Assembly: GCF_900110075.1 (NCBI RefSeq)
Contig: NZ_FOCJ01000013.1
Span: 62,001-126,000 of the forward strand
Direction of reading: 5' to 3'
From: Paenibacillus sp. OV219
GTDB taxonomy: Bacteria; Bacillota; Bacilli; Paenibacillales; Paenibacillaceae
Length of the DNA: 64,000 bases
The notes below the pieces were generated by a model. It searched no databases, had not been told where the DNA came from, and was given only the letters and a program-made list of their open reading frames with translations. Both the position numbers and the translations under genes were made by a program. Shown piece after piece: positions 1 to 64,000 of the stretch (the stretch's first letter is position 1; every line of letters starts with the position of its first letter).

Positions 1-2
1 GT

Positions 3-248
3 TTAACGAAGCGTCTCCATATAACATCCGCCGATCAGCAGCTGTACAAGGAGCCAAGCGGTACATCCGCCTCGGTACCAGTGCCTAAGGGAAGCGAAGT
101 GATCTCGCTCAGGTGGAACATCCCTAGCAGCACGAACGAAGAAGGACCAAGAGGCGGACTGGAATATTATGATCAAGTACAAGTGCAAAGTACGGGACAG
201 ATTGGCTACCTCGGCAGAATCGGGTTCAATGATTCCCAGCTCATCTAG
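3..248 (+). CDS. C-terminal part of a protein with an SH3-like end
   Basis: An open frame enters from the left edge and ends at TAG 246-248, giving 81 residues with no start in the window. The sequence has SH3-like features: a LYKEPSGTSA segment, a VPKGSEVISLRW strand and a closing G-Q-I-G-Y-L-G-R-I-G-F turn, like the bacterial SH3 repeats that end some cell-wall or secreted proteins. It converges on the ABC permease gene with only 6 bases between the two stops. The overlapping minus-strand frame has no recognisable content. Function of the whole protein is unknown. Confidence 0.6.
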   Translation, partial: LTKRLHITSADQQLYKEPSGTSASVPVPKGSEVISLRWNIPSSTNEEGPRGGLEYYDQVQVQSTGQIGYLGRIGFNDSQLI

Positions 249-254
249 CGCGGT

Positions 255-1061
255 TTACCTCGATATACGCCAATTCGCCAGCTTGAGAGTTGCCGTGATG
301 GATACAATGGCGAAGCCGAGTAATACGATGCAATTGATCATCACATCATGGCTCCAGCCGGTAAGCATCGCCCCTCGGAGCGCTTCGGCCGCATAGGTGG
401 TCGGTAGCAAATACGAGATCCATTGAATAGGGAGCGGCAGCTGATCGATCGACACCATCACTGGCGATAAGAACGTAATCAACATCATGAGTGCTTGGGC
501 GAGCATGTTCGTGAGCTGGTGATTTGGCGACCAGAAGCCCATGCATACGCCGATTCCGACTACACTTGCTAACGCTAGAATAGCCACGAGCGGAAGTGCC
601 CAGGAGAAGTGGAACTGAATATCATACATCCATTGTCCGAATAAGGCTAGAAGTACGAAGGAAGGCAATGTGCTCATAAGCCCTCTCAGCAGGATGGCAA
701 TGACGAAATTCAGCTTCGAGATTGGCAGCGAAGCATAGAACGTGAAATGACCGTCATGCTTTTGCCACGAAATTTCTTGCGCCATTGCATTCAAACCCAT
801 AACGAGCAATCCGAAAATCATGTTGCCGGCGATCATCTGAATCATTGCCTCTTTGGTTGGGTTCTCCACGAAGAAACGCATGAACAGGAGAGTCGTAAGC
901 GGGAACATCGTCGCCATAAGCACGACCCACACCCAGCTGTCTCTAATTATTGCGAACTGAATGCGAAACAGAATACTAAGCTCTGTCCATATTCTCGCAG
1001 GGGTTGGAGCAATGGAAGAGCGTTCGATAGGCTGAAGCTTCGCCTCGGCAGCTGATTTCAT
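255..1061 (-). CDS. ABC-2 type transporter permease
   Basis: 268 residues with about six hydrophobic segments typical of ABC-2 exporter permeases: a cytoplasmic N-terminus of about 45 residues, TM1 near VLMATMFPLTTLLF, a middle pair, and the conserved late L-P-x-x-Y-A-A-E-A-L-R segment before the last helices. It starts inside the 3' end of the ATPase gene (4-base overlap) with an AGGTGAT ribosome site, so the two are translationally coupled and form one exporter. Substrate is unknown; drugs, lipids or peptides are usual for the family. Confidence 0.88.
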   Translation of the reverse strand: MKSAAEAKLQPIERSSIAPTPARIWTELSILFRIQFAIIRDSWVWVVLMATMFPLTTLLFMRFFVENPTKEAMIQMIAGNMIFGLLVMGLNAMAQEISWQKHDGHFTFYASLPISKLNFVIAILLRGLMSTLPSFVLLALFGQWMYDIQFHFSWALPLVAILALASVVGIGVCMGFWSPNHQLTNMLAQALMMLITFLSPVMVSIDQLPLPIQWISYLLPTTYAAEALRGAMLTGWSHDVMINCIVLLGFAIVSITATLKLANWRISR

Positions 1062-2020
1062 AGACCGATCACCTCGTTTTGCGCAGCATTATCAATATGG
1101 AAATAGACATCCTCCAAGCTGGAGGGCTTAATCGAATATTCTAGGATAGGCAGCTCTGGATGGCTCGTAATGAAGTCCAGCAGCTCGCTGGCATCACGCT
1201 TCTCGGCAAGTAGAAGGAGGCGGTTCTCAGAGAGAACTTGCACCGTGCCGAAGCGGGCTAGCATGGCTTCGATCTCTTCTCGAGTGCCAATCGAGGTGAA
1301 CAGCTCGAACTTGAGCCGCGGGTCAACCTGTTGCTTCAGCTTCGCAACCGAATCGATAGCAAGCAGCTTGCCATGATTGATAACAGCAACGCGGTGCACA
1401 ACCTGCTCGGCCTCTAGCACATTATGCGTGACTAGTATAATGGTAGCGCCTTCACGATTACGCATGTTAATCATGTCCCACACCAACCGCCGATTGCGCG
1501 GGTCTAGCTCATTCGTAGGCTCATCGAGAATGAGCACTGGCGAATGCCCGATCAAGACCGTTCCAATGCCGATCATTCGCTTCTGCCCACCGGACAGCTG
1601 CTTGAGCTGCTTGTCGCGGAATTTGCTCATCTCGAATTGTTCGAGCAGATCCTTCGTTTGACGCGTCGCGTCTTCTTTCGACATTCCTCTTAACCGGCCC
1701 GTGAATTCCAGTGCTTCATGCACCTTAAGTGGGGCTAGTACATGAGGCTCTTGGGCGTAATAGGCGACCAAGGAAGCCGCTCGCTTCGTCTGTCCTGCAA
1801 TATTCGTCCCGTCGAAGAGTACCTGCCCTTCAGTCGGCTTCAGCAAGCCGACCATCTGCTTGATCAGCGTGGACTTGCCAGCGCCATTCGGGCCGAGAAT
1901 ACCGAGTATCTCGCCTGCAGGAATGTCGAAGGAGATGTTGTCATTTGCTTTCACAATACTGCGCTTTTTGCCTTTGTACACATGACTGACCTGGTCGATT
2001 TCATAGATTAAACGATTCAT
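1058..2020 (-). CDS. ABC transporter ATP-binding protein
   Basis: 320-residue ATPase partner of the permease at 255-1061. Walker A GPNGAGKST lies near residue 43, the Q-loop follows (YYAQEP), the signature LSGGQKR is near residue 143, and Walker B VLILDEPT near 160 is followed by the switch His in LVTHN. A C-terminal extension of about 95 residues is usual for ABC-2 drug or antibiotic exporters of the CcmA/NatA type. A GGGAGGAA ribosome site stands 6-7 bases before ATG. The gene is first in a two-gene operon transcribed away from the dioxygenase gene at 2300. Confidence 0.92.
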   Translation of the reverse strand: MNRLIYEIDQVSHVYKGKKRSIVKANDNISFDIPAGEILGILGPNGAGKSTLIKQMVGLLKPTEGQVLFDGTNIAGQTKRAASLVAYYAQEPHVLAPLKVHEALEFTGRLRGMSKEDATRQTKDLLEQFEMSKFRDKQLKQLSGGQKRMIGIGTVLIGHSPVLILDEPTNELDPRNRRLVWDMINMRNREGATIILVTHNVLEAEQVVHRVAVINHGKLLAIDSVAKLKQQVDPRLKFELFTSIGTREEIEAMLARFGTVQVLSENRLLLLAEKRDASELLDFITSHPELPILEYSIKPSSLEDVYFHIDNAAQNEVIGL

Positions 2021-2299
2021 TCACGTTTCCTCCCAGTCTGTTATAGCCTCATTATACATATTGTCAAAATAAGGAGCATTAGCCTGCAGCATGGAATTCT
2101 ACTCATCCGTAGGATGCTCCAGCTTCTCCGTCTGAAGACGGAGTATCACGCCAGCTGCGTTAGCTACTCCTCCCACAATACAGGTGGAAAAAGTACAATA
2201 ACTGCTGTAACCCGTTCATTGTATGAAAGCGCTTACTACAAGATAATAGAGTTAATTCAAAGCGAAGTAATGACTTGACTTAACTAAGGAGTGAGCCGA
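2021..2299. other. Divergent intergenic region with a short hairpin
   Basis: About 280 bases between the ABC exporter operon (minus) and the dioxygenase (plus). It holds a perfect 7-bp hairpin with a TGAA loop (CTCCGTC/GACGGAG, 2126-2143) without a T-run, so not a classical terminator, and a cre-like site (separate entry). Promoters for both directions must lie here, but I cannot place a convincing -35/-10 pair. Confidence 0.5.
2224..2237 (+). promoter_or_regulatory. Candidate catabolite-responsive element (CcpA cre)
   Basis: TGAAAGCGCTTACT matches the cre consensus TGWAANCGNTNWCA at every position but the last. It lies about 63 bases before the start of the dioxygenase gene, a usual place for CcpA repression. 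Match seen in sequence; regulation is inferred. Confidence 0.55.
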
Positions 2300-3022
2300 A
2301 TGTTGTCAGCAGACCAGTTGAAGCAGTACGAGGAACAAGGCTATGTAATCTTGGAGCAGCTATTTTCGAATGAGGAGATGGATCGTGTTCGGTCGATCAT
2401 CGATGTGTTTGACATGGAAAGTGAAGAAGCTCTGAAACAAAAGGGCAAAGGATTCATTGCTATACCAAACCAAATTAATTTTACATCCAACTTAGCACGC
2501 CGTCACGAGGATTTGGAGAGATTCATAGGCGACCAGCGCTTCGTCGATTTGACCACAACTGTGCTAGGGCCAGATATCCGGCTGTATTGGGACCAATCGG
2601 TCTATAAGCGACCAGAGGCGAAACGAGATTTTCCATGGCATCAAGATAATGGTTATGTACCGACAGATCCGGTTGAATATATGACTTGCTGGCTTGCGCT
2701 GGACGATGCGACGATCGAGAATGGCTGCATATGGATACAGCCGCAATCGCATTTGCAAGGCTTTGTCGAGCACAAGAAGACGGATGTAGGCTGGCAGTGT
2801 TATTTTGGCGAAGATCCAGGTCAGCCAGTGCCGCTTCGCAAGGGCAGCATGGTTATTTTCTACTCACTGCTATTCCATCGCAGCACGCCGAACCAGAGCA
2901 AGGATACGCGCAAAGCTTACGTCATCCAATATTCTGTTGAAGGCACGAAGAACCCGGATACCGGCGTCATCTTCGATAACGGCCCGCTCATTGCAGTAGG
3001 CGGAAAGGCAGTCATCGTCTAA
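2300..3022 (+). CDS. Phytanoyl-CoA dioxygenase (PhyH) family protein
   Basis: About 240 residues of the Fe(II)/2-oxoglutarate-dependent PhyH fold. The iron-binding H-x-D is in PWHQDNGY (about residues 114-116), and the distal His is in LLFHRSTPN near residue 190, followed by an Arg-containing segment expected to bind 2-oxoglutarate. ATG 2300 is preferred over GTG 2291 because AAGGAG at 2286-2291 is 8 bases upstream of it. An AraC regulator follows, suggesting regulated uptake or modification of a small organic substrate; the true substrate cannot be read. A second PhyH paralogue lies at 43921. Confidence 0.85.
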   Translation: MLSADQLKQYEEQGYVILEQLFSNEEMDRVRSIIDVFDMESEEALKQKGKGFIAIPNQINFTSNLARRHEDLERFIGDQRFVDLTTTVLGPDIRLYWDQSVYKRPEAKRDFPWHQDNGYVPTDPVEYMTCWLALDDATIENGCIWIQPQSHLQGFVEHKKTDVGWQCYFGEDPGQPVPLRKGSMVIFYSLLFHRSTPNQSKDTRKAYVIQYSVEGTKNPDTGVIFDNGPLIAVGGKAVIV

Positions 3023-3264
3023 TGCCTTCAACAATTGTGTGCTGTTTGCGGAATTTGCAAGAGAATCGGCATGGCAGCTTACTTGATGAACTTGTTGCTC
3101 TTGGGCATGATGTGTCGCTTGTCCACTGTTTAAACCAGTGTATCGGTTGCAGGCGCGGACCGTCGCTCTCGCTGAATGGCCTGTGGATCGGGGCGACTAG
3201 CGAGGCGCAGCTGCGGCAAGAATTAGAGTCGAGGCTGTTCTCTGATGGCAAGCCGTTAGTGTAA
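3022..3264 (+). CDS. Small cysteine-containing protein, DUF1450-like
   Basis: 80 residues; its ATG overlaps the TAA of the dioxygenase gene (TAATG), so it is probably translated by coupling. The layout, an early I-x-x-C-x-x-N-L segment, a middle C-L-x-x-C-x-x-C cluster (HCLNQCIGC) and a late hydrophobic N-G-L-W-I-G strand, resembles the YuzB/DUF1450 small proteins. This is a pattern judgement, not a search result. The Cys cluster could bind a metal or an Fe-S cluster. Its place between a non-haem iron enzyme and the AraC gene hints at a helper role, which is inference. Confidence 0.6.
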   Translation: MPSTIVCCLRNLQENRHGSLLDELVALGHDVSLVHCLNQCIGCRRGPSLSLNGLWIGATSEAQLRQELESRLFSDGKPLV

Positions 3265-3303
3265 ACTAGAAGTAAAACGGTTGTAGGATCAGTGGAGGCG
3301 CAC

Positions 3304-4167
3304 GTGCAGATGCAGACTAAATCGGTTGCAGGGGCAAGCATGGATCAGTGGCAGGTCAGTGTCTATATGGCGGATCTTGGTAAATACGAGAAGCTCAATT
3401 TACAAAATGTCGTTTATCCGAACTGGGTCATCAGCCATGTGCTGGAAGGTCGTGTCATCACGTCGACTGGCGGCGAGCATCACGAAGTGAATGAAGGAGG
3501 GGTTATGCTTCACCCTCCTTTTTTGCCATTCTCGGAGGTGTCGACTGGGCCGGGCATCCATGAATGGGTATCGGTTCAGATTCATACAGGGACGAATCTC
3601 GACCTGTTCCAGCTGTATCCGGTTCATCCGGTTGTGGACTTGCTAGATCCGGTGGCGTACAGTGCAATCTTCCGATCGTTATTCCGCTCCTGGCGCAGCA
3701 CCGATTCGTTCAAATCGATCTCAATTACGGCAGATATGCTCAGGCTGGCTACGATGATTCTCGAGAGCTGGGATGCACAAGGCAGGTTAGGAAGAAGCGA
3801 GGCGTATACGGCAAAATATGATCGATTCTTCCCGATTATCCGTTACATGTCGGAGCATCTGGATCAGAAGCTTTCTCGGGATATGCTGGCGGAGCAGGTG
3901 CACCTGAACACGAATTATTTTGACCGTGCGTTCCATGAGGCTTACGGCATTAACCCGATGCAGATGCTGCGGCAGATGCGGCTGAACAAAGCGAAGCGAT
4001 TGCTCGAGTCGACCGAGGGGCCGCTAATCGAGTTGGCGCAGCTGTGCGGGCTGGGCGATGCCGCGTATCTAAGCCGGCAATTCGTGAAGACATTCGGCAT
4101 GACGCCGGGCAAGTATAAGCAGATGATCCGCTCGGCGCAGACGAATTTGATGGAGCTTCAGGAGTAG
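3304..4167 (+). CDS. AraC family transcriptional regulator
   Basis: About 287 residues: an N-terminal cupin-like sensing domain (residues 15-140) and a C-terminal double helix-turn-helix (about 185-280) with MLAEQVHLNTNYFDRAF, the linker MRLNKAKRLLE and a second helix pair ending in FVKTFGMTPGKYK. GGAGG at 3294-3298 lies 5 bases before GTG 3304 and 11 before ATG 3310, so the start is one of these, not the upstream GTG 3292, which would put the ribosome site inside the gene. Likely regulates the upstream dioxygenase gene. Confidence 0.85.
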   Translation: MQMQTKSVAGASMDQWQVSVYMADLGKYEKLNLQNVVYPNWVISHVLEGRVITSTGGEHHEVNEGGVMLHPPFLPFSEVSTGPGIHEWVSVQIHTGTNLDLFQLYPVHPVVDLLDPVAYSAIFRSLFRSWRSTDSFKSISITADMLRLATMILESWDAQGRLGRSEAYTAKYDRFFPIIRYMSEHLDQKLSRDMLAEQVHLNTNYFDRAFHEAYGINPMQMLRQMRLNKAKRLLESTEGPLIELAQLCGLGDAAYLSRQFVKTFGMTPGKYKQMIRSAQTNLMELQE

Positions 4168-4172
4168 CTAGG

Positions 4173-5711
4173 TTAACCGCGAATGCGGCGGGATTGGAGC
4201 CGATTTCGGGTTGCTGTCCGATTCTTTCTGAGTCTGGATTGTCTGCGATTACGATTGCGATTGCGGCTGCGGCGCTTGGATTTGGCGGAAGTTTTCTTCG
4301 GACGCGTGACGTCGTAGTAGATTTGCTCGTACTGATCAGCCTCCTGGTTGACAGCAGGTAATTGCTGCTGTGCCAGATTCGCTTTCAACCCGTTTAACAG
4401 CTGTGGTTGCTGTACGATAGCAGTGATTCGCTCAGCTAGATGCTGCGCGTCTCCAACGCGAAACGTGAAGCCGTTATGCCCGTCTTTGATCTTCTCAGCC
4501 ATGCCTCCAATGTTCGATGCAATGATCGGCACCTGGCAAGCGATTGCATCGTGGAGCGCTAATGGGTAGTTCTCGTACCAGATGGAAGGGACGATCGCGA
4601 CGTCGGCATCTTGATATACCTGACCGATCTCTTGTTCGGTGTACAGTCCACAGAAGTTGACTCGTACATCCTGCTGAGCAGCGAGCTGCAGCTGCTCCGT
4701 ATAGTATTCGGGGCCGGAGCCATACAGCTTCAAGCGTAGTCGCTCACTAGGCACATGCGCCATCGCTTGCAGAATTAGATGTACGCCTTTATGGGGATTC
4801 AGCGAGCCGGCATATAGGAGAGTAATTGCATCATCTGGCCCATACGTGCGCTGGTTGACTTGTATATGCTCATACTGAATGCCATGCGGCAACACGTCAA
4901 CCTTGAAGCCAGGAAGATTCGTTCGGAACAGCTGGGCAACGGTCTCTGATGGTGACAGCACCTTGCTTGCAGCCTGTAGAAGCGGGACATGACCTGCTAT
5001 CCGCTGTTCGACGTTCGGAATGAGGCAGTGTACGCTACAGTTGCTGCCGCCAGCAGGTCCTATGCAGAGGGATTCATTATTTTGCAGCAAAGTGCTCTTC
5101 GGACAGAGGAACCAAAAGTCGGTCAGTGTGACAACGTATTTGATCCGCATGTTGACGCAATTTTGCATCCATTCCATACCTCGCATCGCGTGACCGAAAT
5201 GAACGAGGTTCGGCTTCTCAGCAAGCAGCATGTGCTCGGCAAATTGCAGCAGGTCAGCATTTCCAAGCTCGAATGACGGGAATTTCAAATCCAGCTGCTT
5301 ATGTCGATAGGCGATAACAGGTACACCTTCATAGATGTACGACCGGAAGGCGACTTCTCCGAGCGCTTCCGGAAACTGCTGGACAGGCTCCAGACTGTAT
5401 GTCACTACTTTCACGCGGTGACCTTTATTTTGCATGGTACGTGCCATGTTCAGTACAAATTTCTCGGTGCCTGTATAGGCTTCGGGATAGAAGGCGTGTA
5501 CAACGTACAGAATGGACAGCGGGCGCTTCACTTGCTTTGTTTGCCGACCTCGCCTGACTCGGCGCTCAGTTGAACGGAATGTTTTCTTACCATGCTTTAT
5601 TCTCCATCTCGATCTCGATAACCGTCTGGATCGACTTCTTGCAAAAGTCCGATTGCTTGCCCGTCTCGTTGCCGCTTGGCTCGAAGCGGATTTATCTCTC
5701 ATCGGCGACAT
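4173..5711 (-). CDS. Family 4 glycosyltransferase with Arg/Ser-rich ends
   Basis: About 512 residues. A GT-B fold glycosyltransferase core (about 65-465) begins with ILYVVHAFYPEAYTGTEKFV (acceptor domain) and contains the donor-domain motif YAGSLNPHKGV and the E-x7-E-like segment PSIWYENYPLALHDA followed by ASNIGGMAE. The core is flanked by very basic tails: about 60 N-terminal residues and about 42 C-terminal residues dominated by Arg, Ser, Lys and Asn. Start ATG 5711 follows GGGAGG with a 6-base gap. Such tails are unusual for cytosolic glycosyltransferases and suggest binding to an acidic surface such as the spore coat or nucleic acid (inference). Converges on the AraC gene. Confidence 0.85.
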   Translation of the reverse strand: MSPMRDKSASSQAATRRASNRTFARSRSRRLSRSRWRIKHGKKTFRSTERRVRRGRQTKQVKRPLSILYVVHAFYPEAYTGTEKFVLNMARTMQNKGHRVKVVTYSLEPVQQFPEALGEVAFRSYIYEGVPVIAYRHKQLDLKFPSFELGNADLLQFAEHMLLAEKPNLVHFGHAMRGMEWMQNCVNMRIKYVVTLTDFWFLCPKSTLLQNNESLCIGPAGGSNCSVHCLIPNVEQRIAGHVPLLQAASKVLSPSETVAQLFRTNLPGFKVDVLPHGIQYEHIQVNQRTYGPDDAITLLYAGSLNPHKGVHLILQAMAHVPSERLRLKLYGSGPEYYTEQLQLAAQQDVRVNFCGLYTEQEIGQVYQDADVAIVPSIWYENYPLALHDAIACQVPIIASNIGGMAEKIKDGHNGFTFRVGDAQHLAERITAIVQQPQLLNGLKANLAQQQLPAVNQEADQYEQIYYDVTRPKKTSAKSKRRSRNRNRNRRQSRLRKNRTATRNRLQSRRIRG

Positions 5712-5769
5712 TCGCATCCTCCCTTAGCAGCAGAAATGCTTCATCATATGTGCAAGGAGGGACAAAGTC

Positions 5770-5820
5770 GTGGGTGATCATCACCTTGCATCCAACCCAA
5801 ATATTGAAACTGCAACATAG
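5770..5820 (+). CDS. Possible 16-residue leader ORF
   Basis: GTG 5770 with AAGGAGGG at 5754-5761, an 8-base gap, opens a 16-codon frame reading MGDHHLASNPNIETAT. It lies 116 bases before the chorismate mutase gene. The ribosome site is strong, but nothing else supports translation, and no aromatic-codon run is present to suggest attenuation. A tentative call. Confidence 0.2.
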   Translation: MGDHHLASNPNIETAT

Positions 5821-5936
5821 CATTTACAACAGAGGAAGCTCTGTGGTAATCTGGAATTCAACCTATCGCTTCAACGCCAAAAAGCGTCAAAGCGTTAAGC
5901 TTGACCCGGACTACAAGCATGAAGGAGAGGCACGAG

Positions 5937-6221
5937 ATGACGGTTAACCTGCAGGAACTAAGAGTACAAATTGACGCCATTGATCAACAGATGATTGCCT
6001 TACTGGCGGAGCGATTTCAGCTGACAGAAGAGGTTGGCAAATATAAAGCGGAGCATCAGCTGCCGCCCCAAGATACAGCTCGCGAAGCGCAGCAGTTTGT
6101 GAAGATTGCCCGGCTATCCGAGCAGCATGGCTTGAATCCGCAATATGCGTCGGATATTTACAGACTCATCATTGATATTGTTATTGCTCGCCATCAGGAA
6201 CTGCTGCCAGTGAAAGCTTAA
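5937..6221 (+). CDS. aroQ: Chorismate mutase, AroQ type
   Basis: 94 residues, all-helical AroQ-type chorismate mutase (chorismate to prephenate, phenylalanine/tyrosine synthesis). Visible features: L-R-x-x-I-D-A-I-D-x-x-M-I-x-L-L-x-x-R in helix 1, V-G-K-Y-K with the conserved Lys, then D-T-A-R-E in place of the usual D-x-x-R-E. ATG 5937 has AAGGAG 9 bases upstream, so the longer frame starting at 5901 is not used. Stand-alone: no other aromatic-pathway gene is adjacent, though aroC lies at 37.9 kb. Followed by a terminator. Confidence 0.87.
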   Translation: MTVNLQELRVQIDAIDQQMIALLAERFQLTEEVGKYKAEHQLPPQDTAREAQQFVKIARLSEQHGLNPQYASDIYRLIIDIVIARHQELLPVKA

Positions 6222-6237
6222 TACAGTAATAAAGATC

Positions 6238-6268
6238 AAATGACCTGCCGGTAGGCAAGGTCATTTTT
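6238..6268 (+). terminator. Rho-independent terminator after chorismate mutase
   Basis: AAATGACCT-GCC and GGC-AAGGTCATTTTT form a hairpin with T-run just after the chorismate mutase stop. Confidence 0.8.
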
Positions 6269-6381
6269 GCAATTTGCAGGATAGTTTGTTTAGTCTCGAG
6301 AATACAGAAGTTGGTAGGAAAGCTAAGTGAAACTGATATAATTTCAAAACGACACAAATAAATTTAGACCGGAGGCTTATG

Positions 6382-7176
6382 ATGCAACAAAAGCAAACCG
6401 AAGTAAACAGACTAGCTTGGAATACAAAAGCCTATGAGGCGTGGATGACACACTTTGGTACTCCGACTGAACGAGCAGTAGAACTGAAAGCTGATCCTAA
6501 ACATCCACTTCGTAGATGGTTAAAGTATATGGGAGAACTCCAAGGACAACGAATCATCAATCTGCTTGGGTCAACAGGGGGAAAAGCAATCCCTTTAGCC
6601 ATACTTGGTGCAGATGTAACGATCGTTGATATATCTGAGGAAAATAAGCAGTATGCCCAAGAAGTTGCCGAAGCAGCTGGTGTTCAAGTGGATTATATAA
6701 ACGCAGATGTGCTTCATATTCCTAATGAGGAAGCGTTAAGGAATTTTGATATTGTTCTGATGGAATTCGGGATTTTACATTATTTTTCCGACTTAAATCA
6801 GATCTTCTCAATCGTTGCGCGAATGTTAAAACCGAATGGACGATTTATTCTGACAGACTTCCACCCGTTTGCTCATAAGCTATTGGTGGATAAGGGAAAT
6901 GGAGTCTGTTTAAGAGAATCCGGAGATTATTTCGATACCGAACTTCGAGAAGATGACATTGCTTATACGTCTATTATTTCTGAAAATGAACGTTCTCGTT
7001 TGCATAAAGTGTTATTGAGGAAGTGGACTCTAGGCGAGGTTTTGTCTGCAATTGCTAACCAGGGAATGTATTTAAGAGCTCTAGAGGAAGAGCCTAATCA
7101 TCAATATAGGAGCTTTCCTGCTTTCTACACCGCTGTTGCAGATAAGATTACGACGAGCATACCGTTAATTCCATAG
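6382..7176 (+). CDS. Class I SAM-dependent methyltransferase
   Basis: 264 residues with a Rossmann-type methyltransferase core: motif I variant INLLGSTGGKAIPLAILGADV (a G-S-T-G-G version of the usual G-x-G-x-G), an acidic residue after VTIVDIS, motif IV-like DIVLMEFGILHYF and post-motif LKPNGRFILTDFHPF. Family members act on small molecules or proteins; the substrate is not readable. GGAGG 6371-6375 suits ATG 6382 (6-base gap) better than ATG 6379. Codon use is AT-richer than the flanking chorismate mutase and exporter genes, which suits acquired DNA. Confidence 0.85.
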   Translation: MQQKQTEVNRLAWNTKAYEAWMTHFGTPTERAVELKADPKHPLRRWLKYMGELQGQRIINLLGSTGGKAIPLAILGADVTIVDISEENKQYAQEVAEAAGVQVDYINADVLHIPNEEALRNFDIVLMEFGILHYFSDLNQIFSIVARMLKPNGRFILTDFHPFAHKLLVDKGNGVCLRESGDYFDTELREDDIAYTSIISENERSRLHKVLLRKWTLGEVLSAIANQGMYLRALEEEPNHQYRSFPAFYTAVADKITTSIPLIP

Positions 7177-7330
7177 TAAAGGCAGTCGATCAGCAACGAT
7201 CGGCCACTTTTGTTTTTTACGAGAAGCAAACTTCAATAGGAATTAACTATAATCTCGATAGATATTATATATTTTATGTATAAGTGATTTGGAGTTAAGA
7301 TGTCTTTACCAACTACTGGGAGATGATATC

Positions 7331-7917
7331 ATGAACTCTATTCATGTCTGGCAAACCGAACTCTATGATAAGAAATTGGATTTTGTTTCAGAATTTGGCA
7401 AGGGAGTCATCGAAGTCTTAAGCCCAAACAATGGGGAGTCCATATTGGATTTAGGTTGTGGCACAGGAGATTTGGCGGTTGAGATCTCGAAGACTGGTGC
7501 GAATGTGATGGGTATGGACTTATCCACTCAGATGATTGGGTCTGCAAAAGAGAAATATCCTGAAATTAACTTTTTTGTTGGAGATGCCGAGAACTTCAAT
7601 CTTGATGAACAAGTAGATGCGGTATTCTCCAATGCAGCCTTACATTGGATGAAAAAACGAGCACTCTGCTAGAGAAACAAGGCTTTCGGGTTACGTATGC
7701 CGTTCATTTCGATAGACCGACAAAGATGCAAGATGGCGATAACGGATTGAATATATGGCTAACGGGGTTAGCAGACGACTTGTTCAGTGGTTTATCAATT
7801 CAAGAAAAGAAAGACGCAATCCATAAAATCGAAGCGGAAGCTCGTAAAGAATTATTCAAAGATGGCGCTTGGTATATAGACTACAAACGACTGAGAGTTA
7901 AAGCAATTAAACTTTAA
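7331..7917 (+). pseudogene. SAM-dependent methyltransferase remnant with internal deletion
   Basis: The 5' part (ATG 7331, GGGAG ribosome site) encodes a normal methyltransferase start: ILDLGCGTGDLAVEI (motif I), a downstream acidic segment, and SNAALHWMK (motif IV). It then hits TAG at 7670-7672. The 3' part in another frame begins TLLEKQGFRVTYAVHFDRP and continues to a proper C-terminus ending at 7917. Full-length relatives have roughly 80-100 more residues between these blocks (post-motif strand and helical insert). The joint lies near 7645-7665. So an out-of-frame internal deletion inactivated the gene. Family placement is confident; size of the loss is estimated from recall of the family. 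Confidence 0.8.
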
Positions 7918-7939
7918 AATCTGAAAAGGGGATGGTTCG

Positions 7940-8617
7940 ATGAGAATAAAAGAGATCATTTTACAAGCGAATTCTCTTATGGAAGTTAAGAACTTTTATG
8001 TAGATACGCTGGAACTTCCATTGCTCGAAAGCAGTGCTCAAAAAGTTTCTGTTACTGTTGGAGAGTCGATTCTTACTTTTATCCATTCCATAGACCACGA
8101 ATCTCCATATTATCATTTCGCGTTTAACATGACTGAGTATAAGGTAGCTCATGCCTTGCACTGGTTGAAGGATAAAAATATTGAAATCAATCGAATTAAT
8201 GATCACGATATTATCCATTCACAATCATGGAATGCAGATTCTATTTACTTTAATGATCCTGTAGGAAATATTGTAGAATTGATTGCACGACACAATCTTC
8301 AAGAAGATGATCAAGGTGGATTATTCACTCAACTAGATATTAAAAACATAAGTGAAGTCGGACTTCCGTTTGTAGATGTAAAACAAGCGATGATGTTATT
8401 AACTGAAAAGTATGGCATTGAAGTTTACAAAGATTCCAATGAAGTATTTGCCGCATTAGGAGATGAGAACGGATTATTTATCTTGTCTGGACTTAGTCGC
8501 AATTGGCTGAGTTCGAATAAGGTGGTCAAAGCGTTTCCATTAACTGTTCATATTGTTAACAATGATAATAGCAGTGAAGAGTTGATAAATCAGTATATGA
8601 TTAGAGAAATACCATGA
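7940..8617 (+). CDS. VOC (glyoxalase/bleomycin-resistance fold) protein
   Basis: 225 residues. The N-terminal half is a clear VOC module: V-K-N-F-Y-x-D-T-L-E-L-P-L at the start and SIYFNDPVGNIVELIARH at about 100-117, with the usual Asp-Pro-x-Gly-Asn and final Glu metal ligand. The C-terminal half looks like a second, degenerate module (ISEVGLPFVDVKQAMMLL). Found with small methyltransferases in an AT-rich stretch. Could be an antibiotic-binding or small-molecule enzyme; substrate unknown. Confidence 0.8.
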   Translation: MRIKEIILQANSLMEVKNFYVDTLELPLLESSAQKVSVTVGESILTFIHSIDHESPYYHFAFNMTEYKVAHALHWLKDKNIEINRINDHDIIHSQSWNADSIYFNDPVGNIVELIARHNLQEDDQGGLFTQLDIKNISEVGLPFVDVKQAMMLLTEKYGIEVYKDSNEVFAALGDENGLFILSGLSRNWLSSNKVVKAFPLTVHIVNNDNSSEELINQYMIREIP

Positions 8618-8655
8618 GCGTCCTGTATCTTAAGGACGAATAAAAGGAGAGAAGA

Positions 8656-9258
8656 ATGAATAAAGCTGACCTTGCAAAATCATATGATCAAGATTCACAT
8701 AGAAGAGTACAGTCAACATCTGTTGATTGGAAGCTGTCGGAAAGAGAACATTTTCTAACAACATTGCATTCATCTGATAAGAAAAGCTTGCTTGAGATCG
8801 GTGCCGGAACAGGTATTGATAGTCTTTACTTTAAAGATCATGGCGTAGAAGTAACAAGTGTTGATTTGTCGGCAGAAATGATAAGCTACTGCAAGGAGAA
8901 AGGGCATCAAGCCTATGTTATGGATTTCTATAATTTGGAGTTTGCTGATCATACATTCGAGGCAGTATATTCCTTGAACTGTCTATTACATGTGCCTAAA
9001 AGCGACATAGGGGATGTACTTCAAGAAATTAAACGGGTTATGAAACCGGATGCCTTATTCTTTATGGGACTTTACGGCGGGAACAATTCAGAAGGAATAT
9101 GGGAGAATGATTGGTGTGAGCCCAAACGTTTCTTTGCGTCGTATTCCGACCAAGCCATAAGAGCTGTTGCTGCAGTACACTTTAAAGAAGTTAGTTTTCA
9201 TACCATTCCGTTACAGGAAGGGCAACCTCATTTTCAAGCACTAATTCTACAGAAATAA
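8656..9258 (+). CDS. Class I SAM-dependent methyltransferase
   Basis: 200 residues: motif I LLEIGAGTGIDSLYF near residue 46, acidic SVDLSAEMI, motif IV F-E-A-V-Y-S-L-N-C-L-L-H-V-P near 105 and post-motif RVMKPDALFFMGLYGG. AAAAGGAGA lies just upstream of ATG. Resembles the small methyltransferase_11/25-type enzymes common as accessory genes in Bacilli. About 20 bases separate its stop from the promoter of the trpS leader. Confidence 0.87.
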   Translation: MNKADLAKSYDQDSHRRVQSTSVDWKLSEREHFLTTLHSSDKKSLLEIGAGTGIDSLYFKDHGVEVTSVDLSAEMISYCKEKGHQAYVMDFYNLEFADHTFEAVYSLNCLLHVPKSDIGDVLQEIKRVMKPDALFFMGLYGGNNSEGIWENDWCEPKRFFASYSDQAIRAVAAVHFKEVSFHTIPLQEGQPHFQALILQK

Positions 9259-9276
9259 AAATATAGAAGAACAGAA

Positions 9277-9304
9277 TTGACATTACAATGAAACGAACTA
9301 TACT
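9277..9304 (+). promoter_or_regulatory. Sigma-A promoter of the trpS leader
   Basis: TTGACA (9277-9282), 16-base spacer, TATACT (9299-9304). Transcription would start near 9311, giving a roughly 300-base leader that holds the T-box. Confidence 0.75.
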
Positions 9305-9326
9305 GTAAATAATAACCAAAAGCTAT

Positions 9327-9590
9327 GAATGGATAGAGTACTCTGATGTCATTGTCAAAGCGAGCCGGCGGGTGGTGAGAGGTCCGGAACAATGATCCAG
9401 AAGAATGGTTCCATTCGCTTCAATCCGAACATTGTTTACGCAATTAGTAGGCGTTGACGGAAGTCCCTCCGTTATCTAGGGGACTCGTGTTAGTAGCTTG
9501 ACACGAATGAGTGCGATCAGTGATCGAATTCGGGTGGTACCGCGGAGTTAACACTTCGTCCCTTTTTTAGGGATGAAGTGTTTTTTTATT
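9327..9590 (+). promoter_or_regulatory. T-box riboswitch (Trp) with terminator
   Basis: The T-box core GGGTGGTACCGCG is at 9532-9544. Stem I is recognisable from the AGAGTA near its base, the apical GGTGGTGAGAG and the AAGCGA/TCGCTT pairing (9358-9363 with 9415-9420). TGG at 9406-9408 sits where the specifier codon is expected and fits Trp. The terminator helix is ACACTTCGTCCCT/AGGGATGAAGTG at 9551-9580 followed by seven T; the antiterminator would pair the T-box with the upstream side of that stem. Uncharged tRNA-Trp should therefore raise expression of the downstream synthetase. Confidence 0.93.
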
Positions 9591-9612
9591 TTCATTTAGG
9601 GGAGATGAGCGT

Positions 9613-10599
9613 ATGAGACGAGTATTGTCGGGAATTAAACCAAGCGGTGAGCTAAATATCGGAGGCTTCGGCGGAGCTTTGAGCCCATTTGTTTCTATGC
9701 AGCATGACTATGATTGTTTCTTTTTTATTCCAGATCTTCATGCCGTAACTGTGCCTCAAGACCCGAAGGAATTATTCCAGCGTTCAAAGGATATTGCGGC
9801 ATTCTATATCGCTGCAGGGATTGATCCCCAGAAGGCCATCATCTTTATTCAATCCCACGTTCCTGCCCACGTAGAGTTAGGGTGGTTGATGGAGACGCAA
9901 GCGTATTTCGGCGAGTTGAATAGAATGACGCAATTTAAAGAGAAGTCTCATGGCAGAGATGCGGTCAGTTCGGCGTTATTTACCTATCCGGCGTTAATGG
10001 CAGCAGATATTTTACTCTACCAGGCTACACATGTCCCGGTTGGAGATGATCAGAAGCAGCATTTGGAGCTGACCAGAGATTTGGCGGAGCGCTTTAACAG
10101 TCGATTTGAACAGCTATTCACGATTCCTGAACCCATCATTCAAACCATCGGATCAAGGATTATGGGACTAGACGATCCATCGAAAAAAATGAGCAAGAGC
10201 AACCCGAACACCAATAGCTATGTTCTGATGCTGGATAAGCCAGAAGACATTCGGAAAAAGATTTCCAGAGCCGTGACAGATTCTGATATGAGCGTTCGAC
10301 ATGAATGGGAGAGTAAGCCTGCAGTAAGCAATCTTATTGAGATCTATTCCGTTTTCTCAGGTGAAACGATCGAGCAGATTGAGCGGCAGTATGAAGGAAT
10401 AGGATATGGCGGATTCAAAAAGAATCTAGCGGAAGTCATTATCGAGAAGCTGACACCTATTCAGGAGAGATATCATGAAATTGTTCATTCAGATGAATTG
10501 AATCTCATTCTGAAGAACGGCGCAATAAGAGCGGGTGAGGTAGCGAGTGAAACACTCTTGAAGGTGAAGAGAGCGATGGGATTTGTTACATTGGATTAG
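9613..10599 (+). CDS. trpS: Tryptophanyl-tRNA synthetase
   Basis: 328 residues, the normal length for bacterial TrpRS. It charges tRNA-Trp. Family blocks are clear: VPAHVELGWLMETQAYFGEL, ALFTYPALMAADILLYQA, VPVGDDQKQHLELTRDLAERF and the KMSKS loop KKMSKSNPN near residue 195. The HIGH-like site is unusual: NIGG (residues 15-18) where B. subtilis has TLGN, and the KMSKS loop is followed by Asn not Asp. With its own T-box it may be a second, variant copy such as those that resist Trp-analogue antibiotics; whether a standard trpS exists elsewhere cannot be seen. Confidence 0.95.
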   Translation: MRRVLSGIKPSGELNIGGFGGALSPFVSMQHDYDCFFFIPDLHAVTVPQDPKELFQRSKDIAAFYIAAGIDPQKAIIFIQSHVPAHVELGWLMETQAYFGELNRMTQFKEKSHGRDAVSSALFTYPALMAADILLYQATHVPVGDDQKQHLELTRDLAERFNSRFEQLFTIPEPIIQTIGSRIMGLDDPSKKMSKSNPNTNSYVLMLDKPEDIRKKISRAVTDSDMSVRHEWESKPAVSNLIEIYSVFSGETIEQIERQYEGIGYGGFKKNLAEVIIEKLTPIQERYHEIVHSDELNLILKNGAIRAGEVASETLLKVKRAMGFVTLD

Positions 10600-10652
10600 C
10601 TTGGATATTTTATGTGGGCATACTATTCCTGTCAATAAAAGGGGGATGCCCA

Positions 10653-11201
10653 ATGCGATTGTTAAAACTATTGTTCTTTTTCTTACTGTTGCTGAACGCG
10701 CAGTCGACTCCATTCGCTTATGCAAACGTTGAACCTAATCAAAACGTTGTTCGCAGTTACATCGAATTAATAGATAAAAGAGAATGGTCTGGCATTCCTC
10801 CATTGTGGGTTAAAAACCAAAGTGAGTTGCTGATCAACTTTTTTACCAATGAGCAAAATCGAAACAACAGGCTCGGGTTATTCAATATTGAAAATGCTAA
10901 ACTTGTCGCATTGAAGCAAATCCCTTACGATTACGGGAAAAACGATATGCCGACTCGGTATATCGAATATTTTACCGCCCCTGAAATCTATTACGTGGCT
11001 GTTGATTACAACGTGTATAGGGAGGATAAATATCACATAAATGGAGTCAATTATTTCTTCATCGTTACTGTACTAGAAGACGGTAAAAGAAAAATTGCCT
11101 TAACCCCCCATGTTCCAGTTAACCAAATCATCAGCGACGGGTATGGATTTGGAACTGCCGACGAAAGGACTTTTTTTGAACGGAGAACAAAATACAAATA
11201 A
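10653..11201 (+). CDS. Secreted protein of unknown function
   Basis: 182 residues starting at ATG 10653, which has GGGGGA 6 bases upstream. An N-terminal signal peptide (R-L-L-K then a run of L/F) ends in a likely signal peptidase I site after PFAYA. The mature part of about 160 residues has mixed alpha/beta character, with EPNQNVVRSYIELIDKREWSGIP resembling the start of NTF2-like or DUF4829-like export domains. No catalytic motif seen. Ends with its own terminator. Confidence 0.7.
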   Translation: MRLLKLLFFFLLLLNAQSTPFAYANVEPNQNVVRSYIELIDKREWSGIPPLWVKNQSELLINFFTNEQNRNNRLGLFNIENAKLVALKQIPYDYGKNDMPTRYIEYFTAPEIYYVAVDYNVYREDKYHINGVNYFFIVTVLEDGKRKIALTPHVPVNQIISDGYGFGTADERTFFERRTKYK

Positions 11202-11218
11202 GAGTGAGCACGACTTTG

Positions 11219-11246
11219 AACCCGCCTACGTAGCGGGTTGTTTTTT
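11219..11246 (+). terminator. Rho-independent terminator
   Basis: AACCCGC-CTACGTA-GCGGGTT followed by GTTTTTT, 18 bases after the secreted-protein stop. Confidence 0.85.
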
Positions 11247-11426
11247 GCCAACTCAATGTTTGACTGTGATAAAATAAATTACAATATTTGCTACCTCTAG
11301 GAAGCGGGAACCGTCAGGTAAGCTTAATGAAGGCATTCATTAACGGGTAAAGTCTATTCTCATGGACAAATCCGAAACAGTATAATAGTTGCAGTAGGAA
11401 TCGGGATAAAAAGGAGAATCTGCAGC

Positions 11427-11450
11427 ATGCTGCTCCTCACTCTCATCTAA
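11427..11450 (+). CDS. Possible leader peptide of the MFS gene
   Basis: ATG CTG CTC CTC ACT CTC ATC TAA, a 7-residue Leu-rich peptide MLLLTLI, with AAGGAG at 11411-11416 (10-base gap). The ribosome site and start lie in a hairpin (AGGAG ... GCAGCATGCTGC ... CTCCT). A second hairpin, AAACTTGTC/GACAGGTTT at 11496-11519, lies between it and the pump gene. This layout recalls translational or transcriptional attenuators before macrolide-efflux genes. Tentative. Confidence 0.35.
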   Translation: MLLLTLI

Positions 11451-11604
11451 ACCGAAGTGTAACCGTATAGCGCAAGCAATTGAACATACCATAGTAAACT
11501 TGTCTATTCCGACAGGTTTCTTTGAGTCGCTTAATGTCTATATGGTATCGGTAAGAAGTGATAATCAGCATTCTAAAGATAAACTTTTATCCGGAGGGTT
11601 CCCA

Positions 11605-12873
11605 GTGAAACCTATAAATAAGAGCGGATTGCACACTCTTTATTTGTTGATGATCGTGGAGGGCTTGTCGATGCTCGGCACTCGCATGACCTCTATGTCG
11701 ATAGGTATTTGGCTCTACCATTCGACGCATCAAACGACGCCGATTTTATGGATTGCATTATTTAATGAACTTCCGGCAATGCTTGCCGGAAGTATTGCTG
11801 GAATAGTGGTAGACCGGCTTCCAAAACGTATCGTGTTATTGCTGAGTGATACGGGGCAAGCGATAGGCAGTGCTTTGTTAGTAATGAGCCTTTGGTTTGG
11901 CTTCTTCAGTCTCCCATTATTATTGACGATTGTTTTCTTTCAAGGGATATGCGCCATGTTCCAAAGCCCAGCAGCGCAGACGGTCACTGCCTTGCTGACA
12001 AGTGAAGAGCAGCGCGACAGAGTTAATGGTATAAGAGAAACGATATTTCCGCTTGCAGGAATTATTGCGCCCGCGTTGGTAGGCCTTCTCTATACACCAC
12101 TCGGAATTACGGGCATTGTAATCCTGGATGGAATTACGTTTCTCGTGTCGACGATTTTCCTACTGACTCTACGATTGCCGGATGAGATGAAGGAAAAGCT
12201 CATTTTGGATCAAGAGAAGGTAGCTCTTCGCGACATTGTTGGCGGAATTGTGTTCATGTTTCAGAATCGATTGTTAGGTCTAGTCGCTTACGTTGGTGTA
12301 ATCAACTTCCTATTGAACGGCACACTTGAAATGGTTGTTCCTTACGTATCAGGGGCATCGGGGGACGTTGGTTGGGGAATTTCATTTGTTCTCATCGGTA
12401 TGAATGCAGGCGCATTCGTAGGGGCACTAATCGTAGCATCGATCGGACATTTCCGAGACCGGATAAAGACAATGTCTCAAGGGTATGTCATGACGGGACT
12501 GATGTTTATCGTGTTCGCAATGGCTAAGGACTCGATATGGCTAGGAATCGCGTTGTTGTTGCTGATGATACCGCTGCCCGTTGGCAACGCTATGTTAAGC
12601 TCCCACCTCCAGTCGGTCGTGCCCTCCGCTTTGCAAGGAAGAGTATTCGCCTTTGTCTACCAAATTAACATGACTTCCTCGGTGTTATCTTTTTTCGCTA
12701 TGGGACCGCTAGTTGACCGCGTTCTGCAGCCTGCTGCTGCTAAAGGGGAGCTGTCTTGGTTCATCTCATTTGTCGGTGATCAAGCGGTTTCGGGTATAGT
12801 CATCCTATATTTAGCTGCAGGAACTGTAATAACTACTGTCTCGTTAACGGTTATGATACTCCGCCGGAAGTGA
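11605..12873 (+). CDS. MFS transporter, MefA-like efflux family
   Basis: 422 residues, about 12 membrane segments. The loop-2/3 motif reads GIVVDRLPKRIVLLLSD, typical of the drug:H+ antiporter-3 (macrolide efflux, Mef-like) branch. GTG 11605 is chosen because GGAGGG lies 6 bases upstream; the longer frame from 11500 would add about 35 unrelated polar residues. A possible leader peptide upstream suggests drug-inducible expression. Substrate unknown. Confidence 0.85.
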   Translation: MKPINKSGLHTLYLLMIVEGLSMLGTRMTSMSIGIWLYHSTHQTTPILWIALFNELPAMLAGSIAGIVVDRLPKRIVLLLSDTGQAIGSALLVMSLWFGFFSLPLLLTIVFFQGICAMFQSPAAQTVTALLTSEEQRDRVNGIRETIFPLAGIIAPALVGLLYTPLGITGIVILDGITFLVSTIFLLTLRLPDEMKEKLILDQEKVALRDIVGGIVFMFQNRLLGLVAYVGVINFLLNGTLEMVVPYVSGASGDVGWGISFVLIGMNAGAFVGALIVASIGHFRDRIKTMSQGYVMTGLMFIVFAMAKDSIWLGIALLLLMIPLPVGNAMLSSHLQSVVPSALQGRVFAFVYQINMTSSVLSFFAMGPLVDRVLQPAAAKGELSWFISFVGDQAVSGIVILYLAAGTVITTVSLTVMILRRK

Positions 12874-12879
12874 ATGAAT

Positions 12880-12906
12880 AGGCTGCCGATGAGAGATCGG
12901 CAGCCT
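12880..12906 (+). terminator. Perfect 11-bp hairpin after the MFS gene
   Basis: AGGCTGCCGAT-GAGAG-ATCGGCAGCCT starts 7 bases after the stop. There is no T-run, so it may act as an mRNA 3'-end stabiliser or a weak terminator. Confidence 0.5.
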
Positions 12907-13019
12907 AAACTCCTCAAGAATATTTACCGAATGTACATACACAGCTTTGGGATTTGCTTTTACGGTGATATATGGTAATTTTGCGCCTTGTTATCAAAAG
13001 TAATAGACCCGAGTCGACG

Positions 13020-13050
13020 AACCGCCTTTCAATAGGCGGTTTTTGTTTTT
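13020..13050 (+). terminator. Orphan rho-independent terminator
   Basis: AACCGCC-TTTCAATA-GGCGGTT followed by TTTGTTTTT. No plus-strand gene lies directly before it. Confidence 0.75.
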
Positions 13051-13193
13051 GGTTGAAACTGTATCTTAGTGACACAATTGCGCAACTCCAAGGCGACATA
13101 ATACGTCTAACCTGTGTAAAATAAGGTGAATTTTAACAAAAGGGATGGATTTCAAGAAGTCGCTTTCTGATCTCGAAAGGAGTGGGTTCCTTA

Positions 13194-14150
13194 ATGAAAC
13201 ACACATTCATGCTCATAATAGTGTTTAGCTTATTGGCAATGACGATGATGAGTTGCGGCGCGAGAGAGGAACCAGGTAGTCGTAGTGATAAGAACTATAC
13301 TGGTTCTGGCACGTTGAATCCGATGAATGATCCGAATGGGGTTCGCGAATTTCTGAGTGAGCATCATATTGCGAATGGTGATATTTATTTAAAAGAAGGT
13401 AAGGTTTATATAAATATTGTAGGTTTAAATAATGAGGTAAATCGCTTACTTGCGGATCGGTACAAAGCCGGGACTTATCAAACGGTCAATGTCACGCATT
13501 CGATAGAGGAGCTGCAAGAAGCACAACAGAAGCTGTTTAGTCTCGGACTTTTTGACAAGCTAAATTTGTATTCCTCTGAGCTCGATACATTGAACAACAG
13601 AATTATCATAACGATGCCAGATGCGAACGAAGCTGAGGTCAGGTTGGAAATAGAGCAAAGCATCGATCCCGAATTGCTTTCCTTTGTCATTCAGAAAGCC
13701 GACGTCGACGTAAATCCCGGAATTGTTGGTTATGTGACGAAGATTGATAATCAAAGTGCGTTAGTCGTAAATCCTACAAGTCGAAAATTAAATGAAACAA
13801 GAACAGAGTACTACGATGCAATCTGGGTTTCGAATATACCCTCCAATATAGAGGTTGGACAAAATGTTAATGTGTGGTTCAAAGGGGAAATAGCGACTTC
13901 GTATCCAGGTCAGGGAACGGCGTCTAAGATCACAATCTCCGAAACACAAAAACCTGTAAAGGCATTACTCACCCGAGAAGAAGCAATACGTAAAGCGCTC
14001 CAGGACAAAGATATCGCCAATATTAACATCCTCGTTGTAAAAGATGTGAGCTATGATGAAAAATCAGCAATGTGGACTATTAGGTACAAAAGTGCAGTCA
14101 TTACAGACGGTGTATTAGAAGAACACACGATTCAAATACCCGATAAATAA
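13194..14150 (+). CDS. Lipoprotein with a DUF3221-like domain
   Basis: 318 residues. ATG 13194 (AAAGGAG 11 bases upstream) opens a lipoprotein signal peptide with the lipobox-like MMSC, so the protein is likely lipid-anchored outside the membrane. The central part (residues 170-250: GIVGYVTKIDNQSALVVNP ... YYDAIWVSN ... IEVGQNVNVWFKGE ... SYPGQGTASKI) matches the DUF3221 OB-like pattern of B. subtilis YobA. A tail of about 55 residues resembles a PepSY-like small domain. Function unknown. Confidence 0.8.
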   Translation: MKHTFMLIIVFSLLAMTMMSCGAREEPGSRSDKNYTGSGTLNPMNDPNGVREFLSEHHIANGDIYLKEGKVYINIVGLNNEVNRLLADRYKAGTYQTVNVTHSIEELQEAQQKLFSLGLFDKLNLYSSELDTLNNRIIITMPDANEAEVRLEIEQSIDPELLSFVIQKADVDVNPGIVGYVTKIDNQSALVVNPTSRKLNETRTEYYDAIWVSNIPSNIEVGQNVNVWFKGEIATSYPGQGTASKITISETQKPVKALLTREEAIRKALQDKDIANINILVVKDVSYDEKSAMWTIRYKSAVITDGVLEEHTIQIPDK

Positions 14151-14152
14151 TG

Positions 14153-14197
14153 TTGAAAAAGGAAAAGCCCTGCATTCACATTTCGTGAGACAGGGCC
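14153..14197 (-). terminator. Terminator of the minus-strand gene at 14227
   Basis: On the minus strand GCCCTG-TCTCAC...GTGAA-TGCAGGGC is followed by TTTTCCTTTTT. It also lies at the 3' end of the plus-strand lipoprotein gene and may serve both. Confidence 0.75.
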
Positions 14198-14226
14198 AAG
14201 GTTTCGCTTGAATCCAGATGGGCCTC

Positions 14227-14553
14227 TTAGTTGCTAAACTCAAAAACATAGTCCGTATTCGATAGGATAATCGTAATAATACTGTTCGTGTTAAGTGCAT
14301 TATCCAGTGATTGTCCACGTTCGGTTGCGAATTGGATTTTGCTGTAGAGGCTGCCTTGGAAGATGGTGAAGAGCAAGATTCCGTTCAAGAAGCCGTTGGA
14401 ATCATTGCCATAGGACACGTCAAGCGTTTGAAGTGGACCTAAGGTGAAGGGCACCGCATCGGCCTGGTTGTAAACTTCTTCACCCGCACGCACGAAGAGG
14501 ATCATCTGCAAGGAAGCTTCAGTCGTATTGATGAAGGTTTTGATACCTGCCAT
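14227..14553 (-). CDS. Conserved hypothetical protein
   Basis: 108 residues, starting MAGIKTFINTTEASLQMILF, rich in short beta segments (LQTLDVSYGNDSNGFLNGILLF), no signal peptide and no membrane helix. The ribosome site GAGAGGGGG is well placed and a terminator follows, so it is likely real. The pattern recalls small beta-sandwich proteins of unknown function in Paenibacillus. Nothing catalytic seen. Confidence 0.65.
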   Translation of the reverse strand: MAGIKTFINTTEASLQMILFVRAGEEVYNQADAVPFTLGPLQTLDVSYGNDSNGFLNGILLFTIFQGSLYSKIQFATERGQSLDNALNTNSIITIILSNTDYVFEFSN

Positions 14554-14861
14554 AGGGTCGTACCCCCTCTCAAACTGGGATACTCTATCTTATGCTTGTA
14601 CTTGTAAAATGCTAGGACTCAAGACTGCGCTGAGGATTTTACTCCATTCAGTTAGCAGCTTGTCTTTCATTATATCTAAAGCTTCGCGACTTGATTTTTC
14701 ACTGTCCTAATTTTATCAATTCAATTAAAATTATACATGACTGTATAAAAACAATGTTAGATGAAATGACAAGAATGGTGGGGGAAGTGGAAGAAGCAGG
14801 ATTTGTCATTCAAAGAAAGAAGTTATGATGAAACCATCAAATTTTGCTGGAGGAAATCTGA
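14554..14861. other. Intergenic region, nothing identified
   Basis: About 308 bases, AT-rich between 14700 and 14760. It must contain the promoter of the nucleotidyltransferase-like gene and of the minus-strand hypothetical gene, but I cannot place boxes with confidence. No gene with a ribosome site is visible. Confidence 0.4.
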
Positions 14862-15689
14862 ATGAATGAGAAGAGCGCGGAATTACGTAAACAAGCTATT
14901 GTTTATATGAATGAATTATCGGACCATCCCGTGCTGAAGCGACATTGGAGTCAGATAACCCTCGTGCTTAAAGGCAGTGCGGCTAGAGGGAACAGTGACC
15001 AATATTCCGACATTGATTTTGTTTTCTTCTGCGATGAAACCCTTCGACAAACGATAATCGAGCAGTATTTCGATGCTGGACTGATCAAACGAAAAGACGG
15101 TATTTTTCTGCCAATCGACAATTGGGCGGGCCATTATCACTTCGAGTCCTTCGAAATACTGCGCGGTTACTTTGAGGAATCTGAATTTCCGCAAGTATGG
15201 GAGTTTCAGTATGCGATTCCGCTTCATGACCCATGTGAGCGATTTGCCACTATCATGGCAGATGGATCGGCTAATTTCTTGCGCGATCCGATTCCGGCAA
15301 TTAAGGACTGTTATTTGGATTTAATGTTAACGCTCGATTGGCTTCGCCATCCTCTCATTCGAGGCGACAGCATCTCGGCAACAATCCATGCGGCAACCTT
15401 ACTGCAGCAGCTATGCCGTATCGCTTATTTGCTTGATGGCACCAGTTATCCGCACGACAAATGGGTATCCCATTACTTGTCCACGACCAGATTCGGTCAG
15501 TTACATAGTGAGAAGTTGAACGTTTATCTGGATACATTACCGAAAAGTAACGGGTTGACGAAGTATTTAGCGCTCGAGGAATATGCCGCATACGCGGAAG
15601 GCGCAGCACTGATGGGAGAAGTATCGGGGTTCATTCGTGAACAATATGGCGATTTTGCTTGGATTGAGGAATGGTACTTGTATGTATAG
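14862..15689 (+). CDS. Nucleotidyltransferase-fold protein (aminoglycoside adenylyltransferase-like)
   Basis: 275 residues. The nucleotidyltransferase signature is clear at about residues 38-55: LKGSAARGNSDQYSDIDFVFF, i.e. G-S-x9-11-D-x-D with the two metal-binding Asp. The rest is helical and contains a possible kanamycin-nucleotidyltransferase-like C-terminal domain. GGAGG lies 9 bases before ATG. Neighbours are other small antibiotic-resistance-like folds (VOC, GNAT, APH), so a role in modifying a drug or tRNA-like substrate is plausible but unproven. Confidence 0.82.
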   Translation: MNEKSAELRKQAIVYMNELSDHPVLKRHWSQITLVLKGSAARGNSDQYSDIDFVFFCDETLRQTIIEQYFDAGLIKRKDGIFLPIDNWAGHYHFESFEILRGYFEESEFPQVWEFQYAIPLHDPCERFATIMADGSANFLRDPIPAIKDCYLDLMLTLDWLRHPLIRGDSISATIHAATLLQQLCRIAYLLDGTSYPHDKWVSHYLSTTRFGQLHSEKLNVYLDTLPKSNGLTKYLALEEYAAYAEGAALMGEVSGFIREQYGDFAWIEEWYLYV

Positions 15690-16071
15690 AAGAATGCAGA
15701 ACGATATGCAGTTAGATCAAGTGAAAACATCTCCCATTAGTGCTAGTGTTCCTGCGATTTTTGTCTATATTACCGATATGAAGCGTTCGGTGGCGTGGTA
15801 CTGCCAATTGCTTGGATTGCCGAATCCGGATGAAATTAGAGAGGATTTACATATATTCGACCTTAGCGATAATCGCTGTTCTAATCTATTTCTCAGGAAG
15901 AAGGAAGTAACCAACTCTTCGGTACTGCCTTTGTTCAGCTTAACGGCACCGAATATGCATGACGCGCTGCAATTTCTGACCGAGGTTGGTGTAGAGATTA
16001 CTTATAAGGATGAAGAGGTTATCCATTTTAAAGATCTAGATGGCAATGTCTTGATGGCATGTTCTATTTAG
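15682..16071 (+). CDS. VOC family protein
   Basis: 129 residues (start ATG 15682, overlapping the previous stop by 8 bases; ATG 15694 or 15706 are alternatives). A single VOC module: PAIFVYITDMKRSVAWYCQLLGLP at the start and VIHFKDLDGNVLMACSI at the end, where D-x-D-G-N is normal but the final metal-ligand Glu is replaced (M-A-C), so it may lack metal-dependent catalysis and act as a binding protein. Confidence 0.78.
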   Translation: MYRRMQNDMQLDQVKTSPISASVPAIFVYITDMKRSVAWYCQLLGLPNPDEIREDLHIFDLSDNRCSNLFLRKKEVTNSSVLPLFSLTAPNMHDALQFLTEVGVEITYKDEEVIHFKDLDGNVLMACSI

Positions 16072-16110
16072 ATGAAAACTAATCAGGGACAGGAAGTTGG
16101 GGATTTACAA

Positions 16111-16620
16111 ATGGAAGATTTCATTCACATTCGACAGATGACGCTAGATGACATTGAAATGATACATCAAGTTTTTAACGATCATGATATTGAAAGAGAT
16201 ATTGATTATATCTTGAAATGTTGGGATGAGAATGAATCCGGTGCAAGAATAACGTTACTCGCTTTTTACAAAGATCAGCTTGCGGGAAGCTTACATCTTC
16301 TCTCAACTTCTTTTTATCCACCTTTTGCCCAGCAAGGGATACCTGAAGTTAATGATTTCAATGTATTTGATCCGTTTAAGAGACTCGGTATCGGCAACAG
16401 ATTAATGGATGCGATTGAAACAATTGCTATAGAAAAATACGGAAAAGTTGGAATTGGTGTGGGAATGCATATCTACTATGGACCTGCACAGCGTTTATAT
16501 GCAAAGAGGGGATATTTGCCTGATGGCAGGGGAGTCACTTATCATAACGAAGTTGTCATGCCATTTACAAACGTTTGTGCAGATAATGATTTGGTTCTTT
16601 ACATGACCAAGGAGCGATAG
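16111..16620 (+). CDS. GNAT family N-acetyltransferase
   Basis: About 169 residues from ATG 16111 (GGGG 8 bases upstream); ATG 16072 immediately after the previous stop is an alternative. GNAT features: I-R-Q-M-T-L-D-D-I start, a beta-4 strand NDFNVFDPFKRLGIGNRLMDAIE where R-L-G-I-G-N is the acetyl-CoA pyrophosphate loop, and a closing YGPAQRLYAKRGYLPDGRG. The substrate is not readable. Confidence 0.82.
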   Translation: MEDFIHIRQMTLDDIEMIHQVFNDHDIERDIDYILKCWDENESGARITLLAFYKDQLAGSLHLLSTSFYPPFAQQGIPEVNDFNVFDPFKRLGIGNRLMDAIETIAIEKYGKVGIGVGMHIYYGPAQRLYAKRGYLPDGRGVTYHNEVVMPFTNVCADNDLVLYMTKER

Positions 16621-16703
16621 TGCTCACAAATTGCTCCGTAAATTGAGGTACTTACCCATGTCCGACTGTACTACTCCGCATATATTGATCAAGGGTGATA
16701 TAG

Positions 16704-17813
16704 TTGCGGTACAAGAGGTACAGGAGGCATGTCAAGAAATTTAGCCGGGGGCGCATTAATGGCCACAAGGCTGGCTGGGCGGCTGGTTGGAGACTCGGCG
16801 CGTGTAAAGGCATTGCCGAAAGTACGACCCCGCCAACGGATAAGATACGAGAATATCGAGTTATGTTTATACCGCAAGGCTTCGAGGCTATCGATGCAGG
16901 AGTTACTGAAGCGCTGAGGAGAAACGTTCGAGAGCTTCATGTTGTCGATGCGAAGGAAATGCTTCAGAAGGCGCAAGAGATTCGTCCCAGTCTTGTCCTC
17001 GTATTGAATGGGCTGCATGTGTTTCCGGCAGAGCATTTGGAACATATCGCCCTCATTCGCAGCATGGGAATCCTTACAGCCGTCTGGTTTGCAGACGATC
17101 CCTATGTCACGGATTTGACTGTGGAACATGCGACTCGATATGATTTTGTATTCACGCATGAGCGAACTTGCGAGCAGCTGTACAGGAATAACGGATCTCC
17201 ACAGGCATTCCATTTGCCGCTTGCTGCACACTTTGATTTGTATCAACCCATGCATGTCCCTCCGCAATATCAGGTGGATATTTGCTTTGTTGGGGTAGCA
17301 TTCTGGAATCGTGTGCATCTCTTCGACGAGCTAGCTCCTTATTTGAAGAACAAGAAAGTACTTATTGCAGGCTCCGGGTGGATCCGCCTAAAGAATCATG
17401 AGATGTTGAAACCCTTCATTCATGACGGTTGGCTTGACGTGGCGGAGTCGATCAAATATTACAATGGCGCCAAAATTGTCATCAATCTACACCGAACAGC
17501 TGAAAGTAGAGTAGATAATGCGAACGGCTATAGCTGGCCTGCTGAATCCATAAATCCCCGAACATTTGAAATTGCTGCTGCAGGTGCTTTTCAGCTAACC
17601 GATTTACGAAGTGAATTGCCGCAATTCTATCATGTTGGTACCGAAATCGTTGCTTATGAGAACGCTGCTCAGCTTATAGAGCAATTGGAGTATTACTTGC
17701 GCAATGATAAAGAGAGACTTCAGATTGCCGCAAGAGGATACCGTCGAACGCTTCGTCAGCATACCTTCTCGAGCCGAATTCAATCGATGTTAGATATTAT
17801 CGGACTAAAGTAG
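16704..17813 (+). CDS. CgeB-like spore glycosyltransferase
   Basis: 369 residues. The body resembles CgeB/DUF3880-type proteins: RPSLVLVLNGLHVFP, GILTAVWFADDPYVTD (the W-F-x-D-D-P-Y block), DFVFTHERTCEQLY, VDICFVGVAFWNRV and INPRTFEIAAAGAFQLTDLR (C-terminal GT-like N-x-R-x-F-E). CgeB acts in the mother cell to glycosylate the spore surface in Bacillus. The start TTG 16704 has AAGGGTGAT just upstream; the N-terminal 35 residues are basic (RYKRYRRHVKKFSRGR), echoing the basic tails of the glycosyltransferase at 4173. Terminator follows. Confidence 0.82.
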   Translation: MRYKRYRRHVKKFSRGRINGHKAGWAAGWRLGACKGIAESTTPPTDKIREYRVMFIPQGFEAIDAGVTEALRRNVRELHVVDAKEMLQKAQEIRPSLVLVLNGLHVFPAEHLEHIALIRSMGILTAVWFADDPYVTDLTVEHATRYDFVFTHERTCEQLYRNNGSPQAFHLPLAAHFDLYQPMHVPPQYQVDICFVGVAFWNRVHLFDELAPYLKNKKVLIAGSGWIRLKNHEMLKPFIHDGWLDVAESIKYYNGAKIVINLHRTAESRVDNANGYSWPAESINPRTFEIAAAGAFQLTDLRSELPQFYHVGTEIVAYENAAQLIEQLEYYLRNDKERLQIAARGYRRTLRQHTFSSRIQSMLDIIGLK

Positions 17814-17840
17814 CCGGCATGCTTGGCTGCTTTTTTTATT
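17811..17840 (+). terminator. Rho-independent terminator
   Basis: GTAGCC-GGCATGCTT-GGCTGC followed by TTTTTTT at the CgeB-like gene's stop. Confidence 0.7.
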
Positions 17841-17913
17841 TGAACGAACGGGCAGATGGTCAGATTCGTGGTAAACTATCCGAGATACGAATTCTGAGGG
17901 GATGACAGGAACT

Positions 17914-18855
17914 GTGAAAGACGCCGTAGTTATGTTAGCAGAACGAATCGCATACGGTTTTCTTGGTGAAGAATTACAAGATTGCTACCAAATCGTAGGA
18001 AAAGGCTTCGTAAATCAAGTTTGTGTTGTAGAAACAGAGACACGCAAATTCGTCGTTCGCATGAACGATGCAGGTACATATCCAAGCTATGTGAAAGAAA
18101 AATGGTGTATGGAACAAGCAGCCGCAGTCGGCATTCCTGGACCTGAGGTGTTGTCCATTGGGGTCATTGATGAAACCGCATACATGATTCAATCATTCGT
18201 TGAAGGAGACAACGGGTTAGACAGCACGGTTCCAACGACCGATGTTTGGAGGCAGATTGGCAATTATACCAAGCGCATTCATTCGATCCAAGTGAAAGGC
18301 CATGGTGATAATCTGATTGATCCTGTCGATGGAGTATTTCATTCACCTGGTCATCCGGGGTCGGATGGTAGCTGGCTCGGATATATTCAGTATAATATTA
18401 ATAGTTTGACGGAGAGTGATCGGTTAATTGAGCTTGGCGTAGTCACTTTGGCGAAATCGCAAAGAGTACGTGAGCTGTTTGAGAACTTGAAGAAAGTATC
18501 GTTCCGCTTCGGTTTAACCCATGGAGATATATCGCTCAAGAATACGATCGTAAATCAGGCTGGACAGGTTATATTAATAGATTGGGGCAATGCGGATGTA
18601 AGTCCAGTACCGCATGGAGATATTAATGTGGTGATGCAGAGCCAAATGCTAGGACTGGCAGAAGGTCCGAATAATGAAGATTTCGATGCATTCTTAGACG
18701 GATACGGTATCAGTGTCGATTGCCTTCCTGAGATGCGCCAGTTAATGCTGTTAAAAGCATTCGATACCCTCCGTTGGGCGATTGATAGATGTCCTGACCG
18801 GATAGAGTCTTACGCTGCGTTCGCCAAGCAAGTTGTTGATATGATTATAGATTAG
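17914..18855 (+). CDS. Phosphotransferase of the aminoglycoside/choline kinase fold
   Basis: 313 residues from GTG 17914 (GAGGGG 12 bases upstream; ATG 17902 would abut that site). Kinase features: a glycine-rich IVGKGFVNQVCVVE loop, the catalytic HGDISLKN (Brenner motif H-G-D-x4-N) near residue 208, and the Mg-binding LIDWGNAD. An ATP-dependent small-molecule kinase; substrate unknown. Expected to be cytosolic and monocistronic. Confidence 0.85.
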   Translation: MKDAVVMLAERIAYGFLGEELQDCYQIVGKGFVNQVCVVETETRKFVVRMNDAGTYPSYVKEKWCMEQAAAVGIPGPEVLSIGVIDETAYMIQSFVEGDNGLDSTVPTTDVWRQIGNYTKRIHSIQVKGHGDNLIDPVDGVFHSPGHPGSDGSWLGYIQYNINSLTESDRLIELGVVTLAKSQRVRELFENLKKVSFRFGLTHGDISLKNTIVNQAGQVILIDWGNADVSPVPHGDINVVMQSQMLGLAEGPNNEDFDAFLDGYGISVDCLPEMRQLMLLKAFDTLRWAIDRCPDRIESYAAFAKQVVDMIID

Positions 18856-18942
18856 CTAAATTAAGCCGCTACTCGTCAATCAGGCACCATCCGGACACTG
18901 GGCGAATATCCTACCTTTGTTATCGCGAAAGGAGGATTCACT

Positions 18943-19842
18943 ATGCTTCCCGGTTATCCTTATTACGGTTATGAGGAGCGCTGTCGGCAGGTACCGATCA
19001 CATTCCCGCCACAGCATCAGAATGTGCAGCCTGGTCTCGAATACTTAATGAACCCGACGCCGATATCTGATAATCCCTCCTATAAAGGCAGCGGCAAAAT
19101 GAACGGTAAAATTGCAATCATTACAGGTGGCGACAGCGGCATCGGTCGTGCGATCGCGATTGGCTTCGCCAAAGAAGGCGCGGACATGGCCATCGTCTAT
19201 TTGTATGAACGCGAGGACGCGGAAGCGACGAGAAGAATGGTCGCTCAGAATGGACGCAAATGTTTGTTGATTGAAGGAGATTTGCGCGATCCTGCCTTCT
19301 CTCCGGAGGTTGTTCGTAGAACGATTGAGTGCTACGGCAAGCTCGATGTGCTTGTCATGGGTCAAGGCGTCCAGTATCCGCAGGATTGCATAACGGATAT
19401 CTCGAATGAGCAGATGGAGCAAACGTATCGAACGAATATTTTTCCCATGTTTTATATGGTGAAGGCGGCATATCCTTACCTCAAGTCTGGAAGCTCGATT
19501 ATCTCCACGGCTTCCGTCACCGCTTATGCCGGCGCACCGCTCCTGGTCGATTACTCGTCAACGAAAGGCGCGATCGTGTCGTTCACCCGATCATTATCGT
19601 TGCAGCTTGCATGCAAAGGTATTCGCGTCAACGCGGTAGCACCAGGCCCGATCTGGACGCCGCTGATCGTATCGAGCTATTCGGCAGAGTACGTGAAGAC
19701 GTTCGGGCTTGAGACGGCAATGAAGCGCGCAGGCCAGCCGTTTGAGCTTGCGCCGACTTATATTTACTTGGCATCCGACGATTCGTCATTCGTTACGGGG
19801 CAAGTGCTGCATGTGAATGGCGGGATAATGACTGAAACATAA
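18943..19842 (+). CDS. Short-chain dehydrogenase/reductase, general-stress type
   Basis: 299 residues with an N-terminal extension of about 50 residues (PP-Q-H-Q-x3-Q-P-G...M-N-P-T-P) typical of the GSP39/YdaD/YhdF group. TGGDSGIGRAIA is the cofactor motif, STASVTAYAG the catalytic Ser region, and YSSTK the catalytic Tyr/Lys. VNAVAPGPIWTPL follows. NAD(P)-dependent oxidoreductase; physiological substrate unknown. Relatives in Bacillus are induced by general stress or in spores; no sigma-B promoter could be placed here with confidence. Confidence 0.9.
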   Translation: MLPGYPYYGYEERCRQVPITFPPQHQNVQPGLEYLMNPTPISDNPSYKGSGKMNGKIAIITGGDSGIGRAIAIGFAKEGADMAIVYLYEREDAEATRRMVAQNGRKCLLIEGDLRDPAFSPEVVRRTIECYGKLDVLVMGQGVQYPQDCITDISNEQMEQTYRTNIFPMFYMVKAAYPYLKSGSSIISTASVTAYAGAPLLVDYSSTKGAIVSFTRSLSLQLACKGIRVNAVAPGPIWTPLIVSSYSAEYVKTFGLETAMKRAGQPFELAPTYIYLASDDSSFVTGQVLHVNGGIMTET

Positions 19843-19876
19843 TGGAAGACACGTAATGGTATAGATATCATAATCG

Positions 19877-19905
19877 GCTTCGCTCTTGACGGGCGAAGTT
19901 TTTTT
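19877..19905 (+). terminator. Rho-independent terminator
   Basis: CTTCGC-TCTTGACGG-GCGAAG followed by TTTTTTT after the dehydrogenase gene. Confidence 0.8.
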
Positions 19906-19969
19906 GTCATTTACAGCTCCATGTTCTTCAATTAAGATGGATGAAATTACCACTGGAGGTGTTCGCTAT

Positions 19970-20741
19970 ATGGAAGAAATCATTGATTACTATTCTAGCT
20001 TTGACGAGTGGGGGAGGCTTGACCGGGAGCCGCTTGAGTTCAACGTGAACCTACATTACATTCAGTCGAATCTGCCTATAGCCGGACACATTCTAGATAA
20101 TGGAGCAGGTCCAGGCAAATATGCGATGGAACTGGCGAAGCTTGGCTACCAGATTACGCTTAGCGATTTGACACCAAGATTGGTGGAGGTTGCCGAGGCG
20201 AAGGCGGGGGAACTGGGGTTAATCGAACAATTTGCTAGTTTCCTCGTGCAGGATGCTAGAAACTTAAGTAAGCTTGAGAGCAATCAATTCGACGCATCGC
20301 TTATGTTAGGTGCAAGCGTTACAAGAGTTGCATCGTGTAACGAAGACGGGCGGCCTCGTATTCGTTGCCGTTCGGCCTCGGACAACTCAGCTTCTCTCGG
20401 CATTGTTGACGCCTACACAATGGAAGCCGCTCGATCAAGTCGCGGCGATACGAGACTTCATGCAGTCTGGCGTGTTTAATCATACGGATAAAGGCAGGTA
20501 CACGGGCGCTTATTTCTTCAACATCGAGGATGTAAATCCTTTCTTCGAGCAGCAAGGCTTTGAGACGATTCAATTAATCACTTCCAAAGGGATAGGAGGC
20601 CAATTAACGGAGGAGCATTGGGCATATTGGCGCGAACGCGGAGAAGAGGGCGAAATCATGGAGCTTGTCTACGAATCGGCGAAAGACCCGTACTTGCTCG
20701 GAACTGCATCGCATCTGTTGTATATTGGTCGGAAGAAGTAA
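19970..20741 (+). pseudogene. SAM-dependent methyltransferase remnant, frame disrupted
   Basis: ATG 19970 (GGAGGTG 8 bases upstream) encodes a good N-terminal half: ILDNGAGPGKYAMELA (motif I), LSDLTPRLVEVA, and up to FDASLMLG. The frame then runs into out-of-phase sequence ending at 20479, while the true continuation ALQELHRVTKTGGLVFVAVRP lies in another frame from about 20311 to the stop at 20741. Relatives have about a dozen residues (the motif IV block around LGPxYHL) at the joint, so a small out-of-frame deletion near 20308-20316 removed it. The rest is intact. A sequencing error alone would not account for the missing motif. Confidence 0.78.
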
Positions 20742-20762
20742 ACCTGTAAGGAGGAACAGCAA

Positions 20763-21433
20763 ATGGATCAGATACTGAACGAGTTAATGTGAGCGAGAAC
20801 TGTCACATAGAAGCGATGGGAAAAGCAGTTGGTGAGCTAAGCGTTGCATTCGCTACATTATCAGATAAGGGAACGACCGAAACAGCGCCGTTGTCGTTTT
20901 GTGAATTGGATACGCTTCACCCGCTTAGCGGCACAGCTGCGCTGGTCGACTTTATCCAGAATCCTCCGTTTGAAATAAAGCGAGAAGGTGTCGCGCGGGT
21001 TCGTCAACTGTTGAATGAGCTAAAGGAACGTCACACTGAGCTTGAGCGCTTGCCTCGCCAGATTGTACACCATGATTTATTAATCTTCAATTTACTTACT
21101 CGTAGTGATGGGACGATGAGCGGAGTACTGGATTTTGATTTCGCGAGTCGGGATATAAGGGCGATAGAGCTTGCAGTTTGTTTGAATCATCTTCTCCAAT
21201 TCCATCCTGGGCTGTTGGAGCCAGTCAGAATATTTATGAAGGTTTTTTCTGCGGAAATGAGACTGAATGCGGATGAGATGAAGCAGTTGCCCTTCCTGAT
21301 GAACATCTATTATGTTGCTCTTCTAACGATCTATGTTGGACAACATGCTTCAGGGAAAGATGTACAGCATGCGTTTACTTATATTTTTGGAGCAACTGAT
21401 TCTAATGTCCAATTGGCTAGTAGATCACAGTGA
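20763..21433 (+). pseudogene. APH-type phosphotransferase remnant missing its N-lobe
   Basis: A strong ribosome site (AAGGAGG) precedes ATG 20763, but the frame stops after nine codons (TGA 20790). A second frame from about 20789 to 21433 encodes the C-lobe of a kinase-like phosphotransferase: IVHHDLLIFNLL (H-x-D-x4-N catalytic motif) and GVLDFDFASRDIRAIELA (Mg-binding Asp). The whole ATP-binding N-lobe is absent, so the gene kept both ends but lost several hundred bases internally. It cannot be an active kinase. Confidence 0.78.
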
Positions 21434-21536
21434 CAGTCTGATCGAGCTAGTATGCACTTCCAGCTAGTGGCTACATTGGAAGGAACAGAATGATCCACTC
21501 CTATTAAGTTGAAAGCCACCGCATTGAATAAAAATA

Positions 21537-21580
21537 GGGCTGTCTCAGAAGTCATCTAGGATGACTTTCGGGACAGCCCT
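21537..21580 (-). terminator. Strong terminator of the LysM gene
   Basis: On the minus strand GGGCTGTC...AAAGTCATC-CTA-GATGACTT...GACAGCCC is followed by TATTTTTATT. The arms run from 21537 to 21579. Confidence 0.85.
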
Positions 21581-21599
21581 TTATGCATGGAAACGCTTC

Positions 21600-21983
21600 T
21601 TACTGCTGCGCCATCGAACCTTGCGGATTTTGCATAGCTTGAGCAGGCATCTCGGAGTATGATTTTTGGCAAACCATGTTCGAAATGCGAGGAATGTAGA
21701 TCGTTTCCCCTTTTTTCATCTGGCTTTGATTCACTTGCGGGTTCGCCTCTTCCAGAATGGTGTGAGGCATGTTGTACTTGTGGCAAATGCTTGCAAACGT
21801 GTCACCGGATTGGACTTGGTGAGTGGCGAAAACCATGTCCTCTGTCTTACCGTCACGCCAGAACGGGAAGAACGGCGAAAAGAAGAAGAACGGGAACAAG
21901 AAGCGGTTCGGGAAGAATGGATGACCGAACGGGCGGAAGAACGGACGGCCAAATCCGCCGCCAGGGAAAAATCCACGATCCAT
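21600..21983 (-). CDS. LysM domain protein with Phe/Pro/Gly-rich N-terminus
   Basis: 127 residues from ATG 21983 (GGAGGT 6 bases upstream). The N-terminal 45 residues are extraordinarily rich in Phe, Pro, Gly and Arg (GGGFGRPFFRPFGHPFFP). A single LysM domain follows at about 52-96: THQVQSGDTFASICHKYNMP ... LEEANPQV ... MKKGETIYIPR. LysM binds peptidoglycan or spore cortex, so the protein probably sits in the spore coat/cortex or cell wall. No classical signal peptide, as is usual for spore proteins made in the mother cell. Confidence 0.85.
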   Translation of the reverse strand: MDRGFFPGGGFGRPFFRPFGHPFFPNRFLFPFFFFSPFFPFWRDGKTEDMVFATHQVQSGDTFASICHKYNMPHTILEEANPQVNQSQMKKGETIYIPRISNMVCQKSYSEMPAQAMQNPQGSMAQQ

Positions 21984-22112
21984 TAAGTTACCTCCATATA
22001 AAAAGATGGTTATTCGACTATATAGCATATCGCGGCTCCTGCGGATTTGTACCACGTCCATGTAAAATAGGCGCACGGGCCTGTTTAAGGTAGGCGACAC
22101 ACTGCGCTTAGC

Positions 22113-22131
22113 AGTGGCATGAATCTTGCTT
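22113..22131 (+). promoter_or_regulatory. Sigma-54 (-24/-12) promoter of gabT
   Basis: TGGCAT-GAATC-TTGCT: GG and GC dinucleotides are separated by exactly 10 bases as sigma-54 requires, and -12 TTGCT is a full match to TTGCW. The only mismatch in the -24 element is CAT for CAC. Lies 60 bases before gabT and could drive gabT, the aldehyde dehydrogenase and rpoN. Confidence 0.8.
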
Positions 22132-22189
22132 CAATTCTAGGCAGGTGAAGGTGAGCTAGAGACAAGATGATGTATAGAGGAGTGAGACG

Positions 22190-23551
22190 ATGGAGTCTGT
22201 GCCGAAACGCCAGTTTGTGTCGGTGTCCGTAGACTTTCCTGGACCAGCTGCGAGGAGGCTGCTGGAGTCGAGGAGACAGTTCGTACCGCAGGGGCTGTCG
22301 AACTTGGCGCCGATCTTCGTACAGAAGGCGCAGGGAGCGCTCGTTACGGATGTGGATGGCAATGTGTTTCTTGATTTTGCCGGAGCGATCGGCTCGCTCA
22401 ATGTGGGGCATTGCCCGACGGAGGTGGTCGAAGCGCTGCAGCGGCAAGCGGAGCAATACATTCATAGCTGCTTCCATGTCGCGATGTATGAGCCCTATGT
22501 GAAGCTGGCGGAGAAGCTGGCTGCAATCACGCCAGGTAGCTTCGCGAAGAAGACGATTCTACTCAATAGTGGGGCAGAGGCGGTCGAGAATGCAGTGAAG
22601 ATCGCGCGTAAGTTCACAGGCAAACCCGGAATTGTCTCGTTCTCCCGTGGCTTTCACGGCCGGACGCTGCTTGGCATGTCGCTCACGAGCAAAGTGAAGC
22701 CGTATAAGTTCCAGATGGGACCTTATGCGCCAGCTACGTATAAAGCGATGTATCCCTATCCTTTGTACCGACCGGAAGGGATGACAGAAGAGGCTTATGC
22801 GAGCTTCTGCGTGGAGCAGTTCGAGCAGTTTCTGCTCACGGAAGCGGCGCCCGAGGAGCTGGCTGCTGTTATTATGGAGCCCGTGCAAGGTGAGGGCGGG
22901 TTCATCATTCCGCCAATATCTTATGTGAAAGGGATCTTTGAGATTTGCCGAAAGAACGGTATTCTGTTTATTAGCGATGAAATCCAGACTGGATTCGGCC
23001 GGACAGGGACGATGTTCGCATCGACGCAGTTCGGTATTGAACCGGATCTGATTACGATGTCCAAGTCACTCGCAGCCGGAGTGCCGATTAGCGCTGTAAC
23101 GGGCCGAGCTGAAATCATGGATGCGCCGAGTACAGGCGAGATCGGCGGTACTTACGGGGGGAGCCCACTCGGCTGCGTCGCTGCGCTTGCAGTAATTGAA
23201 CTAATCGAGCGCGAACGATTATGCGAGAGGGCGGTGCAGATTGGAGAGCAGATTCGTAGCTTCTTCGAAACGCTGCGGCAGCAGTATCCGATTATCGCCG
23301 AGGTACGCGGACTTGGGGCGATGTGTGCGCTCGAGTTCACGGACCCAGCAACCGGTGAGCCGCTGAAGGGATTTGTCGCGAAGCTGGTGAAAGCTTGCTA
23401 TGAATCTGGCGTAATCGTACTGAGTGCGGGCATTTACGGCAATGTGCTCCGATTTCTGACACCGCTTGTGATGACTGACGAACAGCTGCATGAAGGGCTG
23501 CAAATTATAAAAGATGCCATCATATCCACTACAGCAATTGAATCGTACTAA
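22190..23551 (+). CDS. gabT: 4-aminobutyrate aminotransferase
   Basis: 453-residue class III aminotransferase. It moves the amino group of GABA (or a related omega-amino acid) to 2-oxoglutarate giving succinate semialdehyde. PLP-binding features: N-S-G-A-E-A-V-E-N-A-V-K, the FISDEIQTGFGRTG Asp, and the catalytic Lys in MSKSLAAGVP. GAGGAGTGAG precedes ATG 22190. Followed 16 bases later by the aldehyde dehydrogenase that would use its product, and preceded by a sigma-54 promoter. In context it should consume the GABA expected from the nearby lysine pathway. Confidence 0.9.
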   Translation: MESVPKRQFVSVSVDFPGPAARRLLESRRQFVPQGLSNLAPIFVQKAQGALVTDVDGNVFLDFAGAIGSLNVGHCPTEVVEALQRQAEQYIHSCFHVAMYEPYVKLAEKLAAITPGSFAKKTILLNSGAEAVENAVKIARKFTGKPGIVSFSRGFHGRTLLGMSLTSKVKPYKFQMGPYAPATYKAMYPYPLYRPEGMTEEAYASFCVEQFEQFLLTEAAPEELAAVIMEPVQGEGGFIIPPISYVKGIFEICRKNGILFISDEIQTGFGRTGTMFASTQFGIEPDLITMSKSLAAGVPISAVTGRAEIMDAPSTGEIGGTYGGSPLGCVAALAVIELIERERLCERAVQIGEQIRSFFETLRQQYPIIAEVRGLGAMCALEFTDPATGEPLKGFVAKLVKACYESGVIVLSAGIYGNVLRFLTPLVMTDEQLHEGLQIIKDAIISTTAIESY

Positions 23552-23567
23552 AGGGGGAGCAACAAAA

Positions 23568-24989
23568 ATGAAGAAACATCTATACATCGGGGGGAAATGG
23601 GTGGAGCCAGGTGCGTATGCACCACTCTATTCCCCCTATTCAGGCGTGCTGCTTGCCGATATTCCGCTCGCAACGAAAGAAGAGACCGAGCGCGCAATTG
23701 CAGCAGCCTATGAAGCGAAGGCGGTCATGGCGAGCATGCCGGCGCACAAACGCGCAGCTATTCTGGAGAAGCTCAGTCAGCTGCTCGCTGAGCGTGCGGA
23801 TGAGGCGGCCAGTCTTATATCACTTGAAGCGGCGAAGCCGATCAAAGCGGCGCGAACGGAAGTGGATCGGACGATCCAGACGTATAAGTTCGCAGCGGAG
23901 GAAGCGAAGCGGGTAACGGGTGAGATGATTCCGCTCGATGCCGCGCCTGGTGGCGAAGGCAGAATCGCGTATACGATGAGGGAGCCGCTTGGCGTCATCG
24001 GCGCGATTACGCCGTTCAACTTCCCGATGAATCTGGTCGCCCACAAGGTTGGGCCAGCGATCGCATCGGGTAATACGATCGTGCTGAAGCCGGCTTCACA
24101 GACGCCTCTGTCGGCGTATTTCCTCGCGGAGCTGCTTGAAGAGGCAGGACTTCCGGCCGGCGCGCTTAATGTGGTCACCGGCTCAGGCGCTGTGATCGGC
24201 GATGTCATCGTACAGGATGAGCGTGTAAAGGCAATCTCGTTCACAGGCAGCCCGAAGGTTGGTATCGGCATACGTAATCGGGCGGGGCTCAAGCGGGTAG
24301 CGCTTGAGCTCGGATCGAATTCGGCGCTTATCGTCGATAAAGAGGTGCCGCTTACGAAGCTCATTCCACGCTGCGTTCAGGGTGCTTTTGCCTATCAGGG
24401 TCAGGTTTGCATCTCGCTTCAGCGCATCTATGTGCACAATGAGATCTATGAGGAATTCGTAGAACAGTTCACAGCAGCTGCCGGCGGGCTCAAACTTGGT
24501 GATCCGCTTGATCCGAATACCGATCTGACATCGATGATTACGAAACAGGATACGACAAGAGCGCTAGCTTGGATTGAGGAAGCCGTTCTGGAAGGCGCAC
24601 AGCTGGCATATGGAGGAACGACCACGAATGGGATGGTGCTGCCGACGGTGTTGCTCGAAGTCGACCGTACAGCTAAAGTGTCGTGCGAAGAGGTTTTCGC
24701 GCCAATTGTAATAATTAACCGTATCCAGGATGTCGGCGAAGGGATTGCGCACATTAACGACTCGCGTTATGGGCTGCATGCAGGCATTTACACGAACAAC
24801 ATTCATACGGCTTTTGAAGCTGTGGAGAAGCTGCATGTCGGCGGTGTCCTCATCAACGACATTCCAACGTTCCGGGTTGATCATATGCCGTACGGCGGGG
24901 TGAAGGAGAGCGGCATCGGCCGTGAAGGGGTGAAGTATGCGATTGAAGAAATGACGGAGCTGAAAACCGTTATTATTAATCGGACCTAG
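23568..24989 (+). CDS. Aldehyde dehydrogenase (succinate-semialdehyde type)
   Basis: 473 residues. NAD(P)-dependent oxidation of an aldehyde to acid: the catalytic Cys is in YQGQVCISLQRIYV, the general-base Glu in VALELGSNSALIV, cofactor residues in ITPFNFPMNLVAHKVGPA and SFTGSPKVG. ATG 23568 follows AAGGGGGA. Directly downstream of gabT, so succinate semialdehyde to succinate is the likely reaction (gabD-like), although C-I-S at the active site is also seen in lactaldehyde and phosphonate-linked dehydrogenases. Specificity is an inference from context. Confidence 0.88.
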   Translation: MKKHLYIGGKWVEPGAYAPLYSPYSGVLLADIPLATKEETERAIAAAYEAKAVMASMPAHKRAAILEKLSQLLAERADEAASLISLEAAKPIKAARTEVDRTIQTYKFAAEEAKRVTGEMIPLDAAPGGEGRIAYTMREPLGVIGAITPFNFPMNLVAHKVGPAIASGNTIVLKPASQTPLSAYFLAELLEEAGLPAGALNVVTGSGAVIGDVIVQDERVKAISFTGSPKVGIGIRNRAGLKRVALELGSNSALIVDKEVPLTKLIPRCVQGAFAYQGQVCISLQRIYVHNEIYEEFVEQFTAAAGGLKLGDPLDPNTDLTSMITKQDTTRALAWIEEAVLEGAQLAYGGTTTNGMVLPTVLLEVDRTAKVSCEEVFAPIVIINRIQDVGEGIAHINDSRYGLHAGIYTNNIHTAFEAVEKLHVGGVLINDIPTFRVDHMPYGGVKESGIGREGVKYAIEEMTELKTVIINRT

Positions 24990-25046
24990 CTGTAGGCGAA
25001 TACAATATAAGGATCGAGCAAGAGCCACATGAGGCAGGTGATCTTT

Positions 25047-26366
25047 ATGCGACGTGCTTACGGCGGATTTGGGATGCTACAACAGCAGCGTACTAAGCTG
25101 CATATGACGCCACAGCTTCAGCAAGCGGTGAAGATACTGCAGATGCCAGCGCCCGAGCTACGTGCTTTCATCAATCAACAGCTGGAAGATAATCCGATGC
25201 TCGAGCAAGCAGACTGGTCGACGGACACGCGCAAAAGCACTGGTAGTTCCCGAAGCAGCAGCGACTACGATAGCTTGCAGCATGTTGCGGGACAAACGGA
25301 AACGCTTGAGCAGCATCTGCTTGAGCAGCTGAATGTCGACCTAGATGAGAAGGAAGAGATGAAGCGAATCGTCCGTTATCTGATCGGAAATTTGGATGCC
25401 AGTGGTTATTTATCCTTGGACGATCAGCAGTTAGCGGTGCAGCTTGAGGTCGATCAGGCTTTAGTGGCTCAGGCGTTTCAGATTCTGAGAAAGCTTGAGC
25501 CAGCAGGTGTGGGAGCGAGGAGCTTGTCTGAATGTTTGAAATTGCAGGCAGAACGGCTGCCCGAATGCCATCCGCTGCTCATGCAATTAATTGAGGATTT
25601 TCTCGAGGACGTGGCTGCCTCACGGATCCATAAGCTGAAGCAACGGCTGAAAGCAAGCGAGGCCGATATCACCACTGCAATTGCACAGCTCAAATCGCTG
25701 CAGCCGAGGCCTGGTGCGGCGTTTCAAGCGGGAGCACCTGGGTATGTCCTACCTGATGTAATCGTCCGTTCAGCTGGTGAAGAGGGGCAGTTTGCAGTGA
25801 TGCTGCATGATGCGGCGTTCCCGCGGCTGCATATCAACGCGGAGTACGAAAAGTTGACTCTGAATGTGAATCGAACGGAGGAAACAGGTATTTTTCTCCA
25901 TACGAGGAGGAGTGCCGCCGCTTTTCTCATTCGCTGTCTGGAGCAAAGGCGGGCGACACTTCTTCGTGTCACGCGTGCAATTGTGGAGGAGCAGGCCGCG
26001 TTCTTCCGATTCGGTCCGGCGCAGCTGAGGCCTATGACGCTGCTTGATATCGCCGATAAGCTGGGGCTGCATGAATCGACGATCAGCCGAGCAGCATCAG
26101 GAAAATTCGCACTTACAGCGTGGGGAACGTATGAGCTTGGCTTTTTCTTCCCGACAGGCTTTAATAAAGGGCTTGATGATGCCATATCGGCTGAATCGGT
26201 AAAAGCACGCTTGAAGGAGTTGATCCGTACAGAAGGTGAGTCGCCATATTCGGACCAACAGCTGGCAGATGCGTTCGCTCAGGATGGGATTCCCATCTCA
26301 CGCCGAACGGTGACGAAGTACCGGGAGTCGCTTGGCATCGCTTCTTCTATTCACCGGAAACGGTAA
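25047..26366 (+). CDS. rpoN: RNA polymerase sigma-54 factor
   Basis: About 439 residues, full length for RpoN/SigL. Region I is Gln/Leu-rich (QLQQAVKILQMPAPELRAFI), which contacts activators; the core-binding region spans about 110-300; HTH-like LHESTISRAASGKFALTAWGT recognises -12; and the RpoN box ISRRTVTKYRESLGI near the C-terminus recognises -24. ATG 25047 has AGGTGAT upstream; ATG 25029 has no good site. It lies 57 bases after the dehydrogenase gene, in the operon that starts at a sigma-54 promoter, so it may be autogenously activated. Its 3' end overlaps ablB tail-to-tail by 20 bases. Confidence 0.95.
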   Translation: MRRAYGGFGMLQQQRTKLHMTPQLQQAVKILQMPAPELRAFINQQLEDNPMLEQADWSTDTRKSTGSSRSSSDYDSLQHVAGQTETLEQHLLEQLNVDLDEKEEMKRIVRYLIGNLDASGYLSLDDQQLAVQLEVDQALVAQAFQILRKLEPAGVGARSLSECLKLQAERLPECHPLLMQLIEDFLEDVAASRIHKLKQRLKASEADITTAIAQLKSLQPRPGAAFQAGAPGYVLPDVIVRSAGEEGQFAVMLHDAAFPRLHINAEYEKLTLNVNRTEETGIFLHTRRSAAAFLIRCLEQRRATLLRVTRAIVEEQAAFFRFGPAQLRPMTLLDIADKLGLHESTISRAASGKFALTAWGTYELGFFFPTGFNKGLDDAISAESVKARLKELIRTEGESPYSDQQLADAFAQDGIPISRRTVTKYRESLGIASSIHRKR

Positions 26367-27228
26367 GCTGCTTGCACCACATATTCATATCCTCGAATTT
26401 ATCGTAAATATCGCAGTTCTTAGTCAATCTGCCGGTATACTCGTAGCCGAGCTGGAACAGAGCCGCATTCATGCCAAAAGACAGAGCGCGAGATAACGAG
26501 TAGAGAGCGAGGATGTTACGCTTACGCAAATCCTCCTCGAGCGACTGAATAAGCAGACGCATGAAGCCTTTGCCCCGATATGCGGGAAGCGTGACGCAGT
26601 CCGTAATCTCCGCATTGTGATAGACCGAATTAATCTCCGCAGACGAAGCGCTGATTAGCTTGCCATCGTCCACAACGACGAAGAACACCGTTCCCTCATC
26701 CATCACATGCCGAATGTACGCGGGGTCATTCATTGGCGTGGGGTATGTCTGAAACACTTGGCCATATAAAGCGGCGAGCTCGTCAGCATCCGTCCCAACA
26801 GCTGGTCGCAGCACGAATGACGCTGGCACCGTATCGCGCTCGAGCTTCTTCTCAAGTGCCAGCACTTGCCTTAGAATCTGATCCTCTTCCATCCAATAAT
26901 CGCTCGTTCTTCGCTCCAAGTCTGTATAACAAGCCATGCTATAAGCGTCACACCCGTGAAAATAACCCTTGAAAATCCCTTCCAGCATATATCCATGTGT
27001 TAGAAATGCCATCCAGTCATCGCTGCGCGCTTTGATGAAAATCTTCGTAAATGCTTGCTCCTGCGCTACTTCAGCGGCACGTCGGCATACCAAGTCGGCT
27101 TCGCCTGTATAGTCATCAATGCGTAGACGTTTGTTGAAGTAATCAAGAAATAATTGGAGCGACAAACCTTCATCTCCATTTTCAGTGACTACGCTGTAAT
27201 AGCGGTTCGTGTTCGGTTCTTTAGACAT
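26347..27228 (-). CDS. ablB: Beta-lysine N6-acetyltransferase
   Basis: 293-residue protein matching the AblB/YodP family: an N-terminal domain with RYYSVVTENGDEGLSLQLF and ending in a GNAT domain with VTLPAYRGKGFMRLLIQSLE (acetyl-CoA loop). AblB acetylates L-beta-lysine made by KamA. ATG 27228 is chosen because GGAGGA lies 7 bases upstream. A sigma-54 promoter precedes it on the same strand. In methanogens and some bacteria the product is an osmolyte; here the linked aminotransferase, CoA-transferase and deacylase genes point to catabolism. Confidence 0.88.
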   Translation of the reverse strand: MSKEPNTNRYYSVVTENGDEGLSLQLFLDYFNKRLRIDDYTGEADLVCRRAAEVAQEQAFTKIFIKARSDDWMAFLTHGYMLEGIFKGYFHGCDAYSMACYTDLERRTSDYWMEEDQILRQVLALEKKLERDTVPASFVLRPAVGTDADELAALYGQVFQTYPTPMNDPAYIRHVMDEGTVFFVVVDDGKLISASSAEINSVYHNAEITDCVTLPAYRGKGFMRLLIQSLEEDLRKRNILALYSLSRALSFGMNAALFQLGYEYTGRLTKNCDIYDKFEDMNMWCKQLTVSGE

Positions 27229-27267
27229 ATAATCGTCCTCCATTAAATCAGATGCAGCTTATTTCGA

Positions 27268-27284
27268 TGCAAGTTTGATACCAA
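27268..27284 (-). promoter_or_regulatory. Sigma-54 (-24/-12) promoter of ablB
   Basis: On the minus strand TTGGTAT-CAAAC-TTGCA: GG and GC are 10 bases apart, -12 TTGCA is a full match, and -24 keeps TTGG (TAT for CAC). Transcription would start near 27257, about 30 bases before ATG 27228. Confidence 0.68.
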
Positions 27285-27412
27285 CTTTGGAGATAGAGTT
27301 AGAACGCCAGCCTCCGGGAATGGATACATCATAATTTGGCAGTTTCATGCTTGCAGTGCCAAAACTTTTGCATAGGTACATCGGCTTGATTATACATGGG
27401 AGGAGGCTCTCG

Positions 27413-28750
27413 ATGAAACGGGAACATCTCATTAAACCACTGCTGAACCATCATTATCCCACGATATCATATGGCAAAGGCGTGTTCTTGTATGACGATC
27501 AAGGTAACTCCTATCTGGACGCTTCCTCAGGTGCAGTAACGGCTGGCATCGGCCACGGCGTGCAGGAAATTGCAGACGCGATGCAGGAGCAGGCGAGCAA
27601 GGTGTCGTTCGTCTACCGCTCACAGTTTACGAGTGAACCGGCGGAGGCGCTTGCGGAGCGGCTTAGTGATCTGGCACCCGGGCATGATTACTGGTCGTTC
27701 TTCGTAAACAGCGGCTCCGAGGCGACCGAAACGGCGATGAAGATTGCGATTCAGCACTGGCAGGAGAAGGGGAGGCCGAGCAAATATAAGGTGCTGTCTA
27801 GGCGAATGAGCTATCACGGCATCACGCTCGGCGCACTATCCATGTCCGGGCATTTCACGAGGCGAAGGCGATTCGTTCCGCTGCTCGAGGACTTTCCGCT
27901 CGTAGCCCCCCCTTACTGCTACCGCTGTCCGATGCAGCTCGATCCGTCCACATGCGGTCAATCCTGTGCGAATGATCTGGAGACGGTAGTCAAAAGAATC
28001 GGTTCCGAGCATATCGCAGCCTTTATCGCTGAGCCGGTCATTGGCGCTGCAGGAGGGGCGGTTGTGCCGCCGGATGGCTACTATGAGCGCATTATGGAGA
28101 TTTGCAGGCGTCATGAAATTTTATTCATCGCCGATGAAGTCATGACCGGAATCGCTCGAACCGGCATGATGTTCGGGATGGAGCACTGGGGCATTCAGCC
28201 GGATATCATTGCACTTGGCAAAGGGCTAAGCGCTGGCTATACGCCGATGGCAGCGACGCTTGCCAAGGATCATGTGCTGGAGCCGATTCTGAACGGCTCG
28301 AAGCTTGTCATGTCTGGCCACACCTACAGCGCGAATCCGCAGTCGGCTGCAGTGGCACTCGCCGTGCTCGATTATATCGAAGACCAGCAGCTTGTAGAAG
28401 CTGCACGGGAGAAAGGACAATACTTGCAAGCTGCATTGTCAAGTATGGCTGCGGTCCTCGAAATCATCGGCGATGTTCGCGGCAAAGGGCTGCTGCTCGG
28501 GCTAGAGTTCGTGGCGGATCGGCAGACGAAGGAGCCTTTTCCTTCAAGTGCAGCGCTCACGACGCGGGTGGTAGAGCGAGCATTCAACAAAGGCCTGCTG
28601 ATCTATCCTGCGGCGGGCGGCGTGGACGGCGAAGGCGATGCGATCATCATCGCGCCTCCGTTTACGATCAGCACAGAGGAGATGGATCTGCTAGTAGAGC
28701 GACTCGGCGAAGCCATCGCCGAAGTGAGTCAGGAGGTTCTCAGCGGATGA
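27413..28750 (+). CDS. yodT: Class III aminotransferase, YodT-like
   Basis: 445 residues. PLP aminotransferase of the omega-amino-acid/DAPA family: VNSGSEATETAMKIA, LFIADEVMTGIARTGMMF and the catalytic Lys in IALGKGLSAGYTPMAA. ATG 27413 has AGGAGG 6 bases upstream. A Cys-rich patch CYRCPMQLDPSTCGQSC around 185-202 is as in the YodT group. In the B. subtilis kamA-yodPQRST cluster this enzyme is proposed to transaminate N-acetyl-beta-lysine to 3-keto-6-acetamidohexanoate. First gene of a tightly packed four-gene operon; ATGA overlap with the next gene. Confidence 0.85.
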   Translation: MKREHLIKPLLNHHYPTISYGKGVFLYDDQGNSYLDASSGAVTAGIGHGVQEIADAMQEQASKVSFVYRSQFTSEPAEALAERLSDLAPGHDYWSFFVNSGSEATETAMKIAIQHWQEKGRPSKYKVLSRRMSYHGITLGALSMSGHFTRRRRFVPLLEDFPLVAPPYCYRCPMQLDPSTCGQSCANDLETVVKRIGSEHIAAFIAEPVIGAAGGAVVPPDGYYERIMEICRRHEILFIADEVMTGIARTGMMFGMEHWGIQPDIIALGKGLSAGYTPMAATLAKDHVLEPILNGSKLVMSGHTYSANPQSAAVALAVLDYIEDQQLVEAAREKGQYLQAALSSMAAVLEIIGDVRGKGLLLGLEFVADRQTKEPFPSSAALTTRVVERAFNKGLLIYPAAGGVDGEGDAIIIAPPFTISTEEMDLLVERLGEAIAEVSQEVLSG

Positions 28751-29466
28751 ATAAACAGCGATCACTTGAAGAAGCGCTGAGCTGGATAACGGACGGCTGC
28801 ACGCTCATGTATGGCGGATTTGGGGGCATCGGCACACCGCCGACGCTCATTGAAGGTATTCTCGATAAAGGGGTGAGGGACCTTACGCTCATCGGCAACG
28901 ATACGGGCTTCCCGTGGATCGGCATCGGTCGGTTAGTTACCGAAGGCCGAGTTCGTAAAGCGATCACTTCACACATAGGGTCTAATCCGAACGCAGGGCG
29001 GATGATGGAGGATGGGCGGATGGAAATTATTTTCTATCCGCAGGGGACGCTCGCCGAGAAGATTCGGGCGGGTGGCGTCGGGCTCGGCGGCATTCTCGTC
29101 GATGTCGGGATGGGCACGTCGATTGCAAATGGCAAGGAGACGGTCGTCATCGAAGGCCGAACGTACTTGGTCGAGCCAGCATTAACGGCGGACGTTGCCA
29201 TTGTGCACGCGAGTAAAGCCGATCTGTACGGCAATCTGGTCTACGACAAGAGCGGGCGAAACTTCAATCCACTCGTCGCGATGGCTGGTGAGCGGACCAT
29301 TGCCGAGGCGGATGTGATCGTGCCAATAGGCAGCCTTGATCCGGAGCTGATCATTACGCCTGGCATCTTCGTAAATGCAGTCATCACAGGCAAAGGGGTG
29401 AACTGGCAGTGGGTATGGGAGAAACGAGTCGCGACCGAATCGCAAGAAGGGCCGCCGCGGAGCTGA
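28747..29466 (+). CDS. yodS: 3-oxoacid CoA-transferase subunit A
   Basis: 239 residues of the alpha subunit family of acetoacetate/butyrate CoA-transferases: TLMYGGFGGIGTPPTLIEGIL near the start (glycine-rich G-G-F-G-x2-G) and a C-terminal VIVPIGSLDPELIITPG. It pairs with the next gene to make the heteromeric enzyme that moves CoA onto a 3-keto acid. Starts in an ATGA overlap with the aminotransferase stop and overlaps the next gene by about 50 bases, so translation is coupled. Confidence 0.88.
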   Translation: MNKQRSLEEALSWITDGCTLMYGGFGGIGTPPTLIEGILDKGVRDLTLIGNDTGFPWIGIGRLVTEGRVRKAITSHIGSNPNAGRMMEDGRMEIIFYPQGTLAEKIRAGGVGLGGILVDVGMGTSIANGKETVVIEGRTYLVEPALTADVAIVHASKADLYGNLVYDKSGRNFNPLVAMAGERTIAEADVIVPIGSLDPELIITPGIFVNAVITGKGVNWQWVWEKRVATESQEGPPRS

Positions 29467-30071
29467 AGGATGGCATGGTCGTGAACCTTGGCATAGGCAT
29501 TCCAACGCGTGTGGCTGATTTTATCGGAGAAGGCATTGAAGTGACTTTTCATGCAGAGAATGGGATTCTTGGAGCGGGACCGAGCCCTGCACAAGGCGAG
29601 GAAGACGGATTTCTGTGCAATGCCGGTGGCTATCCGGTGACGATTGTTGAAGGCGCATCGTATTGCGACAGTGCTATCGCGTTCGCTATGATTCGCAGAG
29701 GCTGCATTGATATGACTGTGCTTGGTGCGCTTGAAGTGAGCGAGCGTGGAGACCTCGCGAATTGGATTGTACCCGGCAAGCGGGCGGCGGGGATCGGAGG
29801 CGCGATGGAGCTTGCGCAGAAGGCGAAGAAAGTGGTCGCGATTATGAATCATGTGAATCGAGACGGCGCGCCTAAGATTAGGAAGCAGTGCGAGCTGCCG
29901 CTCACTGCTCCTGCGTGTGTCGATCTGATTATTACGGATATGGCGGTAATGGAGGTAACGGCTGACGGACTTCTTTTGCGAGAAATCATGTTGCCTTATA
30001 CGCTCGAAGAGGTAATCCGCTGCACAGAAGCGAGCCTTACATTGCCTGAGCAAATTCTCTATATTCCATAA
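29415..30071 (+). CDS. yodR: 3-oxoacid CoA-transferase subunit B
   Basis: 218 residues of the beta subunit. The catalytic Glu is in FHAENGILGAGPSP (the S/A-E-N-G motif that forms the glutamyl-CoA intermediate). GMVVNLGIGIPTRVADF and GGAMELAQKAKKVVAIMNH are standard blocks. Start ATG 29415 (GTG 29409 possible) lies inside the end of the A-subunit gene. In the lysine route it is expected to activate 3-keto-6-acetamidohexanoate to its CoA ester. Confidence 0.88.
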   Translation: MGETSRDRIARRAAAELKDGMVVNLGIGIPTRVADFIGEGIEVTFHAENGILGAGPSPAQGEEDGFLCNAGGYPVTIVEGASYCDSAIAFAMIRRGCIDMTVLGALEVSERGDLANWIVPGKRAAGIGGAMELAQKAKKVVAIMNHVNRDGAPKIRKQCELPLTAPACVDLIITDMAVMEVTADGLLLREIMLPYTLEEVIRCTEASLTLPEQILYIP

Positions 30072-30102
30072 GGGTTGACCGCATTGCATGGGAGGGAGCA
30101 GC

Positions 30103-31392
30103 ATGAGCTGGAAAGCACAAATACATGAATGGCTGGCGCATCACCGTGAAGATGGAACTCGCTTGCTGCAAAGCTTGGTTCGAATGCCGAGCACGCAGGG
30201 CAATGAGCAGCAGGCGCAGATGCTAATCGCCGGCAAGCTATACGATTTGAATCTTGAGGTTGAGCTGTGGGAACCGGATGGAGAATTGCTGGTGAAGCAT
30301 CCGTATTTCTATTCGCCGCGCAGCAAGTTCACCGGAAGTCCGAACGTCGTTGGGGTTCTCCGGGGAAGCGGCGGTGGGCGGTCCATTCTGCTCAATGGGC
30401 ATATGGACGTCGTGCCGGAAGGAGATGTGAAGCAGTGGACCAGTCATCCCTTCAGCGGTGAAGTGACGGATGGCAAGCTGTATGGTCGTGGCGCTTCGGA
30501 TATGAAGGGAGGGAATGTCGCGCTGCTGCTCGCGATTCAAGCGATTCGTGAGCTAGGCATTCAGCTGAAGGGCGACGTCATATTCCAAAGTGTTGTCGAA
30601 GAGGAGAGTGGAGGCGCCGGGACGCTCGCTGCTATCTTGAAGGGATATAAGGCTGATGCGGCGCTTATTCCCGAGCCGACGAATATGCGGATATTCCCGA
30701 AACAGCAAGGTTCGATGTGGTTTCGGATTCATGTGAAGGGCCGCTCCGCGCATGGCGGAACGCGGTATGAAGGTGTCAGCGCGATCGAGAAATGTATGAT
30801 TGTCGTGTCGGAGCTGCTTGAGCTTGAACGCGTACGGAACGCGCGAATTAATGATCCGCTGTTTGCGAACAATCCGATACCGATACCGATTAATATCGGG
30901 ACGATCAACGGAGGCAACTGGCCGTCCTCCGTGCCAGATATCGTGACGATTGAAGGGCGGATCGGCGTCGCGCCAGAGGAAAGCATGGACGAAGTGAAAG
31001 CGGAGCTCGCTGCGTGGATGGATCGGCTGCAGGCGCAGGATGAGTGGTTCGCGGTTTCACCGCCGCGGCTCGAATGGTTCGGCGCTCGCTGGGTGCCGGG
31101 CAGCGTCGATATCGGTCACGAGCTGATAGGAGTTCTGTCAGAGCAATTTGAAAGTGTGCTCGGGAGCAAGCCGGCAATTGAGGCATCCCCGTGGGGAACG
31201 GACGGCGGCCTTCTGACCGTCGTCGGCGATACACCATGCATCGTGTTCGGTCCGGGCTTAACGCATACTGCTCATTATCCGAATGAGCATATTGTGCTCG
31301 AAGACATGTTCCGCACAGCCGAAATTATTGCGCTCACCATGCTCGCTTGGTGCGGAATAGAAGCAGAAGAAAGCCTTGCCGGCTCCTCGTAA
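30103..31392 (+). CDS. yodQ: M20 family deacylase, YodQ-like
   Basis: 429 residues of the ArgE/DapE/ACY1 (M20) zinc hydrolase family: ILLNGHMDVVPEGD (metal His and Asp), GRGASDMKGG (bridging Asp), SVVEEESGGAG (catalytic Glu-Glu), a dimerisation lid, and the late His in TAHYPNEHI. ATG 30103 follows GGAGGGAG. Known members hydrolyse N-acetyl bonds; in this cluster the likely substrate is 4-acetamidobutyrate, giving GABA and acetate (inference). Its 3' end forms one arm of a terminator. Confidence 0.87.
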   Translation: MSWKAQIHEWLAHHREDGTRLLQSLVRMPSTQGNEQQAQMLIAGKLYDLNLEVELWEPDGELLVKHPYFYSPRSKFTGSPNVVGVLRGSGGGRSILLNGHMDVVPEGDVKQWTSHPFSGEVTDGKLYGRGASDMKGGNVALLLAIQAIRELGIQLKGDVIFQSVVEEESGGAGTLAAILKGYKADAALIPEPTNMRIFPKQQGSMWFRIHVKGRSAHGGTRYEGVSAIEKCMIVVSELLELERVRNARINDPLFANNPIPIPINIGTINGGNWPSSVPDIVTIEGRIGVAPEESMDEVKAELAAWMDRLQAQDEWFAVSPPRLEWFGARWVPGSVDIGHELIGVLSEQFESVLGSKPAIEASPWGTDGGLLTVVGDTPCIVFGPGLTHTAHYPNEHIVLEDMFRTAEIIALTMLAWCGIEAEESLAGSS

Positions 31393-31418
31393 CTGGAGCG
31401 GCAAGGCTTTCTTCTTGT
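31370..31418. terminator. Bidirectional terminator between yodQ and kamA
   Basis: AAAGCCTTGCCG-GCTCC-TCGTAACT-GGAGC-GGCAAGGCTTT is a near-perfect 16-bp stem with T-rich flanks on both sides. Its left arm lies within the last codons of the M20 gene. Confidence 0.85.
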
Positions 31419-32924
31419 TTATTCTGTCGTCGAACCGTCATTGTTGCCGCTAGTTTCTCCTTCTGCCGGAGGTGTCGGTGCAGCCGCCTGCTGCGGTGCG
31501 GGAACAACCGTCGCTTTTTCCCCATCGCCTTGCCGAGCCTTCATAAGCTTCTGCTTCATCTCGTCGCGTTTCTCGCGTTTGTCCTTGAGCGAGTGGTGGT
31601 CCGGCGTCTGCTGATAGAGCTTCCGCCTGCCGATCCGCCGCAAATTTTCTGGCACCAGGTTGAAATTCTCATCCTTAATGAGCGAGATAATGCCGGTGCT
31701 CTCCGGCTGCTTGTCGATCTTATAGATTTCATTGAAATACTCGTCAGCACGGCCGGAGACGTAGTTCTTCGGCTCTGGATAGCCGACGATAACCCCTTCG
31801 TAGTTGCGCAAGATGACCTTATCTTGGCTTTGCGAGATGAGGTAGTTCGGCTGCAGCGCGATTTTCCCGCCACCGCCAGGAGCGTCGACAACGAAGGTAG
31901 GCACCGCATATCCGCTCGTATGCCCGCGAAGCGCTTCGATAATTTCAAGCCCCTTCGAAACTGGAGCCCGGAAATGGCCGATGCCTTCGGACAAATCGCA
32001 CTGGTAGATGTAATACGGGCGGACGCGGATTTTGACGAGATCATGCATCAGCTTCTTCATGATGTGCGTGCTATCGTTGATGCCCGCTAATATAACTGCT
32101 TGGTTGCCGAGCGGCACGCCGGCGTCTGCTAGCATCTCGCACGCTTTCTTCGCCTCGTCCGTCATCTCGAGCGGGTGATTGAAATGCGTATTGAGCCATA
32201 TCGGATGGTATTTGCGCAGCATCTTGCACAGATTCTCGGTAATCCGCTGAGGGAACACGACTGGCGCGCGCGTGCCGATCCGAATAATCTCGACATGCGG
32301 GATCTCCCGCAAATTCTTCAGAATATATTCAAGAATCGTATCGTTTATTAGCAGCCCGTCGCCGCCCGAGAGCAGCACATCGCGCACTTCCGGCGTGTTG
32401 CGGATATAGGCGATTGCATCGTCCATCTGCTTCTTCGGTACGCCCATGCCGACTTGGCCGGAGAAGCGTCTGCGCGTGCAGTACCGGCAGTACATGGAGC
32501 ATTGGTTCGTCACGAGGAACAGCACACGGTCTGGGTAGCGATGCGTAAGTCCGGGAGTCGGTGAATCTTCATCCTCGTACAGCGGATCTTCCAAGTCATA
32601 TTTGGTCTTGAGCAGCTCAGCCGAGATCGGAACCGATTGCAGCCTGATCGGGCACCTTGGGTCGTCAGGATGCATAAGGGAAGCGTAGTAAGGCGTAATG
32701 TTGAGCGGGATCGTCTGTGTCGAGATCTGCACACCTACTTCTTCATCCGGTGTCAGATTGACAACCTGCTTCAATTCATCGAGCGTCTTAATCGTGTGCG
32801 TGAGCTGCCACAGCCAATCGTTCCACTGTTCATCCGTGACATCCTTCCAGAGCGGAACCTCTTTCCAATGCCGGTTGCTGCTAAGAGGCACCTTGTCCTT
32901 TCCGCCATTGCTAGCCATATTCAT
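31419..32924 (-). CDS. kamA: Lysine 2,3-aminomutase
   Basis: 501 residues. Radical-SAM, PLP-dependent enzyme converting L-lysine to L-beta-lysine. The Fe-S/SAM motif is CSMYCRYC (C-x3-C-x2-C) in VTNQCSMYCRYCTRRRF, preceded by the L-T-H-R-Y-P-D-R segment; PLP Lys is in VVDAPGGGGKIALQPNY. The last 50 residues form an Ala/Pro/Gly/Glu-rich tail not needed by shorter homologues. ATG 32924 follows GGAGGTG (9-base gap), so the frame's earlier ATG at 32942 carries the ribosome site itself. A near-perfect sigma-54 promoter lies 45 bases upstream. Confidence 0.95.
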   Translation of the reverse strand: MNMASNGGKDKVPLSSNRHWKEVPLWKDVTDEQWNDWLWQLTHTIKTLDELKQVVNLTPDEEVGVQISTQTIPLNITPYYASLMHPDDPRCPIRLQSVPISAELLKTKYDLEDPLYEDEDSPTPGLTHRYPDRVLFLVTNQCSMYCRYCTRRRFSGQVGMGVPKKQMDDAIAYIRNTPEVRDVLLSGGDGLLINDTILEYILKNLREIPHVEIIRIGTRAPVVFPQRITENLCKMLRKYHPIWLNTHFNHPLEMTDEAKKACEMLADAGVPLGNQAVILAGINDSTHIMKKLMHDLVKIRVRPYYIYQCDLSEGIGHFRAPVSKGLEIIEALRGHTSGYAVPTFVVDAPGGGGKIALQPNYLISQSQDKVILRNYEGVIVGYPEPKNYVSGRADEYFNEIYKIDKQPESTGIISLIKDENFNLVPENLRRIGRRKLYQQTPDHHSLKDKREKRDEMKQKLMKARQGDGEKATVVPAPQQAAAPTPPAEGETSGNNDGSTTE

Positions 32925-32968
32925 CTGCTCTCGCACCTCCATGAGATTACCTATCTACTTCAATAAAG

Positions 32969-32986
32969 AAGCAAGGAGTGTGCCAA
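32969..32986 (-). promoter_or_regulatory. Sigma-54 (-24/-12) promoter of kamA
   Basis: On the minus strand TTGGCAC-ACTCC-TTGCTT. Both elements match the consensus TTGGCAC-N5-TTGCW completely with the required 10 bases between GG and GC. The best sigma-54 promoter in the window. Confidence 0.92.
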
Positions 32987-32999
32987 CAGCGCTGCATTA

Positions 33000-33028
33000 A
33001 TAAAAAAAGAGCTCCAGCGAGGGAGCCC
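33000..33028 (-). terminator. Terminator of the sigma-54 activator gene
   Basis: On the minus strand GCTCC-CTCGCT-GGAGC-TCTTTTTTT, between the regulator stop (33105) and the kamA promoter. Separates their transcription. Confidence 0.75.
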
Positions 33029-33104
33029 ATTTTACACGTATCTCTCATTCAGTTTATCATTCAGTTTATCTTTCGGTTTCTCATTCAGCAGCACATTTGG
33101 TTGC

Positions 33105-34538
33105 TCATTCGGCTGTCTGCTTCGAAATGCCATACCGCTTCAGCTTGTATTGCAGCGCTTGCCGTTTGATGCCGAGCTCTTGCGCCGTTAGGCTAATGTT
33201 GAACGCATTCCGCTGCAGCGCTTCTTGTATCGCTTCACGCTCCATCTGCTTGATGCGATTGGTCAGCTTCTCATCCTCCGGTGCTTGCGAGGTAGGCAGC
33301 GATCTGCTCCGATCTTGCCGTTCTCCCAACAGATTGGCAGGAAGATGATGCTCGTCAATCAGCGTATCGTCGATCTCGACCATGTTGAACGCCGACTCAA
33401 TCGCATGGCTGAGCTCCCGTACATTGCCTGGCCACGAATAAGAGGTCAGCCGAGTGAGCGCAGCAGGTGCAATGCCGGTCAATTGCATCCCGAACACGCC
33501 ATTCATTTGCTCAATGAAATGATCGACAAGCAGCGGAATATCCTCTATTCGATCTTTGAGCAGCGGCAGCTCCAGCTTCACAACACTAAGCCGAAAATAA
33601 AGATCACCTCGCAAACGCCCCTCATCGAGCGCTCTCATCGGGTCCATATTCATCGCGGTAATGACTCGCACATCCGCTTGCATCTCGGTCGTCCCACCGA
33701 TCCGGCGCACCATGCCGTCCTGCAGCACGCGAAGCAGCTTCGCTTGCAAGTAAATATCAAGGCTATTCAGTTCGTCGAGAAACAGTGTTCCGCCGCTCGC
33801 TTGCTCGAACAAACCTGCCCGATCGACTGCGCCGGTGAATGCGCCGCGCGTCGTGCCGAACATGATTCCTTCCAGCAGGTCTGCCGGTACAGCCGCACAG
33901 TTCTGCGCGATGAAAGGGCGGCTGCGGCGGACGCCTGCATTATGAATGCTTTGGGCGAACAGTTCTTTGCCAGTGCCGGTAGCACCGTAGATGAGTACAG
34001 GAGAATTGGTGCGCGACGTCTTTTTCGCCAGCTGCAGCACGTCCTGAAATGGCTTGCTCTGCCCAATGAGATCGCTGAACTCATAGCGTGCAGAGGCTTT
34101 ACTCTTCGGATCCTTCTGCTTCGGCTGGTACAGCTGCTGCCTGAGATCCAGAATCTGATCATGCAGATGGACGATGCTCGTAATATCCTTCGCCACTTCA
34201 AGCGCACCGACGAGCCGGTTATTGTCATAGAGCGGATACGTGCTGTTGATCGTCATGATTCGCTTGCCATCGACGTTGAAATAGGTCTGAATTCGTGCAG
34301 GGAGCTGCTGCCCAGTCTGCAACACCTTCTCCAGCGTACTCGTCTCGATTGTGAGGGAGGGATAGAGATGCAAAATATTTTGCCCCAGCACCTGCTCACG
34401 GTTCAGCCCATCGATCTCCGCCATTTTGTCATTATAGAACACGGTATTACCCTCACGGTCGATGAAATGCACGCCGACGTCGATTGTATTAAGTAGCTTC
34501 TCAAAATAATTCGAAACGGAATCATTTCGCCCTAGCAC
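33105..34538 (-). CDS. Sigma-54-dependent activator (PAS, AAA+, Fis HTH)
   Basis: About 477 residues from GTG 34538 (GGAGGG 10 bases upstream); the frame is open to GTG 34649 without a ribosome site. Order: PAS sensor ([22 protein letters not shown], residues 10-120), AAA+ domain with Walker A GATGTGKE, the sigma-54-contacting GAFTGA loop, Walker [13 protein letters not shown], and a Fis-type helix-turn-helix [20 protein letters not shown]. No response-regulator domain, so PAS probably senses a metabolite, as in RocR/KamR-like activators. Placed just upstream of kamA; the likely activator of the three -24/-12 promoters here. Confidence 0.92.
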
Positions 34539-34695
34539 CGCCGCACTTCCCTCCGCCTGGACGAAGCATGGAACTGACAACTGTTCCGATACGTCCTTAT
34601 GAGAAACGGTATGCAAAATATTCGGGCGCAATGCGCGAAATAAACTCACCAGGGCGATAACCTAGCATACTGTGTATGAAGGTGGTGATTACGAA

Positions 34696-35007
34696 ATGGA
34701 ATTTACACTTGTCGCTTGGGTTACGTACACCATGTGGGCCGTACTCGGCTTCATGATCCTCGACTTCCTAACTGCATTTATCCCTTCGTTCTGGAAAGGG
34801 ACTTTCGATACAACATTTCTTAGCTATTTGAAAGATATTCTCTACTATGTGTTACCGCTGAACTTTATTCTCTCCATGATACCGATTGATCCGACGGAGT
34901 ACACGCTCATTGTGCTGTTCTTCTTAGGTGGAGCATCCGTCATCTTCAAGTATGTGATGGACATTATTGGCCGGTTTAAACGCGCAGCCGAGCAGCCCTC
35001 CGAATGA
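34696..35007 (+). CDS. Small membrane protein of unknown function
   Basis: 103 residues from ATG 34696 (GGTGGTGAT upstream) with three likely membrane helices: WVTYTMWAVLGFMILDFLTAF, DILYYVLPLNFILSMIP and TLIVLFFLGGASVIFKYVM. A short basic/acidic tail follows. Divergent from the sigma-54 activator gene. No family recognised; holin-like size and topology, but no lysis genes nearby. Confidence 0.65.
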   Translation: MEFTLVAWVTYTMWAVLGFMILDFLTAFIPSFWKGTFDTTFLSYLKDILYYVLPLNFILSMIPIDPTEYTLIVLFFLGGASVIFKYVMDIIGRFKRAAEQPSE

Positions 35008-35127
35008 CGGGGGGCTTCTTCGATTCTTCACGCACTCGCTCCTTCACGAAAATGGTATGGATAGGATATAATTGGATAGTCGTCCGTCAATTTATTTCAT
35101 TATTTAGCGAAAGGTAGGTATATCGTC

Positions 35128-36822
35128 ATGAAATTCAACGAGTACCGGTACGAACGCCCGGATGTGGCTTCATTCGAGGCGAAGTTCAAGGAAGAGTTGA
35201 CGAAGTTTCAGTCAGCCGTGAGCTATGAAGAGCAGGATCTAGTAATGGCCGAGATCAACAAGCTGCGCAGCGAGTTCGACACTCAGCAGCAGTTGGCGAG
35301 CATTCGGCACTCGATTGACACGAACGATGAATTCTATAAAGCGGAGCAGGACTTCTTCGATGAGAACGGTCCGATCGTCCAGGAATACATAACCGATTAC
35401 TACCGTGCGCTGGTCGATTCGAAGTTTCGTGTACAGCTGGAGCAGAAGTGGGGAAAGCAGTTGTTCTCCCTCGCCGAGCTTGCGCTGAAGACGTTCAACC
35501 CAGACATAATTGAAGATTTGCAGCTTGAGAACAAGCTGTCTACAGAATATTCGAAGCTGATCGCTTCTGCGAAAATCATGTTCGAAGGCGAGGAGCGCAC
35601 GCTCTCGCAGCTCGGTCCATTCCAGCAGTCGACAGACCGGGATATGCGGAAAAGAGCGCTTGAAGCATCATCTGGCTTCATGGCCGAGAACGAAGCGAAC
35701 TTCGACCGTATCTACGACGAGCTCGTGAAGGTACGCACGAATATCGCGAAGAAGCTTGGCTTCACGAATTTTGTTGAGCTTGGTTACGCACGGATGAGCC
35801 GTACCGACTACAATGCGGAGATGGTCGTTAACTTCCGTAAGCAAGTGCTCGAGAATATCGTGCCTGCGGCAACAAAGCTGCGTCAGCGTCAGCAGAATCG
35901 GATCGGTGTTGATGAGCTTCGCTACTATGATGAGAATTTTAGCTTCAAAAGCGGCAATGCGAAGCCGAAGGGCAATCCGGATTGGATCGTAGCGGGCGGT
36001 GCGAAGATGTACGCCGAGCTGTCACCGGAGACAGATGCATTCTTCCGTTTCATGCAGGACAACGGCCTTATGGATCTGGTGAGCAAGAAGGGCAAGCAGG
36101 GCGGGGGCTACTGTACGTACATTAGCGAGTATGGCGCACCGTTTATTTTCTCCAACTTCAACGGTACCTCCGGTGATATTGATGTATTGACGCATGAAGC
36201 GGGCCATGCTTTTCAAGTGTACGAGAGCCGCAGCTTCGCGGTGCCGGAATACAGCTTCCCGACCTATGAGGCGTGCGAGATCCACTCCATGAGCATGGAG
36301 TTCTTCACATGGCCGTGGATGAATCTCTTCTTCGAGGAAGATGCGGATAAATACCGGTTTGAGCACCTTGGCAGCGGCTTGCTGTTCATTCCGTACGGCG
36401 TGACAGTCGATGAATTCCAGCATTTCGTCTATGAGAACCCGGATGCGACGCCAACAGAGCGGAAGCAAGCATGGCGCGATATCGAGCGCAAGTACTTGCC
36501 ACACCGTGACTATGCGGACAACGAGTACTTGGAGCGCGGCGGTTTCTGGCATAAGCAGGGCCATATCTTTGGCTCGCCGTTCTACTACATCGACTACACG
36601 CTTGCGCAAATCTGCGCGTTCCAGTTCTGGAAGCAAATGAATGAGGATCGCACAGCGGCGTGGGATGCTTACGTGAACCTATGCCGACAAGGCGGCAGCC
36701 TTTCCTTCACGGAGCTCGTGAAGGTGGCGGGTCTTATCTCGCCGTTCGAGGACGGCTGCGTGTCGTCGGTTATCGGCAGCATCGAGGGCTGGCTGGACAG
36801 CGTGGACGATACGGCGTTGTAA
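35128..36822 (+). CDS. M3 family oligoendopeptidase (PepF-like)
   Basis: 564 residues. Zinc metallopeptidase of the M3B family: HEAGHAFQVYES gives H-E-x-x-H, and the third ligand Glu follows in YEACEIHSMSMEFF. Cleaves oligopeptides in the cytosol. The N-terminal half is helical as in PepF. The start ATG 35128 follows AAAGGTAGGT. Ends with its own terminator; no operon partner. Confidence 0.93.
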   Translation: MKFNEYRYERPDVASFEAKFKEELTKFQSAVSYEEQDLVMAEINKLRSEFDTQQQLASIRHSIDTNDEFYKAEQDFFDENGPIVQEYITDYYRALVDSKFRVQLEQKWGKQLFSLAELALKTFNPDIIEDLQLENKLSTEYSKLIASAKIMFEGEERTLSQLGPFQQSTDRDMRKRALEASSGFMAENEANFDRIYDELVKVRTNIAKKLGFTNFVELGYARMSRTDYNAEMVVNFRKQVLENIVPAATKLRQRQQNRIGVDELRYYDENFSFKSGNAKPKGNPDWIVAGGAKMYAELSPETDAFFRFMQDNGLMDLVSKKGKQGGGYCTYISEYGAPFIFSNFNGTSGDIDVLTHEAGHAFQVYESRSFAVPEYSFPTYEACEIHSMSMEFFTWPWMNLFFEEDADKYRFEHLGSGLLFIPYGVTVDEFQHFVYENPDATPTERKQAWRDIERKYLPHRDYADNEYLERGGFWHKQGHIFGSPFYYIDYTLAQICAFQFWKQMNEDRTAAWDAYVNLCRQGGSLSFTELVKVAGLISPFEDGCVSSVIGSIEGWLDSVDDTAL

Positions 36823-36862
36823 AGCGAGGCGCAGTTCAGATTAACATATTACAAAACACAAG

Positions 36863-36911
36863 CAAGCAGATGCTCTTCTCCGTGAAGGAGGGGAGGTCTG
36901 CTTGTTTTATT
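36863..36911 (+). terminator. Rho-independent terminator after the oligoendopeptidase
   Basis: CAAGCAGA...CTCTTCTCC-GTGAA-GGAGGGGAGG-TCTGCTTG followed by TTTTATTTT. The T-run overlaps the last codons of the convergent LysR gene. Confidence 0.8.
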
Positions 36912-37803
36912 TTGGCGTGTCCTCAATTCGATTTATGAAAGCCGACGCTGCAGCCGTCAGGCTAGAGTTTCTCATCGTGGCAACTCCAATCTCACCTGCT
37001 GGCAAGGGAGCGACTGTCTTCAGCTCGAATAATACTCCACCTTCAATGAGACTGCTAACAGACGGATGAGGGACAAACGCTGCTCCATAGCCTCGCCTAG
37101 CAAATTCAATCAGTAGATCAATGCTGTTTAATTCGATATCGCTATTCGGCGTAAACCCTTGACTCGTGAACCACTGCTCTACGATTCGCCTTGTCGCACT
37201 GCTCGGCGATAGCATGAGGAGCGGCAGTTTGAGCAGATCTTCCGTCGAAACCGGAACTTTATGAAACGATTGGAAAGCATTGCTCACTACAAAACAGTTA
37301 CGGATGGCAGCGAGAGGCCTGATCTCAATCTCGGGATCATGGACGGGTAGATGAACAAAGGCGATTTCAAGTGTTCGATTCTTAAGCTGATGCACAAGCT
37401 CCTTCGATTGCTCTGCAACTAAGCGTATACGAATCTCTGGGAAATCGGCATGGAAATGATCCAGAGCCGGTAGAACCTTTTCTTTCAATATCGTACCGCT
37501 CGCACCGATGCGAAGCAGACCAGACTTGAATTGCTTCACAAGCTGAAGCTCATTCTCACCTTGATCGAACTGTGAGAACGCGCGATCTATATATTCCAGC
37601 AGAAGCGTTCCTTCATAGGTTAGCTTCACACCTTTGGATAGACGATCGAACAAGACAACGTTCAGCGCTTCTTCTAATTGTTTAATCGCGTAACTGGCTG
37701 AAGGCTGCGTAATATGCAGCTTCTGTGCGGCTTTTGTTACATTGCCGAATTGAGCTGCATACAGGAAGATGCGGTACCACTCTGTATTAATCATTGTTGA
37801 CAT
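36907..37803 (-). CDS. LysR family transcriptional regulator
   Basis: 298 residues. N-terminal winged helix (FGNVTKAAQKLHITQPSASYAIKQLEEALNVVLFDRL) followed by a periplasmic-binding-like effector domain (about 90-290). GAGAGGAAC precedes ATG. Divergent from aroC with 102 bases between the two starts; this is the classic LysR arrangement, so it probably controls aroC. The effector is not readable. Confidence 0.9.
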   Translation of the reverse strand: MSTMINTEWYRIFLYAAQFGNVTKAAQKLHITQPSASYAIKQLEEALNVVLFDRLSKGVKLTYEGTLLLEYIDRAFSQFDQGENELQLVKQFKSGLLRIGASGTILKEKVLPALDHFHADFPEIRIRLVAEQSKELVHQLKNRTLEIAFVHLPVHDPEIEIRPLAAIRNCFVVSNAFQSFHKVPVSTEDLLKLPLLMLSPSSATRRIVEQWFTSQGFTPNSDIELNSIDLLIEFARRGYGAAFVPHPSVSSLIEGGVLFELKTVAPLPAGEIGVATMRNSSLTAAASAFINRIEDTPK

Positions 37804-37905
37804 AGTTCCTCTCTATGACAAAGCTCGAATATTTCAATTTCTTTTATTTCAATTATAGAGCTAAACTAATGAAAACGATACATGGGATAGCAAGGGGAGA
37901 GAGTT
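37804..37905. promoter_or_regulatory. LysR-aroC divergent control region
   Basis: AT-rich. CTCTAT (37811-37816) and ATAGAG (37855-37860) form a wide inverted repeat, and ATTTCAATTTCTTTTATTTCAAT is a near-direct repeat. Either could hold the LysR T-N11-A site; not decisive. Confidence 0.35.
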
Positions 37906-38961
37906 ATGGCAGCGAACTCATTTGGAGAACGGTTCAGAATTACGACATTCGGCGAATCACACGGTGAAGCGGTTGGTGTTATCGTTGATGGTGTGACGCC
38001 AGGCTTGGAAATCAATGAGGGATATATTCAAATTCAGATGGACCGGAGAAAGCCGGGGCAATCGTCCGTCACGTCACCACGCAAGGAATATGATCATGTC
38101 CATATTGTTTCTGGTGTTTATGAAGGCAGAGCGACGGGGACACCGCTCACCATCATTCTGTACAACAAAGATATGCGTCCGGAAGCTTACGACGATATAA
38201 AGCATAGTTACCGGCCAGGACATGCGGATTATACGTATATGCAGAAATACGGCCTACGCGATCACCGGGGCAGCGGCCGGGCATCAGGACGGGAGACGGC
38301 GGCTAGAGTAGCAGCAGGTGCTGTTGCCCGCAAGCTTCTCGAACAAAGAGGGATCTCGGTAGTTGCGTATACCAAAGAAGTCGGTGGTATTGAATGCTCT
38401 AGCTTCTCAGAGGAAGAGATCGAGCGAAATCCGGTCAGGGCTGCCGATCCAATTGCCGCTAAGCGGATGATTGAGCGAATCGAACATTTAGCGTCAATTG
38501 GCGATAGCTGCGGAGGCATAGTGGAGTGCAGAATTCGGGGTCTTGCTCCTGGTATTGGCGAGCCTGTCTTTGATAAGCTTGATGCAGAACTGGCTCGAGC
38601 AATGATATCCATCGGCGCTGTAAAAGGAATCGAGTTTGGGGCGGGGTTCGAAGCTGCGAGAATGCAAGGTAGCGAACATAACGATCCGATGTGTCGAGAT
38701 GGATTCATGAGCAATCATGCAGGGGGAATCCTTGGTGGTATTAGCACGGGAGCCGACATCGTTTTTCGAGTTGCGGTCAAGCCGACTTCCTCGATTTCGG
38801 TCCCTCAGCAAACAATAGGGGAGAACGGGGAGGAACAGATCATCGTTACAAGGGGCAGACATGATCCCTGTATCTGCCCAAGAATTGTACCTGTCGTAGA
38901 AGCGATGGCATGTCTTGTTCTCGAAGATCAGATTAAGCGACAAGCAGTGATGCATGCATGA
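37906..38961 (+). CDS. aroC: Chorismate synthase, short (E. coli-like) form
   Basis: 351 residues. FMN-dependent conversion of EPSP to chorismate. Signatures: FGESHGEAVGVIVDGV, YRPGHADYTYMQKYGLRDHRGSGRASGRETAARVAAGA, and the late RHDPCICPRIVPVVEAMA. The second and third blocks follow the Proteobacteria/Clostridia branch (R-G-S-G-R-A-S-G-R-E-T-A) rather than the longer B. subtilis AroF type that begins R-Y-L-T-A-G-E-S-H-G. So this may be a second, acquired copy. AGGGGAGAGAG precedes ATG. Confidence 0.93.
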   Translation: MAANSFGERFRITTFGESHGEAVGVIVDGVTPGLEINEGYIQIQMDRRKPGQSSVTSPRKEYDHVHIVSGVYEGRATGTPLTIILYNKDMRPEAYDDIKHSYRPGHADYTYMQKYGLRDHRGSGRASGRETAARVAAGAVARKLLEQRGISVVAYTKEVGGIECSSFSEEEIERNPVRAADPIAAKRMIERIEHLASIGDSCGGIVECRIRGLAPGIGEPVFDKLDAELARAMISIGAVKGIEFGAGFEAARMQGSEHNDPMCRDGFMSNHAGGILGGISTGADIVFRVAVKPTSSISVPQQTIGENGEEQIIVTRGRHDPCICPRIVPVVEAMACLVLEDQIKRQAVMHA

Positions 38962-39037
38962 AGGATGATTTTCAAATAAATACCAGGTGTGATAATGTAT
39001 TCGCATAAATCACTTTAACTGAAGGAGGATGAACAAC

Positions 39038-39805
39038 ATGCCTTCTCGTATTTATGCGCAGGATATGTTTCTTCGTTCGATCGAGCTAGAGCGGGAGCGC
39101 GTGCCTACTTTTGCCGGATATCCGTTTCATCTTGGGGCGATTCAGCACCTCGAACGGCTGGAGTTTCATCCAAAGGTAACGTATATCGTCGGTGAGAACG
39201 GAATGGGCAAGTCCACCTTGATGGAGGCGATTGCCGTTGCGTGGGGCTTCAATCCGGAGGGTGGAACGAAGAACTTCACGTTCTCGACACATGCATCGCA
39301 TTCGAATTTATTCGAGTACATTCGGCTTGTTCGCGGGCTTAAGAAGGCAAGAGACGGCTTCTTCTTCCGTGCGGAGAGCTACTACAACTTGGCGAGCAAC
39401 ATTGATGAGTTAGATAAAGAGCCAGGATCGGTACCCTCGCTGATCGACTCTTATGGCGGGAAGTCGCTGCACGAGCAGTCGCATGGCGAGTCGTTCTTCG
39501 CAACCTTCATGAACCGCTTCGGGGGCAACGGGCTCTATATCTTGGACGAACCGGAAGCGGCGTTATCGCCGTTTCGGCAAATGGCGATGCTATCGAATAT
39601 GCATGAGCTGATTCAGCAGAACTCGCAGTTTATTATCTCGACCCATTCTCCTATTCTGATGGCTTACCCGGACTCTATCATTTACTACTTGACGACAGAC
39701 GGCATCGAGACGCGAAAGTTAGAGCAAACCGACCATTACATCGTCATGAAAGAGTTTCTGAATAACAAGGACCGCATGCTTCGGGAGCTGATGGAAGATG
39801 AGTAG
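39038..39805 (+). CDS. AAA/ABC-type ATPase, YbgI-like single domain
   Basis: 255 residues from ATG 39038 (AAGGAGG 9 bases upstream). Complete nucleotide-binding domain with Walker A VGENGMGKSTLME near residue 55, a short lid region, Walker B GLYILDEPEAALSP and the switch SQFIISTHSPILMAYP. No membrane partner or nuclease is adjacent, and the protein belongs to the AAA_21/AAA_15-like soluble predicted ATPases. Function is unknown; nearby HAD remnant is probably unrelated. Confidence 0.82.
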   Translation: MPSRIYAQDMFLRSIELERERVPTFAGYPFHLGAIQHLERLEFHPKVTYIVGENGMGKSTLMEAIAVAWGFNPEGGTKNFTFSTHASHSNLFEYIRLVRGLKKARDGFFFRAESYYNLASNIDELDKEPGSVPSLIDSYGGKSLHEQSHGESFFATFMNRFGGNGLYILDEPEAALSPFRQMAMLSNMHELIQQNSQFIISTHSPILMAYPDSIIYYLTTDGIETRKLEQTDHYIVMKEFLNNKDRMLRELMEDE

Positions 39806-40243
39806 AATTTGAGAGAGACCAATGGCAGCGGTATGATGAGTTGCAAGTCGTTGACAAACAGAGCTTCGTTAGTCGGTTTATCGAACTCGATAATCATGGT
39901 TATGTATGGAAGGACAAGGTGTATCAGCAGATTCTGGATGAGTTTTCTATTAAAAGCTTGGACTGGACTTTGCTGCTGGATGATTACATCCGCAATTTCC
40001 ATAACCATTGTATAGGATTTCCCAACTTGGTAAGCATGCTTCAGCAGTTGAAGGAGCATCACATTAAACTGGCCTTGGTCTCCAACGGCTTCGGTCAATT
40101 CCAATATGATAACTTTAAGGCGCTGCACGTTGAACCATTATTCGATGAGGTACTCATCTCCGAGTGTCGAGCTAGTGGATGAGTCTGATGCTGATGCCGT
40201 AATTGTCGATCTGGAGGAGCTAGTGAACATTGTGCTTGGATAA
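39802..40243 (+). pseudogene. HAD-family hydrolase remnant
   Basis: A frame from about 39802 reads ...RYDELQVVDKQSFVSRFIEL ... LKEHHIKLALVSNGFGQFQYDNF ... FDEVLISE, the cap and motif II (V-S-N-G) region of a YjjG/phosphoglycolate-phosphatase-like HAD enzyme. The N-terminal nucleophile block (D-x-D-G-T) and start codon are missing, and after E-V-L-I-S-E the frame breaks. A correct C-terminal segment, DESDADAVIVDLEELVNIVLG, is in another frame and stops at 40243. The motif III/IV region (K-P...G-D-x3-D) is gone. So both the 5' end and an internal stretch are lost. Confidence 0.78.
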
Positions 40244-40293
40244 AAACGGTCCCACTCGAAGTGTACCACTTGGTCCTCGGTCACGGCAGATGC

Positions 40294-40480
40294 TCTAACG
40301 AACTCAGGTGTAGTTATTCGATCCAAACTGCCGTACTGGAAAATCTAACGAACTCAGGTGACGTTATTTTGCCAAAATGAGCCTGTTTAAAGTGGAAATG
40401 TAAGGAATAACGCTGCTGGGATTCGTTAGAGTGGGGACGGGTCCGATTTCGGGCAAATAAGAATAGCTGGGTTCGTTAGC
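40294..40480. repeat. Four-copy short repeat, two direct and two inverted
   Basis: Core CTAACGAACTCAGGTG...GTTATT at 40294-40318 and 40344-40368 (plus), and inverted copies AATAACGCTGCTGGGATTCGTTAG at 40404-40430 and AATAGCTGGGTTCGTTAG at 40459-40480. Copies are about 50-55 bases apart and point toward each other, so the RNA or DNA can fold as a long cruciform. Fills the otherwise gene-free stretch 40244-40546. Looks like a Paenibacillus-type intergenic repeat. Confidence 0.75.
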
Positions 40481-40546
40481 ATGTTTATGGCCATACAAAT
40501 AAGCCGCCCTCTGAAGGGCAGCCTACCGCAAAATCACGTGATTCCA

Positions 40547-40939
40547 CTATATGCGCTTCTTCCGCCGCGTACTGGTGGCACCGCCGCTCCTAGTTCCAGT
40601 TCCAGTTCGATTCCCATTACCAGCACCGTTTCCAGTTCGTGCGCCGGTTCCATTGCCTCTCCCGGCCGTATTGCCATTTCCCGCGCCAGCACCGTGCCTA
40701 CTATTGGTACTCTTCGATTTCCCCTTCGATTTGCCTTTCCTCTTTGCAGTCGCAGTTGCGGTCCCGTCATCGACTCCGCTCTCGGCTCCGGTTCCAGTCC
40801 CGGCTGCGTCCGTATTCGTACTCTGTTCGCTCGCATTCTCGTTTAAATCCGAAATCTTCTGGATCTCAACCGCATCCCCGATGAACACGATACCTTCGTT
40901 TTTCACGATTACGACTTTCCCAATCCAGCAGAATGGCAC
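40547..40939 (-). CDS. Small protein with Gly/Thr/Asn-rich low-complexity tail
   Basis: About 130 residues; start GTG 40939 (AAGGA 11 bases upstream) or TTG 40948. The first 45 residues form an ordered block (PFCWIGKVVIVKNEGIVFIG then DAVEIQKISDLNEN); the rest is repeats of Gly-Asn, Gly-Thr, Ala-Gly and basic patches, ending RRKKRI. This looks like a spore-coat or surface protein, but no family is certain. GTG/GNG dipeptide repeats are encoded by GC-rich DNA, and length could vary between strains. Confidence 0.6.
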   Translation of the reverse strand: MPFCWIGKVVIVKNEGIVFIGDAVEIQKISDLNENASEQSTNTDAAGTGTGAESGVDDGTATATAKRKGKSKGKSKSTNSRHGAGAGNGNTAGRGNGTGARTGNGAGNGNRTGTGTRSGGATSTRRKKRI

Positions 40940-41043
40940 AGTAACCAACGTCCTTCTTCAAGAGTTTTTCACTCACATACTCTAGGAATATGCTCGTACT
41001 CTTGCAGAAGCATTGGCGTATCTAGCGGGTACAGATGCCTTTT

Positions 41044-41877
41044 TTAGCGCTTCTTCACGATTCTCGATTCGATATAGGCAACGATCTGATACATAATCGT
41101 AGCGACCGCCGCAATAATGAACAGACTGCTGATGACTAATGTGAAATTGAACACTTGAAATCCATAGATGATTAAGTAGCCTAAGCCTTCTTTTGCGACG
41201 AGAAACTCCCCTACGATAACCCCGACCCAAGCAAGACCGACATTAACTTTCAACGTGGAGATGATCGCTGGGAAGGAAGCAGGTAGGATGACTTTCAAGA
41301 AGGACTGCGTTCTTGTCGCGCCGAAGATGCGAACGACCTTCACATAGTTAGGGTCGACCTCCTTAAAAGCGGTATAGATGACCAGTGTCGTAATAATGAC
41401 CGTGATCGATAGAATGGTTGCGATAATGGAGAGTATGCCGGAACCGAGCGCGACGATGAACAGCGGTCCAAGTGCCACCTTCGGCAGCGAATTGAGGACA
41501 ACGAGATACGGATCGAGCACTTTGGCGAGGAAGGGACTCCACCAGATCAGCGTTGCGAGAATAAGTCCGCACAGCGTCCCTAGAACAAATCCGGCGATTG
41601 TCTCCGCAACCGTGACGCCGATATGGGGGAAAAGTGAGCCATCGACGGCTTTATCGTACAGCAGACGAAGGATCTTGCTCGGATAACTAAACAGGAAGAC
41701 GTCAATCCATTTAAGTCGTCCCGCGCATTCCCAAGAGCCAAGGAAGAGAACGAGCAGCAAGCTACGGGCAATAAGTACGTAGAGCTTCTCCTTGTTGCGT
41801 GCTCTCTTATAAGCTTGGTAGAGATGAGCAGGATCCGTTGTTGTGACTCGCTGTGGCTCATGATTCGAATGATTCAT
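41044..41877 (-). CDS. ABC transporter permease (SsuC/ThiX type)
   Basis: 277 residues, about six membrane helices. The BPD_transp_1 EAA loop is visible as A-x-x-F-G-A-T-R-T-Q-S-F-L-K-V-I-L-P-A-S-F-P with I-x-S-T-L-K-V following. Overlaps the ATPase gene by 4 bases. With the ATPase and the NMT1-type binding protein it forms one importer for a small organic compound: sulfonate, pyrimidine precursor or amine are typical for the family. Confidence 0.88.
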   Translation of the reverse strand: MNHSNHEPQRVTTTDPAHLYQAYKRARNKEKLYVLIARSLLLVLFLGSWECAGRLKWIDVFLFSYPSKILRLLYDKAVDGSLFPHIGVTVAETIAGFVLGTLCGLILATLIWWSPFLAKVLDPYLVVLNSLPKVALGPLFIVALGSGILSIIATILSITVIITTLVIYTAFKEVDPNYVKVVRIFGATRTQSFLKVILPASFPAIISTLKVNVGLAWVGVIVGEFLVAKEGLGYLIIYGFQVFNFTLVISSLFIIAAVATIMYQIVAYIESRIVKKR

Positions 41878-42659
41878 AGCGGCTGTTTGCTCCTCTCCAT
41901 TTGTTCAAAGGCTTGCCATACGAGGCGGAAAAACGATTGAAATCCGTCCTGCTCACGCGCCTGAGTTGGCAGCAAATCTGCGAGGCTCGAAGGAATGTCC
42001 ACTTCCTTGTAGACGGTCCCCGGATTCGGCGCAAGAATGATGACCCTGTCGCTCATCGCAATCGCTTCCGCGATGTCGTGGGTGACAAGCAGCGATGTTT
42101 TGCGATGCTTCCTTAGTGTCTCGTAGATCAAATTCTCCAGCTGCAGCTTCGTCTGAAAATCAAGCGCTGAGAATGGTTCATCCAGGAACAGAACATCCGG
42201 CTCCGTCGCGAGCGTGCGAACGAGGGCAACCCGCTGTCGCATCCCGCCAGACAGCTCGCTCGGATAGCTGCCCGCATGGGCGCTTAAGCCCATCTCATCG
42301 AGCAGATGGAGCGCATACTCGCGCTTTAAGGGCGTCAGCTGTCTCATCAGCTCGAGCCCGATCATAATGTTCTCGCGGATTGTCCGCCATGGAAACAGAT
42401 AGTCCTGCTGCAGCATGTAGCCGACTCTCGCAGTTGGCCCGTTCACCGGTTGTCCGAACAGCCGAACGTTTCCTTCCGACGGGGCGATCAAGCCTGCGAT
42501 GATGGACAGAAGCGTCGTCTTGCCGCAGCCGCTCGGACCGACGAGCGATACGAACTCGCCAGCTTCCACGCTGAGCTGAATCTGCTTCAGTGCGAGCTTC
42601 GCGCCATGCTCATTCACATAAACATGCGATACATGATTGACTTCTACAGCACTTGTCAT
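41874..42659 (-). CDS. ABC transporter ATP-binding protein (SsuB/TauB type)
   Basis: 261 residues from ATG 42659, with AAGGAGTGA 6 bases upstream; the frame open to 42740 overlaps a hairpin and is not used. Walker A GPSGCGKTT, signature LSGGMRQR, Walker B VLFLDEPFSALD and switch LVTHDIAEA. Energises the importer with the permease at 41044. Confidence 0.9.
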   Translation of the reverse strand: MTSAVEVNHVSHVYVNEHGAKLALKQIQLSVEAGEFVSLVGPSGCGKTTLLSIIAGLIAPSEGNVRLFGQPVNGPTARVGYMLQQDYLFPWRTIRENIMIGLELMRQLTPLKREYALHLLDEMGLSAHAGSYPSELSGGMRQRVALVRTLATEPDVLFLDEPFSALDFQTKLQLENLIYETLRKHRKTSLLVTHDIAEAIAMSDRVIILAPNPGTVYKEVDIPSSLADLLPTQAREQDGFQSFFRLVWQAFEQMERSKQPL

Positions 42660-42682
42660 GCCTGTCACTCCTTCAAAATGAG

Positions 42683-42726
42683 GAAAGAAGCCGCGCTGAC
42701 AAGCAGCAGGCGGCTTTGCTTCTTTC
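42683..42726 (-). other. Intercistronic hairpin between binding protein and ATPase genes
   Basis: Arms GAAAGAAGCCGC (42683-42694) and GCGGC-TTTGC-TTCTTTC (42710-42726) pair with one bulge. On the minus-strand transcript it follows the binding-protein stop by 13 bases with no T-run, so it probably protects the upstream mRNA or reduces read-through, giving more binding protein than permease. Confidence 0.6.
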
Positions 42727-42739
42727 TCATGAAGCTGCA

Positions 42740-43744
42740 TTATTTGACGTCCTTGATCGCTTTCTCTGCATATGAATTATTGACGAGTTTGCTATAATCG
42801 ACTGGTTGTTTCAGCTCGCCGGCTTGCGTCATAATATCTTGCAGGTTCGCCCATTCCTCGCTGTCAATGATGGGATCGGTAGCGTAGGAGCCTTGATCCT
42901 TATACCGCTGAACAACGCTGCGTATAAGTTCAATGTCGGTATCTGGGAAGAATGGGGCAACGGCATCGGCAATCTCATTCACACTATGCTCTTGCACCCA
43001 CAGCTGGCCTCTGTACACGGCGTTCGTGAACTTTTGGACTGAATCAGCATTCTTCTTCATGAAGCTGCTCTTTGTCATGTAAGCCGTATAAGGTAGGTGG
43101 CCGCTCTCGGTGCCGAAGGATGCGACAACATAACCTTTGCCTTGCTGCTCTAGCATCGTAGCGGATGGCTCGAATAATTGCACGAACTGCTCATCGCCGG
43201 AGGTGAAAGCTGGAACGATATTCGCGAATTCGACGTTCTGGATAAGCTCAAGATCTTTCTGCGGATCGATGCCATGCTTCTTCAGCACGAACTCGCCTGC
43301 CATCTGCGGCATACCGCCTTTGCGCTGGCCGAGGAATTTGGACCCCTTCAGCATATCCCATGTAAAGTTGTCAATCGGTGTGCGCGAGATGAGGAACGTA
43401 CCGTCTGTTTGTGTTAGCTGAGCGAAGTTGATGACCGGGTCATCAGAGCCTTGAAGGGAAACGTAGATCGACGTCTCGGAACCGACAAGTGCGACATCGA
43501 TGTTGCCGCTGAGTAGTGCCGTCATTGTTTTGTCTCCACCTGGTGTCGTCGTGAGCTCGACATCAAGCCCTTCATCCTTAAAAAATCCATTCGTAATGGC
43601 TACATATTGCGGTGCGTAGAAGATGGAGCGAGTCACTTCGCCGATGCGAATCTTAGTCGCTTCTGTTTTCTTCCCGCTGCAGCCTGCCAGCAGTAATGTG
43701 AGCATTACTGTGATGGCAGTTAGCGCGATAAACGTTTTTTTCAA
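42740..43744 (-). CDS. NMT1/THI5-like substrate-binding lipoprotein
   Basis: About 334 residues from TTG 43744 (GGAGGG 6 bases upstream). Lipobox LLAGCSG anchors it outside the membrane. The mature domain reads IRIGEVTRSIFYAPQYVAIT, GDKTMTALLSGNIDVALVG and FLGQRKGGMPQM, the SsuA/THI5/NMT1 fold that binds small organic ligands. No TPP or other riboswitch is seen before it, so thiamine precursor is not specially supported. First gene of the importer operon. Confidence 0.88.
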   Translation of the reverse strand: MKKTFIALTAITVMLTLLLAGCSGKKTEATKIRIGEVTRSIFYAPQYVAITNGFFKDEGLDVELTTTPGGDKTMTALLSGNIDVALVGSETSIYVSLQGSDDPVINFAQLTQTDGTFLISRTPIDNFTWDMLKGSKFLGQRKGGMPQMAGEFVLKKHGIDPQKDLELIQNVEFANIVPAFTSGDEQFVQLFEPSATMLEQQGKGYVVASFGTESGHLPYTAYMTKSSFMKKNADSVQKFTNAVYRGQLWVQEHSVNEIADAVAPFFPDTDIELIRSVVQRYKDQGSYATDPIIDSEEWANLQDIMTQAGELKQPVDYSKLVNNSYAEKAIKDVK

Positions 43745-43920
43745 TCTGATCCCTCCAGGCAATATCTATCAATGTAGTTTCATGCTATGCATGCGCCTAG
43801 AAAGGGTGAAGGGTCAGTTACCATAAAGTTGGAAAATAGTGAGAATTAATGCTCGTAAGCGCAACCAAAACGGTTTATAGTAAAGGGGTACAATCCATTA
43901 TTGGCAGGAGGGAATCGAAG

Positions 43921-44754
43921 TTGAACCAATCGTGTTTGAACTACGCACTCACCGCTGAAGAACGGAAGACATTCGAAGAAACAGGTTATCTCATTGTGGA
44001 AGACGCGTTATCACCGGAACAAATCATCGAACTAACAACAGAATTTGACCGCATCTATGAGCGTAAGCTCAGCGAGGGGCATGACCCGAAGACGGCGCTA
44101 TTTTATCCAAATTTCATTCCCGATCATGAATCGTTCTTATCGCTCGTTGATTATGAGAAAGTACTGCCGAAGGTATGGGGCATTCTCGGCTGGAATATCT
44201 ATTTGTACCATGCACATATGATTTCAACACCACCATCGGGTCAGCTGAAAAATGATGGCACATTCGGTTGGCATCAAGACAGCGGCAGAGTGAACAGAGA
44301 AATCGAGAGCCATCCGCGCCCGAGGCTGTCACTCAAAGTCGCTTATTTCTTATCCGACGTCTCTGAGCCGGACCGCGGCAACTTCTGGGTCGTACCAGGA
44401 AGCCATCTGCACGATGAAATCGATATTCCTGCCCATCGCCATGGACAGCCGGAAGGAGCGATTCCGGTGTGTGTAAAGCCTGGATCAGCCGTATTCTTCG
44501 ATCGGCGGCTATGGCATGCAGGCACTCCGAACTGGTCGACAGAGCTGACCCGTAAGGTGCTGTTCTACGGTTACGGCTATCGCTGGCTTCGTACGAAGGA
44601 TGATATGACCGTCTCGCATCTGTGGGAGCAGAGCGATCCGATTCGCCGCCAGCTGCTTGGAGCCGGGGTTAATTGCAACGGCTTCTACTCGCCGTCGGAT
44701 GAGGATGTACCGCTGCGAACATGGCTGAAGGAGCATCAGCCGGAGCTTGTATAG
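43921..44754 (+). CDS. Phytanoyl-CoA dioxygenase family protein
   Basis: 277 residues from TTG 43921 (AGGAGG 8 bases upstream). Fe(II)/2OG-dependent PhyH fold: GTFGWHQDSGRVN carries H-x-D, and FFDRRLWHAGTPNWS the distal His. Upstream sequence would add about 24 poor residues. Unlike the gene at 2300 it is longer and has a tail of C-terminal helices (VPLRTWLKEHQ). Divergent from the NMT1-type importer; co-regulation, and import of its substrate, is possible. Confidence 0.87.
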   Translation: MNQSCLNYALTAEERKTFEETGYLIVEDALSPEQIIELTTEFDRIYERKLSEGHDPKTALFYPNFIPDHESFLSLVDYEKVLPKVWGILGWNIYLYHAHMISTPPSGQLKNDGTFGWHQDSGRVNREIESHPRPRLSLKVAYFLSDVSEPDRGNFWVVPGSHLHDEIDIPAHRHGQPEGAIPVCVKPGSAVFFDRRLWHAGTPNWSTELTRKVLFYGYGYRWLRTKDDMTVSHLWEQSDPIRRQLLGAGVNCNGFYSPSDEDVPLRTWLKEHQPELV

Positions 44755-44854
44755 AGCAGACACGGTCCCATGAAATTGTGGGCTCCCCGCAACTTTTTGA
44801 CCGATTGCTCGTCTTCACACCATACAAAGAAAAGTAAAGCAGTGGGGATCGGGT

Positions 44855-45223
44855 ATGAATAAATCAGTCATTGGAGCAGCTTCCATATGCTTGATGCTGC
44901 TTACGTCTTGCGGGATTGCAGCAGCGCCGCCGACTGCCACTAAGCAGGCAGAGGCTTTCAGTATAGAACAGGATCAGAGCGTCCCTTTCCAGCAGCAGGT
45001 TGTACCTATAATGGAGGAGCTCGTGGAGAAATACTACAGCGGGAACGAAGCAGAATTTAACGCACAGACTGAACTCTACTTCGATGATCAGGATGCAGCC
45101 AATATGCATCTGGTCTTTCTCGTCAAACAGAAGGAATCCAAGGTGTTTCAAGCTTTTCGCAAGGATATAGAGGCGAGGCTCGGGCTTCAGGTTATTTTCA
45201 AGTCGTATATTCCAGTTGCTTAA
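44855..45223 (+). CDS. Small lipoprotein, unknown function
   Basis: 122 residues. Signal peptide MNKSVIGAASICLMLLTSCG with lipobox LTSC, then an Ala/Thr-rich linker and about 75 residues of helical, acidic sequence (VVPIMEELVEKYYSGNEAEF). No catalytic motif. 23 bases separate its stop from the aldolase gene, so the two may be cotranscribed. Confidence 0.7.
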   Translation: MNKSVIGAASICLMLLTSCGIAAAPPTATKQAEAFSIEQDQSVPFQQQVVPIMEELVEKYYSGNEAEFNAQTELYFDDQDAANMHLVFLVKQKESKVFQAFRKDIEARLGLQVIFKSYIPVA

Positions 45224-45246
45224 AGAAAGGCTTCGGTGACTTTGCT

Positions 45247-46347
45247 ATGAACAAAAGCGAGCTTGATACGCCTTATGTGCTTATTGATCTTGATGCCGTT
45301 GATCGCAACATTGCGAGAATGCAGGATATTGCTGACCGTGCCGGGGTATCGCTTCGTCCGCACGTGAAGACGCATAAGCTTCCGGTTCTTGCTCATAAGC
45401 AAATAGAAGCTGGCGCAGTCGGCGTAACCGTTGCTAAGCTCGGTGAGGCGGAAGTGATGGCGGCAGGCGGTGTCCGCGATATTCTGATCGCGTATCCGAT
45501 TGTCGGGAAGCAGAAGCTCGATCGGCTTATTCGACTAGCTAAGCATGTCAATGTTACGGTCGCGGTGGACAGCTTTGCAGCTGCTGAAGCCATATCGGTA
45601 GCGGCGATGGAAGCGAATATGACGATCGGCGTTCTCGTCGAGTTCGACTGCGGATTTCGCCGTGTGGGGCTTGAAGCCGGCGTGCCGGTGCTGGAGCTTG
45701 CGATGCAGCTTGTTCAACTGCCTGGGATCGAGATCAAGGGCATCATGACATTCGGTGGGCAAGCGTATCAAGCAGCCGATGAAGCAGAGTTGCGCCGAAT
45801 CGGGCGGGAGGAAGGGCAGGCGGCTGCCGATACGGCAGAGCTACTGAATGATGAGGGAATTGCCGCAGATATCGTGAGCGCAGGTTCGTCACCAGGCTCG
45901 CAATATACGGCGTTTGTGCAGGGAGTGACAGAGATACGGCCGGGAACGTATATTTTCGGCGATCTCATGCAAGTGGCGCTCGGCGCTCAGTTACTGGAGG
46001 ATTGCGCATTAACCGTCAAGGTGACGGTCGTCAGCAGGCCTGCACCTGGCAGAGCGGTCATCGATGCAGGGACCAAGGTGTTCACGTCAGATGGGGCAGC
46101 TTCGCCGATCGGGACGGGTAAAGGATATGTCGTCGGCCATCCGGGCATCAAGCTGGCTTGGATGTCAGAGGAGCACGGCATGCTGGAACTAGGCGAGAAT
46201 GAGCGGTCGCTCGCAATTGGTGACACGCTCGAGATCATACCTGTTCACTGCTGCGCTGTCATGAACATGGTTGACGAAGTTGCGGCGGTTCGCGGCGAAG
46301 AGATCGAGGCGTTCTGGGAAGTGCAGGGGCGTGGGAAGTCGAGATAG
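45247..46347 (+). CDS. D-threonine aldolase-like PLP enzyme
   Basis: 366 residues of the alanine-racemase N-terminal/D-serine dehydratase-like (DSD1) family. PLP Lys is in LRPHVKTHKLPVLA; the phosphate-binding region is VSAGSSPGSQYTAF; and near the end PVHCCAVMNM gives the H-x-C metal ligands. Such enzymes cleave D-3-hydroxy amino acids (D-threonine to glycine and acetaldehyde) or dehydrate D-serine with a divalent metal. Choice between them is not certain from sequence. Ends before a strong terminator. Confidence 0.87.
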   Translation: MNKSELDTPYVLIDLDAVDRNIARMQDIADRAGVSLRPHVKTHKLPVLAHKQIEAGAVGVTVAKLGEAEVMAAGGVRDILIAYPIVGKQKLDRLIRLAKHVNVTVAVDSFAAAEAISVAAMEANMTIGVLVEFDCGFRRVGLEAGVPVLELAMQLVQLPGIEIKGIMTFGGQAYQAADEAELRRIGREEGQAAADTAELLNDEGIAADIVSAGSSPGSQYTAFVQGVTEIRPGTYIFGDLMQVALGAQLLEDCALTVKVTVVSRPAPGRAVIDAGTKVFTSDGAASPIGTGKGYVVGHPGIKLAWMSEEHGMLELGENERSLAIGDTLEIIPVHCCAVMNMVDEVAAVRGEEIEAFWEVQGRGKSR

Positions 46348-46421
46348 TATGCGTCCGTGCAAATAGAATCAGAATGAGGATCGGCGTAACGAGGTTCACT
46401 ACTTCGATTGATAGGTTTATC

Positions 46422-46451
46422 AAGCCCGCGTAAAGAACGCGGGCTTTTTTA
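46422..46451 (+). terminator. Rho-independent terminator
   Basis: AAGCCCGCG-TAAAGAA-CGCGGGCTT followed by TTTTT after the aldolase-like gene. Confidence 0.88.
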
Positions 46452-46658
46452 TGCTGCAATTAGCTGTGCATGAGCGTCTACTCTGCACGGAAAGTATTAA
46501 ATGCAGCGAATAATGGGAATAGCTGTATCAGCGATATTGTCAATAAAATGGATACGCGAATTTTGTTTATAGTACGATTGAGAGCGCGATTTTGCTCGTC
46601 ATTACCTATATATGTTTGAGCTTATTCCGGATTGTGATGCGAAAGGACGGTTTATACG
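46452..46658. other. Intergenic region before the membrane operon
   Basis: Part of a 311-base gap after the aldolase-like gene. It presumably contains the promoter of the three-gene operon at 46659 but I cannot name a sigma class; nothing else is seen. Confidence 0.35.
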
Positions 46659-47183
46659 ATGAATCCTCTTGATCAGCTGTTTCATCGCAATGTTCTGTTC
46701 CTGATCTGCTGTATTGTCGTAAGCATGATCATCGTTTGGAGGCTGCCTCGCGGCTTCCCGCGATCCATGAGCATTATTATAATGCTGTTCAGCCTGGACT
46801 TAGCCAAGGGGTTAGATAATACGATTGGTCTGGAGCCATTTATCTTCTACAATACGAATATTAACCCGAAATTTGATTTTGCAGATGCGCTGACATGGGT
46901 GCTGTACCCGATGATCGGATACTTGTTCACCTACATCTTTAACAGGTATCGGATCGAAGGGATGATGATTACGATCTACATCATTGCTTGGTCTTGCTTC
47001 GCTATTGTCTTTGAATGTGTATGTGTTTACTTTGAAGGGTTCACTTATATTGAGTGGAAGCTGTACTACTCCTTCTGCGTTTATCTCACGGTTCAAATGT
47101 TATACGTGCTGATGTTCACTACATTAAAGCGCCGATATGTGATCGACAAGCGTGAAGCAAAAAGGAGTCAGATGCAAGCATGA
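46659..47183 (+). CDS. CBO0543-like integral membrane protein
   Basis: 174 residues, five likely membrane helices. Typical of the CBO0543 family of unknown function in spore-forming Firmicutes: WRLPRGFPRSMSIIIMLFSL, LTWVLYPMIGYLFTYIFNRY and YSFCVYLTVQMLYVLMF. AAAGGACGG precedes ATG 46659. Overlaps the next gene by 4 bases (ATGA). Confidence 0.7.
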   Translation: MNPLDQLFHRNVLFLICCIVVSMIIVWRLPRGFPRSMSIIIMLFSLDLAKGLDNTIGLEPFIFYNTNINPKFDFADALTWVLYPMIGYLFTYIFNRYRIEGMMITIYIIAWSCFAIVFECVCVYFEGFTYIEWKLYYSFCVYLTVQMLYVLMFTTLKRRYVIDKREAKRSQMQA

Positions 47184-47971
47184 GCTACCAATTCTTATCC
47201 GGACCGCCCCGCAGGCAGCAAGCGCTGCTTAGCATCGACGGGTTAACCTTTCTGCGTTGGCAGGATCCGCGGATTATCTTATGGTGGTCGATCTCTTTTC
47301 CGGGCTTCGGTCACTTCCTGCTCCATCGGTTTGTGCGCGGCTTCATCTTCTCAACATGGGAGGTTGGCATGAATTCGGCCGCACACATTAATGAAGCGAT
47401 CGCTTATTCATTCTCCGGAAGGTTCGAGCTTGCAATCTCGGTATTGGAGAAAAAATGGGTTATTGCTTACGCCATCGTATATCTATTCGCGATTTGGGAT
47501 AGCTACGTGAAGTCAGTGGATGCCAACAAACAGTACCATCTTGCCAAGCTGGAAGGCGTCCAGTTCCAGTCCAATGTGATGAAGCCTTGGTGTATTACGT
47601 CTATTGGACAGAAAAGACCGGTTGCAGCCATGGTCTGCTCGATGTTCTTCCCGGGACTTGGTCAGTTGTACAACAATCGGATCAGCCTCGGGTTCTACGG
47701 AGTTTTCTGGTGGTTCATTTACTTGACCTTATCCCATTCACACGAAGCACTCCTTCTTCTGTTGCTGGGACGGCTATCGGAGGCGAACGCAATCATAGAT
47801 CCTCAATGGCTTCTATTCATGCCATCCGTTCTTGGCGGCGCAATGTACGATGCGTATATGACGGCTAGGGATCATAACCGGTTATTCCGCCTTGAACAGA
47901 AGACGTACCTGGAGAAGCGGTATCCGCAGTTTCCGTTGCGATTATTCGAAGGGGAGAGGGAGCCTTGCTGA
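47180..47971 (+). CDS. Membrane protein with two FPGxG repeats
   Basis: 263 residues. The motif F-P-G-x-G-x4 followed by R-x3-G-F appears twice, at SFPGFGHFLLHRFVRGFIF (about residues 45-63) and FFPGLGQLYNNRISLGFYG (about 155-173), so the protein seems to be an internal duplication of a TM2/DUF5683-like module. Each copy is followed by a Trp-containing hydrophobic segment and a Y-D/W-D-x-Y-x-K segment. Four to six membrane helices in all. Coupled to both neighbours. Confidence 0.68.
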   Translation: MSYQFLSGPPRRQQALLSIDGLTFLRWQDPRIILWWSISFPGFGHFLLHRFVRGFIFSTWEVGMNSAAHINEAIAYSFSGRFELAISVLEKKWVIAYAIVYLFAIWDSYVKSVDANKQYHLAKLEGVQFQSNVMKPWCITSIGQKRPVAAMVCSMFFPGLGQLYNNRISLGFYGVFWWFIYLTLSHSHEALLLLLLGRLSEANAIIDPQWLLFMPSVLGGAMYDAYMTARDHNRLFRLEQKTYLEKRYPQFPLRLFEGEREPC

Positions 47972-48426
47972 TCATCAGTACGTTTGAACACAGCATCGAG
48001 GTTGAGCAAGCGCTTGCCGTACTGGAGTCAATCGGGGTGCACCGCGAGAAAATAATGACAGTCATAATGGACAATCACGATGAACGAATCGATAAGAATG
48101 CGACCAACCATCCGAACAAAACGACTTTGGCCTTCGAGGTGGGAATGGCATGCAGTACCGCGCTATCCGTCATCGGGATTAGTGCTGGTTTTGTTTTGGA
48201 ATGGGGACCGATTATATGGGGAATTTTGTCTGCTGCATTCGGATTCCTTATTGGTTATGTAGGAACTCGAATTCTTCAGAAGAAGTATTTCAGGCAAGTG
48301 CTGCGGATGAAGGAAAGGCTTCCGGAGCTTGCGGTTCTAATAGATTGCCAGGAGAGCCACTTCCATGATGTGCAGCGTATTCTGTGGGAGTATCGGGCCT
48401 TATCAGTCGGGACTATTAAGCAGTAA
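47965..48426 (+). CDS. Membrane protein with stress-protein-like fold
   Basis: 153 residues from TTG 47965, overlapping the previous stop by 7 bases, with GGGGAGAGGGAG upstream. The N-terminal LLIISTFEHSIEVEQALAVLESIGVHREKI looks like a ferredoxin-like module of the general-stress-protein 17M type; two membrane helices (VGMACSTALSVIGISAGFVL, PIIWGILSAAFGFLIGYVG) follow, then a basic tail. Third gene of the operon; functions of all three are unknown. Confidence 0.68.
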   Translation: MLIISTFEHSIEVEQALAVLESIGVHREKIMTVIMDNHDERIDKNATNHPNKTTLAFEVGMACSTALSVIGISAGFVLEWGPIIWGILSAAFGFLIGYVGTRILQKKYFRQVLRMKERLPELAVLIDCQESHFHDVQRILWEYRALSVGTIKQ

Positions 48427-48493
48427 TAAACTTCAATTCATTGCATCTAGATGGAGCCCACGTTAAGATTCTAGTAAATACAACTTACTAGGA

Positions 48494-49029
48494 GTGTCAC
48501 TCCTGACGATTAGCGTTCCTTTGCCTTGGAGAGAAGTTCTTATAGACGAGGCCACTCACACCATTACCGGTGATGTCCGAATTATTGAAGCATTCCCGAT
48601 TCCGCAGCTGCAAACGGAGCGTAGAGTCTGGATTTATTTGCCGGGGAGCTACAACAAAGGGGATCGCAGCTACCCGGTCCTCTATATGCAAGATGGACAG
48701 AATGTATTTAATCAAGCGACGTCCTGGGGAACGGAGTGGGGCGTCGACGAGACGTTGGAGCAGATGGCGCTGGAGGATCCGGCGCTCGAGGCTATCGTGG
48801 TCGCTATTGATAATGGCGGTAACGAGCGCAACAATGAATATAACTTCACGATTAATGCGGATTATGGCTTCGGGGGCAAAGGAGAGGGATACTGGCCCAC
48901 CAGACGATAATAGCAGCAGGGGTCCCCGAGAGCCAAGTTCGATTCGATTTCGTTCCCGGCGGAACGCACCACGAATCCACTTGGAGCAAGCTCTTTCCTG
49001 AGGTACATCGGTGGCTGCTTCAGCCATAA
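48494..49029 (+). pseudogene. Putative esterase (D-family) remnant with internal deletion
   Basis: The 5' part encodes VPLPWREVLIDEATHTITGD, then RRVWIYLPGSYNKGDRSYPVLYMQDGQNVFN and WGVDETLEQ, the N-terminal half of an esterase_D (Fes-like) hydrolase. It stops at 48910. The 3' part, in another frame, gives AAGVPESQVRFDFVPGGTHHESTWSKLFPEVHRWLLQP ending at TAA 49029, the family's C-terminus with its catalytic His. The nucleophile block (G-x-S-x-G) and about 100 residues between are missing, with the joint near 48895-48912. The start is also weak: GTG overlaps AGGAG; CTG 48503 is better spaced. Confidence 0.8.
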
Positions 49030-49057
49030 ATCCGATTGCATCTTCTCATAGGCAACA

Positions 49058-49088
49058 AGAAGGCACTCCACTCGCGGAGTGCCTTTTC
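49058..49088. terminator. Bidirectional terminator
   Basis: AAGGCACTCC-ACTCGC-GGAGTGCCTT with T-rich ends on both sides, between the esterase remnant (plus) and the small membrane gene (minus). Confidence 0.8.
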
Positions 49089-49099
49089 ACATGTTGTGA

Positions 49100-49270
49100 C
49101 TACTTCAACATCTTCTGCAGAAAAGCGATTGGCGTGGAAGAAGGATCCAGTTCAGACAGGCCATACAAGTCACTCCAGCTGTAGATGATCAGAAATGGCA
49201 ATAGACCGATGGCAACGACAGCAATAACGAAACCGAGCAACAGCAACCGGACTGCTTTTCCCGCGTTCAT
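49100..49270 (-). CDS. Small single-pass membrane protein
   Basis: 56 residues, below the usual ORF-size cut. ATG 49270 has GGAGGAGAT 5-8 bases upstream. MNAGKAVRLLLLGFVIAVVA begins a helix to about residue 30, followed by a short outside segment SWSDLYGLSELDPSSTPIAF and an amphipathic end. Good ribosome site, membrane helix and a terminator right after it support a real gene. No family recognised. Confidence 0.68.
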   Translation of the reverse strand: MNAGKAVRLLLLGFVIAVVAIGLLPFLIIYSWSDLYGLSELDPSSTPIAFLQKMLK

Positions 49271-49361
49271 GCTTCTCATCTCCTCCGAACACTAGTCAAA
49301 TGCCGCATCCATTATTACTCTATGCAGGTTGAGTGCGAAACTGGTAATAAATTAGCAAAAA

Positions 49362-49379
49362 ACTTACGTTAACGTGAGT
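49362..49379 (+). promoter_or_regulatory. Candidate MerR operator
   Basis: ACTTACGTTAACGTGAGT is a near-perfect inverted repeat (ACTTACGT/ACGTGAGT) 54 bases before the MerR start. A TATGAT at 49389-49394 with TTACGT 18 bases earlier would place it across the -35 and spacer, the usual MerR-family layout. Confidence 0.55.
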
Positions 49380-49432
49380 AATTTTTGTTATGATAAAGAA
49401 TATGACTAGTGGAAAGGAGAATTGAGGGACGG

Positions 49433-49870
49433 ATGATGAATGAGTCGCACAAATATACGATGGAAGAAGTGACCGAGCGTCTGGGCATTACGGCGCGAAC
49501 GCTTCATTATTACGAAGAGATCGGCCTACTACCTGCCGTGACCCGGTCCGAAGGGCGTCACCGCTTATTCGATGAGGCGATGCTGCAGCGGATTGAGCAT
49601 ATTTTGAAGCTGAAGCAGGTGCTTGGGGCGTCATTGGTTGAAATCCGTGAGATTATGCAAGCAGAGGAAGAGCTAGACCGAATTCGGGCGACGTACTACA
49701 GTAATGGGGCGTCGGATGACGAGAAGGACCGGCTGCTTGACGAAGCAGCGCTGAGACTGCAGGAGATTATTACGCACATTGACGAGAAGCTCGAGAAGCT
49801 TCAGACACTCAGGCAAGGCTTCAGTGACCGGCTTGAACGAGCTACCAGGTTAAAGCAGCGATCTGAGTAA
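49433..49870 (+). CDS. MerR family transcriptional regulator
   Basis: About 145 residues from ATG 49433 (or 49436; GAGGG upstream). N-terminal winged helix YTMEEVTERLGITARTLHYYEEIGLLPAVTR, then R-S-E-G-R-H-R-L-F and a coiled-coil EIITHIDEKLEKLQTLRQGF for dimerisation. No Cys ligands, so it is a drug- or redox-sensing type rather than a metal sensor. The following MFS exporter, 25 bases on, is the likely target. Confidence 0.9.
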   Translation: MMNESHKYTMEEVTERLGITARTLHYYEEIGLLPAVTRSEGRHRLFDEAMLQRIEHILKLKQVLGASLVEIREIMQAEEELDRIRATYYSNGASDDEKDRLLDEAALRLQEIITHIDEKLEKLQTLRQGFSDRLERATRLKQRSE

Positions 49871-49895
49871 GCAAGCAGGAAGAGGGAGAGTACGA

Positions 49896-51359
49896 ATGGA
49901 TCAATCGCGAAAATGGTGGATTTTGTCGGTAACGAGTCTTGGCTCCTTACTATCCGCACTCAATTTCAGCACACTCATAATTGCACTGCCGGATTTGCTC
50001 AAAGGGCTGCACGCCTCGCTGCTTCAAGCGATGTGGGTGATGCTGTCTTATATGGTTGCACAGACCGTAATGGTACTTATGGCGGGTTCACTTGCTGACC
50101 GGTTTGGGCGCAAACGAATCTATATCGCAGGCATGATGTTGTTTACGGTTGTTTCGTTCGTGTGCGGTTTCGCAGATGACGCTCCGCTGCTGATCATCCT
50201 TCGGATTCTGCAAGGGGTCGGTGGAGCAATGGTAATGGCGAATAGTACCGCGATTGTCGCGGATGCTTTTCCAAGGGAAGAGCTTGGCAAGGCACTTGGC
50301 ATTAACATTATGGTTATCGCTGTCGGCCAAATCATCGGACCTGTGCTCGGCGGCTGGCTGACGACCGCGTTCGGTTGGGAGTGGACCTTCTGGTTCAACG
50401 TGCCTTTCGGTATTATCGGCGTCGTGTGGGGCTTGCGTGTCATGGGTGTGAAAGACGATAAGATTGCTGCTCCGAAGGCTGGCGGGCTTGATCGCGGCGG
50501 CGTTATTACGTATGTCATCTCGGTTACCGGTCTCTTGATCGCGCTGACTTGGGGGCCGATTCAAAGCTGGACTTCGCCTGTGGTCTGGATTTCCGGAGCT
50601 GTCTTTATCGTGTTGTTCCCGGTCTTCCTGATCTGTGAGAAAAAGCATCCGAATGCGCTCTTGCATCTGCCGCTGTTTACGAACCGAATCTTCTCGTTCG
50701 GGATCGTATCCGCAACACTGAACGCGATTGCTCGGATGGCTGTAATGTTTATGTTGATCTTCTATTTTCAAGGCGCGCTTGAGAAGGATGCACTCGTCGC
50801 TGGGATTATGACGATTCCGCTTGCTGCTGGAATGCTCGTCGTTTCGCCGCTTGCTGGCAGTCTTGGAGATAAATACGGCGAGACGATGCCGGCGACGCTT
50901 GGCTTGTTCCTGAGCATATTCGGACTGGTAGGGCTGGCGCTTGATACTGGAATGTCGACGCCGTTCTGGCATCTCGCTGTTTACATGACGATCATTAGTA
51001 TCGGATCGGGGTTGTTCAACTCGCCGAACTCCAGTAGCATTATGAATGCAGCCGGGGCAAAATACCGCGGTGAAGCTTCCGGGATCCGCTCGCTCACAAC
51101 GAACATGGGCATGATGCTCAGCATCGCGTTCTCCATGCCGATCGTGACGCATAGCATTCCGCATGATGCGATGCTTGCGATTTTCTCAGGGACGCAGGTT
51201 GGTATGAACGGCGACAAGTCGTCGCTTGACGGTTTTATTAGTGGCTTGCATGCCGTATTCTGGTTTATGGCTGCGCTAATGGCGCTTGCTGCGGTGATGT
51301 CGTATATGCGTTCGAACAAGCGGTCGCACGGTATGGGCCAGTCAGTTCATCCAAAGTAA
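49896..51359 (+). CDS. MFS drug exporter, DHA2 (14-helix) type
   Basis: 487 residues, 13-14 membrane helices. Signatures: ALPDLLKGLHASLLQAMWVM near helix 1-2, GSLADRFGRKRIYIAG (motif A) and GIQxIGPVLGGWL-like VGQIIGPVLGGWLTT (motif C) typical of EmrB/QacA antiporters. Cotranscribed with the MerR gene and with the EamA gene 71 bases on. Expected to expel cationic or lipophilic drugs with proton exchange. Confidence 0.9.
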   Translation: MDQSRKWWILSVTSLGSLLSALNFSTLIIALPDLLKGLHASLLQAMWVMLSYMVAQTVMVLMAGSLADRFGRKRIYIAGMMLFTVVSFVCGFADDAPLLIILRILQGVGGAMVMANSTAIVADAFPREELGKALGINIMVIAVGQIIGPVLGGWLTTAFGWEWTFWFNVPFGIIGVVWGLRVMGVKDDKIAAPKAGGLDRGGVITYVISVTGLLIALTWGPIQSWTSPVVWISGAVFIVLFPVFLICEKKHPNALLHLPLFTNRIFSFGIVSATLNAIARMAVMFMLIFYFQGALEKDALVAGIMTIPLAAGMLVVSPLAGSLGDKYGETMPATLGLFLSIFGLVGLALDTGMSTPFWHLAVYMTIISIGSGLFNSPNSSSIMNAAGAKYRGEASGIRSLTTNMGMMLSIAFSMPIVTHSIPHDAMLAIFSGTQVGMNGDKSSLDGFISGLHAVFWFMAALMALAAVMSYMRSNKRSHGMGQSVHPK

Positions 51360-51430
51360 GTGAGAAGTAAGAGGAATGAGATATGTAAGGTAAGAAAGTT
51401 AAGCAGTTCGCAGAAGGAGATTTTATTGAA

Positions 51431-52339
51431 ATGCCGGATCGATCCGTATATTTGAAATTGTGGGCTGTATCGCTCTTATGGGGCTGCAATTATGTGGCAA
51501 GCGCGTATATGCTGCGCGATTTCTCGCCGATTTTCTTATCGTTTGCTCGGCTTGTCGTCATGTCGTTGTTTCTATTGTCCGTAGCGGCTGTCAATCGCTC
51601 GATGCGATGGCCGAATAAGCGGGAGTGGGGACTTCTGCTGTTTGCAGGTATTTCGGGCACACTGATTAACCAGCTATTCTATTTCACAGGCTTGCAGCAT
51701 TCGACTGCTGGTAATGCAGCTTTGATCATTGCGTTGTCTCCGATAGCGACAACTCTGCTGGCACGGATGTTTCTGAAAGAAGAGTTTACATTGCCGAAGC
51801 TGGCTGGTGCGGTCGTCGCGTTGACTGGTGTCATTTGCATTGTGCTGTTTGGCGGTAAGGAGCTTGGCATTTCGGTAGGGGATGTTTACTTGTTGCTCGC
51901 GATGCTAGGCATGTCTGTCAGTCTGTTGTTCATCCGAAAGCTGACCATTGCGATGTCGTCTTATGAAGTAACGATCTATTCTACCGTTATTGGCACGATT
52001 CTGATGACGCCGGCAGTTGCGTATGAAGGGCTTGCAGGTCACCTACATGGGAGCCACTATGCGATGACTTGGCTGCTGCTGATTTCTGTCGCGGTCATTG
52101 GTCAAGGGATAACCGGCTTCTGGTGGAACCGAGGCATCGCCGTCGTAGGTGCTTCCGTGAGCTCGATGTTCATGAACATTCCGCCGTTCGTTGCGATCAT
52201 CGTCAGTTATTTTGTGCTTGGCGATCCGATCAAGCCCGCGCAGATCGCCGGAGGGGTGTTGATTCTCGCTGGCGTTGCGCTTAGTAATATGAAGCGGCGG
52301 GCGGCGGTTTCGCCGTCGGCGGCGAGTGTGGATGCATAG
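51431..52339 (+). CDS. EamA/DMT family transporter
   Basis: 302 residues, ten membrane helices in two EamA repeats (first: LWGCNYVASAYMLRDFSPIF; second beginning GDVYLLLAMLGMSVSLLFIRK). GAAGGAG lies 12 bases before ATG. Metabolite or amine export is usual. Downstream is a tandem repeat leading into a terminator. Confidence 0.88.
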   Translation: MPDRSVYLKLWAVSLLWGCNYVASAYMLRDFSPIFLSFARLVVMSLFLLSVAAVNRSMRWPNKREWGLLLFAGISGTLINQLFYFTGLQHSTAGNAALIIALSPIATTLLARMFLKEEFTLPKLAGAVVALTGVICIVLFGGKELGISVGDVYLLLAMLGMSVSLLFIRKLTIAMSSYEVTIYSTVIGTILMTPAVAYEGLAGHLHGSHYAMTWLLLISVAVIGQGITGFWWNRGIAVVGASVSSMFMNIPPFVAIIVSYFVLGDPIKPAQIAGGVLILAGVALSNMKRRAAVSPSAASVDA

Positions 52340-52345
52340 TAGGGA

Positions 52346-52440
52346 AAGCCGCGAGTGAAGCCGAAGGTGAAGTGTGAGCGAAGCTGCGAGTGAAGCCGAG
52401 AATGAAGCTGCGTGTGGAGCCGCGAGTAAAGCCGCGAGTA
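52346..52440 (+). repeat. Tandem 12-bp array built from a terminator arm
   Basis: Eight head-to-tail units, one 11 bases and the rest 12, of AAGCCGCGAGTG and close variants fill the gap between the EamA stop and its terminator. The last unit (52429-52440) is the left arm of the terminator hairpin; the array looks like slippage copies of that arm. Non-coding. Confidence 0.85.
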
Positions 52441-52462
52441 TAGGCTCGCGGCTTTTTTTTGT
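52430..52462 (+). terminator. Rho-independent terminator after EamA
   Basis: AGCCGCGAG-TATAGG-CTCGCGGCT followed by TTTTTTTGTTTTT. Any earlier repeat unit with an intact CGCGAG could pair with the same right arm. Confidence 0.9.
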
Positions 52463-52464
52463 TT

Positions 52465-53991
52465 TTATGCGGTGAATCGTGTACCGAATAGGATGAGCAC
52501 TTGGTTCGGAGCTGTCCGCTTCAGCACATAATATCCGCTGCCTGGTACTGGTGCCGCGGTTGCTTGGCCGTTGTTAGCTGGCTTACACAGTGCGCCGGGC
52601 AGGCAGGACCCATCGTCTCTCACGAGCAGCTTGCCAAGCATTCCGACAGCAACCCATTCGGGACGGCTTATTCGCGGAATGTATGGCTGGCTAGGGTCCC
52701 AAGCGGGGTTAAGCTGCGGCTGTTGTTCCGTATGCTCGGGCACGAGGACATGTCCGTTCCGATCGAGAAGGGCAGGTACGTTCACGTCGTGGTAGAGAGT
52801 CCCTCCCCATTCGTCGGTGAGGAATTTGCTCGGCCAGTTTAGTTCGGCATTGCCGGAGAGGAAAGCGGGCTTGCGGCTGGATATGCCGACGAGGAAAGGA
52901 TCCGCTGCTGTTGCGATGCGAACCTTATCGCCAGCTAGTGCGAGGAAATAGCCTGGTTCAATCGGATTGCCGTCGAATGTTTCGAACATTTCGGCGTAGT
53001 CGGCGGCTGGGCTGCTGACTGACCCGTCAATCTTGACGTCGCCGGTGCTCAATATCGCTGCTGCAAGTCCAGGCGCCTCAATAGATGTGCCGTTGGCTAG
53101 ATACCAGGAGTAAGAGAGCGAGTTCGCTGCGCCGAATTGGCCCATAATGTGCACGCCATCGAGCATGTTCGTCGATGTGCCGAGCCCTTCCGCATGCGAG
53201 AAGGAGCTATCCGCGACAGTGTTGACGCCTTGAGCGTGGGAAGAGAAGCCACTGGCTGTCGTTACCGCGCCTTCGGCGTGAGAGGATTGGCCGCTAGCGA
53301 TCGATTGACTGCCTTCGGCATGGGAGAGATCGCCGGTTGCTTGCGACCGCTGCCCCTCCGCGTGTGCGGCGATGCCGGTCGCGGCGGTGAGATTGCCTTC
53401 GGCATGCGAAGCTCGTCCGCTCGAAGTATTGGATTCGCCTTCGGCATGCGAGCCTTCGCCGCTGGCGATTGTTTCTAGTCCTTCGGCGTGGGAATCGAGC
53501 CCCGTCGCCTGGGTCAGTTCACCTTCGGCATGCGCGTTGAGTGCGCTTGCCGTTGTCAGTTGGCCTTCCGCGTGGGCGCGGTCACCGAGCGCGAGCGTGA
53601 GTTCGCCTTCGGCGTGCGCGTAGAGGCCTACGGCCATCGCAGCACCGCCTTCCGCGTGCGAAGCGGGGCCGATCGCCTGCGTGGCGTAGCCTTCGGCATG
53701 TGCGGCGAACCCGCCCGCCGCCGAGAGGTAGCCCTCGGCGTGGGCGGCCTCGTTCGCCGCGTCGGTGTTGCGGCCTTCGGCGTGGCCGTATAGCCCATGA
53801 GCCACCGAGGCGCCGCCCTCCGCATGCGAAGCAGGGCCAATTGCCTGCGTGGCGTAACCTTCGGTGTGCGAAGCGAAGGCGCCTGCCGTCGTTTGGAATC
53901 CCTCGGCGTGTGCTGCCGTTCCGCTCGCTGTAGTATCCGTGCCTTCGGCCTCCGAACAGCTGCCGGTCGCCTGGGCGTTACAATCTGCCAT
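52465..53991 (-). CDS. HAEG-repeat fibre protein with C-terminal peptidase G2-like domain
   Basis: 508 residues from ATG 53991 (AAGGAGGG 6 bases upstream). Residues 12 to about 280 are 19 tandem 14-residue repeats of the form SHAEGxxTxAxGxx, very like the left-handed beta-roll heads of YadA-type trimeric adhesins. A neck (VHIMGQFGAANSLSYSWYLA) follows, then a C-terminal domain: DVKIDGSVSSPAADYAEMFE and VRIATAADPFLVGIS, the pattern of the IMC autoproteolytic (peptidase G2) domains that end phage tailspikes and some Bacillus proteins. Probably a self-cleaving trimeric surface fibre. Second gene of a pair. Confidence 0.85.
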   Translation of the reverse strand: MADCNAQATGSCSEAEGTDTTASGTAAHAEGFQTTAGAFASHTEGYATQAIGPASHAEGGASVAHGLYGHAEGRNTDAANEAAHAEGYLSAAGGFAAHAEGYATQAIGPASHAEGGAAMAVGLYAHAEGELTLALGDRAHAEGQLTTASALNAHAEGELTQATGLDSHAEGLETIASGEGSHAEGESNTSSGRASHAEGNLTAATGIAAHAEGQRSQATGDLSHAEGSQSIASGQSSHAEGAVTTASGFSSHAQGVNTVADSSFSHAEGLGTSTNMLDGVHIMGQFGAANSLSYSWYLANGTSIEAPGLAAAILSTGDVKIDGSVSSPAADYAEMFETFDGNPIEPGYFLALAGDKVRIATAADPFLVGISSRKPAFLSGNAELNWPSKFLTDEWGGTLYHDVNVPALLDRNGHVLVPEHTEQQPQLNPAWDPSQPYIPRISRPEWVAVGMLGKLLVRDDGSCLPGALCKPANNGQATAAPVPGSGYYVLKRTAPNQVLILFGTRFTA

Positions 53992-54038
53992 ATGCATCCC
54001 TCCTTGAATCTATGAAAATCGATGCTGTTTAGATAGTT

Positions 54039-55691
54039 TCACAAGTAGAAACGGGATCCAAACAGGACGAGCAACCGGTTCTGTGCGGTACGTTCTAACA
54101 CATAGTAACCGCTGCCTGGTGCTGTTGCCGCAGTGGCATAACCGTTGTCGCCCGGTTTGCAGAGGGCGCCGGGCTGGCAGGAACCGTCATCTCGTACGAG
54201 CAACTTGCCAATCATGCCCACTGCGACCCATTCCGCCCGGCCCAATCTAGGCATGTATTTCTGGCGCGGGTCCCAATCCGGGTTCAACTGTGGTTGGCGC
54301 TCGATGTGCTCGGGTACAACAACTTGTCCGTTCTGGCCGTGAAGGGCAGGAACGGTAACATCGTGGTATAGCGTCCGTCCCCATTCGTCGGTGAGGTATT
54401 TCCTTGGCCAGCTCAGTTCGGCATTGCCGGATAGGAACGCGGGCTTGGCGCTGGAGATGCCAACGATAAACGGATCGGCTGCCGTTGCAATTCGAACTTT
54501 TTTGCCTGCTAATGCGATGAAGTATCCAGGCTCGATAGGGCTACCGTCGGAAGTCTCGAACATCTCCGCATAGTCGGCAGCGGGGCTGCTAACCGCGCCG
54601 TCGATCTTGACGTCTCCGGTGGTTAATATTGCCGCTGCGAGGCCAGGGAAATTGGGATTTATGCCGTTGGCTAGGTACCAGGAGTTGGGCAACATATTTG
54701 CGGTGCCGCACTTGCCCATAATGTGTACCCCAGCCAGCATGTTCGTTGAAGTGATAGTCCCTTCCGCGTGCGAGTAGTATCCATCTGCCACGGTTTCAAG
54801 GCCTTGCGCGTGAGCGTAGTTTCCACTGGCTGTCGTAGTAGATCCTTCGGCGTGTGAGTAAGAGCCGCTCGCGAGAGTGAAATAGCCTTCCGCATGTGCA
54901 AAGACACCAGTTGCTCGTGATCTCGATCCTTCCGCATGCGTGGAATTGCCACTCGAGATGGTATCGGTGCCTTCCGCATGGGAGGCCCATCCGCTTGCGA
55001 TAGTGGTGTCGCCCTCAGCATGTGCGGCGTATGCGCTCGCGATAGTGTTACCGCCTTCTGCATGCGAATTCAGGCCGCTCGCCGTTGTTTGGCTACCTTC
55101 TGCATGTGCATTAGGTGCACTGGCTGTCGTCTGTTGCCCTTCGGCGTGAGTTCGCATGTCAAGTGCTTTAGTGAGTTCGCCTTCTGCGTGCGCATAGAGG
55201 GCATCAGCCAGCGTGGCACCGCCTTCGGCGTGCGAAGCTGGGCCGTGCGCTTGCGCGTTGTATCCTTCGGCATGTGCGGCGAACCCCGACGCTGCCGTGA
55301 TGTAGCCCTCGGCGTGGGCGACTTCATCCGCTGCGATGCTGCCGCGTCCTTCGGCGTGCGAGTGCGGGAAGAGCGCCTGCGTTCCGTATCCTTCGGCATG
55401 GGAAGCGGCACCGACCGCTGCCGTGAGGTAACCTTCAGCTTGGGCAGCTTCGCCCGCCGCATTGGTGTCGCTACCTTCAGCATGGGCATAAAGTCCATGC
55501 GCCGTCGAAGCGCCGCCCTCTACATGTGACGCGGGACCAACCGCTTGCGTAGCGTATCCTTCGGCATGCGCGGCAAATCCGCTCGCCGTCGTCTGATATC
55601 CCTCCGCATGAGAGGCTGTGCCGCTCGCGGTAGTATCCTTGCCCTCGGCTTCCGAGCATTCGCCGGTTGCCTGGGCGTTACAATCCGCCAG
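54039..55691 (-). CDS. HAEG-repeat fibre protein paralogue, apparent CTG start
   Basis: 550 residues when read from CTG 55691, where the paralogue has ATG: both have the same ribosome-site spacing and then A-D-C-N-A-Q-A-T-G. The paralogue's upstream ATG-CAT-ATG is here ATT-CAT-CTG. Reading only from the first internal ATG (55157) would cut off 178 residues of perfect repeats. Residues 12 to about 320 make 22 14-residue repeats, three more than the paralogue. The neck and peptidase G2-like domain (SPAADYAEMFETSDG, ADPFIVGISSAKPAF) closely match. Either a CTG-initiated gene or one silenced by start loss. Confidence 0.8.
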   Translation of the reverse strand: MADCNAQATGECSEAEGKDTTASGTASHAEGYQTTASGFAAHAEGYATQAVGPASHVEGGASTAHGLYAHAEGSDTNAAGEAAQAEGYLTAAVGAASHAEGYGTQALFPHSHAEGRGSIAADEVAHAEGYITAASGFAAHAEGYNAQAHGPASHAEGGATLADALYAHAEGELTKALDMRTHAEGQQTTASAPNAHAEGSQTTASGLNSHAEGGNTIASAYAAHAEGDTTIASGWASHAEGTDTISSGNSTHAEGSRSRATGVFAHAEGYFTLASGSYSHAEGSTTTASGNYAHAQGLETVADGYYSHAEGTITSTNMLAGVHIMGKCGTANMLPNSWYLANGINPNFPGLAAAILTTGDVKIDGAVSSPAADYAEMFETSDGSPIEPGYFIALAGKKVRIATAADPFIVGISSAKPAFLSGNAELSWPRKYLTDEWGRTLYHDVTVPALHGQNGQVVVPEHIERQPQLNPDWDPRQKYMPRLGRAEWVAVGMIGKLLVRDDGSCQPGALCKPGDNGYATAATAPGSGYYVLERTAQNRLLVLFGSRFYL

Positions 55692-55896
55692 ATGAATTCC
55701 CCCTTGATCTATGAAAACGAGCTAATGCATTACCATAATATTACAGATGTTACGAGTTTGATTGGATGGATGTGTTCATAAATGGAGATCGTTCGCAGCG
55801 GAGTTTTGTGGGAGATGGTGGTGATTGCGATTGTCGAGAGAGCGAAGGAAAGTGGAAGGATGGTAGTTGAGTAAATTGAATTGGAGAGTAATATTA

Positions 55897-56077
55897 AGAG
55901 ATCATATAGGGTCTCTCAGCTGGGGGAACGATATAAAAAGCAGCCGAGAGATCGAATACGATCTCTCAGGGCCAATATTGGCCAATATTTGACGAAAATG
56001 CTGTTGAAAGGCCATATACGATCTTTCGGCTTCAAAATGTATCGCTACTGCCACTGAGAAATCAAATATGATCTCAC
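55897..56077. repeat. Four palindromic repeat units
   Basis: Units 55897-55916, 55946-55967, 56006-56027 and 56055-56077 share the form GAGAGATC-N4/6-GATCTCTC (unit 2 is a perfect palindrome; 3 and 4 carry compensating changes such as GAAAG/CTTTC). Spacing is 49, 60 and 49 bases. Between units 2 and 3 lies GGCCAATATTGGCC. They fill the gene-free 427 bases between the AraC gene and the fibre genes. Confidence 0.8.
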
Positions 56078-56118
56078 AACTCTAGCTAAGCTACAAATTC
56101 ATCGGCGAGTCAAACAAA

Positions 56119-56994
56119 CTACCGCCCCCGCCTATAATTCGACGGACAGCTCCCCGCGCAGGATTTGAAAGCGCGGCTGAACGCGTGAATGTTCGCATAA
56201 CCGAGCTGGTCGGCAATGTCTTGCATTGAGAGGTGCGTGTATTGAATCATGTTTTTCGCTTTCTCGATTCGAATGTGCTGATGGTATTGGATAGGGGTCA
56301 TCTGGAACATCGTTTTGAACAGATTGATCAGATAGAATTTACTCAGATGGAACCGCTCGGACAGCTCGTCCAGCTTTACGATGCGATGGGCATTCTGGTC
56401 AATGTAGCTACGCACCTCAGCCAGCAGCTCCATATGTCCGTCGCTCGACGTCATGCTGCCCCAATATTGCTCGCGCATCATTTGCGCCAGGATGGTCAAC
56501 AATGCCCCCTTCATCCGCAGTTCATAGAACGGAGGCTTCGTCTCAAACTCCCGAATGAGCTCGAACAACGACTGGGCAATCGGCAGCGCATCGCTCGGGC
56601 GTAAATAACTCGGAATATAGTGAGGCGGCGCATCCAGCTCATTCACTCTCAGCCAGCTTCGCTCCTTCGCCGTCATCGCTTCAAGCGGCTTGAACGATAC
56701 GCCGATCTCAGCGCTCAGCGCATCCGTGTAGAGATCGAAATGCACATGCGGCTGGCGTACGCGAGTTCCGCCGACATTCCGTATCGAATGCCGCTGCCCT
56801 GGCTTGAAGAAGAAGAAATCCCCTGCAGTCCCGTGATACACCTGATCCTCCACCGTCACAAGCAGCTGTCCTTCCATCAAATAGAGGAGCTCATAATCCC
56901 AAATGACCCGCTCATCCACCGTCCATGTCTCATCCAGCACACTATCAATTGCCACCCGAATATAAGGGGAGAGCGTATCAATCTGCAGCGTCAT
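56119..56994 (-). CDS. AraC family regulator
   Basis: 291 residues from ATG 56994 (GAGGTGAT upstream). An N-terminal cupin (GDFFFFKPGQRHSIRN) senses a ligand; the C-terminal double HTH reads LDELSERFHLSKFYLINLFK and MQDIADQLGYANIHAFSRAFKS, closing with C-P-S-N-Y-R-R. Divergent from the GH172 gene with about 120 bases between the two starts, so it probably controls it. Confidence 0.9.
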   Translation of the reverse strand: MTLQIDTLSPYIRVAIDSVLDETWTVDERVIWDYELLYLMEGQLLVTVEDQVYHGTAGDFFFFKPGQRHSIRNVGGTRVRQPHVHFDLYTDALSAEIGVSFKPLEAMTAKERSWLRVNELDAPPHYIPSYLRPSDALPIAQSLFELIREFETKPPFYELRMKGALLTILAQMMREQYWGSMTSSDGHMELLAEVRSYIDQNAHRIVKLDELSERFHLSKFYLINLFKTMFQMTPIQYHQHIRIEKAKNMIQYTHLSMQDIADQLGYANIHAFSRAFKSCAGSCPSNYRRGR

Positions 56995-57114
56995 CAGCAT
57001 CACCTCAGCAATATTTGATAAATAACTAAACAATAAGTGCTATCGGAAAACCGTATAACTCATTATATAATGAGTTCATCTTAACACAATATATGATACA
57101 TGAGGTGAAAGGGC

Positions 57115-58218
57115 ATGCTGCAAAATAACGGACTCGGACTTGGACTTTCTTCCGCTCCACTCGTCACGAACGCACGGACCCGCTCGATTTCGGCTGAGAA
57201 TCCGAAAGGCGAGAAAGGTCAAGGCGGCAAAGAAGCAAGCAATCTCGGTACTGCTCGCAAAGGCAGACCTTGTATCACACTTAAGCAAGGAGAATTGGTG
57301 ACGCTTGCAGACATTCAAGGTCCAGGTATTATCCAGCACTTCTGGATTACCGTTACCGATAAAACAGGCAAAGGCCACGCACAGCAATTTGTGCTCCGAG
57401 ATCTTGTGCTTCGCATGTTCTGGGACGATGAGGCAACGCCGTCAGTTGAAGTACCGCTTGGCGACTTCTTCTGCAACGGCTTCGGCGTGCGTACGAATGT
57501 GAACTCGCTGCCGATTTCGGTCGTGCCGACAGGCGGCATGAACTGCTATATCCCGATGCCGTTCCGCAAATCCGCGAAGATTACGATCGAGAACCAGCAC
57601 GCTGTCGATATTGATGGCTTCTTCTATACATTCAATTACTCCCTAGTGGACGAGCTGCCGGACAATGCGGCCTACTTCCACGCACAATGGCGCCGCGAGC
57701 ATGTGACCGAGGTCGCTCAAGACTACACCATTCTGGGCGGAGTGAAGGGCGCAGGGCAGTACATCGGGACTTACCTCGCTTGGGCTGCACTGGAGCGAAA
57801 TTGGTGGGGTGAAGGTGAAATCAAGTTCTTTATGGATGGCGATGAAGAATGGCCGACCATCTGTGGAACGGGTACAGAAGATTACGTCGGAGGCGCATGG
57901 TGCTTCAACAATTCGAAGACGAATGAGCCGGAATCGTACTCGACTCCGTACCTCGGGTACAAGTTCTATAAAGAAACGACTGAGATTGATGCTTGGTACG
58001 GCCACAATGTGCCGATGCATGGCATGTACCGCTGGCATATGCTTGATCCAATCCGGTTCGAAAAGGATCTTCGCGTGACGATTCAACAGATCGGACATGA
58101 CCATACGAAGCTCTTCGAGCGTGCCGACGATATTTCGTCTGTAGCGTATTGGTACCAGATGGAGCCGCACACGCCATTCCCTCAGCTCTTGCCAACAAGT
58201 AAGAGATGGCCTCGATAA
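57115..58218 (+). CDS. DUF2961 / GH172 family protein
   Basis: 367 residues with the DUF2961 core now classed as glycoside hydrolase family 172 (difructose-anhydride and D-arabinan active enzymes). Blocks: LVTLADIQGPGIIQHFWITV, VPLGDFFCNGFG, FMDGDEEWPTICGTGTEDYVGGAWCF (acidic active-site region G-T-E-D) and MYRWHMLDPIRFEKDLRVTIQQIGH. No signal peptide, so cytosolic. AGGTGAAAGG precedes ATG. Paired with a divergent AraC regulator. Exact sugar unknown. Confidence 0.88.
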   Translation: MLQNNGLGLGLSSAPLVTNARTRSISAENPKGEKGQGGKEASNLGTARKGRPCITLKQGELVTLADIQGPGIIQHFWITVTDKTGKGHAQQFVLRDLVLRMFWDDEATPSVEVPLGDFFCNGFGVRTNVNSLPISVVPTGGMNCYIPMPFRKSAKITIENQHAVDIDGFFYTFNYSLVDELPDNAAYFHAQWRREHVTEVAQDYTILGGVKGAGQYIGTYLAWAALERNWWGEGEIKFFMDGDEEWPTICGTGTEDYVGGAWCFNNSKTNEPESYSTPYLGYKFYKETTEIDAWYGHNVPMHGMYRWHMLDPIRFEKDLRVTIQQIGHDHTKLFERADDISSVAYWYQMEPHTPFPQLLPTSKRWPR

Positions 58219-58237
58219 CATTGCCTTTAAACACAAG

Positions 58238-58279
58238 CGTCCTGAACCTAGAGCTAGCTCTAGGGGATGGGCGTTTTTT
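58238..58279 (+). terminator. Rho-independent terminator after GH172
   Basis: CGTCC then the perfect palindrome CCTAGAGCTAGCTCTAGG then GGATGGGCG, followed by TTTTTTT. Confidence 0.82.
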
Positions 58280-58380
58280 TATATTATGGAATTTATAAGG
58301 TTCACTTGTACAAATTTCGATAATGTCACCGCGAAACGTAAGCTTTTGCCGAAAGGACAGAGACATCCGTTTTCACTTAT

Positions 58381-58436
58381 TTGACAGGAAACCAAATGGT
58401 TTTATATAATGAAAAGCGAAACCAAAAGGTTTCATA
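58381..58436 (+). promoter_or_regulatory. Promoter with two GAAACC-GGTTTC operators
   Basis: TTGACA (58381-58386), 18-base spacer, TATAAT (58405-58410): near-consensus sigma-A promoter. Inside the spacer lies GAAACCAAATGGTTTT and just downstream of the -10 lies GAAACCAAAAGGTTTC, two copies of one inverted repeat about 29 bases apart. A repressor (ArsR or TetR type likely) bound to both would block the promoter. Confidence 0.78.
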
Positions 58437-58475
58437 TTAAGGTTCACTATTTTCAGGCGAAAAGGGGTTATTTAC

Positions 58476-58928
58476 ATGTTACTCGATTCCATTAATTACG
58501 GAGCAGTTACAGTTACAGGCATCCTATCATTAGTGCTGGGTTTCCTGTGGATGGCGGTCATTTGGAAGAAACCGTATCAGCGCGACATGTATGGCAACAC
58601 AGCTGACCGGACAGCGACGCCAAAGCCATCCAAGGCGGGTATGATTCAATCCTTCGTCCTGTACATTCTAGTCTCGTTCGTCACGTCTATCACTTATGCG
58701 GTATGTTTGGAGCTATTCCGTTCAGGCGGACAAGCTTTCAACTATGATGGCGACAGCTTCGCGAACGCGTTCTGGTTCACGATGCTGCTGACAGCAGGCT
58801 TCACGCTACCATTCACAGTAGGCAAGAAAGTGTGGCAGTTCAAGAGTTGGACGGTCGTTGCAGTCGATACATCGTATGAAGTGGTACGGTTCACGATGCT
58901 GCTGCTAATCTTCTGGAACTGGTCGTAA
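58476..58928 (+). CDS. DUF1761-like membrane protein
   Basis: 150 residues, four likely membrane helices. It begins INYGAVTVTGILSLVLGFLWMAVIWKKPYQ, then SFVLYILVSFVTSITYAVCLEL, FANAFWFTMLLTAGFTLPF and a closing helix, the pattern of DUF1761. AAAAGGGG precedes ATG. Strong but operator-covered promoter upstream; no regulator gene next to it. Function unknown. Confidence 0.72.
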   Translation: MLLDSINYGAVTVTGILSLVLGFLWMAVIWKKPYQRDMYGNTADRTATPKPSKAGMIQSFVLYILVSFVTSITYAVCLELFRSGGQAFNYDGDSFANAFWFTMLLTAGFTLPFTVGKKVWQFKSWTVVAVDTSYEVVRFTMLLLIFWNWS

Positions 58929-58965
58929 GCACCTAACACGCGAACAACCCGCACATTCAAGTAAC

Positions 58966-58999
58966 AAACCCGGTAAGCCCACAAGCTGCCGGGTTTTCT
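58966..58999 (+). terminator. Rho-independent terminator
   Basis: AAACCCGG-N15-CCGGGTTT then TCTC, 37 bases after the DUF1761-like gene. Confidence 0.75.
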
Positions 59000-59028
59000 C
59001 ATGCACATGCACATACCCATATATTTAC

Positions 59029-59355
59029 TCATCCTCTAGGCGCCCACAACATGACGGACACACCAAGGATACAAATCCCCGCACCAAGCCAATCATAGAA
59101 GTCAGGCGATTTTCTATCGACGAGCCAGCCCCACAGCACAGCAAGTATGATGAATACGCCGCCGTAAGCTGCATAGACCCGCCCAAACGAAGGGAAGTTC
59201 TGCCACGTTGGAATGATGCCATACAAAACAAGAATGATACTCCCAGCCAAGCCGAAGGACCACGATCGAGATTCCCTCAGCCATTGCCAGACCAAGTATC
59301 CGCCGCCGATTTCGGCCAGTCCCGCCAGAAGGAATAAAGCAATTGCGAGTAGCAT
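59029..59355 (-). CDS. ynfA: YnfA/UPF0060 family membrane protein
   Basis: 108 residues, the exact family size, from ATG 59355 (AAAGGA upstream). Four membrane helices; family blocks [37 protein letters not shown] and [18 protein letters not shown]. Small multidrug-resistance-like inner membrane protein of unknown transport role. The frame open to 59490 is only upstream sequence. Confidence 0.92.
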
Positions 59356-59678
59356 ACGATTCAATCCTTTCCATAGATTACCTCTGCACGTAGTATAGCC
59401 CGTACGGACAAACGAAGTAAATGTAGCAGGATTGAGAGCACCGATAATTGAAATAGTAAGAACCACATCCACGTCACACATATGATCCATCCAACCTTTT
59501 CCAATTCACGGCATGAAACAGGTGCTCATAGCCGCACAAATGTCTCTTTTAACAATAAATACGGTCCAATTCAGCTTTTACGCACGAACCTGCATGAAAA
59601 GTCTATATCGAATCTTAAGGGACGCATGCTACATTGCAGATGTCAGGGTCACCTGAACATTGCTTAAGGGGGGTTCAC
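59356..59678. other. Divergent intergenic region
   Basis: About 320 bases between ynfA (minus) and the binding-protein gene (plus). It must contain both promoters; I cannot place a convincing pair or operator. No further gene with a ribosome site is seen. Confidence 0.4.
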
Positions 59679-61370
59679 ATGTTGCGTAATTCCAATCATG
59701 TGAAGAGATCGAGAGTGAACAAGAAAGTATCAACAATAGTCATGGCTATTCTGATACTCGCTCTTGTTGGCTGCTCGAGTAATTCGAACAATAATACGAG
59801 TACTAATAACGCCGCCTCAAGTAACACAACAACGAATGACAGCACGACCGCAACAACGAATGATTCGACAACCACAAACGATACGGCAGCAACTACGGAC
59901 AATTCCACGACAACGACGACTGAGCCTCCAATGGAAATCAACTGGCATGGTAACTTCCAATTAGATTCACTTCTTCCAGATAGCTACGTACAGAAGATTA
60001 TTGAAGAGAAATTCAATGTAAAAATTAACTTCGTATCAGCGAAGATGGACAAACTCAACCTGCTCGCAGCTTCCGGCGATCTCCCGGACGTTATGCGTAT
60101 CGCCGATCCGAAGGACGTCGCAGCGCTGGGCAGCTCTGGCGTATTGCTCGAGCTTCCGAAAGAACTGCTCTCCACAGAGATGCCTGACGTAACAAGCTCA
60201 ATCGATAAGGTTGATCCAGGTCTCTGGGGCTTGACGAACGTGAACGGCACAAACTACGCAATTCCTCAATACCTCGCTGTTGTTCCTTGGGACTCAGGCA
60301 TGGCTTGGCGCAAAGATGTGCTTGCTGATGCAGGCATCACAACAGTTCCACAATCTGTTGCTGATTATGACAGCGCATTCAAGACGATCAAGTCCAAAGA
60401 GAAGGATATTCTCAAGGCTACAAAAGCAACGTCCAAGAAGCTCTACATGTTCAGCGGCGCTGATATTCAATATCCATGGAATGCCTATACATGGTTGTTC
60501 GGCGCTTACGGCTCGATGCCTGGCACATGGCAGCTGGATGCAAACGGCAATATTGCACGCGCTGAGACGCTGCCTGGTACAAGAGATGCGCTTGTTAAGC
60601 TCAATGAGTGGTATAAAGCCGGTTACATCGACCCTGCCTTCGTAACGGACAAAGGCGACCAAATGGATGCCAAATATGCACAAGGCGCTTATGCGATGAC
60701 GACTAAAGGTATTGACGGAATTACAAGTCCGAACCCGGACTCGCTTCAGAAGGTAAATGCAGATGTACAGTATGACTTCACGAAAGCACCGACAGGTACA
60801 AACGGCGAGCAAGGTGTTTGGTCGTGGGGCAAGCGTCAAAACTTCATTGCATTCTCCGCGAAGCTGAAGGATCAGCCTGAGAAAGTAAACAAAATTCTTG
60901 AAATTATGAATGCAGTCGCAACAGATGACAGCCTCTTCTTGACAACGCACTATGGTGAAGAAGGCAAGTCCTACAAGCTTGATAACGGCATTCCTGTTGT
61001 CACTCCTCCGTATGACAACGACAAATCGCCTGAATCGAATGCGCTCGGAACTGGCGGCCCGAACGGCGGTTTGTTCGGACCATTCGGCTCGATCGATATC
61101 GTGAAGAAGTTTACAAATCCTCAGATGGTTGACGCATGGCAGACTTACTATGCAGGCAAGCCAGATGTTCTGTTCATGCTGCCGCTTCCATCGACGGCAA
61201 GCACGGATCAACGGATTCAAGACAAATGGAATGAAACGTTCATTAAGATCGTAATCGGTGAAGCACCAATCTCCGCATATGACGACTTCCTGAAGTGGTT
61301 CGACGCAAACGGCGGCGCACAGCTGACGAAAGAAGCGAATGATCTGTACACGACAAGCTTCAAGAAATAA
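59679..61370 (+). CDS. LplA-like carbohydrate-binding lipoprotein
   Basis: 563 residues from ATG 59679 (GGGGGG upstream). Basic N-terminus, signal helix and lipobox LALVGCSS, then a Thr/Asn/Ser-rich linker of about 55 residues, then a large extracellular binding domain (INWHGNFQLDSLLPDSYVQK ... WRKDVLADAG ... YKAGYIDPAF ... GKRQNFIAFSAKL). Similar in size and shape to LplA/YtcQ proteins that bind oligosaccharides. First gene of the import operon. Confidence 0.9.
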   Translation: MLRNSNHVKRSRVNKKVSTIVMAILILALVGCSSNSNNNTSTNNAASSNTTTNDSTTATTNDSTTTNDTAATTDNSTTTTTEPPMEINWHGNFQLDSLLPDSYVQKIIEEKFNVKINFVSAKMDKLNLLAASGDLPDVMRIADPKDVAALGSSGVLLELPKELLSTEMPDVTSSIDKVDPGLWGLTNVNGTNYAIPQYLAVVPWDSGMAWRKDVLADAGITTVPQSVADYDSAFKTIKSKEKDILKATKATSKKLYMFSGADIQYPWNAYTWLFGAYGSMPGTWQLDANGNIARAETLPGTRDALVKLNEWYKAGYIDPAFVTDKGDQMDAKYAQGAYAMTTKGIDGITSPNPDSLQKVNADVQYDFTKAPTGTNGEQGVWSWGKRQNFIAFSAKLKDQPEKVNKILEIMNAVATDDSLFLTTHYGEEGKSYKLDNGIPVVTPPYDNDKSPESNALGTGGPNGGLFGPFGSIDIVKKFTNPQMVDAWQTYYAGKPDVLFMLPLPSTASTDQRIQDKWNETFIKIVIGEAPISAYDDFLKWFDANGGAQLTKEANDLYTTSFKK

Positions 61371-61392
61371 GAAATAAGAAATAAGAAGCAAG

Positions 61393-61440
61393 CAGGAAGA
61401 CTTCCCGGCGCTTCAAGGTGAAGTCTTCCTGTCTTCCTTT
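61393..61440 (+). other. Hairpin between binding-protein and permease genes
   Basis: CAGGAAGACTTC (61393-61404) pairs perfectly with GAAGTCTTCCTG (61420-61431), followed by a T/C-rich stretch. Probably a partial terminator or RNA stabiliser, so more binding protein is made than permease, as is usual in such operons. Confidence 0.7.
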
Positions 61441-61475
61441 CGCGTTACTAACATGTTCAAGGAAAGGAGCAGGAC

Positions 61476-62450
61476 ATGGAAATTGCAAAAGAGTACAAAG
61501 CAGCAACCAAAGCGAGGGCGATTCGTTCCAAGCCGACATTCTTGCAGTCGCTTCGAAGCCTAGTGAAGCATTGGCAGCTGAGCTTGATGCTGCTTCCCGT
61601 CGTCGCTGCATTTCTCATCTTCAGTTATTTTCCGCTCCTATGGCTCCTAATCGCATTCAAGGACTATAACATTGGCAAAGGATTATGGGGCAGTCCATGG
61701 GTTGGCTGGAAGCACTTCCATATGATCTTCACCTATCCCGATATGCTTCAGCTCATTCGCAATACCGTTTTCATTAGTTTACTTAATCTTGGCTTCGGCT
61801 TCCCGGCAGCGATCCTATTCGCTCTGATGCTCAATGAAATTAAACATTCAGCCTTTAAAAGAACGGTGCAGACATTGACGTACTTGCCGTATTTTATCCC
61901 TTGGACCATTATGGCCGGCTTCATCCTGCTGCTGTTCTCGGTCGACGGCCTTATTAATAATGTATTAGTCGATTACTTCGGTCTCGATCCTAAGAACTTC
62001 CTCACCAACAATACATCGTTTATCCAATTGCTTATCGGCTCGGCGATCTGGAAGGGGATGGGGTGGAGCTCAATTATCTATCTCGCTGCAATCGCCGGTG
62101 TGAATCCGCAGCTCTATGAAGCTGCACACATTGATGGCGCATCCCGCTTGCAGCGTATCGTCTCGATTACAATCCCGTCGATTGCGCCGGTCATCGGTAT
62201 TACGTTTATTTTGCAGGTTGGGGGACTGATGTCATCGAACTTCGATCAAATTTACAACATGTATAACGCACAAGTGTACAAAGTGGCGGATGTTATCGAC
62301 ACCTTCGTCGTTCGTATGGGCGTTACGCAGATGCAGTACAGCATCACAACCGCGATGGGGTTATTCAAAGGTGTAGTCGGCTTCATTCTCATCATTCTCA
62401 GCAACTATATTATTCGGAAGACGAGCGATTCGGAGAATTCACTTTGGTAG
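61476..62450 (+). CDS. ABC sugar permease, LplB type
   Basis: 324 residues from ATG 61476 (AAAGGAG 8 bases upstream). About six membrane helices after a 45-residue cytosolic N-terminus; the EAA loop is LYEAAHIDGASRLQRIVSITIPSIAP. Partner of the next permease; the ATPase (MsmX-like) is shared and not in the window. Confidence 0.9.
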   Translation: MEIAKEYKAATKARAIRSKPTFLQSLRSLVKHWQLSLMLLPVVAAFLIFSYFPLLWLLIAFKDYNIGKGLWGSPWVGWKHFHMIFTYPDMLQLIRNTVFISLLNLGFGFPAAILFALMLNEIKHSAFKRTVQTLTYLPYFIPWTIMAGFILLLFSVDGLINNVLVDYFGLDPKNFLTNNTSFIQLLIGSAIWKGMGWSSIIYLAAIAGVNPQLYEAAHIDGASRLQRIVSITIPSIAPVIGITFILQVGGLMSSNFDQIYNMYNAQVYKVADVIDTFVVRMGVTQMQYSITTAMGLFKGVVGFILIILSNYIIRKTSDSENSLW

Positions 62451-62466
62451 GAGGAGGGATGAGGCG

Positions 62467-63336
62467 ATGCTGAACAAGAAGATGAACGTCTTCGATTATT
62501 TGAACTATCTGTTTATGACACTGCTATGCTTGACGATGATTTACCCGTTTCTGCATACATTCTCCTTATCCTTCAGTGATCCGATCGAGGCGAGTAAAGG
62601 CGGATTCATGTTCTGGCCGCGAGGCTTCCAGCTGGATACGTATAAGGGGCTGCTTAAAGATACGCTATTCTGGCGCAGTTACCTGAATATCGCGGCAGTA
62701 ACGGCAATCGGGGTCGTCGGCTGCTTGTTCCTCACCTCCTGCGCTTCCTATGTCTTGTCGCTGCCGCACTATCCGTTCCGCCGTTTCTTCACTATGTTTA
62801 TCGTCTTCACGATGTTCTTCTCAGGTGGGATCATTCCAAGCTACTTGCTGACGAAGGACCTACACCTTATGAATACATGGATTCCGCTCTGGGTTCCAGG
62901 TCTTGTCGCCGCCTTCAATATTATTCTGCTCATCAATTTCTTCAAGCAGATTCCGAGCGAGGTCAGGGAGGCCGCGGTTATCGACGGAGCCTCTGACTTT
63001 GCGATCTTCACCCGAATCGTGCTTCCGCTCTCGAAGCCCGTGCTTGCAACGGTGGCACTCTTCCTCGCGGTTATGTTCTGGAATGATTGGTTCACACCTT
63101 ACTTATATTTAAATGACACCGATAAGTACACGCTGCCGCTCATTCTGAAGAAATACGTCGTGAATAGCGAAATAGACGGCCTGTCCGGCTTCGTTAAAGC
63201 GACGAATAGTCAGGTGTTGCCAAGCCAAGTACGCTCTACTGTTATTCTGGTGGGCATTCTGCCGACGCTGCTTATTTATCCGTTTATCCAGAAATATTTT
63301 GTCAAAGGGGTTACGCTCGGATCGTTAAAAGGTTAG
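62467..63336 (+). CDS. ABC sugar permease, YtcP/LplC type
   Basis: 289 residues from ATG 62467 (GGAGGAGGGATG upstream). Six helices, EAA loop EVREAAVIDGASDFAIFTRIVLPLSKP, and the terminal QKYFVKGVTLGSLKG typical of this subfamily. 16 bases after the previous stop. Confidence 0.92.
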   Translation: MLNKKMNVFDYLNYLFMTLLCLTMIYPFLHTFSLSFSDPIEASKGGFMFWPRGFQLDTYKGLLKDTLFWRSYLNIAAVTAIGVVGCLFLTSCASYVLSLPHYPFRRFFTMFIVFTMFFSGGIIPSYLLTKDLHLMNTWIPLWVPGLVAAFNIILLINFFKQIPSEVREAAVIDGASDFAIFTRIVLPLSKPVLATVALFLAVMFWNDWFTPYLYLNDTDKYTLPLILKKYVVNSEIDGLSGFVKATNSQVLPSQVRSTVILVGILPTLLIYPFIQKYFVKGVTLGSLKG

Positions 63337-63430
63337 TTTCTTGGTTCAAAGTGGTGGGGAGATCGACGCTTTAGTCGGTCTTCCTATAGCTGTTTTTACG
63401 ATAAAGTATAGATATGGAAGGGGTCTAATC

Positions 63431-64000
63431 ATGAAGCTCAAGTCCCGCTGGTTCCAAAATATATACGCCAAGCTGCTTCTAATTCTACTAAGCATCGCGA
63501 TTATCCCTTCTCTAATTTCCAGTGTGTTCTCTTACCAAATTTCGATTACGAATGCGAAACATCAGAGCGAGAATTATAGCGAGCAGCTGCTGACACAAAT
63601 TGCGAGTAGCAACGATGTTACTTTCGAGCAGATGCGCTCCTTTATATACGAAATCATGATCAATTTCAGCTACTACAGCGATGTGATGGCGAAGACGCCA
63701 TACTCTTCAGCCTTTCTTGACGTTCGCATCGCGCTTGATCGGAAGCGGCAGGCGTATCAGAAACATATTAAGAACTTCGCTATTATTGATCTCGCCTCGA
63801 AGAAGGTCATTACTTCGGTTGGCGGAATCTCGATCTACGGGATGGATGATTATCGGAATCAAGTCGATAAGAACCTGATGCAGATGGTGACGCAGAAGGA
63901 TGATAATTTGCAGTCCAATGAGCTGGTCCTTCGTCCGACAGCTGACAACCAGCAGGTGCTGACATATATCTTCAAATATGGACCCACCGCGTCCGTAAAA
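63431..64000 (+). CDS. Membrane sensor kinase or transmembrane regulator, N-terminal part
   Basis: ATG 63431 opens a frame that is still open at the window end (190 codons). MKLKSRWFQNIYAKLLLILL starts a first membrane helix, then an extracellular sensing domain (SEQLLTQIASSNDVTFEQMR ...) with dCache-like features. Its place after an LplA-type operon matches either a YesM-type histidine kinase or a membrane-bound AraC regulator; the deciding C-terminus lies outside. Likely senses the sugar and controls the operon. Confidence 0.75.
   Translation, partial: MKLKSRWFQNIYAKLLLILLSIAIIPSLISSVFSYQISITNAKHQSENYSEQLLTQIASSNDVTFEQMRSFIYEIMINFSYYSDVMAKTPYSSAFLDVRIALDRKRQAYQKHIKNFAIIDLASKKVITSVGGISIYGMDDYRNQVDKNLMQMVTQKDDNLQSNELVLRPTADNQQVLTYIFKYGPTASVK

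Follow-up and report, generated by a model that had tools for sequence, protein, structure and literature searches.

A sole rpoN gene inside a lysine and GABA catabolic island of Paenibacillus sp. OV219 suggests a one-activator sigma-54 module

Sigma-54 is usually regarded as a broad factor common to many activators, and in Firmicutes its gene usually lies beside glycolytic genes. The enzyme set of the lysine pathway considered here is that of kamA-yodPQRST in Bacillus subtilis, to which no rpoN, activator or gab genes are known to be attached. The closest regulatory precedents are as follows. In B. thuringiensis HD73, kamA is controlled by sigma-54 and KamR from a -24/-12 promoter, with an adjacent PAS-type activator gene in the same direction, and is driven late in sporulation by sigma-K as well (PMC4428206). 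The gabT gene of B. thuringiensis has a -24/-12 promoter under the control of sigma-54 and GabR (PMC4279683). An rpoN gene within its own client locus has been described in the auto-activated nifU2-rpoN of Rhodobacter capsulatus (PMC6925177) and in prxS-rpoN2 of Mesorhizobium loti and Rhizobium etli (PMC3538637), where rpoN follows a client gene whose promoter depends on that sigma factor and its cognate activator. Cereibacter (Rhodobacter) sphaeroides has four specialised rpoN genes, and each paralogue studied acts together with one specific activator (PMC11999139). Control of kam and gab by sigma-54 is published, and so is a pathway-embedded, self-activated rpoN in alphaproteobacterial nitrogen fixation.

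In the window, the whole 64,000-nucleotide stretch of DNA that was analysed, these elements are joined in one ten-gene block (22115-34649). A sequence-only reading had placed kamA, ablB, a YodT-like aminotransferase, CoA-transferase A/B, an M20 deacylase, gabT, an aldehyde dehydrogenase, rpoN and an activator together, and all ten genes were found where it put them. Gene identities were assigned by curated NCBIfam cut-offs, except for the aldehyde dehydrogenase (family level only) and KamR (domains). On the forward strand, gabT (22190-23551; TIGR00700, 583 bits, cut-off 507) encodes 4-aminobutyrate transaminase and is followed by a presumed succinate-semialdehyde dehydrogenase (23562-24989, mechanical ORF from 23514; PF00171). 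The latter scores 354 bits with the SSADH model TIGR01780, under its cut-off of 646, so that the label gabD comes from context. The rpoN gene (25029-26366, +; TIGR02395 over cut-off) starts 39 nt after the aldehyde dehydrogenase gene as the third gene of a putative gabT operon, and its product has AID, core-binding and DNA-binding parts (PF00309, PF04963 and PF04552) and RpoN box (SRRTVTKYRE). Its 3' end overlaps by 20 nt, tail to tail, with that of ablB (26347-27243, -; TIGR03827, 296 bits, cut-off 205), the beta-lysine N-acetyltransferase gene. A second forward operon begins with the YodT-like class-III aminotransferase gene, here called kamB (27413-28750, mechanical ORF from 27347; PRK06917, 738 bits, cut-off 535), and continues with CoA-transferase subunits A (28747-29466; TIGR02429 over cut-off) and B (29409-30071; TIGR02428 over cut-off) and a YodQ-like M20 deacylase (30088-31392; PRK06915, 691 bits, cut-off 428). 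Lysine 2,3-aminomutase is encoded by kamA (31419-32942, -; TIGR03820, 640 bits, cut-off 525), and the PAS-type activator by kamR (33105-34649, -), whose product combines PAS, Sigma54_activat and HTH_8 domains and keeps the GAFTGA motif intact.

By profile match, the aminomutase, acetyltransferase, transaminase, CoA-transferase and deacylase of the acetylated beta-lysine route are all in the island. No thiolase was found there, the genome's two strong thiolase matches (C15, C20) being on other contigs. Nor do the ten genes include a transporter, and the earlier description of the island as self-contained is not supported. The chain proposed with it, from lysine through GABA to succinate, agrees with the gene set, the KamR/sigma-54-type control and the presence of rpoN in the locus, with its thiolase step placed outside.

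The island resembles B. thuringiensis in the kind of promoter and activator at kam and gab, but there gab and kam lie apart under their own activators, GabR and KamR, while the island joins both with rpoN. No dedicated GabR-type activator gene lies beside gabT, and the strong enhancer-binding protein (EBP) matches in the genome are KamR and a distant RocR-like protein only. As in nifU2-rpoN, rpoN sits close downstream of genes with a -24/-12 promoter. The alphaproteobacterial cases concern nitrogen fixation, with extra rpoN promoters or copies shown, whereas the island concerns amino-acid catabolism in a Gram-positive bacterium and the 6.1-Mb genome holds no rpoN other than the embedded one. 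The sequence-only reading had known of no description of such a union. The combination of kam, gab and rpoN was indeed not found among the papers listed in the literature searches, and the linkage of rpoN to kam/ablB and other client loci in Paenibacillaceae is apparently new to that literature; the regulatory ingredients, as set out above, are not.

Three exact -24/-12 sites were located: TGGCATGAATCTTGCT (22115-22130, +) ahead of gabT-ALDH-rpoN, TGGTATCAAACTTGCA (27268-27283, -) ahead of ablB and TGGCACACTCCTTGCT (32970-32985, -) ahead of kamA, at 60, 25 and 28 nt from the respective start codons. Across the genome the strict pattern, which would overlook degenerate promoters, gave 33 matches against 25 for its backward control, and three of the 33 fall inside 12.4 kb (binomial P about 4e-5). 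The other 30 look like chance matches: 27 fall within mechanical ORFs of 100 aa or more, leaving 3 outside, and just two are followed on their own strand by an ORF start no more than 150 nt away, both of these sites being themselves inside ORFs. Four of the 27 in-ORF matches lie near the first possible start of an ORF on their strand (less than 200 nt away); inspected by eye, they fall within coding sequence, next to longer genes or antisense to them. The entire canonical sigma-54 regulon of this genome appears to be this island. A terminator-like hairpin with a T run (32999-33028, -; 1 found, 0.4 expected in shuffles) lies between kamR and the kamA promoter, and this region was also viewed by eye in relatives.

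The sequence shows which genes and sites are present, that rpoN is single, that the layout is operon-like and that the linkage is conserved. On this basis we propose that the block is probably a sigma-54 module with one activator, serving lysine catabolism and with feedback through rpoN, and that the island is its whole canonical regulon. The PAS domain of KamR would detect a pathway metabolite, and KamR would remodel RNA polymerase containing the locally encoded sigma-54 at the kamA, ablB and gabT-ALDH-rpoN promoters, its action at the gabT and ablB sites being a prediction; a drive of the kamB operon is presumed as well. With rpoN in last position in the putative gabT operon, activation would also raise sigma-54, and this putative positive feedback would switch the pathway on as a unit. 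KamA would convert lysine to beta-lysine and AblB would acetylate it to N6-acetyl-beta-lysine, from which the YodT-like transaminase would form the 3-keto acid and the CoA-transferase its CoA ester. The externally encoded thiolase together with M20 deacetylation would lead from the ester to GABA, and GabT and the aldehyde dehydrogenase would carry GABA to succinate, if flux runs in this direction.

An exact kamA site was found at 11 of 12 family type-A kamA starts and at all 22 further named ones, and exact gabT sites recur at loci L058, L053, L018, L037 and L046. The gap between the aldehyde dehydrogenase gene and rpoN is 24-53 nt in all six same-genus type-A loci sampled, each with a gabT site, and the gene order in P. 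lignilyticus is identical to that of the island. Strict sites just ahead of rpoN are rare, with 1 among the 12 family type-A loci and none among 29 further named ones; in the further named set, 1 of 19 gabT starts has such a site. Locus L028, which has no gab genes, carries an exact site 48 nt ahead of rpoN. Since strict rpoN and gabT sites are rare in other type-A loci, self-amplification is supported for the window's clade and L028 only. The backward-pattern control gave 0 in every locus class.

The island rpoN might instead be an ordinary genome-wide SigL gene that moved next to kam and also serves, for example, roc/put through the RocR-like regulator and degenerate promoters. We consider this unlikely. 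Sigma-54 does serve many operons in B. thuringiensis, and real sigma-54 sites may depart from the pattern. The genome also has a second strong EBP: PF00158 matches two proteins strongly (203 and 193 bits) and three weakly (26-43 bits, above the Pfam cut-off), and the longest frames of the weak three show no GAFTGA-like motif. The second strong match is the RocR-like protein, encoded far from the island, with the motif GAFTGS; since an A6-to-S change is listed in active E. coli PrpR (PMC3162934), GAFTGS alone does not exclude sigma-54 activity. However, its orthologues adjoin put/roc genes in three same-genus genomes that lack rpoN (G018, G062, G109), two of them with motifs altered further (GTFSGS, GTFSGQ), the intergenic DNA of the RocR-like locus held no -24/-12 site even with one mismatch allowed, and KamR is the only EBP match at E <= 1e-25 in three genomes with type-A RpoN (G012, G028, G089). 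As the RocR-like orthologues are kept without rpoN, KamR is probably the sole sigma-54 activator of this genome.

The one-activator module is challenged at a different point by the kamB operon. Three promoters had been claimed for the block, and they account for kamA, ablB and gabT-ALDH-rpoN but not for the YodT/CoA-transferase/deacylase operon, where no -24/-12 site was found in the window even with one mismatch allowed. This operon could be driven by a housekeeping or sporulation sigma factor, so that different regulators would share the locus and sigma-54 would control only entry (kamA, ablB) and exit (gab), a division of labour that we doubt but regard as a serious possibility. It agrees with the lack of a canonical site at kamB in L058 and L053 too, with the sigma-K co-control of kamA in B. 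thuringiensis, and with the scarcity of exact kamB sites both in the further named type-A loci (4 of 30 starts) and in rpoN-less ones (0 of 35). Some of these mechanically called starts could be misplaced, and the 43 loci counted as rpoN-less include L151, whose rpoN is in pieces. Yet an exact kamB site is present in 6 of 12 family type-A loci, L018, L037 and L046 have exact divergent pairs in the kamB/ablB interval, and in that interval the window clade has a TGGCA..TTGCA element with a different spacing. In the window, an element read by eye as TTTGGCA...TGCCAAA (27335-27363, +), of no canonical -24/-12 spacing, has a similar counterpart by eye in L058 and L053. A further reading, which seems to us quite improbable, takes the solute N-epsilon-acetyl-beta-lysine made by KamA and AblB as the key output, with the other genes recycling it and sigma-54 as an osmotic or starvation switch. 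In methanogens the abl genes have a solute role, and so does yodP-kamA when over-expressed in B. subtilis. Also in favour of this reading, kamA and ablB have separate sites, and L128, L134 and L135 carry kamR, kamA and ablB without other kam enzymes in the fetched stretch. Against it, the degradative set (transaminase, CoA-transferases, deacylase), in most type-A loci also with GabT and the aldehyde dehydrogenase, is kept with rpoN across genera.

A comparison across Paenibacillaceae had been suggested with the sequence-only reading, and it bore out the linkage. In 12 of the 14 family genomes with kamA, rpoN lies within about 10 kb of it, the exceptions being G023 and G044. All 14 kamA genomes have rpoN, among 147 genomes (Fisher P 1.3e-8, genomes treated as unrelated). 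Among the best 80 named kam loci, rpoN is beside ablB in 37, all Paenibacillus or Cohnella, and none was seen within the fetched stretches of Bacillus-type kam loci; B. subtilis gives a kamA match as a control genome. Outside the family the link was found in 0 of the 105 genomes of the class with both places listed (14 with no rpoN place listed were left out): 42 have both genes on one contig, the nearest 174 kb apart, and 63 on different contigs, with both genes near the contig start in three of these (contig starts examined).

In the family sample, 43 of the 47 rpoN genes have an activator gene no more than 12 kb away, and 24 of the 47 immediately follow a rocA-type gene. These counts omit six genomes with weak PF04552 matches only (G047, G049, G060, G129, G138, G145; at most 24.4 bits) and the weak second matches in G023 and G008, and EBP matches below 140 bits were excluded from per-genome and distance counts; for class-wide activator context, 20 control rpoN neighbourhoods were read. 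The two main RpoN lineages follow client loci over several genera, whereas the C. sphaeroides case concerns one species; the type-A/type-B row set includes only 8 named type-A rows and omits 11 of 15 g6 type-B rows. The presence of rpoN inside relatives' other breakdown loci suggests that a usually cell-wide regulator was turned into a private switch for single pathways. Whether this extends to Paenibacillaceae at large we judge an even question: there, sigma-54 would have left the glycolytic neighbourhood usual in Firmicutes and become a set of private factors. Every such factor would have its gene within a single catabolic locus (kam, roc/put, gab or others) together with a dedicated activator, would in some cases amplify itself, and would be passed on with the pathway and not with the genome, so that several possibly non-interchangeable ones could coexist in a cell. 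Cohnella pontilimi and P. alginolyticus have two or three rpoN genes.

If the proposed module is correct, one sigma-54, one activator and one pathway in a genome would form a minimal natural sigma-54 system. It would be useful for studying how sigma factors specialise, whether paralogous sigma-54s are insulated from each other, and why RpoN evolves fast in these loci (39-52% identity to the window protein beyond the three closest loci, against 83-91% for KamA). It would also caution against presuming a broad RpoN regulon in Gram-positive bacteria.

No shared KamR-binding motif emerged from the 220-nt regions preceding 79 sites of type-A loci, in which some genomes are represented twice; what gapped palindromes and 8-mers brought up was for the most part coding sequence of kamR, terminators and parts of promoters. 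The 12-nt repeats at about 33040-33100 were rejected as a conserved activator site, being absent by eye in L058. No clean empty site was seen at the neighbouring peptidase gene, assigned by eye to the M3 family: in eight genus members that lack the kam genes upstream of it (five shown rpoN-less; the others are G464, G465 and G468), the upstream neighbours vary from genome to genome; in G001, which has the island, this gene is about 11 kb from kamR. The island is richer in GC (0.541) than the window (0.497), the right flank (0.501) and the left flank (0.453).

The window (G000:C25:62001-126000, from a genome of 6.10 Mb in 38 contigs) carries an island at 22115-34649 with ten genes in the order gabT, aldehyde dehydrogenase (ALDH) and rpoN (+), ablB (-), a yodT-like aminotransferase (kamB), CoA-transferase A and B and an M20 deacylase (+), and kamA and kamR (-). 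KamR has PAS, AAA+ and HTH_8 domains and the motif GAFTGA. The sequence-only reading of a kam/gab/rpoN/activator island with three -24/-12 sites was confirmed: GabT, RpoN, AblB, the aminotransferase, both CoA-transferase subunits, M20 and KamA exceed curated cut-offs, and all three sites match the pattern exactly. The ALDH lies below every curated cut-off among the models shown. The 3' ends of rpoN and ablB share 20 nt, tail to tail (26347-26366); three other loci (L058, L031 and L013) overlap by 6-36 nt, and L018 has a 7-nt gap. Antisense coupling is possible. The window also has, at 19886-20741, two ORFs that overlap in different frames; by eye they resemble a single SAM-dependent methyltransferase gene that has been split.

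The pattern TGGYAYNNNNNTTGCW has 33 matches in the genome versus 25 for its backward control; three matches within 12.4 kb have P ~ 4e-5, and each island site lies 25-60 nt upstream of a gene. Outside the island, 27 of 30 matches fall within mechanical ORFs of at least 100 aa; four of the 27 lie close to where an ORF on their own strand first starts, and by eye they sit in coding sequence, or antisense to a longer gene or next to one. The remaining three have no same-strand ORF of at least 100 aa starting within 150 nt downstream. The kamA site directly follows a terminator-like hairpin between kamR and kamA, by eye likewise in relatives. About four imperfect 12-nt tandem repeats were seen by eye between kamR and this terminator (33040-33100), and none in the close relative L058.

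The large catabolic kamB operon of the window has no -24/-12 site with up to one mismatch allowed. Upstream of it, the window, L058 and L053 have a common TGGCAG..GCTTGCAGTGCC element with a spacing other than -24/-12. TTTGGCA-N15-TGCCAAA is found at 27335-27363, with a like sequence in L058 and L053; the canonical site is absent there. In L018, L037 and L046, kamB and ablB have exact divergent -24/-12 pairs.

The block holds all steps of the acetylated beta-lysine route except CoA-ester cleavage, for which the genome has two strong thiolase matches at other places (C15:76104 and C20:381092); the order of the CoA steps is inferred. The earlier interpretation stands for the route's gene set with rpoN and KamR; it fails for a site before the kamB operon and for 'self-contained', since the thiolases lie outside the block. 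Its claim that joining pathway and sigma factor is undescribed was too strong, as the accessible parts of earlier papers already describe KamR/sigma-54 at kamA and GabR/sigma-54 at gabT in B. thuringiensis (PMC4428206, PMC4279683) and rpoN within its own client locus in Alphaproteobacteria (PMC6925177, PMC3538637). Enriched sigma-54 targets in Bacilli include the lysine 2,3-aminomutase and 4-aminobutyrate transaminase COGs, according to PMC12316311, in whose main text Paenibacillus goes unmentioned. The literature considered also took in PMC6615313 and PMC11999139, the latter on Cereibacter sphaeroides, where the RpoN paralogues studied each pair with one activator. Among the open-access matches listed, rpoN joined with kam, gab or roc loci was not found, a weak negative.

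The island rpoN is the sole copy in the genome. PF00158 gave two strong and three weak matches, the weak ones having no GAFTGA-like motif in their frames. One strong match is KamR; the other is a RocR-like protein (PAS-AAA+-HTH_8) with GAFTGS, whose gene adjoins arginase, class-III aminotransferase, proline dehydrogenase, aldehyde dehydrogenase and glutamate dehydrogenase family genes; this locus has no intergenic -24/-12 site with up to one mismatch allowed. GAFTGS by itself is not disabling, according to the accessible text of PMC3162934, so the case against the RocR-like protein as a sigma-54 activator rests on its orthologues (59-67% identical), which adjoin put/roc genes in three rpoN-less genomes, with five of the five reference genes in G109, four in G062 and three in G018. 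The whole sigma-54 regulon of this genome seems to be one island, and this, with locus-embedded sigma-54 genes across the family, taken to be Paenibacillaceae, is the value of the analysis. Exactly one sigma-54 activator (EBP) of at least 140 bits was found in 31 of 45 rpoN-bearing family genomes. EBP and rpoN pairing is near perfect in the accessible text of PMC3162934, yet in 33 of the 147 genomes sampled from the family an EBP-type protein (E <= 1e-25) occurs without a strong rpoN. Motifs read in three of these were GAFTGS, GTFSGS and GTFSGQ, and such proteins may work with the housekeeping sigma factor.

The 147 family genomes, evenly drawn from a larger group, hold strong rpoN genes at 47 places in 45 genomes. 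All 14 genomes with kamA over cut-off have rpoN, within ~10 kb in 12 (type A where embedded with kam genes); G023 and G044 are the two without this link. In the sample of 348 genomes from the class, taken to be Bacilli, kamA occurs in 126 and rpoN in 238. Outside the family there are 124 kamA genomes, of which five lack any rpoN match and 14 have rpoN at an unlisted place. None of the 105 left for comparison has a close link: in 42 the two genes share a contig, at least 174 kb apart, and in 63 they sit on different contigs, which counts for less, both genes lying near a contig start in three of these. Among the best 80 of 337 named relatives by AblB alignment, rpoN lies beside ablB in 37, all Paenibacillus or Cohnella. 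One further locus, L151, has a fragmented rpoN. No rpoN was seen in the fetched stretches of Aneurinibacillus, P. elgii/P. tyrfis/P. ehimensis or Bacillus-type kam loci. By map counts, a KamR-like ORF is retained in 38 of the 43 loci that lack an intact rpoN, and nine of nine genomes checked with an rpoN-less kam locus have one rpoN elsewhere. Eleven kam-rpoN genomes checked carry one (six), two (three) or three (two) copies. Across the 43 loci, an exact -24/-12 site is present at 36 of 41 kamA starts, so kamA was probably under sigma-54 control before rpoN arrived.

Type-A loci of the window's genus have gabT-ALDH-rpoN in 6/6, with an ALDH-rpoN gap of 24-53 nt. In g5 and g15, gabT-ALDH is downstream of the M20 gene, as gabT and ALDH are in many named loci, and the g12 stretch is without gab genes. 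A strict site directly before rpoN occurs in one of 12 family and none of 29 further named type-A loci; the putative feedback layout is therefore not general to type A, and would be limited to the window's clade, L028 and, in another form, type B.

Type B comprises 24 of the family's 47 rpoN genes, each 39-199 nt behind a same-strand RocA-type dehydrogenase gene (L017, L020, L022, L023, L025-L027, L029, L033-L035, L038-L042, L044, L045, L047-L049, L051, L054, L055). All 24 stretches hold a proline dehydrogenase gene, and 23 of them a RocR-type activator whose motif is GAFSGA (L048 ends near a contig end); all 12 loci inspected have exact -24/-12 sites near the rocA and/or putA start. Type B is a second sigma-54 lineage embedded in a pathway. 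Family-wide, a strong EBP gene lies within 12 kb of 43/47 rpoN genes; among 20 rpoN neighbourhoods taken as controls from other families in the class, two have an EBP-like ORF in the stretch. A glycolytic/CggR neighbourhood is one conserved association of Firmicutes sigma-54, per the accessible text of PMC3162934. In the control locus L225, a CggR-type gene also adjoins GAPDH, PGK and enolase genes (families confirmed); relatives of these three occur in 19/20 control versus 0/48 family loci.

The embedded genes could reflect vertical relocation or transfer, and neither is preferred. In each of two RpoN trees a single branch separates type B from all other rows (98/93 and 100/99). In the second tree 20 type-A rows group together with L014 as the sole other row (97/99), and the AU test does not reject a single type-A clade (p 0.49). 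Where a genome has several rpoN genes, these belong to different lineages. Cohnella pontilimi and P. alginolyticus have copies that pair with each other (L030, L227), with GabT- and ALDH-like genes in both stretches; another such pair comes from P. silvestris and G037 (L231, L032). What speaks against a simple story is the scatter of groups C and Y, weak support for deep branches, the length of several rows, and the position of two control rows, both from one family, within the family side.

In G044 (L014, L015), RpoN groups with type A though unlinked to kam, and the kamR-kamA pair has no other kam genes in its stretch, possibly a decayed module. In G023, the kamA of L061 (C1:262000-281999) stands in a stretch without KamR, ablB or the rest of the kam enzymes. 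The ORFs beside it are very large (770, 1931 and 1330 aa) and may belong to a biosynthetic cluster that uses beta-lysine. Paenibacillus sp. P25 has two kam loci (L151, L138), each adjoined by rpoN only as short or split frames, which may reflect decay or sequencing error, and a third, longer rpoN frame elsewhere in its genome.
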